Source: a virus
Reading direction: 5' to 3' (one strand)
IMG/VR virus record: IMGVR_UViG_3300017781_000041
Location: 1 to 38,398 of that record
Length of the DNA: 38,398 bases
In this document: positions 1 to 38,398 of the stretch, one piece after another
How positions within the stretch are numbered: position 1 is the first letter of the stretch
Layout of the letters: every line of letters begins with the position of its first letter
Position numbers and translations under genes: made by a program
The notes under the pieces: generated by a model
Database searches by the model: none
What the model was told of the DNA's origin: nothing
Seen by the model: the letters and a program-made list of their open reading frames with translations, nothing else

Positions 1-1
1 T

Positions 2-49
2 GTGTTAAGGCAAGATTTTAAACTAGATGTATGGGAGATGACACTATGA
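2..49 (+). CDS. C-terminal end of an upstream head gene, probably portal protein (partial)
   Basis: An open frame enters from the left edge and ends with TGA at 47-49; the visible end reads VLRQDFKLDVWEMTL. The stop overlaps the ATG at 46 in an ATGA junction, typical of translational coupling. In HK97-type phages the gene before the prohead protease is the portal, so that is the likeliest identity. Only 15 residues are visible and no domain can be checked; the assignment rests on position alone. Confidence 0.4.
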   Translation: MLRQDFKLDVWEMTL

Positions 50-909
50 CGAGTGAATATACCAATTCAAACCAAAGATTAGATGTCTGTACTAGTGAGT
101 ACGATTCAAACAAAGAAGATTCTATTCAGAATGATGAGAAGCATGTAAGAGCAGTAGAAGAAACAGAGGACTCTTATATTATTGAGTTTGGTAAAAGTAA
201 ACCTGATGTAGAAGAAACTGTTGATGAGATGGAAGACTCTAAAGAAGTAGAAAAAGAGTCTATAGAAATTAAATCTAGCATTAAAGCCTACAACGATGAT
301 GAAGAAGACAAGAACTATGGAACATTTGAAGGATATGGTTCTGTTTTTGGAAATAAAGACTTAGGTAATGATGTTATAGAATCAGGTGCATTTACAAAAT
401 CCCTAAAAAGAAGAAAACCACAAAACGTAAAGCTTTTATATCAACACAAGTCTGATATGCCTATAGGCGTATTTGATGAGATAAGAGAAGACGATCATGG
501 CTTAGTTGTTAAAGGCAGACTTGCTCTTAAAACACAGGCAGGTGCAGAAGCCTACGAATTATTAAAAATGGGTGCTTTAGATGGTCTATCAATAGGCTTT
601 AGAGTGAACCCTAAAGAAGTTTCATATGATAAGCGTGGTAACAAACGTATTATCAAAGAAGTAGATTTGATGGAAGTATCGTTAGTAACCTTTCCTATGA
701 ACCCTCAGGCAACTGTTCGTTCAGTAAAAGGTGAAGATATCTCTATTAGAGAATGGGAGAAAGGACTGCGTGACGCTTTTCAGCTTTCTCGTTCAGAAGC
801 AAAAATGTGTGCAAAAGCACTTGATGATTGTTTTGATCAGCGTGATGCTGATACAAATTCAGACTTGGTAGATGCCATAAAGAACTTAACTTTAACCTTA
901 AAATCTTAA
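46..909 (+). CDS. HK97-type prohead protease (peptidase S78 family)
   Basis: Predicted serine protease that trims scaffold or delta domains from the capsid protein during prohead maturation. After a highly acidic stretch of about 80 residues the protease core begins at GTFEGYGSVFGN. The family motifs are visible: LLYQHKSDMPIG with the presumed catalytic His, GALDGLSIGF with the presumed catalytic Ser, and the LMEVSLVTFPMNPQA strand. I chose ATG 46 over the in-frame ATG at 31 because GGAG at 34-37 is 8 bases upstream and the start overlaps the preceding stop as ATGA. The capsid gene follows after 12 bases. The acidic N-terminal extension is unusual and may have a scaffolding role (inference). 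Confidence 0.9.
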   Translation: MTSEYTNSNQRLDVCTSEYDSNKEDSIQNDEKHVRAVEETEDSYIIEFGKSKPDVEETVDEMEDSKEVEKESIEIKSSIKAYNDDEEDKNYGTFEGYGSVFGNKDLGNDVIESGAFTKSLKRRKPQNVKLLYQHKSDMPIGVFDEIREDDHGLVVKGRLALKTQAGAEAYELLKMGALDGLSIGFRVNPKEVSYDKRGNKRIIKEVDLMEVSLVTFPMNPQATVRSVKGEDISIREWEKGLRDAFQLSRSEAKMCAKALDDCFDQRDADTNSDLVDAIKNLTLTLKS

Positions 910-921
910 TAGGAGATTATT

Positions 922-2139
922 ATGTCGGAAGATATAAAAAATGCTATTTCTGATCTAGGTCAAACTTTTAATGAATTTAAAAAAGTAAACGACCAAAGAC
1001 TAGAAAGCATAGAGAAAGGCGAAGGTACAGCATATGTAGACGAGAAATTATCTAAATTAGAAGCCAAACTGGATTCTTTTGAAGATGTAAATCAAAAACT
1101 TACAACTGCTGAAGCTAACGCTGAAAATATCAAAAGCCAAATAGAAAAACTAGAAACGGTTGTAAGAAGACCAAACTCAGGTTTTACTACTAAGCAAGTA
1201 GATGAATACATGGGTGCGTTTGATTCATATTGCAGAAAAGGTCTTGAAGGTCTTGATGTAATGGAAAAGAAAGCATTAACAGTCAGCAATGACTCAACTG
1301 GTGGATATTTAGCACCACCTGAATATGTGAGAGAATTAATCAAAACGATTACTGAAATGTCACCTATCAGAAGTCTTTCTAGAGTTAGAAGCACTAGTGC
1401 TAGAAGTATACAAGTGCCTAAAAGAGAAGCTACTTTTGCCGCTCAATGGGTTGCAGAAAGTGGTACTAGAAGCGAAAGCACACCTAGCTACAGAGTTGGT
1501 TTAGAAGAGCTACCTGCACACGAAATGTATGCATTAGTAGATATTTCTGAGCAAGACTTAGAAGACTCAGTATTTGATCTAGAAGCTGAAATGCAATCTG
1601 AATTTGCTACGCAATTTGCAGTAGCTGAAGGAAGTGCATTTGTTAATGGTGATTCAGTAGGTAAGCCTGAAGGCTTTTTGCAGAATGCATCTGTTGGCGA
1701 AGTAACTTCAGGTTCAAACACTGCTTATACTGCTGATGATTTAATTGGATTAGTACATAGTATTAAATCTGATTATTCTAAAAATGGTACATGGGTATTT
1801 AACAGAAATACACTAAGTAACATTAGAAAACTTAAAGATGGTGCAGGACAATATGTGTTTCAAGCAGGTATGTCATTACAAGGTGGTGTAACAAATACTA
1901 TTCTTGGTCATCCTTATGTTGAAGCAACAGATATGCCTAATGCGGCACAAGATGCTTCTATGATCGCTTTTGGTGATTTTAGAAGAGGATATATGATTGT
2001 AGATAGAGTAGCTTTATCAGTATTAAGAGACCCATTCACACAAGCGACTACTGGAAATGTAAGATACATTGCTAGAAGAAGAGTTGGTGGACAGGTAATC
2101 TTACCTGAAGCTATTGTTAAACTAACCCAAAAAGCGTAA
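922..2139 (+). CDS. Major capsid protein, HK97 fold
   Basis: Shell-forming capsid protein of 405 aa. Residues 1 to about 90 are a charged, coiled-coil-rich N-terminal region of the kind that acts as a delta/scaffold domain and is removed by the protease encoded just upstream. The mature part shows family hallmarks: STGGYLAPPEYVREL, MSPIRSLSRVR, an E-loop-like segment, AQWVAESG, then FVNGDSVGKPEGFLQ and the C-terminal FGDFRRGYMIVDR and RRRVGGQVILPEA strands. AGGAG at 911-915 precedes the ATG at a normal distance. Whether subunits cross-link covalently as in HK97 cannot be judged from sequence. Confidence 0.95.
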   Translation: MSEDIKNAISDLGQTFNEFKKVNDQRLESIEKGEGTAYVDEKLSKLEAKLDSFEDVNQKLTTAEANAENIKSQIEKLETVVRRPNSGFTTKQVDEYMGAFDSYCRKGLEGLDVMEKKALTVSNDSTGGYLAPPEYVRELIKTITEMSPIRSLSRVRSTSARSIQVPKREATFAAQWVAESGTRSESTPSYRVGLEELPAHEMYALVDISEQDLEDSVFDLEAEMQSEFATQFAVAEGSAFVNGDSVGKPEGFLQNASVGEVTSGSNTAYTADDLIGLVHSIKSDYSKNGTWVFNRNTLSNIRKLKDGAGQYVFQAGMSLQGGVTNTILGHPYVEATDMPNAAQDASMIAFGDFRRGYMIVDRVALSVLRDPFTQATTGNVRYIARRRVGGQVILPEAIVKLTQKA

Positions 2140-2151
2140 GCGAGGTATATT

Positions 2152-2604
2152 ATGAGAGATTTAGGAAATAATCTTGTATCAGTACAAAGTCTTGCTTCTG
2201 CTGTGACAGCAGGAAATAATGCTACAGTGAATGGAACTGCAGTTGATTTAAAAGGCTTTGAAGGTGCATATGTAAACGTAAACACTGGTGTTGAAGGTGT
2301 AACTCTATCTAATAGCTTAAAAATTGAATTTAAGTTAATGCATGGAGATGCTACTAACGCATTAGTTGCTGTTGAACAGAAAGATGTAACGGATAGCTCA
2401 GTTACTTCAGGTGTTTTCTTAACACTTGATGACAATGCTGAAACACCACAAACATCAAGCATCGGTTATATTGGTGGAAAAAGGTATGTAAGCGTTGATG
2501 TTGTCTTCACAGGCAATCATTCAACAGGCACACCTATGTCTATTGATGTTATCAAAGGCTATGCACGTCATAGTGAAGGAGCAAGTACAGTAACAGTAGC
2601 TTAA
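2152..2604 (+). CDS. Small virion-associated protein, candidate capsid decoration protein
   Basis: A 150-aa protein with no signal peptide or membrane segment. It is rich in Val, Thr, Gly and Asn, with alternating hydrophobic residues that suggest a beta fold. The opening MRDLGNNLVSVQSLASAVT and GTAVDLKGFEGAYVNVNTG resemble small proteins often encoded directly after HK97-type capsid genes in marine phages. Its place 12 bases after the capsid stop, ahead of a strong hairpin, suggests high expression together with the capsid. Decoration or cement function is inferred from position and fold type, not from a recognised domain. Confidence 0.55.
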   Translation: MRDLGNNLVSVQSLASAVTAGNNATVNGTAVDLKGFEGAYVNVNTGVEGVTLSNSLKIEFKLMHGDATNALVAVEQKDVTDSSVTSGVFLTLDDNAETPQTSSIGYIGGKRYVSVDVVFTGNHSTGTPMSIDVIKGYARHSEGASTVTVA

Positions 2605-2621
2605 TTGCTATTTTGTACACT

Positions 2622-2642
2622 GGTGGGGTGAAATACCCCACC
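2622..2642 (+). terminator. GC-rich hairpin after the capsid genes
   Basis: Perfect 8-bp stem GGTGGGGT/ACCCCACC with a 5-base loop GAAAT, followed by TCTATTTA. It stands out in AT-rich DNA and lies in the 57-base gap between 2604 and 2662. The U-tract is short, so it may be a partial terminator or an RNA-stabilising 3' end for the capsid transcript rather than a full stop. Confidence 0.6.
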
Positions 2643-2661
2643 TCTATTTAAGGAATAAATT

Positions 2662-3036
2662 ATGTCAAAAAAATATAAAATTCTAAGACCAAAACCATGT
2701 ATTGTAGATGAAGATACTAGGAAACTAGAACTACAACCTGTTGATAAAATAATTGATGCAGATACTGATTTAATGAAAGCCAATATGGAAAGATTTGAAA
2801 GCATGGGTTGGGCTATGGAAATAAAAATGGACTCTGTAGAAGAAACTGTAGAAATTGAAGCAGAAGTAAAACCAAAAAGGGCAAGAAATAAAAAAGGTCA
2901 ATTAAAAGCTGATGACCCATCTACTCCTGATGTTAATGAAGCATGGGAAGGTGGAGAAGCACCAAAGAAAACAGCTAAAAAAACCACAGCTAAGAAAACA
3001 ACAAAAAAGAAAACTACTACTAAGAAAAAGTCTTAA
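2662..3036 (+). CDS. Small head-region protein with Lys/Thr-rich C-terminal tail
   Basis: A 124-aa protein of unknown function. The N-terminal half is mildly acidic. Residues about 75-95 contain ARNKKGQLKADDPSTPDVNE, a motif I recall at the C-terminal part of small head-region proteins in many marine phages. The last 25 residues are almost only Lys, Thr and Ala (KKTAKKTTAKKTTKKK), like a histone H1 tail. Such a tail could bind packaged DNA or a negatively charged head surface, which is inference. AAGGAA precedes the ATG. It lies between the capsid genes and the connectors, so a minor head role is plausible. Confidence 0.55.
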   Translation: MSKKYKILRPKPCIVDEDTRKLELQPVDKIIDADTDLMKANMERFESMGWAMEIKMDSVEETVEIEAEVKPKRARNKKGQLKADDPSTPDVNEAWEGGEAPKKTAKKTTAKKTTKKKTTTKKKS

Positions 3037-3083
3037 TATTTCTTTTTATTGTATGTAAAGAATTAATGGCTTAGAATAGATGA

Positions 3084-3284
3084 ATGGCAGTCAAGATACC
3101 AAGCGATACTATAAGTAAGCTAGAAGCACATGAACGTGAATGTGCTATTAGATACGAGAATATAGATAGAAGGTTAGAAAGTGGTTCAAAGAGATTTGAT
3201 AGACTTGAAAATCTTATTTATGGACTTTATGGCTTAATTATCGCTTCAATGTTTGGGCTAATAATAGAAAGGATATTTTTTTAG
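3084..3284 (+). CDS. Small coiled-coil protein with C-terminal membrane helix
   Basis: A 66-aa protein: residues 8-44 form a charged helix (KLEAHERECAIRYENIDRRL, then RFDRLENLIYG) and residues about 45-62 (GLYGLIIASMFGLIIERIF) a single hydrophobic span. This layout resembles XhlA-type hemolysin or holin-accessory proteins, but it sits inside the head module far from the lysis genes. No Shine-Dalgarno sequence is visible. The protein composition looks genuine. Function unknown. Confidence 0.5.
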   Translation: MAVKIPSDTISKLEAHERECAIRYENIDRRLESGSKRFDRLENLIYGLYGLIIASMFGLIIERIFF

Positions 3285-3293
3285 GAGAATAAT

Positions 3294-3473
3294 ATGTCAG
3301 AAGACTTAAACTACGAATCACTATATAACACAGCACAGCAAGAACTAGCTAATGCACAACATACTATTAGGGTATTAGTACAAAAGCTACAAGAAGCACA
3401 AGGTGATGATACTGTAGTAGGCGAACAACCAATAGTAGAAGAAGCAAAGGCTGATAAGAAAAAAGCTAATTAG
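3294..3473 (+). CDS. Small acidic helical protein of unknown function
   Basis: A 59-aa reading frame starting MSEDLNYESLYNTAQQELA and ending ADKKKAN. It has an excellent ribosome site (TTAGGAGAATAAT before the ATG), and its stop region TAGGAGTGGTAA supplies the ribosome site of the next gene, so it sits as a proper operon member. The predicted structure is one amphipathic coiled-coil helix with a charged tail. It fills the gap between 3284 and 3483. No family recognised. Confidence 0.65.
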   Translation: MSEDLNYESLYNTAQQELANAQHTIRVLVQKLQEAQGDDTVVGEQPIVEEAKADKKKAN

Positions 3474-3482
3474 GAGTGGTAA

Positions 3483-4139
3483 ATGGCAGGTCTAGTTTTA
3501 CATACAGCACCTGCATCAGAACCTATAACCCTTGCAGAAGCAAAGTCATATTTAAGAGTAGATAGTTCAGGTGATGATGCTTTAATAACATCATTGATCT
3601 CAACAGCAAGAAAGCTATGTGAAGAACACACGCAACGTGCTTTCATGATTCAAACATATGAACTGTTTCTAGATGCATTGGAAGATGTAGAAGATAGTCT
3701 ATGGGAAGGTATGCGTACTGCACCATATATTAACTATTACAAAAACTATATAGAGTTACCTATGCCACCTGTTGTATCTATTAGTCATATAAAGACTTAT
3801 GACGATAGTGACAATGCAACAACCTTTGCTAGTGCTAATTACTATGTAGACAATGCAAGACAACCTGCAAGGGTAGTTTTACGAACAGGGGAAACCTTTC
3901 CAACAGCATTACGAGTAGCAAACGCCATAGAAGTTAAATATGTTACAGGTTATTCATCAGCTAGTGCTGTACCTGAACCAATCAAATTCGCGATTTATCA
4001 AGTTCTTACATATTTGTACGAACACAGAGGTGATATGTATGAAGGTAAAACTTCACTACCTGCTACTGCAACTAAGCTTCTTGCTCCGTATGTAGTTTAC
4101 AGTGGAATGGGTAGTTCAAAACTCATGTCATTAGGATAA
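3483..4139 (+). CDS. Head-tail connector, gp6/phiE125 gp8-like
   Basis: Adaptor protein expected to form the ring under the portal. The start is typical of this family: TAPASEPITLAEAKSYLRV, then DDALITSLISTARKLCEEHT, a helical bundle, and a middle beta segment (IELPMPPVVSISHIKTYDD). The C-terminal helices read VPEPIKFAIYQVLTYLYEHR. Length (218 aa) fits the family. GGAG at 3473-3476 precedes the ATG; the gene's last base overlaps the first base of the next gene. Position between capsid and tail completion genes agrees with the role. Confidence 0.85.
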   Translation: MAGLVLHTAPASEPITLAEAKSYLRVDSSGDDALITSLISTARKLCEEHTQRAFMIQTYELFLDALEDVEDSLWEGMRTAPYINYYKNYIELPMPPVVSISHIKTYDDSDNATTFASANYYVDNARQPARVVLRTGETFPTALRVANAIEVKYVTGYSSASAVPEPIKFAIYQVLTYLYEHRGDMYEGKTSLPATATKLLAPYVVYSGMGSSKLMSLG

Positions 4140-4465
4140 TGAGCCAAGTAGGTCAACTCCGACACCAAATTACCCTTCAAGGACAAGGCACTACTAGAGA
4201 TAGTGGTGGGGGAATTAGTTCGGGGTGGTCTAGTATTGCTTCTGTGTATGCTGATATAAAGCCTAAAAGTGGGAAAGAGGTGTATGCACAAGGTAAACTG
4301 GTTGGAAGCGTGTCACACGAGATTACAGTGCGTTATAGGACTGATATTTCTAACGCTTCTAGGATTAGTTTTGATAATAAGTTATTTAATATTAGGGCTA
4401 TTATCAATGTTGATGAAAGGGATAGATTCCTTAAACTTCTTTGTGAACAAGGAATAGCAACGTGA
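4139..4465 (+). CDS. Head-closure / head-tail adaptor protein
   Basis: A 108-aa protein of the phage head-tail joining family (SPP1 gp16-like stopper). Visible features are the N-terminal GQLRHQITLQGQ strand, SGWSSIASVYADIKPKSGKE, the HEITVRYRTDIS strand and a C-terminal FNIRAIINVDERDRFLKLLC. It overlaps the connector gene by one base and the next gene by four (GTGA), giving a tightly coupled row. Predicted to seal the DNA-filled head before tail attachment. Confidence 0.85.
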   Translation: MSQVGQLRHQITLQGQGTTRDSGGGISSGWSSIASVYADIKPKSGKEVYAQGKLVGSVSHEITVRYRTDISNASRISFDNKLFNIRAIINVDERDRFLKLLCEQGIAT

Positions 4466-4893
4466 GTATTGATTTAAAGATAACTGATCTAAAAGCTTTT
4501 AATAAAAAACTAAATAAAAGACTTTCAGATAATAAAGTTAAAGAATATGTAACTCGTGGAACATTGATGGTTCATAATGATGCTAAAAAAAGTATTTTAT
4601 CAGGTGGAACAGGTAGGACTTACGAAAAATACGAGCCTAGAAGAACACATACAGCATCTGCACCTAATCAACCACCTGCAAGTGATACAGGATTTTTAGC
4701 TAGTAATATAACTATGGAAGTAGATGTCAAGGCTAATGGAAGCGTAGTTGGTCAAATAATATCATCTGCACCATATTCAAAGCATTTAGAGTTTGGTACA
4801 ACCAATATGACTGAAAGACCTTTTATGCAACCTGCATTAGAAAAAAATAAACGAAAGATAGAAGCATTATTTAAAAAAGGCATATTGAAATGA
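4462..4893 (+). CDS. HK97 gp10-like neck/tail-completion protein
   Basis: A 143-aa protein starting at GTG 4462, which overlaps the preceding stop in GTGA. It has an N-terminal helix (LKITDLKAFNKKLNKRL), a central loop rich in Thr/Pro (TASAPNQPPASDTGFLASNI) and the family-typical end YSKHLEFGTTNMTERPFMQP. These match HK97 gp10-family proteins that join head and tail. The ATG of the next gene overlaps its stop. Confidence 0.85.
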   Translation: MSIDLKITDLKAFNKKLNKRLSDNKVKEYVTRGTLMVHNDAKKSILSGGTGRTYEKYEPRRTHTASAPNQPPASDTGFLASNITMEVDVKANGSVVGQIISSAPYSKHLEFGTTNMTERPFMQPALEKNKRKIEALFKKGILK

Positions 4894-5297
4894 GTATTGG
4901 TCAATTTGCACTACAGACAACTATCTACAGCACTTTATCTAGTGATAATACATTGACATCAACTTTAAGTGCAGGTGTCTATGACGAGGTTACAGAGGGT
5001 GCTACATACCCTTTTGTGTCATTAGGTGAAGAAACAGCTATTGACTATGGTACAAAAGATACAAATGGTGGTGAAACTACTATCAATATACATATATGGT
5101 CACAATACAAAGGTGCTAAAGAAACAAAACAAATAATGGACAGAATTCACGATTTATTGCATGATAGTAACTTAACAGTCACTGGATTTAATCTAATAAA
5201 CTTAAGATTTGAATTTAGTGATATACTAAGAGACCCAGACGGTGTTACTAGACATGGAGTCATGCGATTCCGAGCAATAATATTAGGAACAAACTAA
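4890..5297 (+). CDS. Tail terminator/completion protein (DUF3168 family)
   Basis: A 135-aa protein with the DUF3168 pattern: a start with LQTTIYSTLSSDNTL, VYDEVTEGATYPFVSLGEE, INIHIWSQYKGAKETKQIMD and the closing RFRAIILGTN strand. The family acts at the head-proximal end of siphophage tails and limits tail-tube length. ATGA overlap with the preceding gene. The major tail protein follows, which supports the assignment. Confidence 0.85.
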   Translation: MSIGQFALQTTIYSTLSSDNTLTSTLSAGVYDEVTEGATYPFVSLGEETAIDYGTKDTNGGETTINIHIWSQYKGAKETKQIMDRIHDLLHDSNLTVTGFNLINLRFEFSDILRDPDGVTRHGVMRFRAIILGTN

Positions 5298-5318
5298 TTT
5301 TATAAATAGGAGATAAAA

Positions 5319-5765
5319 ATGGCGGCACAAAAAGGTAAAGAGGTCTTAATAAAAATAGACAATGGTAGTGGTACACAAACTACTATTGGTGGCTTGAGAT
5401 CATCTTCAATAACATTAAATGATGAATCAGTAGATATTACAAATAAAGACTCTTCAGGATATAGAACACTTTTAGCAGGTGGTGGTGTTAATAGCATCAG
5501 CATCAGTGGCTCAGGAGTTTTTACTGATAGCACTACTGAAGGTCTTTTAAAAGATGCATATATAAATCAATTACATTTTGCTGATAATGGTACAACAGCT
5601 AACGTACCTGAATTTGAAGATTTTGAATTTTTTATACCAAATTTCTTTAAATTTACAGGTAAGTTTCAAGTTACATCTTTAGAATATGCAGGTGAATATA
5701 ATGGAGAAGCCACTTATTCTGTTAGCTTTGAATCAGCAGGAATTATAGTAGTAGCGACTTCATAA
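5319..5765 (+). CDS. Major tail (tube) protein, TP901-1 family
   Basis: A 148-aa tube subunit. Recognisable features are the N-terminal GKEVLIKIDNG, SITLNDESVDITNKDSSGY, the ISISGSGVFTD hairpin and the C-terminal YNGEATYSVSFESAG strand, as in phage major tail protein 2/TP901-1 proteins. A perfect ribosome site (AGGAGATAAAA) before ATG 5319 fits the very high expression needed for a tube protein. The short 21-base gap before it contains no other signal. Confidence 0.88.
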   Translation: MAAQKGKEVLIKIDNGSGTQTTIGGLRSSSITLNDESVDITNKDSSGYRTLLAGGGVNSISISGSGVFTDSTTEGLLKDAYINQLHFADNGTTANVPEFEDFEFFIPNFFKFTGKFQVTSLEYAGEYNGEATYSVSFESAGIIVVATS

Positions 5766-5766
5766 G

Positions 5767-6015
5767 ATGTCTTGGAATAAAGTACAACTTGATCTAGGTA
5801 ACGAAAAGATTAATGCTTTTTTAAAAAATGATGAATCCCAACTATGTTTAGAAAACCTAATAGAAGTTGGTGAAAAAGTAAAAGTTGATAAAAAGGAATT
5901 TTTAGTTTTATCATCATTTGTTGAAGAGAGAGATAATTTATTAACCATAAATCTTGCAAAGGCAAGTAAACCTAAAAAGGAGAAGAAGTCAGATGACAAA
6001 CAAACTAAAGGGTGA
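5767..6015 (+). CDS. Small protein, paralogue of the 25071-25274 product
   Basis: An 82-aa protein of unknown function starting one base after the tail-tube stop. It reads [18 protein letters not shown], then [17 protein letters not shown], and ends in a Lys-rich tail. The gene at 25071 encodes a similar protein: both have WNK near the start, the exact string IEVGEK in the middle, LL(T/S)I(N/Q)L near the end and a basic tail. The 3' end overlaps the next start by 23 bases and supplies its ribosome site. The position suggests a tail-related role, perhaps assembly or minor tail protein (inference). Confidence 0.65.
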
Positions 6016-6343
6016 AACCACACTTAACTTAGCTAATAAAGAATATAAAGCTAGATTAACAATTGATGCAATTATTCAAATTGAAGATGCATGTGATTGT
6101 GGAATTATAAAACTTGCTACAAAAATGGGTGAAGCTGATATAAGAATGTCAGAGGTAATCCATGTATTATTACCTGCCCTAAGAGGTGGTGGTAATGATT
6201 TTCAACGAAAAGATGTAGTAAAAATAGTACAAGATGCAGGAATAGTTAAAGCAACAGCCGCAGTTGCTAACTTGATTGCAACATCTCTAACTGATGATTC
6301 AGAGGAAGAAGCAGACGAGGGAAAGCAAGAACAGGGGGATTAA
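5993..6343 (+). CDS. Tail assembly chaperone, GTA gp10-like (lambda gpG analogue)
   Basis: A 116-aa protein with the features of GTA gp10-like tail chaperones: [38 protein letters not shown] and [16 protein letters not shown], followed by an acidic tail. ATG 5993 is chosen because GGAG lies at 5979-5982; the in-frame ATG at 5954 would extend far into the preceding gene without a ribosome site. The location directly before the tape measure is the classic place for gpG. Just before its stop (TAA 6341-6343) is a run of five G, where a -1 shift would append the 6337-6552 extension. Confidence 0.85.
6334..6338 (+). other. Probable -1 ribosomal frameshift site in the tail chaperone gene
   Basis: The G5 run lets the P-site tRNA on codon GGG (6335-6337) re-pair perfectly with GGG at 6334-6336. 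The zero-frame stop UAA is two codons downstream. After slipping, reading continues with GGA TTA ACT and stays open to TAA at 6550-6552. The downstream frame lacks a ribosome site of its own near its first ATG (6391). Confidence 0.6.
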
Positions 6344-6552
6344 CTAGTGATTCCCTACCCATCAAACGATACTTTTCTATTTGTGTTGGCATGATGGGTA
6401 TGTCTTCTAAAGATTTTTGGGAATCTAGCCCTAAAGAAATCTATATGGCTATAGATGGATTTACCGAATTTAATGGTGGTTCAGAAGATAAAGATAAGCC
6501 TATGACCAGTGATCGTCTTAGCGAACTAATGGAGTTATATCCTGATGAGTAA
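6337..6552 (+). CDS. Frameshift extension of the tail chaperone (gpGT-like T domain, TAC_6-like)
   Basis: This frame encodes [18 protein letters not shown], then [20 protein letters not shown] and an acidic end. The segment [14 protein letters not shown] matches the signature of GTA rcc01693/Phage_TAC_6 proteins (a Gly-Leu-Ser-...-Phe-Trp-x-x-(S/T)-Pro-x-Glu pattern). In GTAs the two chaperones are separate genes; here the second has no ribosome site, and its frame is open upstream across the G5 slip site. Translation as a fusion through -1 frameshifting is therefore likely, as for lambda gpGT, which recruits the major tail protein to the tape measure. If not shifted, a separate 53-aa product from ATG 6391 remains possible. 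It overlaps the tape measure start by 8 bases. Confidence 0.7.
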
Positions 6553-8890
6553 ACCTATAGATGAATTAGTAGTTCAAATTAAAGCTGATACTAAGCAATT
6601 ACAAAAAGATTTAAAACAAGTACAAGGTAAATTAAAAACTACTGGAGTTGCAGGTGGTGCGGCTTTTGGTGGAATGGCAGGTGCTATGTCAAAAGCTAAG
6701 GTTGGTGCTATAGGAGTTACTGCCGCTCTAGTTGGTGTTGGTGTTGCTGTAACTAAAGTAGCACAAGTAGGTATGGGTTTTGAAGACTTAAAAGATTCAC
6801 TTAATCAAGTTTTTGGCAGTATGGAAGCAGGTGATCAGGCTATGAAAAAGGTCTTTAAATTTGCTCAAACAACACCTTTTCAAATTGAAGATGCTACAAA
6901 AGCATTTATACAATTAAAATCAGCAGGTATTGAACCAAGTATGGATATGTTGCAAACTTTTGCAGATACAGCTTCAACATCAATAGACCAATTAGGAGCT
7001 TTTGAGTCATTAATAAGAATAGTGCAAAGATCAGCCGCAGGTGGTATGGGTCTTGAAGAAATTAATCAGCTTGATGATAGAGGAATACCTGCAACTAAAA
7101 TTTTAACAGAAGCCTTAGGTAAAAGTAGAGATGAATTATCAGAATTTGGTAAAACTGCTGAAGGTGCGGCAGAAATGGTCAGATTGTTAATAGCAGGTTT
7201 AGAAACAAGATTTGGTGGAGCAATGGCAGACAAAATGGATAATTTGTCTACAAAAAGTTCTAATATGAGTATTGCTTTTAAACAATTAGCAGATGCTGTA
7301 TTTACAGGTGGATTAGGTGAAAGACTTAAAAAACTTACAGACAGACTTACTGGATTTGCAGATGAAGCCGCTAGAGCAGTGCGTGTAAGTAGTGGTAAAG
7401 CATCATTAGGGGATTTACTTGGTGATACAACAGGTAAAGTTGATCAACTACCAATAGAATTAAGATTTGATGTGGCAAATATTGCTAAAAATGAAGCATT
7501 TGATAAATTAAATAAAGCAAAAAAACAATTCCAAGATGCAGAAGATGCAGGATTCACTGGATTGGATATTATTCAATTTCAAGCTAATTTACAATTTGCA
7601 CAAAAAGAATTTGATGATTTTAAAAAAATAGTTGATGGCATTATTGCTGAAAAAGTTAGATTAGCTGAATCTAATAAAAAAGAAATTAAGGTAGAAACTT
7701 TTTCCGTTGGCGATATAGATGGCTTAGTTGATTTTCAATCACGATTTGCAAAAATAGCAGATGATATGATTCCTGAAACTCAAAAAATACAAGATGAAAT
7801 AGATTATTTGAAAGATTTAATGACATTTGAAGGTGCTGATTTAGAAGGAATATTAAAATTCTTAAAAATTGACAATATTAATGATATACAAGAAGTTATA
7901 ACCCATTTAGAAAATCTTAAAACAGAAATTAATGATTTGCCTGAAGCAAAACCATTTGAAAATCTTAAAGATTTAACTGGAATAAATAGTTTATTACATG
8001 ACACTTTATCAGATGCTACTGAAGGTGCTGATTTGTTTGTTGATGAATTAAAAAATATGACTGATGAAGAAATTCTTGCAAAACTTGAAGAAATACCTAA
8101 TTTATTAGAAAGATTTGGACTAACATCAGGTGAAGCATTAAGCCATGTCAAAGCTTTTAAAAATGAACTAAAAGATTTAGACACTGAAGTAAATTCTTTA
8201 TTTGGAGATTTAGAAAATCTAGAAAATGTTAATGGTTTATTAAATGAACAATTAGCAAATGGTAATATTTCTTTAGAACAAGCAAACGCTTTATTTAGAG
8301 AATATCTTACTAGTTTAGGTCCGGTAGGAACAGCATTAGCTAATTTAGGTACAGAAATTGAAGGTTTAGCAGATAGTTTTGCTGATGACTTAACCACAGC
8401 ATTACTTGAAGGAGAAGATGCATTAGATTCATTTAAAAACTTTGCTGAGCAAATAGTAAGTGCAATTATTTCAGAATTTATGAGATTGCTAGTAATTAGA
8501 CCAATTGTTGACGGTGTTTTAGGTTATTTTAATATGTCAACAGGTACAGGCACAGGTACAGGTTCAAGTAGAGGTGGTGGGGGTCAGAACCTTGCAGGTG
8601 GTGGAACTATACAAGGTGGTACGCCTACTTTAGTTGGTGAAAGAGGTGCTGAAATATTTGTACCTAATACTGGTGGTACTATTATGAATAATATGAATAC
8701 CAAAAATGCTATGGGTGGAGGTACACCAGTAAACATATATCAAACAGTTAATTTTGCTACAGGCATAGTACCTACTGTAAGGGCAGAGGTTACAAAGATG
8801 ATGCCACAGATAGCAGATGTAACTAAAGCGGCAGTACAAGAGTCAGCAATGCGTGGTGGTAACTTTAGAAGGAGTCTAGTCGGTGGGTAA
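6545..8890 (+). CDS. Tail tape measure protein
   Basis: A 781-aa scaffold that sets tail length. The N-terminus has a helical KADTKQLQKDLKQVQGKLKT segment, followed by a Gly/Ala-rich hydrophobic stretch (about residues 36-78) and the conserved core MGFEDLKDSLNQVFGSMEAG, FAQTTPFQIEDATKAF, GLEEINQLDDRGIPATKIL. The middle is coiled-coil-rich. The C-terminus has the standard tape-measure ending GGGTIQGGTPTLVGERGAEI. At about 1.5 angstrom per residue this predicts a tail of roughly 115 nm, so a siphophage. It starts inside the chaperone T-domain frame and ends inside the next gene. Confidence 0.93.
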   Translation: MSKPIDELVVQIKADTKQLQKDLKQVQGKLKTTGVAGGAAFGGMAGAMSKAKVGAIGVTAALVGVGVAVTKVAQVGMGFEDLKDSLNQVFGSMEAGDQAMKKVFKFAQTTPFQIEDATKAFIQLKSAGIEPSMDMLQTFADTASTSIDQLGAFESLIRIVQRSAAGGMGLEEINQLDDRGIPATKILTEALGKSRDELSEFGKTAEGAAEMVRLLIAGLETRFGGAMADKMDNLSTKSSNMSIAFKQLADAVFTGGLGERLKKLTDRLTGFADEAARAVRVSSGKASLGDLLGDTTGKVDQLPIELRFDVANIAKNEAFDKLNKAKKQFQDAEDAGFTGLDIIQFQANLQFAQKEFDDFKKIVDGIIAEKVRLAESNKKEIKVETFSVGDIDGLVDFQSRFAKIADDMIPETQKIQDEIDYLKDLMTFEGADLEGILKFLKIDNINDIQEVITHLENLKTEINDLPEAKPFENLKDLTGINSLLHDTLSDATEGADLFVDELKNMTDEEILAKLEEIPNLLERFGLTSGEALSHVKAFKNELKDLDTEVNSLFGDLENLENVNGLLNEQLANGNISLEQANALFREYLTSLGPVGTALANLGTEIEGLADSFADDLTTALLEGEDALDSFKNFAEQIVSAIISEFMRLLVIRPIVDGVLGYFNMSTGTGTGTGSSRGGGGQNLAGGGTIQGGTPTLVGERGAEIFVPNTGGTIMNNMNTKNAMGGGTPVNIYQTVNFATGIVPTVRAEVTKMMPQIADVTKAAVQESAMRGGNFRRSLVGG

Positions 8891-9776
8891 ATTAGTAACA
8901 ATGCCAAACACTCCTAACTTTGTTAGAAGTAACTTTAAATTAGTGAGAACTATAGGAACTGTAGCTTCTCCATATACAGGTAAGATAAGAACACAAGAAT
9001 ATGACGGTGTATTTTGGGAAGCAGTCGTAAGCCTTCCACCTATGCGAAGAGATGTAGCTAAAAATTGGCAATCTTTTCTTCTAGAGTGTAATGGGATGGT
9101 AAATCAGTTCAAATTTGCAGACCCTGATGCCTTGCTTAATCAAGGCACATACAATGCAGATGATTTAAAAGCAAAAAACAGAATCAATCAAACAGCAAAT
9201 ATAGAATTAGATTTTTCATCAGCAAATACTATAACAGCACCTAGCAACACAACGCCTTTTGCAAATGCTTTAGTTGGTGATTTTATTTCTGTAACAGGTT
9301 CACAATATCCTGAAAATAATGGAACACATAAGATAATTGCTAAAGCAAATTCATATACCATTACAGTTCAACCTGAAAATACAATAAACCTTACTACTGA
9401 TGCAGATAGACCTGCATGTACAATCAAATCTAATCAAAAGGGTTCTACAGGTTTAAATTTAGCGTCAAGTAGTAATAGTGCTACAGGTACTATTAAAAAA
9501 GGTGATTACTTACAAATTACAGCTAGTTCTACAACAGGTGCTAATCCTGTGCAATATGTAATGGTCACAGAAGATGCGACACTTAATGTAATAAGTGGTG
9601 CAGACACTTATGGAGTTAAAATACAACCTAAGTTAAGAACTGCTATTACAGAAAATCATCTTGTAAGGTTTGTATCACCAAAAGGTATGTTTAGATTAAC
9701 AACTAAAGATGTAGATTGGGATGCAGACAATATATCTAACTATGGAATGTCTTTTTCATGTATTGAGGTAGTTTAA
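8883..9776 (+). CDS. Distal tail-like protein
   Basis: A 297-aa tail-tip protein. The N-terminal domain has the pattern FKLVRTIGTVASPYTGKIRT, then DGVFWEAVVSLPPMRRDVAK and NQFKFADPDALL, as in tail proteins in which a W...SLPPM...FL...DP core precedes a variable beta-rich part. Residues about 100-290 are beta-rich and include two similar segments (SANTITAPSNTTPFANALVG and SSSNSATGTIKKGDY). GTG 8883 is preferred over ATG 8901 because GGAG at 8871-8874 is 8 bases upstream. It occupies the place of DUF2460 in GTAs but does not match that motif well. Confidence 0.65.
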   Translation: MGKLVTMPNTPNFVRSNFKLVRTIGTVASPYTGKIRTQEYDGVFWEAVVSLPPMRRDVAKNWQSFLLECNGMVNQFKFADPDALLNQGTYNADDLKAKNRINQTANIELDFSSANTITAPSNTTPFANALVGDFISVTGSQYPENNGTHKIIAKANSYTITVQPENTINLTTDADRPACTIKSNQKGSTGLNLASSSNSATGTIKKGDYLQITASSTTGANPVQYVMVTEDATLNVISGADTYGVKIQPKLRTAITENHLVRFVSPKGMFRLTTKDVDWDADNISNYGMSFSCIEVV

Positions 9777-10412
9777 ATGTCAAATAGAGGTGGTATAGAT
9801 AGTGATATCGTCAAATATCTTGAAGCTGATCACCAAGTTCTATTTTTAGCAGTAAAAGCTGAATTTGATACAGATACTTTATATGTTTGGAGTGGTGATT
9901 ATAATATTTCTATTGATGGTAATACTTATACTGGTGCAGGTACTCTTTTAAGTATATCAAATATAGAAGATACTCTAGAATTAAAATCAAGTGGTTTATC
10001 TGTTTCATTAGCAGGTATGGATGCTACAGTATTAGATTTAGCACTTACCGAAAACTATCAAAATAGATTTATAACTGTATATCTTGGCTACCTTTCAGGA
10101 GGTACAGACACCGTTGCAGGGACTATGACGCTATTTAAAGGGCGTATGCAATCAATGACTATTAATGATGACCCTAATGGCTCTACAATTAGTGTAGATG
10201 CAGAAAATAGGCTTATAGACTTACAAAGACCATCTAACCTTAGATATACCAAAGAATCACAACAATTTATAAGCGATGGCGATACTTGCTTTGATAGAGT
10301 GCAGTCTTTACAGGATAAAGAAATTATATGGGGAAGATCATCATCTAATTCAGGTGGAATGGGTGGCAATAGTGGTAGTGGTAGTGATAAGCCACCAACG
10401 AAAATAAGATAA
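9777..10412 (+). CDS. Tail hub-like protein (DUF2163-like)
   Basis: A 211-aa protein immediately after the distal tail gene. It contains VLFLAVKAEFDTDTLYVWSG, NIEDTLELKSSGLSVSLAG, ITVYLGYLSGG, and the C-terminal SDGDTCFDRVQSLQDKEIIW. The order of an N-terminal beta domain and a closing FDRV-LQDKEI-WG motif matches hub or tail-assembly proteins in the GTA-type tip cassette. The last 25 residues are a Gly/Ser-rich low-complexity tail. The final base overlaps the next start. Confidence 0.6.
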   Translation: MSNRGGIDSDIVKYLEADHQVLFLAVKAEFDTDTLYVWSGDYNISIDGNTYTGAGTLLSISNIEDTLELKSSGLSVSLAGMDATVLDLALTENYQNRFITVYLGYLSGGTDTVAGTMTLFKGRMQSMTINDDPNGSTISVDAENRLIDLQRPSNLRYTKESQQFISDGDTCFDRVQSLQDKEIIWGRSSSNSGGMGGNSGSGSDKPPTKIR

Positions 10413-10834
10413 TGATAGTAAAAAAAACAGATTGGCAAATATTATTTGACGAATTTATTGAAGCTAATATGTTTAAAGGTTTTGAATGGGGAACATGGGA
10501 CTGCTGTAAGTTTTCTAATGCTTGTATAAAAGCTATTACAGGAGAAGATTTAATACCAAAAGAGCTTTCATGGACTAATGAAGAAGAAGCCATAGAATCT
10601 ATTAAAGAATATGGTGGAACACTATCTAAAAGTATAGCCAAAGCATGTAAGATTAAAGGAGTTGTAGAAATAGATAAAGCATTTATGCAAAAGGGTGATC
10701 TAGTGGTATATAAAGAAGAATCAGAGTTAGTAGGTATAACAGATGGCTGTAAAGTAATAACACCTACAGATGATAAGTTAGCCTGTAAGCAAAATGTAGA
10801 CATAATATCTGTATGGAGAATATCTAATGTCTAA
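10412..10834 (+). CDS. DUF6950-like / NlpC-P60-like tail-tip protein
   Basis: A 140-aa protein with FEWGTWDCCKFSNACIKAIT, the Trp-Gly-x-x-Asp-Cys signature of DUF6950 and related NlpC/P60-like tail proteins, in which the Cys is the likely nucleophile. A later strand reads QKGDLVVYKE. A His equivalent to the papain-like catalytic partner is not obvious, so peptidoglycan hydrolysis is uncertain. In GTA-type cassettes this gene always precedes the large tail-tip protein, as here; its stop lies 8 bases inside that gene. Confidence 0.65.
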   Translation: MIVKKTDWQILFDEFIEANMFKGFEWGTWDCCKFSNACIKAITGEDLIPKELSWTNEEEAIESIKEYGGTLSKSIAKACKIKGVVEIDKAFMQKGDLVVYKEESELVGITDGCKVITPTDDKLACKQNVDIISVWRISNV

Positions 10835-13800
10835 GGCAGTAAAATCAGCAGTTAAAGTTTTTGTAGTTACATTTGCTGTTGTAACAGGCTTAGCCGCATT
10901 AGGAGTTGCATTTGGTGTTGGCACACTAACAACATTTTTTGGTGCAAAAATTGTAGAAATAGCGGCAATGTCTGCTGTGGGTGTTTTAGTTGGTGGATTA
11001 TTGTCCAAAGGCGTTGATGCAGTTGCAGAAAATTTTGGCACAAAAGTCGCTACAAGATCAGCCACGAATCCAAGACAAATAATTTATGGTAAAGCTAGAG
11101 TTGGTGGAACAATAACGCATATAGAAACATCAGGAACAGATAAATACAAACTATCAATGATTGTTGTATTAGCAGGTCACGAAGTAGAAAGTTTAGAAGA
11201 ATTTTTAATAAATGATGAAGTTTTAACAACTACATCTAATGGTGGCTTTGAATATGCTACAAATAATAAATTCACCAATAGTGACAACGATAATAAATTT
11301 AGTGTACAGAATTCTTTGCTTAGATATGTATTTTTGGATGGCTCACAAACTACAGCAAACAATAATGTTATTTCTAATACATCTTTAGGTAATACAGATA
11401 AATTTATAGGTATATCTTATGTATTTGTTGAAATGGTCTTTGATTCAGAAGCCTTTGGTGGTGGTATTCCACCTATGTCTTTTGTAGTTAAAGGTAAAAA
11501 GGTTTTTGACCCAAGAGATAGCTCTACAGCTTGGTCAGACAATCCTGCTCTATGTGTAAGAGATTATATAACCGATACAACCTATGGTCTTAAAGCTACA
11601 TCTAGTGAAGTCAATGACACTACAGCTTTAGGTAGTTTTAAAGTTGCCGCTAATACTTGTGAAGGTAATCAACCTATTACAACAGCTACTGTAAGTGGTG
11701 CTGTAAGTAGTTCTAGAATAGTTGATCTTGCGATAGCAGATACAGTAACCCTTATTGATGTTGGTCAAAAAGTAACAGGTACAGGTATATCAGGCAATGT
11801 ATATGTACTAAAAAGAACTAACTTACAACTTACCCTTACTGCAAATGTAAGTTTATCTAATAATACAACGCTAACCTTTACAGAAATGGCATATACAGCT
11901 AATGGTATAACTAATATGTCAGCAGATGGTGGTGGTGTAATAGAAGGCTTATTAAGTTCTTGTGCAGGTAAATTATCTTATATAGATGGTAAATTTGTTA
12001 TGTTTGCAGGTGCGAATGTAACTCCTGATATGACGATTACAGATGATAACCTTTTAGCACCTATAACCATACAAACAGCACAATCAAGTGGAGAGACATT
12101 TAACAGCGTAAAGGCTGTATATGTTGATGCAAATAATAACTATGTAGCTACAGATTCGCCTTTATATGAAGATAGCACCCTTTTAGCAAACGACACCCCT
12201 AGTGGTGAATCATCAGCTAACTATAAAAAGTCATTAGAAATACAATTACCTTTTACAGATACCACTACGATGGCACAAAGGCTACAAAGAACAGCCTTAT
12301 TACATACACGAAAAAAAACAAGTTTATCTGTAAGTTGCAATATTGCTTTTATGCAATTACAACCATTTGATTGGGTTTACCTAACAAATGAAAGATTAGG
12401 CTATACCAACAAAACATTTGAAGTTTTAAGCACAAATTTAGAAGTTATAGACCAAGATGGTGTTCCAGTTTTAGCTACAAGGCTTGACCTTAAAGAGATT
12501 GATTCTTCTGTGTATAACTTTGCATCTAGTAGTTATACAAACCCGTTAGACGAAGGCTCAAGCGTTTCTACAGGTAGTTTTGCAGTATCTCCACCTACAA
12601 GTTTAGCTGTAGCAACCACATTAGAGATTACAGGGTTTGATCTTAATGTTTCATGGACTAATAATCCTGATGATCTTGTTCAGGGTACAGAAGTATTTTA
12701 TGGAACTACGTCAGGTACTTATATTGGTTCTTTTATAGTAGGTAAAAGCACAGCAAAAGAATCTATCAATGGTGTTAAAGCAAGTACAACTTATTATGTT
12801 GCAGTTAGACATTTTTCTTCTAACAACGTATTTAGTGCCTTAACATCAGAAGTAAGTGTCACTACAGGCTCTGCACCCATATCATATTCTACAGGTGGTG
12901 GTGCAGTAGGTGGTGCTGATACCGTAAATGTATTAGGTAAAAATTTAATTTTAAATCGTTTTAATAGTACAAGTGGTGGAGAAGATAACGAAAACTACAC
13001 TTTTTTAAATAGTGGAAATGGTGCTTTAGGTGGTATTACTAGCTTTCAAAACTCAGATACAGAAAGAGTACAGCTTTTCTTTGGAGAAGATATTGGTGGA
13101 GACTTTACTAATCAATTTATAGCACTTGATGCTGATTGGGATTTAGGTAAGGGTGGTTCAAACGGTTCTAGCACAGGTACTTCTAAACTTATTATAAAAG
13201 GTAAGGCATATGGAAGTAGCACAGGTTCAGCAGGTGCTACATCTACTATAGCTACATTTAACGCTATAACTAATACAGATGGTTATGCTTTCCCAACAGT
13301 AGACCTTGCACCCACAACTATCTCAGGCTCAGTTACAACCCCTGTAGTAGTCGTATCACAAGGTTCAGCACCATCTACTACTACTAACAAACTTTATAAC
13401 GTAGGTGGTTCTTTATATTGGAACGGTGCAGTAATAGATACAGGTGCAGGAGATATTACAGGTGTAACTATAACTACATCAGGTCAAAGTGGTTTAACAG
13501 GTGGTGCTTCATTTGCTTCAGGTGATGCTACTTTTACCCTTGCTATAGCTAGTACCATAAATGGCTCTAAAACATTTAGTGATGATGTTGTTGTACAAGG
13601 TGATCTTACAGTTGAAGGCACAACTACAACTATAGATACAACTAATTTAGATGTTAAAGATAAAAACATTACTTTAAATTATGGTAGTGGTGATACATCT
13701 GCTAATGCAAATGGTGCAGGTATAACTATTCAAGATGCAGTCAGCGTAGGTAATGATGCGACTATACTTTGGAAAACTTCAGGTGATAGATTTGAATTTA

Positions 13801-16800
13801 GTCATAGTGTACAAGTTCCTGATAGTCAAAGATTAAGAGTGGGTAGTGGTGGTGATTTACAGATTTATCATGATGGCACTAATAATTATGTAGAAGCACA
13901 AACTGGTAATCTTATAATAAGAAATTCTAATGATGATGCAGATATTAATTTTCAATCAGATGATGGTTCAGGAAGTATAGCTACTTACTTTCAATTAGAT
14001 GGAAGCCAAGTACAAAATAAATTCTTAAAAGACACAGTATTTTTAGATAGTGTTAAAGCTAAATTTGGTACAGCAGGTGATTTAGAAATTTACCATAATG
14101 GTACAGATTCATATATTCAAAACAGTACAGGCTCTTTATACATTAACAATTTATCAGATGATAAAGATATTTTTATACAGTCAGATAATGGTTCAGGTGG
14201 TTTAGCAACATATTTATTTGCAGATGGCTCTGAAGGTTCATTAAAGCTCTTTCATTATGGAAGTAAAAAATTAGAAACAACCTCAACTGGTGTTGATATT
14301 ACTGGAAGTATTACAACTGATGGTATGACATCATCACAAAATATAACTGTTAACTCAGCTTCAGGAAGTGTAGATGCAAGACTTGCATTTAACAATTCAG
14401 TTAAAAATGCTTGGATAGGTATTCCTTCATGGGATGACGATTCATTAAGAATATATGGTACTAGCCCAACATCAGGAAATACTAATGAACCTGCGGCAAT
14501 GTATAGAGATGGTGCTTGGAGTTTTTGGACAGACTATAAAAATTCATCAGGAAATGGCTCTACATCTACAGCATTATTTATATCTACTGGTGGTTCTGTA
14601 AATGTTGTTAGAGGTGATATTCAAATAGGTGGCACAACTGTTATAGATAGTTCAAAAAATCTATTAAACCTTGAATCTATAAAATTATTTGATAACAAAG
14701 AATTATTATTGGGTACTAGCTCAGATGTAAGATTCTTACATAATGGAACAGACACTCATATTTTAAATAATACTGGTGATTTATTTATAAGTAACTTTGC
14801 AGATGATAAAGACATTGTATTTAGAAGTGATGATGGTAGTGGTGGTGTAGCAGAATATTTTAGGCTAGATGGAGGTAATGGTTATCTTATAACTAGCAAA
14901 CATAATCAACATTTAGACAATGTTAAGTCTATGTATGGTGGCTCTAATGATTTACAAATCTACCATGATGGTTCTAACTCAAACATTGTTGATACAGGAA
15001 CAGGTTACTTATCTTTAAGAGGTACTGATTTAAGACTGCAAGATTCTACTGGTTGGAACTTTGTTATATGTACAGATTTAGGACAAGGTGGTGAAGTAGC
15101 TTTATTACATTCAAATATCCAAAAGCTAAAAACAACCTCAACAGGCATAGACGTAACAGGAAGCATTACAACAGACGGCATGACTACCTCTGCCGACATT
15201 AACTTTGGCGATGATGACAAAGCGTTATTTGGTGCTAGTAATGACTTAAAGATATATCACTCAGCTAATAATCAGTCGTATATTCATGAGGTTGGCACTG
15301 GTGATTTGAATATTCTTGCAACTAACCTTAAATTACAAGACGCAGGTGGTTCAACTAAGGTGCTTGTAAACTCTACTGGCATAGATGTAACAGGAACAGT
15401 AACAAGTGATGGGTTGACTGTTGATGGTGCTGATGTATTTTTTAATAGCGGTTGGATAAAATCAAATTCTAGCCTTCGTATTGATATTGACAACGATAAT
15501 AACCAAACAGATAGAGCATTTTTTATAAGTCATGGCAATGCTTCTAAGGATATATTTAAAGCATCAGAGAGTGGAGACATATCCTTCTATGACGATACAG
15601 GAACATCACAAAACTTAAAATGGGATGCAAGTGCTGATACGCTAAATTTTGTAGATAATGCAAAGGCTACTTTTGGTTCAAGTAATGATTTACAGATATA
15701 CCATGATGGTAGTAATAGCTATATATCTGAAGTTGGAACTGGTGGTTTCTATATACAAGGTCAAGGTAATATTTATCTTCAAGATGATACTGGTGCTGAA
15801 ACTTATGCTAGATTTCAGAAAAATAATGCTGTTAAGCTTTTTTTTGATAATGATTTAAAATTTGCCACAAGCAGTTCGGGGATAGACGTTACAGGAACAG
15901 TAACAAGTGATGGGTTGACTGTTGATGGTACAGCACAAATAAATGGCACAAGTGCAGGACAATTAACTTTAGATGCTACAGGTCAATATAATCAAATAAC
16001 TTTTGAGCAAAACAGTGGTAATAATTCAGGTGGAGATATAGTTTATGACCATACAAATGACCAATTGTGGTTGCGTTCACTTGCTGTAGGTAGCGTACAT
16101 TTAAAAACAGGTACAACTGCAGGTAATACAGTAGATAGACTAAAGGTAGCATCTAACGGAGACATCAGCTTCTACGAAGACACTGGAACTACCCAAGCTT
16201 TATTTTGGGATGCTAGTGCTGAGTCACTTTGTTTAGGCAATACAAATGCAAGTGCATCATTGGATATAAGAAAAGATAGTGGGTTTGCACTTAGGGCAGA
16301 AAATAACTTAGGACATTATTTCAGAGTTGCCGCAGGAGGTAATACTGAAATAGGTGGTACTTTAGATGTATCAGGAACAGTTACTGCTACAGGTGATGTA
16401 AGAGCAGATACACATTTTAATTCTACCGACACTAATGCAACTTTATCAGCAACAGGATCAGGCAATGTATATTTAAGACCAAATGGAAAAGGTACAGCAA
16501 CAGGCGAAACTCGTATTGATACTAATGGTCTTTTAAAAGTAAATTCTATAAACACTTCACATGGACTAGAAATTGCACAGTCAACAAATACAGGATATGC
16601 ACCTGCTTCAATTTTACTTAGAGCAACCCAATCAACTGCAAGAGGTGGGGGTATTTATTCTTATAATACACAAACTGATAATGGTTGGTATTCAGGAACT
16701 TTATATAATAATACTGATAAATGGGCTGTTACATTTTTAAATGGCACGAGTTTTAATTCTGCTATTGCACAAACTACATATGCAAAATTTACAGTACATT

Positions 16801-17528
16801 CTAACGGCAATGTAGATATTGCAGGAACAGCTAATGTTAATACTATTTCAAGCACAGGCGATCTAACGCTTGATGCTGTAGCTAACATTAATTTAGATGC
16901 AGATGGTGGTGCGATTAGATTTAAAGATGGTGGTACTTCTTTTGGTGAGGTGTTTAAATCATCTAGCAATATGATTTTATATTCTACTATCAGCAATGGT
17001 GACATGAAGTTTATGGGTGTTGATGGCGGTAATAATATAACTGCTCTTACCCTTGATATGTCAGCAGGCGGAAGTGCTACTTTTGCAAATGATGTAACTG
17101 TAACCAATGAATTAAACGTAGGACAACAAATAACTGCTAGTGGTGGTATTACTACAGATCAAACAGGACAAACGATATCAGGCTTTTCTACTATAAGGGT
17201 AGGTGATGCCTTAATAGGTCAAGATGTAGCTACTCTAACGACTACAAGTGCTTCACAAACTAATAGAATACTAGCTTCTGCAACAACTTATAGAACTATA
17301 AAAGTATTAGTTCAAATTAAATCAAGCACTAATTTTCATGCAACAGAGATACTTTTGACGCATAATGGAACTACAGTCTATATGACAGAATATGCAACGA
17401 TATTTTCAAATAATTCGTTAGCAACTTTTGATGCCGATATTTCAGGTGGAAATATAAGATTATTGATTGACCCCAATCAGTCTGCTTCAACAGAATTTAA
17501 ATTTAATGTATCAGGAATAGAAGCTTGA
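10827..17528 (+). CDS. Giant tail-tip attachment (J-like) protein fused to a repetitive fibre
   Basis: A 2233-aa protein at the end of the tip cassette. Residues 5-60 are strongly hydrophobic (VFVVTFAVVTGLAALGVAFG), as in many J-like proteins, and may contact or cross the host membrane. Residues about 70-580 form the J-like tip domain (NPRQIIYGKARVGGTITHIE). A fibronectin III-like domain follows at about 588-690. From about 1000 to 1650 there are at least six copies of a module with DLQIYHDGSN...TGDL and DDKDI...SDDGSGG. Residues about 2130-2233 make a distinct C-terminal domain (IKVLVQIKSSTNFHATEIL). It probably sets host recognition. Exact DNA repeats suggest domain duplication and exchange. 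Confidence 0.82.
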   Translation: MSKAVKSAVKVFVVTFAVVTGLAALGVAFGVGTLTTFFGAKIVEIAAMSAVGVLVGGLLSKGVDAVAENFGTKVATRSATNPRQIIYGKARVGGTITHIETSGTDKYKLSMIVVLAGHEVESLEEFLINDEVLTTTSNGGFEYATNNKFTNSDNDNKFSVQNSLLRYVFLDGSQTTANNNVISNTSLGNTDKFIGISYVFVEMVFDSEAFGGGIPPMSFVVKGKKVFDPRDSSTAWSDNPALCVRDYITDTTYGLKATSSEVNDTTALGSFKVAANTCEGNQPITTATVSGAVSSSRIVDLAIADTVTLIDVGQKVTGTGISGNVYVLKRTNLQLTLTANVSLSNNTTLTFTEMAYTANGITNMSADGGGVIEGLLSSCAGKLSYIDGKFVMFAGANVTPDMTITDDNLLAPITIQTAQSSGETFNSVKAVYVDANNNYVATDSPLYEDSTLLANDTPSGESSANYKKSLEIQLPFTDTTTMAQRLQRTALLHTRKKTSLSVSCNIAFMQLQPFDWVYLTNERLGYTNKTFEVLSTNLEVIDQDGVPVLATRLDLKEIDSSVYNFASSSYTNPLDEGSSVSTGSFAVSPPTSLAVATTLEITGFDLNVSWTNNPDDLVQGTEVFYGTTSGTYIGSFIVGKSTAKESINGVKASTTYYVAVRHFSSNNVFSALTSEVSVTTGSAPISYSTGGGAVGGADTVNVLGKNLILNRFNSTSGGEDNENYTFLNSGNGALGGITSFQNSDTERVQLFFGEDIGGDFTNQFIALDADWDLGKGGSNGSSTGTSKLIIKGKAYGSSTGSAGATSTIATFNAITNTDGYAFPTVDLAPTTISGSVTTPVVVVSQGSAPSTTTNKLYNVGGSLYWNGAVIDTGAGDITGVTITTSGQSGLTGGASFASGDATFTLAIASTINGSKTFSDDVVVQGDLTVEGTTTTIDTTNLDVKDKNITLNYGSGDTSANANGAGITIQDAVSVGNDATILWKTSGDRFEFSHSVQVPDSQRLRVGSGGDLQIYHDGTNNYVEAQTGNLIIRNSNDDADINFQSDDGSGSIATYFQLDGSQVQNKFLKDTVFLDSVKAKFGTAGDLEIYHNGTDSYIQNSTGSLYINNLSDDKDIFIQSDNGSGGLATYLFADGSEGSLKLFHYGSKKLETTSTGVDITGSITTDGMTSSQNITVNSASGSVDARLAFNNSVKNAWIGIPSWDDDSLRIYGTSPTSGNTNEPAAMYRDGAWSFWTDYKNSSGNGSTSTALFISTGGSVNVVRGDIQIGGTTVIDSSKNLLNLESIKLFDNKELLLGTSSDVRFLHNGTDTHILNNTGDLFISNFADDKDIVFRSDDGSGGVAEYFRLDGGNGYLITSKHNQHLDNVKSMYGGSNDLQIYHDGSNSNIVDTGTGYLSLRGTDLRLQDSTGWNFVICTDLGQGGEVALLHSNIQKLKTTSTGIDVTGSITTDGMTTSADINFGDDDKALFGASNDLKIYHSANNQSYIHEVGTGDLNILATNLKLQDAGGSTKVLVNSTGIDVTGTVTSDGLTVDGADVFFNSGWIKSNSSLRIDIDNDNNQTDRAFFISHGNASKDIFKASESGDISFYDDTGTSQNLKWDASADTLNFVDNAKATFGSSNDLQIYHDGSNSYISEVGTGGFYIQGQGNIYLQDDTGAETYARFQKNNAVKLFFDNDLKFATSSSGIDVTGTVTSDGLTVDGTAQINGTSAGQLTLDATGQYNQITFEQNSGNNSGGDIVYDHTNDQLWLRSLAVGSVHLKTGTTAGNTVDRLKVASNGDISFYEDTGTTQALFWDASAESLCLGNTNASASLDIRKDSGFALRAENNLGHYFRVAAGGNTEIGGTLDVSGTVTATGDVRADTHFNSTDTNATLSATGSGNVYLRPNGKGTATGETRIDTNGLLKVNSINTSHGLEIAQSTNTGYAPASILLRATQSTARGGGIYSYNTQTDNGWYSGTLYNNTDKWAVTFLNGTSFNSAIAQTTYAKFTVHSNGNVDIAGTANVNTISSTGDLTLDAVANINLDADGGAIRFKDGGTSFGEVFKSSSNMILYSTISNGDMKFMGVDGGNNITALTLDMSAGGSATFANDVTVTNELNVGQQITASGGITTDQTGQTISGFSTIRVGDALIGQDVATLTTTSASQTNRILASATTYRTIKVLVQIKSSTNFHATEILLTHNGTTVYMTEYATIFSNNSLATFDADISGGNIRLLIDPNQSASTEFKFNVSGIEA
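15390..15929 (+). repeat. 39-bp exact direct repeat inside the first fibre gene
   Basis: Positions 15390-15428 and 15891-15929 are identical over 39 bases; both begin ACAGGAACAGTAACAAG and encode TGTVTSDGLTVDG. The copies are about 500 bp apart. Identity at third codon positions implies recent duplication or ongoing recombination among fibre modules. Confidence 0.85.
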
Positions 17529-17563
17529 TGACATAATAATAGTAAGCACATTGGATAGGGAAG

Positions 17564-20500
17564 ATGGCAACACAAAAAGACTTTAGAATTAAAAATGGAC
17601 TAATCGTCCAAAATGGTAACACTACAGTTAGTCAAGGAACTGTATCTATAGCAGATCAAATAAGCGGTGATACAGGTCAATTAACCATTACAAATGGTCA
17701 ATCAGGCAGTTCATTCATGCGTATTGGTATCATTGGTAGTGGTACTGCAAATTCACACATAAGAACAGACTCAACTCTAGAATTTCACATAGGGCAATCA
17801 GCTACAAGTGCTACACCTAGTGTTTCTATTGATACTAGTGGAAATATAACATCAACAGGTGTTATAAAAAGTTCAGGTAGTGATTCTGCAACATCAGGTC
17901 AGTTATTAAATTTAACTGGCTCATCTGTAAATCAGACTAACTCAGGAACAATACGTTTAACTGAAAGGTCTTATGATGCATCTCCATATTTTCAGGGTAG
18001 TTTTATAAAATATGATGGTTCTAGCAATCAGTTAAAGATTGGTGTTCATCATACTTCTGATAATAATTTAAACAATGATACAGATGTTATAAGAATAGAT
18101 AGAAGTACAGGTTTTTTTAAAATAGTAAATGGTGGCTTATATATATCAAACACAGAAGTAATTACAACTAATAGAAACTTAACTAATATAGGCACTATTT
18201 CTTCAGGTGCTATTACAAGCACATCATCAATAACAGCAAATAGTGGTGGAAATGTAATACAAATTGGCACAGATGGAAATATTGAAATTACTAGAACCAG
18301 TGGTGGTGCTTATATAGATTTTAAGGATAGTTCTAGTGAAGATTATGACCAAAGATTACAAGCTACTTCTACAGGACACAGTTTTTCAGGAACTATCTCC
18401 AACAGTGCCTTCACTATACCCAACAGCATAGGTACAGCAGGTCAAGTTTTAAAAGTACCATCTACAGGAACTACTTTAGAATGGGTTACTGATACAAGTG
18501 GTGCAGTTACATCTATTTCTAATAATGTTGACAACAGAATCCTTACAGCGACTGGTGGGACTACTATCAATGGTGAAACTAATCTAAGTTTTAATGGCTC
18601 TACTTTAACTGTAAATGCAGATGCTGATTTTAATGGTGCTAATGCAGATTTACAGTGGGATTCTAGTGCTGATTCTCTAATTTTTAATGACAATGCAAAG
18701 GCTACTTTTGGTACAGGCTCAGATTTACAGATTTACCATAGTGGTAGTAATAGTATTATTCGTGATGTCGGTACTGGAGACTTGCGTATACAAGGTGCAA
18801 ATCTACAATTACTATCGTCTAATGGTAAAAAATATCTTTTTGGTGTTGAGGATGCTTACACAAAACTTTACTACAACAATGCAGAAAAACTAGCCACAAC
18901 CTCAACAGGCATAGACGTAACAGGAACAGTTACAAGTACTGGAAATATTTTCATGTCTACCAATGGAAGCATACTTAGAAATTCAGGTGGTGCTTTACAA
19001 CTTCAGTCTGATGCATCTCAGGTTATATTAAGGTCTAATAATACTACTGCTTTAACACTAGATACTTCTCAAAATGCTATATTTGCAGGAACTATATCTA
19101 GTGATGCTATTACAAGTACAGGACTAACAGTATCTACTGCTTCATCAGTTCCAACATTCAACATAATTACAACACATCCAAGCGGTATACCTATTTTAAA
19201 TTTAAAAGGAGCAGCTTCGGCTCAAATAAGATATCAAGATGAAAATGGTAATAATCAATCAAGAATAGATTTTGATGATGCAGGTGCTTTTAATTTTATT
19301 GATGCTACAGATGGTTCATCTCATTTACTAATAAACAGTTCAGGTAACGCCACTTTTGCAGGAACTATCTCAAGTAGTTCCATCACAGCAACAGTTAATA
19401 ACTATCAATTAAGACTGAGAAGAGCAGATAGTGCAGATGATGATTGGAAATTTTATTCATGGGAAAGTGGATTAAATATATTTCCTGCTTCAGCATCCTC
19501 TGTATTTTTTGGTAGAGATGGAGCAAGTACAGATGTAAGTGTTTATAATGGCAATCTTAAAATTGGTACGACTACTGTAATAGACTCCTCTCGTAATTTA
19601 ACCAACATAGGAACTATCTCTAGTGGAAAAATAACAACCAGTGGAACAGGTACAGCAGGTTTACCAACTTTAGATATTATAAATTCTAGTTCAAGTACAT
19701 ATAATCATTCAATAGAAGCTATGACTCCTAACCTGACCACAGGTGAGTCAAATATATTAGTATTTGGTAGAGAAGGTTCAACAAAAAATTCAGGGTATAT
19801 TGGCTATAAATACAGTTCAGCAGGTTCAAATGATAATGTTATAACTCTAGGTCATTGGTCTTCAAACCATCTAGTCACGATAAATGGTGTTGGCAATACC
19901 ACCTTTGCAGGAACTATAGATAGTGGTGCTATTACAAGTACAGGAATTATTACATCAGCCGACTTCTTTAAAGCTACAGGGCAAAACATAAAGTTTTCGG
20001 CAGGGGGAACTCATGTTTTAAACATGGACGTAAACCGAAAGATATACCCTGCTACTAACAATTCAACTGATTTAGGGCATTCGGGTACTCTTGCTTTCCG
20101 TACTCTGTATTTGACTAACAGCATTTATCATAACACGAGCCAAATCCTAGACTCCTCTCGCAACCTATCCAATATAGGAACTATCAGTAGTGGTGATATT
20201 AGAGTAACAGGCAGTACAAATAATAATACCGCAGATGCCTTAAGAGTAGATGATAGTGGTAATGCAGCATTATTTAGAGTTAGGAATGATGGTGTTGTTT
20301 TAGTAAGTGATAATTACTTTTATGTTAATTCTAGTCAAGGTGCATATTTTGATGGACAAGTAAGATTTAGAAATGGCATAACAGATGATACAGGCCAGTT
20401 AAGTATAAATTCATCTACTGGAGACATTTACTTCAATAGTGCCGATTTGGAAGCTGTTGGAACTATCTCTAGTGCTAGACTTATTGTAAATTCAGGAGCA

Positions 20501-23500
20501 AATGTAAGTCAATTTCATTCGCACCATACTACTGGCCATGATGATTGGCAGGTGTCACCTATCTCTATAAGAGAAAGAGGATTAAATACCAATAACTCAA
20601 CCAATAATCAGTATTCTCCAAACTTAAACTTCCATTGGGCAAGTGTAGTATCAAGAAGTTTAACGATGACTAGCGATGGTAATTTTACGTTAGGTGAATG
20701 GACTTCTTCAGGTTCACCTGAAATGTCAGGCAATTTATCTTTCTTAAATACTGCAGGTTATAGAGTTAATAATACCAATGTAATAGACTCGTCTCGTAAT
20801 CTAACCAACATAGGAAGTATTACAGCTACAGATAATATCGTTACTAGTGGTGCATATACAACATTAGGTTCAGGTGCTAGTAATTATGGAGTTATAAGAG
20901 TAACAAACCCAAAAGGTGCTGATAGATTTTCAAGATCAGGTAATGAAACTGGTGCTATAAAGATTACTTTACCTGTTTCATGGACTAGTACCATGCTTCG
21001 TTTTACTGTAAAAGTTTATGACTATACACAAGGTGAAAGTTTTGAAGTTGTTTGTGCAGGTTATAACTATGCGTCTGGTGCTCAATGGATAAATACAAGT
21101 GCTTATATTATTAATCAACCTAATTTTGATAGAGACTTCGTAGTTAAATTTGGACATGATGGTACTAAATGTGCAGTTTATATCGGTACAACCTCAAGCA
21201 CTTGGACTCATTCCCAAATTGCAGTGACAGATTTTCAAGCAGGATTTAATCAAGCTAGTGCATCTAGTTGGGCTGATGGTTGGGATATAGATATTGTCAC
21301 AACTTTAGGAACAATATCGCAAACAATTAATAATACTTCAGTTACAGATAATGCTAGAAGATTAAAAGTTGGTGGCACAGAGGTAATTACAAACTCTCGT
21401 AACCTTACCAACATAGGAACTATCTCTGCTGGTGTTTTTACAACTAATGCTAATACTGGCACATTCTCAAATTCTATTGGTACTTTTCCTTTAGTCACTT
21501 CTACACCATACGATTATGTCGCTAAGTTTGAATCAACAGATTCAGGTGCGGCTATAATTATTGAAGATAATAATTCAACAAGTAATGGAAATAGAGTAAG
21601 TGTTAGTGGAGATACAATGAGTTTCTTCACTTCTGCAACTTCTGCTCTTACATTAGACGCATCACAAAACGCTACCTTTGCAGGAACTATCTCTAGTGGT
21701 GCTATTACAAGCAGTGGAAATATTGCTATTAGTGCAGGTAATAAAATACTTCTATCAGGTGCAGGGGATAATACACACTACATATATCACGACAGCTCAA
21801 CTGATTATGATGTTGTGAACTACAGCACAGGTTTTCAACTTGAGCATTATTCAAGTGGTACACAATTTACTTTAGTTGGCTCAACAGGAAACGCTACTTT
21901 TACTGGAGGTATCAATAGTGGTGCTTTGAGTGTTAATAGTGGCACAGCTAATATTGCCGCTACATTTCAATCAACAGATGGTATAGCAGGAATTAAACTA
22001 CAAGACTCAAGTGGTAATGTAGAACTTTCAGCATCAGGTTCAACATTTAGAGTACAACCCAGTGGTGGTACGCCAGTTCTTGAAATTAATTCTTCAGGAA
22101 CAAATACAGTAACTATAGATGGTACTGGTACAAAAACACTAAGAAGCTACCATGATAGTGGCGGTGTTGGATGGGCAACAGGCTCAGGTACAAGCTACAC
22201 TAATTTGCTTTACTTAGATGATAATAATGATCGTGTAAGAATTTATACAGAACAAGTAGAAAGGCTTAGAATTAATGCAACTGGTGTAGATGCAACAACT
22301 GGTGGATTTAGAATAAATGCAACTACTGTAATAGACTCCGCAAGAAACCTAACTAATATAGGAACTATCTCTAGTGGTGATATAACAACATCAGGTGATC
22401 TTTATCTTAGTGAATATGTTTATCACACAGGTGATACTGATACATACATCAGAATACAAGATAATTCTTGGACATTTAGAACAGGTGGTGGCGATAGGGT
22501 AGTTATTGATAACAGTGAAATGACCACAAAAGACATTAATGTCGGTGGTACTGGAAATGCAACAGTTAAAGTAAGACATATAGAAGGCAAAGCACCAAAT
22601 AGTGCTAGTTATGAAGCTTTATATTTAAACTACAATTCAACATATCCTGTTTTTATTGGACAAAGTGCGAGTAACTCAGATTTATATTTATATGGTGCTT
22701 TAAGAATAGGAAGTACAGCAGTTATAGATGCTTCTCGTAATATGAGCAACATAGGAACTATCTCTAGTGGTGCTATTACAACAAGTGGTTATTTCCACCT
22801 AAATGCTTCACATACAGTTTATGCAGGTGCGATAGATACTACATCTACAGCTACAACTTCTTATAATGTAATAAGATTTAGACAAGGTACAGGTTCAGGA
22901 GCGCCCACAGGACTAATTGGAACAGCAGGAAGTGCTGTTAATAATACTGCTTTTAGAAGTGGTATGAATATTGGAACTCAAAACAGTGGTAGTCTTAATT
23001 TTATTATTAATGATGGTTATGCAGGTAAATTTGATACTTCGGGCAATCTACTTGTGGGAACTACTGATACCTCTGTTTGGAATAATGGTGCAGGTGGCAA
23101 TACAGGAACTGTAATTGAATCAGATGGAACTATACAATTAGCCAAATCTAACAATGCTACTGCATATTTTAACAGGCTTGATAGCGATGGAGACATTGTT
23201 TCATTCCGCAAAAATGGCTCATCAGTTGGAAGTATTAGTAGTTATTCAAGTGGGCTAGATATAGCAGGAAGTAGCTATGGGGTACGTTTTGCTGGTAGTA
23301 CTATTTTCCCAGTAACAAGTGCTGGTAGTGTTTCAAATGGTGCTGTTGATTTAGGGTACTCAGGTGGAAGATTCAAAAACCTTCACCTTTCAGGAACAGG
23401 TTACTTTGGAACAAGTGTTGGAATTGGAATCACTCCTTCATCTCCACTTCATGTAAAAGTCGGAACTAATCAAAATTTAGAAGTTGACTCAGAAGGTAGT

Positions 23501-24817
23501 GAATTAAGATTAAGTGCTGTTAATGACGCAAGAAGTGCAAATCCAGCTATGCGTTTCCAAGCAGAAAGTTATAAATTCTATGGTGCTAGTGGCGTAGGTC
23601 CAAGAGCAACCATTGATGCTTCAGGCAATCTGTTGGTGGCAACTACTGACACAACTTTGCTTAACAATACATCAGGTGGTGGCTTTTCTGTTAGCTCAAA
23701 CGGGTTTACACAAATAGCTAAACAAGGTGTTGATAATGCTGACCCAGTTTTAATTCTTAACCAAACTGGTTTAGATGGAGAAATACTTAGGTTCTATAAA
23801 GATGGTGGAATAGTTGGAAGCATTGGTTCTAATAGTGATGCATTATATATAAGTTCTCCTTATGGGAATGATTCAGGTTTAAGATTTGTAAGTGGCATTA
23901 TCGCACCTGCAACAACTACTGGAGCAAATAGAGATGCTGCAATAGATTTAGGTTATTCAAGCGGCAGATTCAAAGACCTTTACCTTTCAGGAAGTGTAAC
24001 AGCTAGCTCAGTAAAACTTTCAGGATTACAAACAGAAGTATTAGGAGTTTCAAGTGGTAAATTATTAGTAGGTGCTGTAAATGATGACGATTTTATAACT
24101 AAAATAGTTGGTCATGGTGATAGCTCATCAATGGAATTTAATGATGGAACTATTAATGCAGTAGGCTCAACTACAATAAATCACGCTAAATCCAGTGCCA
24201 CTAATCCTGTTTTATCTGTAAAAAATACAAGCACTACTAACGAAGGGCGTTATTTACAATTTTTAGGTAGTACAGGAACTAATATAGGGCAAATTGGTCA
24301 TGTAGATCAAACAGAGTCTAATATATTTATAGCAACTTTTAGCACTGGTCTAAAATTTGAATCTTACATTACTTATAAAGCTATCTTACCTTGTAATGAA
24401 AATGGTGCAGATAGTGACAATGCTATTGATCTTGGAAGTTCATCAGTAAGGTTTGATGATATCTATGCAACCAATGGCACTATACAAACTTCAGATAGAA
24501 ATTTAAAACAAGACATACAAGCCTTAACAGATGCAGAGCAAAGGGTTGCTACAGCATGTAAAGGTTTGATAAGAAGATTTAGATGGCAAGATTCAGTAGC
24601 AGAAAAAGATGATAATTCTGATTCTGATGAAACAGCTAGATATCATTTTGGAGTCATAGCACAAGACTTACAAGATGCATTTACAGCAGAAGGATTAAAC
24701 GCAAGTGATTATGGGATGTTTATCTCTAGCACTTGGGAAGATGATGATGGTGTAGAACAAACAAGACTTGGTGTAAGATATAACGAATTGCTAAGTTTTA
24801 TAATAACAACAATATAG
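17564..24817 (+). CDS. Giant tail fibre with C-terminal S74 intramolecular chaperone
   Basis: A 2417-aa fibre beginning MATQKDFRIKNGLIVQNGN, a start common to marine phage fibres. The shaft contains about seven copies of a module ending SRNLTNIGTISSG(A/D/K)IT, one DLQIYHSGSNS module like those in the preceding gene, and two GRFK(D/N)L(Y/H)LSG modules near the end. Residues about 2309-2417 are a peptidase S74 chaperone: TSDRNLKQDIQALTDAEQR with the presumed cleavage-site Ser, then YHFGVIAQDLQDAF and VRYNELLSFII. The domain helps trimerise the fibre and then cuts itself off. It stops soon after LLSFIITTI, shorter than many S74 domains. It shares a 31-bp exact repeat with the preceding gene. Confidence 0.88.
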   Translation: MATQKDFRIKNGLIVQNGNTTVSQGTVSIADQISGDTGQLTITNGQSGSSFMRIGIIGSGTANSHIRTDSTLEFHIGQSATSATPSVSIDTSGNITSTGVIKSSGSDSATSGQLLNLTGSSVNQTNSGTIRLTERSYDASPYFQGSFIKYDGSSNQLKIGVHHTSDNNLNNDTDVIRIDRSTGFFKIVNGGLYISNTEVITTNRNLTNIGTISSGAITSTSSITANSGGNVIQIGTDGNIEITRTSGGAYIDFKDSSSEDYDQRLQATSTGHSFSGTISNSAFTIPNSIGTAGQVLKVPSTGTTLEWVTDTSGAVTSISNNVDNRILTATGGTTINGETNLSFNGSTLTVNADADFNGANADLQWDSSADSLIFNDNAKATFGTGSDLQIYHSGSNSIIRDVGTGDLRIQGANLQLLSSNGKKYLFGVEDAYTKLYYNNAEKLATTSTGIDVTGTVTSTGNIFMSTNGSILRNSGGALQLQSDASQVILRSNNTTALTLDTSQNAIFAGTISSDAITSTGLTVSTASSVPTFNIITTHPSGIPILNLKGAASAQIRYQDENGNNQSRIDFDDAGAFNFIDATDGSSHLLINSSGNATFAGTISSSSITATVNNYQLRLRRADSADDDWKFYSWESGLNIFPASASSVFFGRDGASTDVSVYNGNLKIGTTTVIDSSRNLTNIGTISSGKITTSGTGTAGLPTLDIINSSSSTYNHSIEAMTPNLTTGESNILVFGREGSTKNSGYIGYKYSSAGSNDNVITLGHWSSNHLVTINGVGNTTFAGTIDSGAITSTGIITSADFFKATGQNIKFSAGGTHVLNMDVNRKIYPATNNSTDLGHSGTLAFRTLYLTNSIYHNTSQILDSSRNLSNIGTISSGDIRVTGSTNNNTADALRVDDSGNAALFRVRNDGVVLVSDNYFYVNSSQGAYFDGQVRFRNGITDDTGQLSINSSTGDIYFNSADLEAVGTISSARLIVNSGANVSQFHSHHTTGHDDWQVSPISIRERGLNTNNSTNNQYSPNLNFHWASVVSRSLTMTSDGNFTLGEWTSSGSPEMSGNLSFLNTAGYRVNNTNVIDSSRNLTNIGSITATDNIVTSGAYTTLGSGASNYGVIRVTNPKGADRFSRSGNETGAIKITLPVSWTSTMLRFTVKVYDYTQGESFEVVCAGYNYASGAQWINTSAYIINQPNFDRDFVVKFGHDGTKCAVYIGTTSSTWTHSQIAVTDFQAGFNQASASSWADGWDIDIVTTLGTISQTINNTSVTDNARRLKVGGTEVITNSRNLTNIGTISAGVFTTNANTGTFSNSIGTFPLVTSTPYDYVAKFESTDSGAAIIIEDNNSTSNGNRVSVSGDTMSFFTSATSALTLDASQNATFAGTISSGAITSSGNIAISAGNKILLSGAGDNTHYIYHDSSTDYDVVNYSTGFQLEHYSSGTQFTLVGSTGNATFTGGINSGALSVNSGTANIAATFQSTDGIAGIKLQDSSGNVELSASGSTFRVQPSGGTPVLEINSSGTNTVTIDGTGTKTLRSYHDSGGVGWATGSGTSYTNLLYLDDNNDRVRIYTEQVERLRINATGVDATTGGFRINATTVIDSARNLTNIGTISSGDITTSGDLYLSEYVYHTGDTDTYIRIQDNSWTFRTGGGDRVVIDNSEMTTKDINVGGTGNATVKVRHIEGKAPNSASYEALYLNYNSTYPVFIGQSASNSDLYLYGALRIGSTAVIDASRNMSNIGTISSGAITTSGYFHLNASHTVYAGAIDTTSTATTSYNVIRFRQGTGSGAPTGLIGTAGSAVNNTAFRSGMNIGTQNSGSLNFIINDGYAGKFDTSGNLLVGTTDTSVWNNGAGGNTGTVIESDGTIQLAKSNNATAYFNRLDSDGDIVSFRKNGSSVGSISSYSSGLDIAGSSYGVRFAGSTIFPVTSAGSVSNGAVDLGYSGGRFKNLHLSGTGYFGTSVGIGITPSSPLHVKVGTNQNLEVDSEGSELRLSAVNDARSANPAMRFQAESYKFYGASGVGPRATIDASGNLLVATTDTTLLNNTSGGGFSVSSNGFTQIAKQGVDNADPVLILNQTGLDGEILRFYKDGGIVGSIGSNSDALYISSPYGNDSGLRFVSGIIAPATTTGANRDAAIDLGYSSGRFKDLYLSGSVTASSVKLSGLQTEVLGVSSGKLLVGAVNDDDFITKIVGHGDSSSMEFNDGTINAVGSTTINHAKSSATNPVLSVKNTSTTNEGRYLQFLGSTGTNIGQIGHVDQTESNIFIATFSTGLKFESYITYKAILPCNENGADSDNAIDLGSSSVRFDDIYATNGTIQTSDRNLKQDIQALTDAEQRVATACKGLIRRFRWQDSVAEKDDNSDSDETARYHFGVIAQDLQDAFTAEGLNASDYGMFISSTWEDDDGVEQTRLGVRYNELLSFIITTI
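18896..18926 (+). repeat. 31-bp repeat shared between the two fibre genes
   Basis: Positions 18896-18926 match 15132-15162 exactly; the string begins ACAACCTCAACAGGCATAG and encodes TTSTGIDVTG in both proteins. The copies lie in different genes about 3.8 kb apart, which is good evidence that segments were exchanged or copied between the two fibres. Confidence 0.85.
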
Positions 24818-24826
24818 GAGAAAAAA

Positions 24827-25069
24827 ATGGCGATAACATTAACAAGAACAGTGCAGAGAGTGGAGACATATCCTCTAGTAGACGCTACATCAGAAACTGT
24901 ATCTGATACTAAGCCTACTGTTATGGTAGTTTATAACGAGAAGTTTGATGACCCTGATGACGCACAGCTTCCAGTTACAGCTACTAAAGTTAGTCACTTT
25001 AACTGTACTGATGATGTGACAGGTGAAGATGCTTTAGTACAAACTATCTGTACAGCAATTTGGGCTTAA
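24827..25069 (+). CDS. Small conserved phage protein after the fibre
   Basis: An 80-aa protein starting MAITLTRTVQRVETYPLVDA with no membrane segment and predicted beta structure. AGGAG before the ATG gives strong initiation. Similar short proteins follow fibre genes in marine phages as I recall, but their function is not known to me. One base separates it from the next gene. Confidence 0.6.
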   Translation: MAITLTRTVQRVETYPLVDATSETVSDTKPTVMVVYNEKFDDPDDAQLPVTATKVSHFNCTDDVTGEDALVQTICTAIWA

Positions 25070-25070
25070 T

Positions 25071-25274
25071 ATGTGGAACAAAGCAACCGTAAAGGTAGAT
25101 AAAGATAAATTCTTGGCTTGGGTTAAAGATAACGAAATACAGATGAAGAATGTCATAGAGGTTGGTGAAAAGATCAACCTTAATGGCAAACTTAGATCAG
25201 TAGAATCACACACTAATAAGAATGGACTTTTATCAATACAACTAAAAGAAGTAAAGCAGAAGAAATCTAAGTAA
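25071..25274 (+). CDS. Small protein, paralogue of the 5767-6015 product
   Basis: A 67-aa protein MWNKATVKVDKDKFLAWVKD, then KNVIEVGEKINLNGK, LLSIQLKEV and a Lys-rich end. It shares with the 82-aa protein encoded after the tail tube gene the WNK start, the IEVGEK centre, the LL(T/S)I(N/Q)L segment and the basic tail. Function unknown. The next gene starts directly after its stop. Confidence 0.65.
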   Translation: MWNKATVKVDKDKFLAWVKDNEIQMKNVIEVGEKINLNGKLRSVESHTNKNGLLSIQLKEVKQKKSK

Positions 25275-25622
25275 ATGGATGCTGTAACTGTTATCCAAGA
25301 GGTAGGGTTTCCCATTGCCGCTTCACTTGGTCTTGGTTGGTTTATATATAAACTTATCATGCGAATTGTAGATGGCATGGAGACTAAACTAGATGTGGTA
25401 GATCAAAAAGTAGCAGAGCAAATATCAGCTATAGAAGATAGGCTAGGCACAAAACTTGATTCCCAACATGGTATTTTGGTAGCATTAATTGATAGGGTGC
25501 GAAGTTTAGACAATGAGATCATAAGGCAAGATACTCTTATTAAAACTATTCTTGGCGTACCACAACTAATAGATAGCAGTAAAATTGCTAAGGCAGATAG
25601 AGATGACCAAAGAAAAGATTAA
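25275..25622 (+). CDS. Membrane-anchored coiled-coil protein, holin-like candidate
   Basis: A 115-aa protein with one hydrophobic span near the N-terminus (VGFPIAASLGLGWFIYKLIM, residues 10-29) followed by a long charged coiled coil (residues 33-90). This layout recalls BhlA/UviB-type holins, but also simple membrane-anchored scaffolds. It lies directly before csgF, and its 3' end overlaps that gene by 20 bases. It could be a holin, or an inner-membrane partner of the curli-like module. The sequence does not settle which. Confidence 0.5.
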   Translation: MDAVTVIQEVGFPIAASLGLGWFIYKLIMRIVDGMETKLDVVDQKVAEQISAIEDRLGTKLDSQHGILVALIDRVRSLDNEIIRQDTLIKTILGVPQLIDSSKIAKADRDDQRKD

Positions 25623-26145
25623 AAGAAAAAGAGGTAGACCTAGTAATGCAGAACTTGCTAGGAGAAAAGAAGAAGCTGAAAAGGATAAAATAATAAAATT
25701 AGTATCTATCGTAGGTATTCTTTTAATTTTAGGTATCTTTATTCAAAATGTTACTGCTGATCAAATAGTACATAAGTTTAAATCACCATCTTTTAGTGGA
25801 ATAAATACATCTAGCCATTATCTAACTATAGAAAATCAAGAATTTAATCGTAAGCTTACAATCAAAGAAGAAATAAAAGCCTTACAAGATGAAATAGAAA
25901 GAGAAAAAGAAAACTCTACACTTGCTAGGTTCATGCGAAACTTAGAAAGCAGAGTCTATGCTGAACTTTCAAGACAACTAGTTAGTAACTTATTTGGCGA
26001 AACGCCTTCTGATTCAGGAATTATTGAACTAGAAGGAAATATAATTGAATATACGAGTGATGGCGTAACATTAACCCTAAAAATAACAGAAGCAGATGGC
26101 ACAGTCACAGAAATTACAATTCCTATCGGTACTTTTACTTTCTAG
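25603..26145 (+). CDS. csgF: CsgF-like curli secretion accessory protein
   Basis: A 180-aa homologue of CsgF, the periplasmic/extracellular protein that plugs the CsgG pore and helps nucleate curli. A hydrophobic signal segment (IIKLVSIVGILLILGIFI, about residues 30-47) is followed by a VTA/DQ cleavage site. The mature start DQIVHKFKSPSFSGIN corresponds to the E. coli segment with FRNPNFGGN that inserts into the pore. The C-terminal part (GNIIEYTSDGVTLTLKITEA) matches the CsgF beta domain. Unusual: a 29-residue basic extension before the signal segment with KRKRGRPSNAELARRK. ATG 25603 is preferred to TTG 25585. It overlaps csgG by 50 bases in another frame. Confidence 0.8.
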   Translation: MTKEKIKRKRGRPSNAELARRKEEAEKDKIIKLVSIVGILLILGIFIQNVTADQIVHKFKSPSFSGINTSSHYLTIENQEFNRKLTIKEEIKALQDEIEREKENSTLARFMRNLESRVYAELSRQLVSNLFGETPSDSGIIELEGNIIEYTSDGVTLTLKITEADGTVTEITIPIGTFTF

Positions 26146-26962
26146 TTGTTCAATTTTTGACCAGTATGAAGATACATACGATCAAAGAGCAAATAACGAC
26201 ATAGTAAGGATAGATCAACTTCATTCTAAAGAATTAGCTAATGTACAAAAACCTCTAGTACAACCTATAGTAGCTGTATATCCAACAGCATTTACAGATC
26301 AAACAGGACAAAGAAAAAGTAACAGTGAATTTGCTTTATTTTCTACTGCTGTAACACAAGCACCCTACACATTATTAATTAGAGCATTAAAACATTCTAG
26401 TAATGGTGAATTTTTTAGAGTAGTAGAAAGGGTTGGTTTAGATAACTTAACAAAAGAAAGACAGCTAATTAGATCAGCAAGAGAACAATTTGCAAAAGAT
26501 GGTGAAGAAAAGAACGTACCGCCACTGCTCTTTGCAGGTGTATTGCTAGAAGGTGCTGTAATAAGCTATGATAGTAACTTGTCAACTGGTGGTGTTGGTG
26601 CTAGGTATCTAGGAATAGGTAAAAGCATTCAATATAGAGAAGACAATATTACAGTTAGTCTTCGTATGGTATCAGTTGCAACAGGTGAGATACTTATAGA
26701 AGTATTAAGCCAAAAAACCATATTTAGTTATGGCAAATCAGAAGATGTTTTTAGATTCATAGAGATGGGTACTGAACTTGTAGAAATTGAATTAGGTAAT
26801 TCAAGAAACGAGTCAACAACGATTGCACTGATGAAAGCTATAGAAGGTGCAGTCTTAGAGCTAATAAATATCGGATACGATAGGAGTTTTTGGAAACATG
26901 AAGAAACTGAAATTACTAAGCCTGATTGCGATGATGATTGCATCACCAACATACGCGGCTGA
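26096..26962 (+). CDS. csgG: CsgG-like outer-membrane curli export lipoprotein
   Basis: A 288-aa homologue of CsgG, the nonameric outer-membrane pore of type VIII secretion. The signal peptide ends in lipobox LSSC with Cys18 as lipidation site. Strong family strings are FSTAVTQAPYTLLIRALKHS, VVERVGLDNLTKERQLIRSA, STGGVGARYLGIGKSIQYRE, RMVSVATGEILIEVLSQKTI and VFRFIEMGTELVEIE; the spacing matches E. coli CsgG throughout. In the constriction loop, E. coli has Tyr51, Asn55 and Phe56 (recalled numbering); here the Phe is kept before STAV, but the Asn position is Leu and the Tyr is absent in my alignment. It starts inside csgF and ends inside the curlin-like gene, so expression is coupled. Confidence 0.92.
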   Translation: MAQSQKLQFLSVLLLSSCSIFDQYEDTYDQRANNDIVRIDQLHSKELANVQKPLVQPIVAVYPTAFTDQTGQRKSNSEFALFSTAVTQAPYTLLIRALKHSSNGEFFRVVERVGLDNLTKERQLIRSAREQFAKDGEEKNVPPLLFAGVLLEGAVISYDSNLSTGGVGARYLGIGKSIQYREDNITVSLRMVSVATGEILIEVLSQKTIFSYGKSEDVFRFIEMGTELVEIELGNSRNESTTIALMKAIEGAVLELINIGYDRSFWKHEETEITKPDCDDDCITNIRG

Positions 26963-27629
26963 TAACGAAATATTTGTAGATCAATCAGGAACAGGTGCAA
27001 ATATAGATTTAGAACAACTAGGTATATCTAATATTATAGGTGGTCTTAACACAGAAGCAGGAAGTCTCACAGCTTTTGATTTAGATGGAAATTCTATGAC
27101 TTTAGATATCAATATGATTGGTGCAACAAATAAATTTTTAGGTGATATATACGCTGATAACTTTACAGGTTTGTATAATTTCACTGGTTCAACTAATTCT
27201 TTTACTATCCAAGTAGACCCAACTAATAGTTTTGGTGCAGATGGTTCTGATCATAATATTGCAGTAACTGGTGCTTCTAATACATTTACATTGAATCAAG
27301 GAACTACTGCACTATCCGCAAGTCTTAATTTAGATTGGATTATTCAAGGTTCTAACAATACCATTACATCAAATATAAATATTGACGGTGCTACTAATTA
27401 TATGGATATAGATGGTTCTGATAATACAGTTACATATACAGGTACTGGTGTTAATGCTTCAGCAGGTGGATATTTCTATCTAGACCATACAGGTGGTCAA
27501 AGAACATTTAATATTCAACAATTAAGTACACAGGACAATGACTGGCTCAAAATCATATCAGTGGGTGGCAATTCTTCTTCTACTGTTTGTGTTATCCAAA
27601 ACGATCAAGGCACAAGCACAGGCTGTTGA
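26898..27629 (+). CDS. Secreted curlin-like repeat protein, probable CsgG substrate
   Basis: A 243-aa exported protein. Residues 1-20 are a clean signal peptide (MKKLKLLSLIAMMIASPTYA) with an AYA-type site. The mature start has VDQSGTGAN and EQLGISN: the Gln residues at 29 and 40 are 11 apart and the second is an exact QxGxxN curlin motif, the half-repeat spacing of CsgA/CsgB. The rest contains repeated G(A/S)(T/S/D/N)N units (GATNKF, GSTNSF, GASNTF, GSNNTI, GATNYM, GSDNTV) at about 20-residue steps, suggesting a beta-solenoid. It ends with two Cys in VCVIQNDQGTSTGC. Predicted extracellular or surface-attached amyloid-like protein exported through CsgG. Its last 92 bases overlap the FecR-like gene. 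Confidence 0.68.
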   Translation: MKKLKLLSLIAMMIASPTYAADNEIFVDQSGTGANIDLEQLGISNIIGGLNTEAGSLTAFDLDGNSMTLDINMIGATNKFLGDIYADNFTGLYNFTGSTNSFTIQVDPTNSFGADGSDHNIAVTGASNTFTLNQGTTALSASLNLDWIIQGSNNTITSNINIDGATNYMDIDGSDNTVTYTGTGVNASAGGYFYLDHTGGQRTFNIQQLSTQDNDWLKIISVGGNSSSTVCVIQNDQGTSTGC

Positions 27630-28656
27630 TATTGGAGATATATCTGAGCTAAACGGCTCAGCACAAATAGTTAGAGATAAGCCCTATAATGCAAACCTAA
27701 AATTTGCTATACAAAGCAATGATGAAGCTATTACTTCTAATGGAAGAATGGCAATTAAATTTCTTGATGAATCTACAGTGAAACTTACTGAACACTCACA
27801 GCTATTAATAGATGAATATATCTATGACCCCGACCCATCTAAATCTAAAATGGCTCTTACCTTTGGATTAGGTACAGCAAGATTTATCACAGGCAATCTT
27901 AATAGAATAGATAAACAGAATATAAAACTTAAAACTCCTACTGCAAATATAGCAATCAGAGGTACAGATTTTACAGCTACTGTAGATGAACTAGGCAGGT
28001 CATTAATAATACTGCTACCTGATGCTCTGGGCTTGTCTAGTGGTGAGATAGAAGTAGTTACTGCTATGGGTACAGTTTTACTAAATAAACCATTTCAAGC
28101 CACTACAGTTAATGTCTTTGAATCTAAACCTAGTAAACCAGTTATCTTAGATTTAACTCTAGATATTATTGATAATATGTTAATAGTCACACCACCAAAA
28201 AAAGAAATAAGTCTTACAGAAGAAATTGCACAAAATTCACAACAAAATATATTAGATTTTAACGATTTGGATATTGACTATCTTGATGAAGATTTTTTTG
28301 GTAAAGATGAATTAGAGTTTACAGAACTAGATATTAACTATCTTGATACTAACTATCTTGAAGATTTATTAAATGTCTTAGATGCACTTGCAGTAAATAA
28401 ACAAGAAGATGTTTTAGCTGTAGTTGGTGGTATTGACGTTCAAGGCACAAAAATTGGTCAAGATACAGAAACACAGATGACCACTCTAATAGCAGGTAAT
28501 GTTATAAGTCTTAGAAGGAATGTTAATAATTCTGCAAGATTAGATCTAAATGGAGATGATACTTATACTCTTATCATAATTCAAGATGGCGTTTCTAATG
28601 TTATTAAGATAAATGGTGGTGGTGACTCTGTAATTAGTATTACTCAAAGCGACTAA
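27538..28656 (+). CDS. FecR-domain protein with C-terminal curlin-like segment
   Basis: A 372-aa exported protein. A signal peptide (residues 8-29, WVAILLLLFVLSKTIKAQAQ) leads into a FecR domain (about 35-160): ISELNGSAQIVRDK, MAIKFLDESTVKLTEHSQLL, LGTARFITGNLNR and the hallmark TPTANIAIRGTDF. Residues 240-275 hold two acidic units (LDIDYLDEDF and LDINYLDTNYLED). The C-terminus (about 340-372) reads TYTLIIIQDGVSNVIKING, with exact curlin motif QDGVSN at 349-354. FecR-domain genes often neighbour CHASE2 cyclases, as here; the stop overlaps the cyclase ATG by one base. It may scaffold or report on the curlin-like fibre in the periplasm or outside (inference). Confidence 0.75.
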   Translation: MTGSKSYQWVAILLLLFVLSKTIKAQAQAVDIGDISELNGSAQIVRDKPYNANLKFAIQSNDEAITSNGRMAIKFLDESTVKLTEHSQLLIDEYIYDPDPSKSKMALTFGLGTARFITGNLNRIDKQNIKLKTPTANIAIRGTDFTATVDELGRSLIILLPDALGLSSGEIEVVTAMGTVLLNKPFQATTVNVFESKPSKPVILDLTLDIIDNMLIVTPPKKEISLTEEIAQNSQQNILDFNDLDIDYLDEDFFGKDELEFTELDINYLDTNYLEDLLNVLDALAVNKQEDVLAVVGGIDVQGTKIGQDTETQMTTLIAGNVISLRRNVNNSARLDLNGDDTYTLIIIQDGVSNVIKINGGGDSVISITQSD

Positions 28657-30434
28657 TGAAAAAACTTATAATACTTATACTTGTACTACTATCACTCCCA
28701 CTTATATTTCAAAGTACGCCTACAGATATAATAAAACTTAGAACCTTTGATACTCTTGTTAAACAATACAACCCATCAGGTAATTTTGTAATTCTCAATA
28801 TTACAGAAGAAGATGTAGAAAATGAGGGTGGTTATCCTTTACCTAGACAAAGATTAGCTGAGATACAAGTTGATCTTATTAATAAAGGTGCTATTGGTGT
28901 TGGTTGGGTTATATCTTTTCCACAGGCAGACAGACTAGGTGGTGATAAAGCCTTTGCAGAAGCATTAAGTTATGCACCATCTGTTATTGCTATGTTTGAA
29001 GATAATAAAAATAATTATCCTAAATCTACTGGAACGGTTGTCAAAGGCAATGATGTTAGTGGTATAGTAAGTATGGGAGTCAAGGAAAACCTGAACACTC
29101 TAAAAGAAAATACACTGCAGGGTCTAGCCATTGCTCCCACTGAAGTTGATCAACTCGTTCGCAGAATACCCCTTTTAGTAAGCACTCCTAAAAACGAATG
29201 GATTCCTGCATTTGGTACACAAATATATAAAGCTTTATTTGGTGTAAAGACTTACATTATAAAAACTAATGATAATGGTATAGAGGAAATATCAATTAGA
29301 GGAATACCACCAATAAAAACAGACAGTTTAGGGCGTAAATGGATAAGTTGGGTAGATACAGAACAAACAGACCTTAAAGAAATGAACGTAGAAGGTAAGT
29401 TTGTATTTGTAGGTGTTACAGCTAATGGTGTTATGCCACAGATAGCCACTCCTGTGGGTTTGCTAGAACCACATAAGATACAAACAGCTTTAGCAGAATC
29501 AATACTTATAGAAGATAGCCCATATATACCTGATTGGGCTTTAGCTTTAGAAATAGTTATATTTTTCGTTTCTGTAAGCCTTATATGGCTTGTATTAAAC
29601 GCTTTTGGTGTTACTTGGGGGATTATATTAGCTATATTAATAATGTTGTCCACAGCTTATACAGGATATGGACTTATCCACAGGGGAATATTGATTGATG
29701 TCACTTGGTCTTTGATATCACAGTTTATAACAGGCTCTATAGCTTTATATTTAAGATTTAGAGAACAATGGAAGCTTAGAGAACAGATAAAAGGTCAATT
29801 TGAACATTATCTTGACCCAAGACAGGTCAAAAAATTACAAGATAATCCTACATTGTTAAAACTTGGAGGTGAAAGGCGTTATGCAACTTTTTTATTTACA
29901 GATGTTCGTGGTTTTACAGCTTTATCAGAATCATTAGAACCTGAACAAGTAACGTACATTATGAATAGAGCATTAACTGCACAACAGGAAGCAGTGCAAA
30001 AACATGGTGGTATGGTTGATAAATATATAGGTGATGCAATGATGGCTATCTTTAATGCACCTATTGATCTAGAAGAACATGAAACAAAGGCATTAGAATG
30101 TGCTATAGATATACAAAAAAATATGCATGAACTTAATTATGTATTGGTAGATGAAGGCATAACACCAGTTACTATAGGTATAGGAATAAATACAGGATAT
30201 GCAGTTATAGGCAATATGGGTTCTAAAAATAGATTTGATTATACTGCTATAGGTGATGCTGTTAATGTTGCGGCAAGACTTGAATCAGGAACAAAACAAG
30301 CAGGTGTAGATTTGCTAATTGGTCAAACTACAAAAAATGCTATAAAATTAGAATTAACATCTTTAGAACCAATTCAGGCTAAAGGTAAAAGCGAAAAATT
30401 ACAGGTGTATACATGGGGTTCAAATTATCGTTAG
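28656..30434 (+). CDS. CHASE2-domain membrane adenylate cyclase (class IIIb)
   Basis: A 592-aa membrane cyclase. Residues 3-19 are a membrane/signal helix; about 25-290 form a periplasmic CHASE2 sensor domain (NPSGNFVILNITEEDVENEG, PRQRLAEI); about 296-366 contain three membrane helices; 405-592 is a class III catalytic domain. All six canonical residues are visible: metal-binding Asp416 (FTDVRGFT) and Asp460 (VDKYIGDAMMAIF), adenine-selecting Lys456 and Thr530 (FDYTAIGDAVNVAARLES), and transition-state Asn537 and Arg541. The Lys/Thr pair points to ATP, so cAMP as product. Its ATG overlaps the FecR stop by one base. A complete, apparently functional adenylate cyclase in a phage late operon is unusual. 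Confidence 0.9.
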   Translation: MKKLIILILVLLSLPLIFQSTPTDIIKLRTFDTLVKQYNPSGNFVILNITEEDVENEGGYPLPRQRLAEIQVDLINKGAIGVGWVISFPQADRLGGDKAFAEALSYAPSVIAMFEDNKNNYPKSTGTVVKGNDVSGIVSMGVKENLNTLKENTLQGLAIAPTEVDQLVRRIPLLVSTPKNEWIPAFGTQIYKALFGVKTYIIKTNDNGIEEISIRGIPPIKTDSLGRKWISWVDTEQTDLKEMNVEGKFVFVGVTANGVMPQIATPVGLLEPHKIQTALAESILIEDSPYIPDWALALEIVIFFVSVSLIWLVLNAFGVTWGIILAILIMLSTAYTGYGLIHRGILIDVTWSLISQFITGSIALYLRFREQWKLREQIKGQFEHYLDPRQVKKLQDNPTLLKLGGERRYATFLFTDVRGFTALSESLEPEQVTYIMNRALTAQQEAVQKHGGMVDKYIGDAMMAIFNAPIDLEEHETKALECAIDIQKNMHELNYVLVDEGITPVTIGIGINTGYAVIGNMGSKNRFDYTAIGDAVNVAARLESGTKQAGVDLLIGQTTKNAIKLELTSLEPIQAKGKSEKLQVYTWGSNYR

Positions 30435-30817
30435 CATTAGGTGGCTTACTGCTAATATCCCTTACAAGTAGCACTTGGTATATAAACAAGTTACAAGATC
30501 AAATAGCAGTTTTAAAAGGCAATCAAATAGCTTTAGAAAATTCTATAGAACAACAAAACGAATCTATTAAAAAAAATCTAGCAAAACAAAAACAAACACA
30601 AGAGCAAGTTAATGTTCTAACTGCAAAAAACCAAGAAGCACAAAGAGAAGTTAATAAACTTAAAAACACTTTTGCAAAACATGATCTTGATAATCTTGCT
30701 TTAGCTAAACCAAAGCTAATAGAAAATATAGTTAATAAGGGAACAAAGAAAGTCAAAGAAGACCTTATAGCTTTAACCAACCCTAATCAGTTTGATGAAA
30801 AATCTAATAATAGTTAG
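30413..30817 (+). CDS. i-spanin-like (Rz-type) inner-membrane lysis protein
   Basis: A 134-aa protein with one N-terminal membrane helix (LSLALGGLLLISLTSSTWYI, residues 5-24) and a long periplasmic coiled coil (27-90), the layout of Rz-type i-spanins that fuse inner and outer membranes at the end of lysis. AGGTG precedes ATG 30413. It overlaps the cyclase gene by 22 bases, and the lipoprotein gene at 30795 starts inside its 3' end, as in Rz/Rz1 pairs. Identity rests on architecture and context. Confidence 0.65.
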   Translation: MGFKLSLALGGLLLISLTSSTWYINKLQDQIAVLKGNQIALENSIEQQNESIKKNLAKQKQTQEQVNVLTAKNQEAQREVNKLKNTFAKHDLDNLALAKPKLIENIVNKGTKKVKEDLIALTNPNQFDEKSNNS

Positions 30818-31181
30818 TTTTACCTTATTCTACTTCACAGCGTGTTCTATGTTGCCAACGCAACCTAAGCCTGTAGAAGTTATAACAGTTGCAGAGCCTA
30901 TGCCAATGTACCATCCACCACTCCCCATAGAACTTAATATAGTGGATATTGACTGGGAAATTTTAACCCCTCGTATAATGAAAGAGTACCTTTCAGACTT
31001 GGAGCAAGGTTCTGCACCCCCTACAGCATATTATGCTTTGACCTCTAAAGATTACGAAAATCTATCCATGAATATGGCAGAGATAAAACGCTATATCAAA
31101 GATACTTTACATATTCTTGAATTCTATAGAGATTATGATAAGCAAGATCAACCTGAAGAAAAGGTGTCAGACACAAAATAA
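30795..31181 (+). CDS. o-spanin-like outer-membrane lipoprotein
   Basis: A 128-aa lipoprotein: signal MKNLIIVSFTLFYFTAC with lipobox FTAC (Cys17), then a Pro-rich stretch (MLPTQPKPVEVITVAEPMP) and a helical C-terminal part. It starts 23 bases inside the i-spanin gene, the usual Rz/Rz1 overlap, and precedes holin and endolysin genes. ATG 30795 is chosen over the in-frame TTG at 30792. It is longer than typical Rz1, so it may have an added function. Confidence 0.55.
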   Translation: MKNLIIVSFTLFYFTACSMLPTQPKPVEVITVAEPMPMYHPPLPIELNIVDIDWEILTPRIMKEYLSDLEQGSAPPTAYYALTSKDYENLSMNMAEIKRYIKDTLHILEFYRDYDKQDQPEEKVSDTK

Positions 31182-31222
31182 TCTGATACCATTTAGATTC
31201 ATTCATTATAGGAGAGATTAAT

Positions 31223-31387
31223 ATGTTAGGAATGATAGGAGAGTGGTTGGGTATTGTCACTGGTGTGGTTTGTGGTGCAAGTATAATTTGCTCACTTACT
31301 GCAACACCAAAAGATGATAAATTGATTGCCAAGTTATATAAGATACTTGAAATCGCGGCACTTAATATAGGTAAGGCTAAAAAGTAA
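31223..31387 (+). CDS. Small membrane protein, holin candidate
   Basis: A 54-aa protein MLGMIGEWLGIVTGVVCGAS..., with one hydrophobic span (residues 5-25) and then TPKDDKLIAKLYKILEIAAL and a basic end. I recall similar short proteins with TPTPKDD-(L/K)-hydrophobic segments near lysis genes in marine phages. AGGAG at 31210-31214 precedes ATG 31223. Position between spanins and endolysin makes a holin or pinholin plausible, and the endolysin lacks a signal peptide, so it needs one. Confidence 0.6.
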   Translation: MLGMIGEWLGIVTGVVCGASIICSLTATPKDDKLIAKLYKILEIAALNIGKAKK

Positions 31388-31393
31388 TTAGCT

Positions 31394-31789
31394 ATGTCTA
31401 AATCAGTCACACCATTTGTATACAACGCTATACTTGAAAGGGTAATAGATGGAGACACCATAGATGTGACTTTAGATTTAGGCTTTGACGTAAAGCTTCA
31501 CAAACAAAGATGTAGACTTAATGGAATAGATACCCCTGAGTCACGAACTAGAAATTTAGAAGAAAAAGCACTTGGTCTTAAAGCAAAAGAAAGGTTAAAA
31601 GAATTATGTGCTGAAAAATTAGTAATACAATCACATGGAAAGGGAAAATATGGACGGATTCTTGCAACACCTTTTACAAAAGATGGGAAAGATATTTGCC
31701 AAGCCCTCGTTAAAGAAGGACACGCAGTTGAATACTGGGGTGGAACAAAAAAAGCAAAAGTTAAAAAAGACGGAACTTGGGGAGAATAA
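31394..31789 (+). CDS. Staphylococcal nuclease-like thermonuclease
   Basis: A 131-aa SNase-fold, Ca-dependent nuclease. Visible motifs: VIDGDTIDVTLDLGF (Asp19, Asp21), RLNGIDTPE with Arg41, Asp46 and Glu49, and GKGKYGRIL with Arg88. These correspond to Arg35, Asp40, Glu43 and Arg87 of the staphylococcal enzyme with the same spacing, so it should be active. The LVKEGHAVEYWGG ending is also family-typical. There is no signal peptide, so it would act in the cytoplasm, perhaps on host DNA or RNA late in infection. One base separates it from the endolysin. Confidence 0.9.
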   Translation: MSKSVTPFVYNAILERVIDGDTIDVTLDLGFDVKLHKQRCRLNGIDTPESRTRNLEEKALGLKAKERLKELCAEKLVIQSHGKGKYGRILATPFTKDGKDICQALVKEGHAVEYWGGTKKAKVKKDGTWGE

Positions 31790-31790
31790 T

Positions 31791-32234
31791 ATGAAAATAT
31801 CACAAGAAGGAATAGCACTTATAAAAGTATTTGAAGGGTGCAAATTAGAATCTTATAAATGTGCCGCAAATGTTTGGACAATAGGCTACGGTCATACTAA
31901 GTCTGTAGAAGAAGGGCAAGAGATAACACAGGAAGAAGCAGATAGTATATTAATAGCTGATCTAGAGATATATGAAGAAGCTGTTCTCAAAGCTGTAGAA
32001 GTACCACTACATCAACATCAATTTGATGCTTTAGTTTCATGGACTTTTAATCTTGGTGGTGCAAACCTAAACGCTTCAACGATGCTTAAAGTAATTAACA
32101 AAGGCGAATATGAAGATGTTCCTGCACAGATAAAGAGATGGAATAAAGCAGGTGGTAAGGTATTACAAGGTCTTATAAGACGTAGAGAAGCAGAAGCACT
32201 ATTATTTGAAGGTAAAGACTGGGAAAATGTCTGA
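31791..32234 (+). CDS. Endolysin, GH24 lysozyme
   Basis: A 147-aa muramidase that cuts the peptidoglycan glycan strand. The catalytic triad follows the E-8aa-C/D-5aa-T pattern: Glu15 (VFEG), Cys24 (YKCAANVW) and Thr30 (TIGYGHT). Further family features are FDALVSWTFNLGGANLNAST and GLIRRREAEALLFEG. Start ATG 31791 follows GGAGAATAAT; a longer in-frame extension upstream runs through the nuclease gene and is not real. With no signal sequence it depends on a holin. Confidence 0.93.
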   Translation: MKISQEGIALIKVFEGCKLESYKCAANVWTIGYGHTKSVEEGQEITQEEADSILIADLEIYEEAVLKAVEVPLHQHQFDALVSWTFNLGGANLNASTMLKVINKGEYEDVPAQIKRWNKAGGKVLQGLIRRREAEALLFEGKDWENV

Positions 32235-32394
32235 TCAATGGCATGGTGGCAAAGGCTCTCGTAGAAAAAAAGGCGATGACAAAGCTTATTTAGATAACTG
32301 GGAAAGGTTGTTTGGAAAAAAGAAAATAGATATTGATGATTTAAAAAATATAGTAAAAAATAAAAAAAAGGTAGATAAAAGTGGCACTAAGTAA
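32227..32394 (+). CDS. Small conserved basic protein
   Basis: A 55-aa protein starting MSDQWHGGKGSRRKKGDDKA, then NWERLFGKKK. I recall short proteins with this SD(R/Q)WHGGKGS start across marine phages and do not know their function. ATG 32227 lies inside the endolysin 3' end (8-base overlap). The high Lys/Arg content suggests nucleic acid binding (inference). Confidence 0.65.
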   Translation: MSDQWHGGKGSRRKKGDDKAYLDNWERLFGKKKIDIDDLKNIVKNKKKVDKSGTK

Positions 32395-32605
32395 AACACA
32401 GACTAAAAGACTCGGTGGAATATTAGCAATAATGTTTGGTGATGATATACCTAGTGAAAACCTAACTGCTTTGATTGGAGATGGTTTTATAAAAGTAGAG
32501 GGTCAAAAATATACTCTAACTGATAAAGGATTAGATGAAAAAAACCGTCTTTGTACCTTATGTGGTTTAAATATTAAATATAGTTCAGAAAATAAATCTA
32601 ATTAA
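32381..32605 (+). CDS. Small winged-helix-like protein with a CxxC pair
   Basis: A 74-aa protein starting at GTG 32381 (AAGG 8 bases upstream). It reads SKTQTKRLGGILAIMFGDDI, then LIGDGFIKVEGQKYTLTDKG, a pattern like the recognition helix and wing of a winged-helix domain, and then LCTLCGLNI with a Cys pair. It is the last gene of the plus-strand operon. Its stop overlaps the stop of the converging minus-strand gene. A small DNA-binding or regulatory protein is possible. Confidence 0.55.
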   Translation: MALSKTQTKRLGGILAIMFGDDIPSENLTALIGDGFIKVEGQKYTLTDKGLDEKNRLCTLCGLNIKYSSENKSN

Positions 32606-32817
32606 TGCAAATCATCATCCTTTAAAGAATTTCTTTGTTTTTCATAATTCATAACGATATCAGTAAATATTTCTAGACTTTTATCTTCAGTTAAATCTCC
32701 TAACAAAAAATTAACCCTATTTTTATCACGATGACTCAATTCTTTATTCTTATCAAAAAACCTTATAGTTCTTTTTAAAAATTCTATATCTGCTCCACTT
32801 AAAAATTTCAGCATCAT
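32602..32817 (-). CDS. Small protein at the 3' end of the minus-strand operon
   Basis: A 71-aa charged helical protein (LKFLSGADIEFLKRTIRFFD). Two adjacent ATGs are possible; the second (32814) has the better spacing to GGAG. It converges with the plus-strand gene ending at 32605, a four-base tail-to-tail overlap, with no clear terminator between the two transcription units. Function unknown. Confidence 0.5.
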   Translation of the reverse strand: MMLKFLSGADIEFLKRTIRFFDKNKELSHRDKNRVNFLLGDLTEDKSLEIFTDIVMNYEKQRNSLKDDDLH

Positions 32818-32823
32818 TTTCTC

Positions 32824-33006
32824 CTAATTAATAAAGACTTTAGACTCTAATTGTTTATATCCCCACATCTTTTTAAATGTAAGTTGTGCATCATCAAAAT
32901 CCATTTTTTCTTCTTTAAACATTTCTCTTTCAACACCTACAGCATGATACCATCTATTAAAATTAACACTGTAAGGTGCTTGATCATCATATAAAAATTC
33001 ATTCAT
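32824..33006 (-). CDS. Small protein of unknown function
   Basis: A 60-aa protein MNEFLYDDQAPYSVNFNRWY... rich in aromatic and acidic residues. Start 33006 is chosen because GGGAG lies just upstream; an in-frame ATG at 33030 has no site. It overlaps the preceding gene's end by 8 bases. No family recognised. Confidence 0.5.
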   Translation of the reverse strand: MNEFLYDDQAPYSVNFNRWYHAVGVEREMFKEEKMDFDDAQLTFKKMWGYKQLESKVFIN

Positions 33007-33199
33007 CTTTCTCTCCCTTGTTATTAACAACTTGATTCAATTTATTTAAAAGCTTTTTATACTCTTCATAATTTATCACTGATTTTTCATGCAAATCAAG
33101 AATTTTCTTATGTATGTCAAATAACTTTAATTTGTTATTTTCTTCAATTGTTTTAGGTTTCTTATTTTTATAGTCTTCTAGACTTACTACTTTGCTCAT
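32999..33199 (-). CDS. Small helical protein of unknown function
   Basis: A 66-aa protein MSKVVSLEDYKNKKPKTIEE..., very rich in Lys and Asn, with a predicted two-helix hairpin. Its start lies inside the 3' end of the preceding gene (33168-33341), with GGTGG immediately before two tandem ATGs (33202 and 33199). Function unknown. Confidence 0.5.
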   Translation of the reverse strand: MSKVVSLEDYKNKKPKTIEENNKLKLFDIHKKILDLHEKSVINYEEYKKLLNKLNQVVNNKGEKDE

Positions 33200-33341
33200 C
33201 ATCCACCATATTGTTATGCATGTTTAACCAGTCAACATCGTCTTCAACCTTTATACCTGCTAAGTAAAAAAGCACAGAGCATGTTTCTTTCCACTTTCTA
33301 TCTAGAAAGCGATCTAAATTTATAAAAAATCTCTTCAACAT
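33168..33341 (-). CDS. Small protein of unknown function
   Basis: A 57-aa reading frame MLKRFFINLDRFLDRKWKET, then CSVLFYLAGIKVEDDVDWLN and a polar tail. It starts directly after the stop of the 33342-33560 gene (TGA then ATG), with AAGGAG 8 bases upstream, so it is well supported as an operon member. Basic and amphipathic at the N-terminus, it might associate with membranes. Confidence 0.6.
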   Translation of the reverse strand: MLKRFFINLDRFLDRKWKETCSVLFYLAGIKVEDDVDWLNMHNNMVDDEQSSKSRRL

Positions 33342-33560
33342 TCAAATTGCTCCTTGCCTATAATTATTGGCTTCTTCTTCTTGTAAATAGTTAATATATG
33401 CGTCTAGAACGCCTTCAGGGGTTTGTCCTTGCATTATATTATATAATCTATGCTTTATGATTAGATCAATTAACTTGCTTTTAGATGTCTTATATTCCCA
33501 TAAATCTAATTCACCTAGTGTTTCGTTTAATTCTTGAATTTGCTCTTTTGTGCTAAACAT
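33342..33560 (-). CDS. Small acidic protein of unknown function
   Basis: A 72-aa helical protein (MFSTKEQIQELNETLGELDL) with a GQTPEGVLDAYINYLQEEEA segment. GGAG with 6-base spacing precedes the ATG. It lies in the tight row of tiny early genes. No recognised family. Confidence 0.55.
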   Translation of the reverse strand: MFSTKEQIQELNETLGELDLWEYKTSKSKLIDLIIKHRLYNIMQGQTPEGVLDAYINYLQEEEANNYRQGAI

Positions 33561-33563
33561 TAA

Positions 33564-33770
33564 TTACTCCTGTATTTGTTTTTGTGCAACCCTGTATGAG
33601 TCACTAGATATTATTTTAGTTTGAAAGCCCTGTTGCTTGAACTTCATACTCTGATCATCAATCATTCCATATTCATTAGAACGCATCCTTTGAAACCAAT
33701 CCTTATCAGTTGGTTTTTTGATATATAGATGAAATGTTTTAGCGTTTTGATTGCCTACTATCTTAGTCAT
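33564..33770 (-). CDS. Small basic protein of unknown function
   Basis: A 68-aa protein MTKIVGNQNAKTFHLYIKKP, then DWFQRMRSNEYGM. Its ATG overlaps the preceding stop (TAATG) and follows GGAGAAAAATA, a strong start signal. The composition suggests a compact alpha/beta fold; function unknown. Confidence 0.55.
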   Translation of the reverse strand: MTKIVGNQNAKTFHLYIKKPTDKDWFQRMRSNEYGMIDDQSMKFKQQGFQTKIISSDSYRVAQKQIQE

Positions 33771-34129
33771 TATTTTTCTCCTTCTTGATTTTCAACTTCA
33801 ATGAATGCTTCTAACAAACATATTAGATTTTCAGCTTCTTCAGTGTTTAAATACCATGCTAATGGTTCGTGATTAGTTCTAGTTCTATTATTAGATGTTT
33901 TTTTAGTTTCTTCTTGACCTGCAAGTATTCTAAATTCTTTTTTTCCTTTGTAGTTATCATCTAAATATGAAACTATTGCATAGTCATGATATTGTGTATT
34001 AGAAGGTGCTTCATTCAAGTCACCTTGTGTATTATCTTTAAAAAAGTGTTGATAACCTTTTCCATTATTGTTTTCAATAAAGGCTTTTTTTATATTAGAT
34101 ATTTTTTGTTTTCTAGTTAATTTCTTCAT
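33770..34129 (-). CDS. Hypothetical protein, first gene after a candidate promoter
   Basis: A 119-aa protein MKKLTRKQKISNIKKAFIEN, with central YHDYAIVSYLDDNYKGKKEF and a C-terminal EPLAWYLNTEEAENLICLLE helix. AAGGA precedes the ATG. It is the first of seven tiny genes downstream of the promoter-like sequence at 34173-34202, so it probably leads a sub-operon. Function not recognised. Confidence 0.6.
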   Translation of the reverse strand: MKKLTRKQKISNIKKAFIENNNGKGYQHFFKDNTQGDLNEAPSNTQYHDYAIVSYLDDNYKGKKEFRILAGQEETKKTSNNRTRTNHEPLAWYLNTEEAENLICLLEAFIEVENQEGEK

Positions 34130-34159
34130 TTTATTTTTCCTTACTCTGTGAGTATCAAT

Positions 34160-34173
34160 TTATTATGTAATAA
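34160..34173. promoter_or_regulatory. Inverted repeat, candidate operator
   Basis: TTATTATGTAATAA is an inverted repeat with 6-base arms (TTATTA/TAATAA) and a two-base centre. It lies immediately downstream of the candidate -10 box on the minus strand, where a repressor would cover the transcription start. Such AT-only palindromes are common by chance in AT-rich DNA, so this is weak. Confidence 0.35.
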
Positions 34174-34202
34174 GTATAACTCCAAAACGGAATACATAGC
34201 AA
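34173..34202 (-). promoter_or_regulatory. Candidate sigma70 promoter for the tiny-gene row
   Basis: On the minus strand TTGCTA (34202-34197) and TATACT (34178-34173) are separated by 18 bases; they match 4 of 6 and 5 of 6 consensus positions. This is in the 92-base gap between the HNH gene and the 119-aa gene, the largest gap of the minus-strand operon, which otherwise has overlapping genes. Confidence 0.5.
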
Positions 34203-34221
34203 GTATTTTATTTATATATTT

Positions 34222-34566
34222 TCAAAAAGGCAGATCGTCTTCCTGTTCTTCGTCTATCCAGTTCTGATTTCCTTCATATAATTGCTTTGCATATTCCTGA
34301 CCTGCTGTTTTCCTAAATCCATATTTTTCAAAAAATTTAAATTCATTTCCGTACTTAGTATGTAGCTGTGCATGATGAAAAACACACAAAGGTATTACTT
34401 GATCATCACCTGCTTTTAAAGACCAACCACGCTTTCCATCACTAGGCTTTAATAAATGATGGGCTTGTATAGAACCATTGCAGGACAAGAAGCCTGACCT
34501 ACTTATAAAGCAAGGCAGGGTTCTTACCCACATAAGATGTTTCTGATTTACAAGTCTTTTAGACAT
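34222..34566 (-). CDS. HNH-type nuclease (DUF968-like)
   Basis: A 114-aa protein with a beta-beta-alpha-metal core: SIQAHHLLKPSDGKRGWSLK, DDQVIPLCVFHHAQLHTKYG. The AHH and FHHAQLH His residues are the likely catalytic and metal ligands, and two Cys (CFISRSGFLSC) may bind zinc. DUF968-like proteins in phages are recombination or Holliday-junction-type nucleases, consistent with the ERF and exonuclease genes upstream; a homing-type nick enzyme is the alternative. The start overlaps the CmoA-like stop (TAATG). Confidence 0.7.
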   Translation of the reverse strand: MSKRLVNQKHLMWVRTLPCFISRSGFLSCNGSIQAHHLLKPSDGKRGWSLKAGDDQVIPLCVFHHAQLHTKYGNEFKFFEKYGFRKTAGQEYAKQLYEGNQNWIDEEQEDDLPF

Positions 34567-35231
34567 TAATCTTTATATAACCAATGATTCTTAATAAAAT
34601 AACCCATAAAATTATATGATTGCCAAATTTTTGTGGTATCACCAATGCTATTTAGTTCTTTATCTAATTCTTTTTGTGTCCTGCAAAACATTGATACTGA
34701 TAATTGATTGTCTTTATCTAAAATTTCTTTATCACTAAAGTTTTTTCTTTTTTCTTGAATATGTAATCTATGTATTAGTGTTTGCAGTCTTGTATCTTCT
34801 AAATATACTTTTTCAGATAATAATATGATTGTACCTTTATCAATATATTTTTTTAAAAGACTTATAACCCTGTTTCGTTTTGCTTGACCTAAGAATTGCA
34901 ACATAAACATACATACAATAGTAGAAACATTTTTATCAAGGTATTCTATAAGAGCATCTTCTATATCTAAGTTTTCATATACAAATCCATCTCTTCTGTC
35001 TTTAAAATTTACAATATCAAAACCAACATAATTTGTGTTTTCAATTTTATCCAAATTATGCAGGTATCTTCCTGTTGAACAGCCCAAATCTAGAACATAA
35101 CTTTCAGGTTGTGCAAATTCTTTTGTGATACAACTGAAAATTGTATCTAATGTTTCAAAGTTAGGTATAGACAATTTAATATGATTGTCAAAATCTTCTA
35201 CATTACTAAAATCAAATTTATTATATTTCAT
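34566..35231 (-). CDS. CmoA-like SAM enzyme (candidate carboxy-SAM synthase or relative)
   Basis: A 221-aa Rossmann-fold SAM enzyme. SAM motif I is VLDLGCSTGR (46-55). The whole layout follows CmoA: FDFSNVEDFDNHIKLSIPNF near the start, CMFMLQFLGQAKRNRV (LQFL 111-114), ILLSEKVYLED (LSEK), NFSDKEILDKDNQL and the end IWQSYNFMG (CmoA: LWFQCFNFG). CmoA converts SAM and prephenate to carboxy-SAM, used for tRNA uridine-34. Here the gene overlaps a DNA cytosine methyltransferase by 11 bases and no CmoB is nearby. Caution: by my recalled alignment, Asp164 sits where E. coli CmoA has the carboxylate-binding Arg199, so the product may differ. A plain methyltransferase remains possible. Confidence 0.72.
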   Translation of the reverse strand: MKYNKFDFSNVEDFDNHIKLSIPNFETLDTIFSCITKEFAQPESYVLDLGCSTGRYLHNLDKIENTNYVGFDIVNFKDRRDGFVYENLDIEDALIEYLDKNVSTIVCMFMLQFLGQAKRNRVISLLKKYIDKGTIILLSEKVYLEDTRLQTLIHRLHIQEKRKNFSDKEILDKDNQLSVSMFCRTQKELDKELNSIGDTTKIWQSYNFMGYFIKNHWLYKD

Positions 35232-36297
35232 ATTTATTATGCACCTCTTCTATTCTTGTTCCCAACCATTCCATAACATTTATTGACATTGACCTTCCAA
35301 CAGCTTCATATCTTTTAGATGTTGGACAATCTTCTTTTTCTTTTCCCTTATATGGTATTTGTGTATAGTTATCAGGAAATCCTTGAAGTCTTTCTGCTTC
35401 AATAGGAGTTACTTGTCTTAACTCTGTTTTTACATCTTTTAATTCTACATATACACATGGTTGTCTATTGCCACCAGTCATTGCTGTAAGCGTTGGGCTA
35501 ATTTCTTCTTTTTGTATTCTTGCTGTTTTATCAGGACTACTAGTCTCAAAAACAGTAACAGAATATCTATCTGAAGCTGTTAAAGTAAAACTAGAACCAT
35601 CATTTTTATATGGTTTACCATTACTTTTAGTATGACTATCTCTAATTATGTATGGTTCTTCGTATTCTCTATAAGTGCTTTCTTTAGATTCTTTGGCAAT
35701 GGTTTTTTTCTTTCTTCTGATCGGTCTAGCATCTTTTGACACCTCTTCTTTGTCAAATAATACTTCTGCAGGATATCGCCAGTCTCTAATATGTCCGACA
35801 ACGAAGACACGCCTTCTTCTTTGAGGAATTGCTCTTGGATAGCGTTGTGTTCTGACATACTGAGTGTCCAAAACCCTGTAGGCGAACCCATACCCGAGTT
35901 GAGCCAATGCTCCGAGGAAGGTAGCAAAGTCTTCTCCTTTGTTAGATGACAAGACTCCAAAGACATTTTCCCAAATAACCCATGTGGGACGGACTCTTTC
36001 AATGAGTTTAATAAATTCAAGTGCGAGGTTTCCTCTGTCTTCATCAAGACCTTTCCTAAGTCCTGCAATACTAAAGGTTGCACATGGAGTGCCGCCCACA
36101 AGGACATCTGCGTGACATCCGATTTTTTCTTTTGTGATTTTTGTGAAATCCCCATAATTTTTTACCTCAGGATAATGATATTTTAACACCTCTGACCTAA
36201 ATTCTTCTATTTCAGCAAATCCTATAGCTTCCCATCCTAATGGATGCCAAGCTACAGAACAGGCTTCAATTCCACTACATATAGAGAGATATTTCAT
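35221..36297 (-). CDS. Cytosine-C5 DNA methyltransferase with altered motif X (Asn to Arg)
   Basis: A 358-aa C5-cytosine DNA methyltransferase. Motif I is LSICSGIEACSVAW; motif IV GGTPCATFSIAG with nucleophile Cys72; motif VI WENVFGV (Glu110); motif VIII QRRRRVFVVG (159-167); target recognition region about 200-290; motif IX RQVTPIEAERLQGFPDN; motif X AVGRSMSINVMEWLG. Motif X normally reads GNS; here codon AGG gives GRS (Arg335). This Asn sits by the SAM carboxylate/methyl donor pocket, and a basic residue there is the kind of change reported to let such enzymes accept carboxy-SAM. The start follows the SSB-like stop directly, without a ribosome site, so translation is coupled. The CmoA-like gene follows with overlap. 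Confidence 0.93.
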   Translation of the reverse strand: MKYLSICSGIEACSVAWHPLGWEAIGFAEIEEFRSEVLKYHYPEVKNYGDFTKITKEKIGCHADVLVGGTPCATFSIAGLRKGLDEDRGNLALEFIKLIERVRPTWVIWENVFGVLSSNKGEDFATFLGALAQLGYGFAYRVLDTQYVRTQRYPRAIPQRRRRVFVVGHIRDWRYPAEVLFDKEEVSKDARPIRRKKKTIAKESKESTYREYEEPYIIRDSHTKSNGKPYKNDGSSFTLTASDRYSVTVFETSSPDKTARIQKEEISPTLTAMTGGNRQPCVYVELKDVKTELRQVTPIEAERLQGFPDNYTQIPYKGKEKEDCPTSKRYEAVGRSMSINVMEWLGTRIEEVHNKYEI

Positions 36298-36762
36298 TTA
36301 GAAAGGAACTTGATCATCATCAAAGTCTTGGCTTGGTGGAAATATTTCTTCATCAGATGTTTGCTCTTTACTTCTAGTAGAATCTACAAGTCCAACGCTA
36401 AGATACTTAGTGCCTTTTTCCTCATTTGTCTGCAACCATCCACCAAATTTTTGACTTGATGTCTGACCACTTCCAAGATCAACTGTAACAGGACCACCAA
36501 TATCAGGTGGATTACCATTAGTATTAAAGTTTTCATCTTTCAAATATAACAACCCAACAGATTGAACAAGCTCATATTTAGATTTCTCATTTCCATACTT
36601 GTCCTTCATTACAGTTTTTAAAATACTGTAGTATTTGTCTTGACCTCTATCATTAGGGTCTTCAGGGTTTTCTTTGTGGTGCATAGACCCTTTCCAAACT
36701 ACCTTACAGTTATTTTCTTTCCACATAGTGCCTTTACGGTCTTTTTTTACATATTCACCCAT
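36298..36762 (-). CDS. Single-strand DNA-binding-like protein with SSB-type acidic tip
   Basis: A 154-aa protein. The body (WKENNCKVVWKGSMHHKENP, KYYSILKTVMKDKYGNEKSK, KYLSVGLVDSTR) is beta-rich and compatible with an OB fold but has no strong SSB signature. The C-terminus is SQDFDDDQVPF, very close to the DFDDDIPF tip with which bacterial SSB recruits partner proteins. AGGAG precedes the start. With ERF and nuclease genes upstream, a role in recombination or replication on ssDNA is likely. Confidence 0.65.
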   Translation of the reverse strand: MGEYVKKDRKGTMWKENNCKVVWKGSMHHKENPEDPNDRGQDKYYSILKTVMKDKYGNEKSKYELVQSVGLLYLKDENFNTNGNPPDIGGPVTVDLGSGQTSSQKFGGWLQTNEEKGTKYLSVGLVDSTRSKEQTSDEEIFPPSQDFDDDQVPF

Positions 36763-36763
36763 T

Positions 36764-37060
36764 CTATTCTCCTTTAGTAATTAATTTATATTCGTACCCT
36801 TTGCTATTCCAAATCTTTCTTTTTTCTATGACTTCTCCATACATGGGAAGCCCGTAAGCTTCCCTGCAGTAGTCTTTTCTCATATTTCTTATAGAAGCTG
36901 AGATTGTAGGTTCGCCATAAAACTTACCAACATTCTGTTTAATCATTCCTTGTATATGCCAAAAGCTCATATACTTTCCCTTTCTAAGACATAGGAATAC
37001 GCAATCATCTATAGTAAGTTTGCTTTTAGGCTTATCTTTAATACTTTGTGGTACTTCCAT
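36764..37060 (-). CDS. Winged-helix-like DNA-binding protein
   Basis: A 98-aa protein. LTIDDCVFLCLRKGKYMSFW, then HIQGMIKQNVGKFYGEPTIS with SASIRNMRKDYC looks like helix-turn-helix with a recognition helix, and EKRKIWNSKGYEYKLIT like a wing. Short proteins of this type often sit in phage replication operons. The ATG overlaps the ERF stop (TAATG). A regulatory or replication-accessory role is inferred. Confidence 0.55.
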   Translation of the reverse strand: MEVPQSIKDKPKSKLTIDDCVFLCLRKGKYMSFWHIQGMIKQNVGKFYGEPTISASIRNMRKDYCREAYGLPMYGEVIEKRKIWNSKGYEYKLITKGE

Positions 37061-37713
37061 TATGCGACCTCGTAAAGACTAATAAGTTTCTTTAATCTAG
37101 TGTTGTTAGTATCATCATCGCTAGTAGATGCTAACGCTACCTGTATGTTTGCTTTATTAGTTGCAAACGATTTCTTGTGTAGAACATTATCAGGGTCTTT
37201 CAAATTAGAAGCTAAGATCAAAAGATAATCTTCTATATCGTTAGTTGATAAAGTTTTTCCACCTGTTTTCTCAAAATTAAACTTAGCCTTGTTTTTTGGT
37301 GAAAGCGATTTAGATTTTTGGTTATTTCTTTGCATGGCCATTTCTGCATCATCGTCATCTTTCTTTGTTGCCACACCACAAGCCATAAGAAGCGAATATC
37401 TTTTTGCATAGCTTAATGCACTTCCATATGCCTGTGGGTCATGTTTAGAAGCAGGTATTGTTACTCTACCTGAAGATAATTTTCCACCATGACCATAAAA
37501 TATAGTTTCTACACAAGCACCATTATCACAATCATGTGATTCTTGTTGCAAAAGTATTCCATTGTCATTAAGTGGCTTTTTCACAGAATCTATAACCTCT
37601 TTTAAAGTAGCATAATCGCTTTTAAAAAATGGGTTGTTTCCATCCTGTACAACATGGTCAATTTCTTGTTGTGCTTTGACCAAAGCATTTACTAATGTAT
37701 CAGTAGTTGTCAT
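37060..37713 (-). CDS. ERF-family single-strand annealing protein
   Basis: A 217-aa recombinase that pairs complementary single strands, as in Red-type recombination. ERF features: DTLVNALVKAQQEIDHVVQD, NPFFKSDYATLKEVIDSVKK, NDNGILLQQE, and DPQAYGSALSYAKRYSLLMA with the following CGVATKKDDDDAE. The C-terminal third is more variable. Start 37713 is chosen over 37725 because the first ATG is part of the GGAG ribosome site, and because 37713 overlaps the upstream TGA in an ATGA junction. It pairs with the exonuclease upstream and the SSB-like protein downstream. Confidence 0.92.
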   Translation of the reverse strand: MTTTDTLVNALVKAQQEIDHVVQDGNNPFFKSDYATLKEVIDSVKKPLNDNGILLQQESHDCDNGACVETIFYGHGGKLSSGRVTIPASKHDPQAYGSALSYAKRYSLLMACGVATKKDDDDAEMAMQRNNQKSKSLSPKNKAKFNFEKTGGKTLSTNDIEDYLLILASNLKDPDNVLHKKSFATNKANIQVALASTSDDDTNNTRLKKLISLYEVA

Positions 37714-38398
37714 TTTATTCTCCATAAGTCTTTAGCAAATTCAATATCTGATAAACTCCACATCCAGTCAGGATTAGGATAGAACTGATCTACTAAAGAA
37801 TAAATATCATTATTTTGTAAAAGGTTCATCATTGCTGATGCGACCCTGTACACCTCGTTTAATCTCATGTCTATATCGTCTACCTCTAGGGTTATAACCT
37901 CTGCTTTCGTTTTGGTTACATAAAGATAATCGGCATAGGCACGATCTTTTTCCAACGCAGTAGCATAAATTGCTATCTGCCTTTGAACTTGTGGTAGTAA
38001 TTCAGAAGGTTTTCTTGCAGTGGTCTTTATATCCCTAATGCAATTCTCATACTCTAAATCAACATACCCTATAACTGGTATTGGTAGATCATCAAACTCT
38101 AGTTCTACCTTTTTTTGATAACTTACAGGCTCACCTAACTCTTCATAAAAGGGTAAGCCAACTTCTAAATACTTTTCTATGTTTTTATATTCTGTTTCTG
38201 CTTTCACCTCGTCAAACGTAACGCCTTCTTTTTTATGGTAGTTCATAAGACTCATAAACTCTTTCTGTGCTTCCTTGACGCTGTGCTTCTCTCCTATAGC
38301 ATGATCTATAACAGTTCCTCTAAGCATTGCAGAGTTGGTGGGTGATTTGTGCTTGGCAAGATACCTAACTATAAAAAGTGGTATGTCTTGAATATAAA
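37710..38398 (-). CDS. PD-(D/E)XK exonuclease, recombination partner (N-terminus beyond window)
   Basis: The frame is open to the right edge, so the N-terminus is missing; visible upstream residues are YIQDIPLFIVRYLAKHKSP before MLRGTVIDHAIG. The ATG at 38327 is internal to the domain, not the true start. The nuclease core is visible: MLRGTVIDHAIGE, VIGYVDLEYENCIRDIKTTA (Asp and Asp-x-Lys of the PD-(D/E)XK site) and QVQRQIAIYATALEKD with the trailing helix QxxxY. This family (Cas4/RecB/lambda-exo-like) makes the single strands used by ERF. The gene overlaps ERF in an ATGA junction, supporting a two-gene recombination unit. Confidence 0.82.
   Translation of the reverse strand, partial: YIQDIPLFIVRYLAKHKSPTNSAMLRGTVIDHAIGEKHSVKEAQKEFMSLMNYHKKEGVTFDEVKAETEYKNIEKYLEVGLPFYEELGEPVSYQKKVELEFDDLPIPVIGYVDLEYENCIRDIKTTARKPSELLPQVQRQIAIYATALEKDRAYADYLYVTKTKAEVITLEVDDIDMRLNEVYRVASAMMNLLQNNDIYSLVDQFYPNPDWMWSLSDIEFAKDLWRIK

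Follow-up and report, generated by a model that had tools for sequence, protein, structure and literature searches.

DNA carboxymethylation has been described in cyanophage S-B43, in which CmoA and CmoX make 5-carboxymethylcytosine (Yang et al., Nat Commun, 7 December 2025; PMC12783734). The S-B43 CmoA produces carboxy-SAM, and CmoX carboxymethylates cytosine in GC motifs. Arg350 of SpCmoX, located at the position of Asn304 in M.HhaI, touches the carboxyl group of carboxy-SAM; wild-type CmoX uses carboxy-SAM as its sole donor, leaving SAM unused, and the R350N variant takes neither (PMC12783734). The 5-carboxymethylcytosine mark blocks HhaI, CmoY then ligates glycine, and only the glycyl form is present in S-B43 phage DNA (PMC12783734). 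The published set comprises 5,615 CmoX candidates, every one of them with both SPPC and the Arg, SPPC having been a search criterion, and a ParB-domain partner is common in this set (PMC12783734). The same paper refers to an engineered M.MpeI, N374K, that was redirected to carboxy-SAM (PMC12783734). In addition, two conserved residues of M.HhaI, Q82 and N304, have been shortened (Q82A/N304A) for the use of bulky cofactors (PMC10666283).

The window considered here is the whole of a marine phage record of 38,398 nucleotides (IMG/VR IMGVR_UViG_3300017781_000041). It contains, on the minus strand, a C5-cytosine methyltransferase homologue and a CmoA-like gene, which the first-pass annotation had paired as neighbors overlapping by 11 bases; both reading frames were found where it had placed them. 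That annotation had also proposed that the two are a natural pair giving 5-carboxymethylcytosine, and had left aside whether such pairs were already described. They are: CmoA–CmoX has an Arg at the same position (PMC12783734). The proposal itself is supported by the linkage to cmoA, by coupled residue changes, and by the proven S-B43 analogue, and we put at roughly 86% the probability, judged from sequence comparison, that the pair is a unit for DNA carboxymethylation making 5-carboxymethylcytosine. The features of the locus are as follows.

35221 to 36297, minus strand: homologue of C5-cytosine DNA methyltransferases (358 aa) and proposed cytosine carboxymethyltransferase (CmoX-like, TPCA/GRS lineage); Pfam DNA_methylase E 1.7e-48, cmoA-linked Arg-type clade, structure model
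35293 to 35295, minus strand: codon AGG of Arg335, which takes the place of the motif X Asn (M.HhaI N304, SpCmoX R350), from alignment; role of SpCmoX R350 from PMC12783734
36079 to 36084, minus strand: codons of the catalytic Cys72 and of Ala73 (Ala where ordinary relatives have Gln, M.HhaI Q82), from alignment; Q82/N304 engineering from PMC10666283
34566 to 35231, minus strand: CmoA-like predicted carboxy-SAM synthase, 221 aa, with the 11-base overlap with the methyltransferase gene; TIGR00740 E 1e-18, fold model, similarity to SpCmoA
34222 to 34566, minus strand: small gene for an HNH/DUF968 nuclease, whose start and the stop codon of cmoA have one base in common (TAATG); context, with no part in the mechanism
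36298 to 36762, minus strand: 154-aa protein directly upstream of the methyltransferase, no family assigned (ORF, family search); context

The HNH/DUF968 gene after cmoA was seen in the window clade only. No near DNA match to the window was found among phage records, and a scan of bacterial genomes returned only contig-end pieces in two MAGs (Rickettsiales and Pseudomonadota) and one distant clostridial relative. Elsewhere in the window, a gene run at 26096–30434 on the plus strand encodes CsgG (curli transport), FecR, and CHASE2 together with adenylate/guanylate cyclase domains, the cyclase being 31% identical to one of Pelagibacter phage HTVC008M. A host assignment was rejected, as the capsid and cyclase genes of the window point in different directions.

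By its Pfam match, the methyltransferase is clearly a C5 enzyme, with its catalytic Cys72, motif VI (ENV, at 110), and motif VIII (QRRRR, at 159) intact, and the Arg, which aligns locally with the motif X Asn of M.HhaI, is residue 335; Cys72, the intact motifs VI and VIII, and the motif X Arg with its AGG codon had been reported in the first-pass annotation. Thus, the window enzyme has two features of CmoX, namely a C5-methyltransferase framework with catalytic Cys and motifs in place and an Arg at the position of R350. A further change, absent from the earlier annotation, lies next to the catalytic Cys, where Ala stands instead of Gln. Throughout the Arg-type family, the residue at this position is other than Gln (30/30; Ala in 28 and Val in 2), whereas all 70 Asn-type relatives have Gln and none has Ala or Val; in Arg-bearing SPPC enzymes, it is Ser or Ala. 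The two changes together, from Asn to Arg in motif X and from Gln to Ala or Val beside the catalytic Cys, point to an altered donor. Like M.MpeI N374K, the window enzyme is a C5-methyltransferase with a basic residue at this motif X position; the M.MpeI variant, however, is a laboratory single mutant with Lys and is CG-specific, whereas the window enzyme has a natural Arg combined with the change from Gln to Ala. The structure model, of moderate confidence (pLDDT 66), matches M.HaeIII, M.HhaI, and CmoX (8yf3); CmoX ranked no higher than HhaI and HaeIII, as the tree described below predicts, and the model is no evidence for the donor. In one relative (L006:5001-6073), a methyltransferase gene 99% identical to that of the window is split by a one-base deletion (CCC to CC), which is either real or an assembly error.

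Relatives were collected from viral contigs by similarity to the methyltransferase and to CmoA. In addition, family-blind sampling was performed by scanning two matched motif X DNA patterns, with the Arg versus the Asn codon as their sole difference. The co-occurrence search that the first-pass annotation had called for gave the following outcome: among the matches listed in viral contigs, a CmoA homologue was present in the locus in 35 of 40 Arg-type loci versus none of 81 Asn-type methyltransferases (0/42 among the listed Asn-type matches flanked on each side by more than 1.5 kb). The Fisher p value of 2e-25 is uncorrected for relatedness, contig counts not being phylogenetically independent. 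In the reverse direction, relatives of the window-type CmoA adjoin an Arg-type methyltransferase wherever the contig is long enough, with the exception of the NGM lineage discussed below.

The five Arg-type loci without cmoA could each be characterized, so that the wide occurrence of such enzymes without a CmoA-like neighbor, named in the first-pass annotation as evidence against its proposal, was not what was found. In one locus (L121), the contig stops 187 bases past the match. In two (L112 and L123, on the contigs of L010 and L056), both ends of cmoA remain after a thyX-like gene, and these remnants are, as read from the sequences, the mark of a recent internal deletion, with loss of the donor-making gene. 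The remaining two (L129 and L137, on the contigs of L013 and L012) have a CmoY-like ligase in place of cmoA. In the two deletion contigs (L010:6100-6800 and L056:1-830), the adjoining Arg-type methyltransferase gene is still open. An own cmoA is thus not strictly required, given the four contigs of the Arg-type family that lack an intact copy. SpCmoX could use the host CmoA in E. coli (PMC12783734), and phages with an Arg-type enzyme and without cmoA could, by analogy, do the same.

These linkage data bear on the reading in which the window enzyme makes ordinary 5-methylcytosine and tolerates Arg in the place of Asn, the neighboring CmoA being unrelated to it and serving tRNA modification. In bacteria, CmoA is a tRNA-modification enzyme, and the PHROGs label of the CmoA-like family is indeed tRNA methyltransferase. 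However, neither the window record nor 15 relatives gave a family match to CmoB, and the window record has no tRNA gene—as the first-pass annotation had observed for the neighborhood—and Arg and a cmoA neighbor almost always occur together, accompanied by the change from Gln to Ala. Furthermore, wild-type CmoX makes no use of SAM, and its R350N variant accepts SAM no more than carboxy-SAM (PMC12783734). We consider this reading very improbable.

The CmoA-like protein scores 67.9 bits against the NCBIfam CmoA model, below the curated cut-off of 193.3 bits. Its best PDB sequence matches are the CmoAs of E. coli and Haemophilus influenzae, and it is similar to the proven SpCmoA (E 8e-18). The CmoA fold is present: in the model (pLDDT 88), the first six PDB matches are CmoA/YecO structures, with 4gek, 4iwn, and 1im8 among the best. 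The window protein retains Asp62, Gly64, Ser66, Glu164, and Lys198 (E. coli CmoA numbering). The position of Arg199, the carboxyl-binding residue that forms a salt bridge in E. coli CmoA (PMC3663124), is occupied by Asp174 in the window protein and by Glu in SpCmoA. The SAM pocket has also diverged, with Asn132 replaced by Met and Tyr39 by Phe, the position of Asn132 being hydrophobic in both the window protein and SpCmoA. Arg199 was rejected as a marker of CmoA function, since the proven phage enzyme SpCmoA has Glu there. Compared with the E. coli CmoA–CmoB system for tRNA wobble modification, the window pair shares CmoA homology and fold and the carboxy-SAM donor; it differs in that the proposed acceptor is DNA cytosine, with a C5-methyltransferase in the place of CmoB, and in the replacement of Arg199.

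The replacement of Arg199 by Asp and the altered SAM pocket would fit a CmoA-like protein that makes another SAM derivative, or one that simply methylates DNA or the carboxymethyl group; the mark would then be something other than 5-carboxymethylcytosine. SpCmoA, however, is a highly active, proven carboxy-SAM synthase (PMC12783734) that also lacks Arg199 and Asn132, and the loss of Arg199 is therefore no argument against carboxy-SAM synthesis in phage forms. Moreover, the closest PDB folds are those of CmoA, and relatives of the window enzyme carry CmoY-like ligases, which imply a carboxyl group because such a ligase only makes sense acting on one. Either alternative is accordingly judged improbable.

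For carboxymethylation, the preferred reading, the following sequence of events can be proposed. The CmoA-like protein would convert SAM and host prephenate to carboxy-SAM, which the C5-methyltransferase homologue would hold via Arg335, with Ala73 giving extra room. Cys72 would then attack C6 of the target cytosine, and the carboxymethyl group would be moved to C5, yielding 5-carboxymethylcytosine. By comparison with the block of HhaI in the proven system, the mark would probably shield phage DNA from host restriction.

The window locus and the S-B43 CmoX–CmoA(–CmoY) system share the Arg in place of the motif X Asn, an adjoining phage cmoA, and the lack of CmoB, and some relatives of the window enzyme carry a CmoY-like ligase. 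The transferases themselves are nonetheless distant: the window enzyme is about 25% identical to SpCmoX over part of its length (BLAST), and its catalytic loop, GGTPCATF, contains TPCA rather than SPPC, with TPCA or TPCV throughout the window clade. In a methyltransferase tree from which the motif X columns had been removed, the window clade of Arg-type enzymes (17 rows, support 100/99) nests among GNSM phage methyltransferases, whose Dcm-like type has GNS in motif X, and a 100/100 split separates it from the SPPC group, placing it outside the SpCmoX clade. Forcing all Arg-type enzymes together was 153 log-likelihood units worse (AU p 9.6e-6). From the tree placement and this rejection of a single origin, the Arg at the motif X site would thus have arisen at least twice, provided that the AU test is free of a long-branch artefact. 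The closest named relatives of the window enzyme, at 44% identity, are Dcm-like phage C5-methyltransferases with a GNSM or GNSW motif X, as in phages CRP-821 and Pan4; they differ from it in having the motif X Asn and Gln after the catalytic Cys, with no cmoA neighbor annotated or found in such relatives. The window enzyme, probably derived from Dcm-like phage methyltransferases of this kind, appears to be a second, convergent transferase lineage, independent of the SPPC-type CmoX. The published search, as described, required SPPC, which leaves this clade outside it.

A ParB-domain partner was found in neither the window nor 15 related viral records, by a search that also returned none in the records of S-B43 and Streptomyces phage TurkishDelight; the latter is annotated with ParB-like genes, so that this negative carries little weight. 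In TurkishDelight (L268:1878-3149), an SPPC-type methyltransferase with Arg in motif X adjoins an amidotransferase-type gene. In Methylophilales phage Melnitz-3 (L266:3986-5203), an SPPC-type methyltransferase has Leu in motif X, with a RimK-like ATP-grasp gene nearby.

A CmoY-like ligase occurs in 11 loci of the window enzyme family. Most of these ligases are 46–53% identical to SpCmoY over nearly the full length, far above the identity between the transferases, and where present they sit beside the methyltransferase–cmoA pair. CmoY is part of the S-B43 system and was not found in the window record. No match to the Asn_synthase family was obtained in the window record, which is a fragment, or in the records of the closest long relatives (L006 and L039, the latter with a methyltransferase 93% identical to that of the window), and a tblastn search for a CmoY-like ligase was negative in the loci of the window clade. 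Two loci of similar context, L046 and L055, differ by the presence of the ligase, and thus provide a natural on/off comparison for hypermodification.

In view of the missing ligase, the end product in the window may be plain 5-carboxymethylcytosine, with a likelihood somewhat better than even. It is also conceivable that 5-carboxymethylcytosine is only an intermediate, to which a ligase encoded outside the record or by the host would attach glycine or a different amine, in the manner of CmoY in S-B43. The exclusive presence of the glycyl form in S-B43 phage DNA (PMC12783734), the 11 ligase-bearing loci in the family of the window enzyme, and the apparent incompleteness of the record—its last ORF is truncated where the record stops, and no terminase was found among the proteins scanned—all favor such a step. 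However, the ligase searches were negative as described, the ligase adjoins the pair where it is found, and the comparison of L046 with L055 indicates that its absence is tolerated. We therefore regard a glycylated or otherwise amidated product as unlikely, although to be taken seriously.

Both genes are under purifying selection (dN/dS 0.06–0.3 versus close relatives), and the pair recurs across dozens of contigs, amid differing flanking genes and in many unrelated neighborhoods. This joint conservation and recurrence place the pairing far beyond chance. In one locus (L033), the partner of a window-type Arg methyltransferase is a CmoA from a different lineage, with 25% identity to the window CmoA; judged from the sequences, this is an exchange of partners with the pairing kept. 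The CmoA tree places the window-type proteins among those of the NGM lineage.

Further methyltransferases linked to cmoA have other forms of motif X. In staphylococcal phages, the C5-methyltransferase that accompanies cmoA has GGVIN as its motif X (L003:6488-7495, L269:3492-4499, and L428–L431); among viral-contig relatives, cmoA was present in 4/4 at 62% identity or above and in 0/13 more distant ones. In phage vB-SscS-F1, which is of the GGVIN type, a CmoY-like ligase lies between cmoA and the methyltransferase. In large phages, with contigs up to 318 kb, the motif X of the C5-methyltransferase is NGMTV or NGMSV, not GNS, and cmoA follows directly (methyltransferase near position 3000–4000, then cmoA, in L332–L334, L336, L339, L340, and L348–L352). 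In this NGM lineage, cmoA was found in 5/5, and 75 more distant relatives are without it; its methyltransferases are 24–29% identical to that of the window. Neither the GGVIN nor the NGM enzymes have the Arg, so that they would act differently if they are users of carboxy-SAM.

DNA carboxymethylation as such is of a kind already described (PMC12783734); what is new is a convergent lineage outside the published filter. In each lineage, the odd motif X tracks the cmoA neighbor, and relatives with ordinary GN are without cmoA. This pattern suggests a broader reading, for and against which we see the chances as balanced: DNA modification would have recruited carboxy-SAM on at least four separate occasions (SPPC/Arg, TPCA/Arg, GGVIN, and shifted NGM), with cmoA as a hub gene that swaps transferases, the Arg as one of several solutions, and the window ending at plain 5-carboxymethylcytosine.

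The findings suggest that a rare DNA chemistry evolved convergently at the very active-site residues that chemists have engineered by hand. They extend the transferase family beyond the published filter, probably to other sequence specificities, and this would be of use in introducing carboxyl handles into DNA. In addition, the natural pairs of Asn/Gln versus Arg/Ala enzymes provide material on what switches a methyltransferase to carboxy-SAM.
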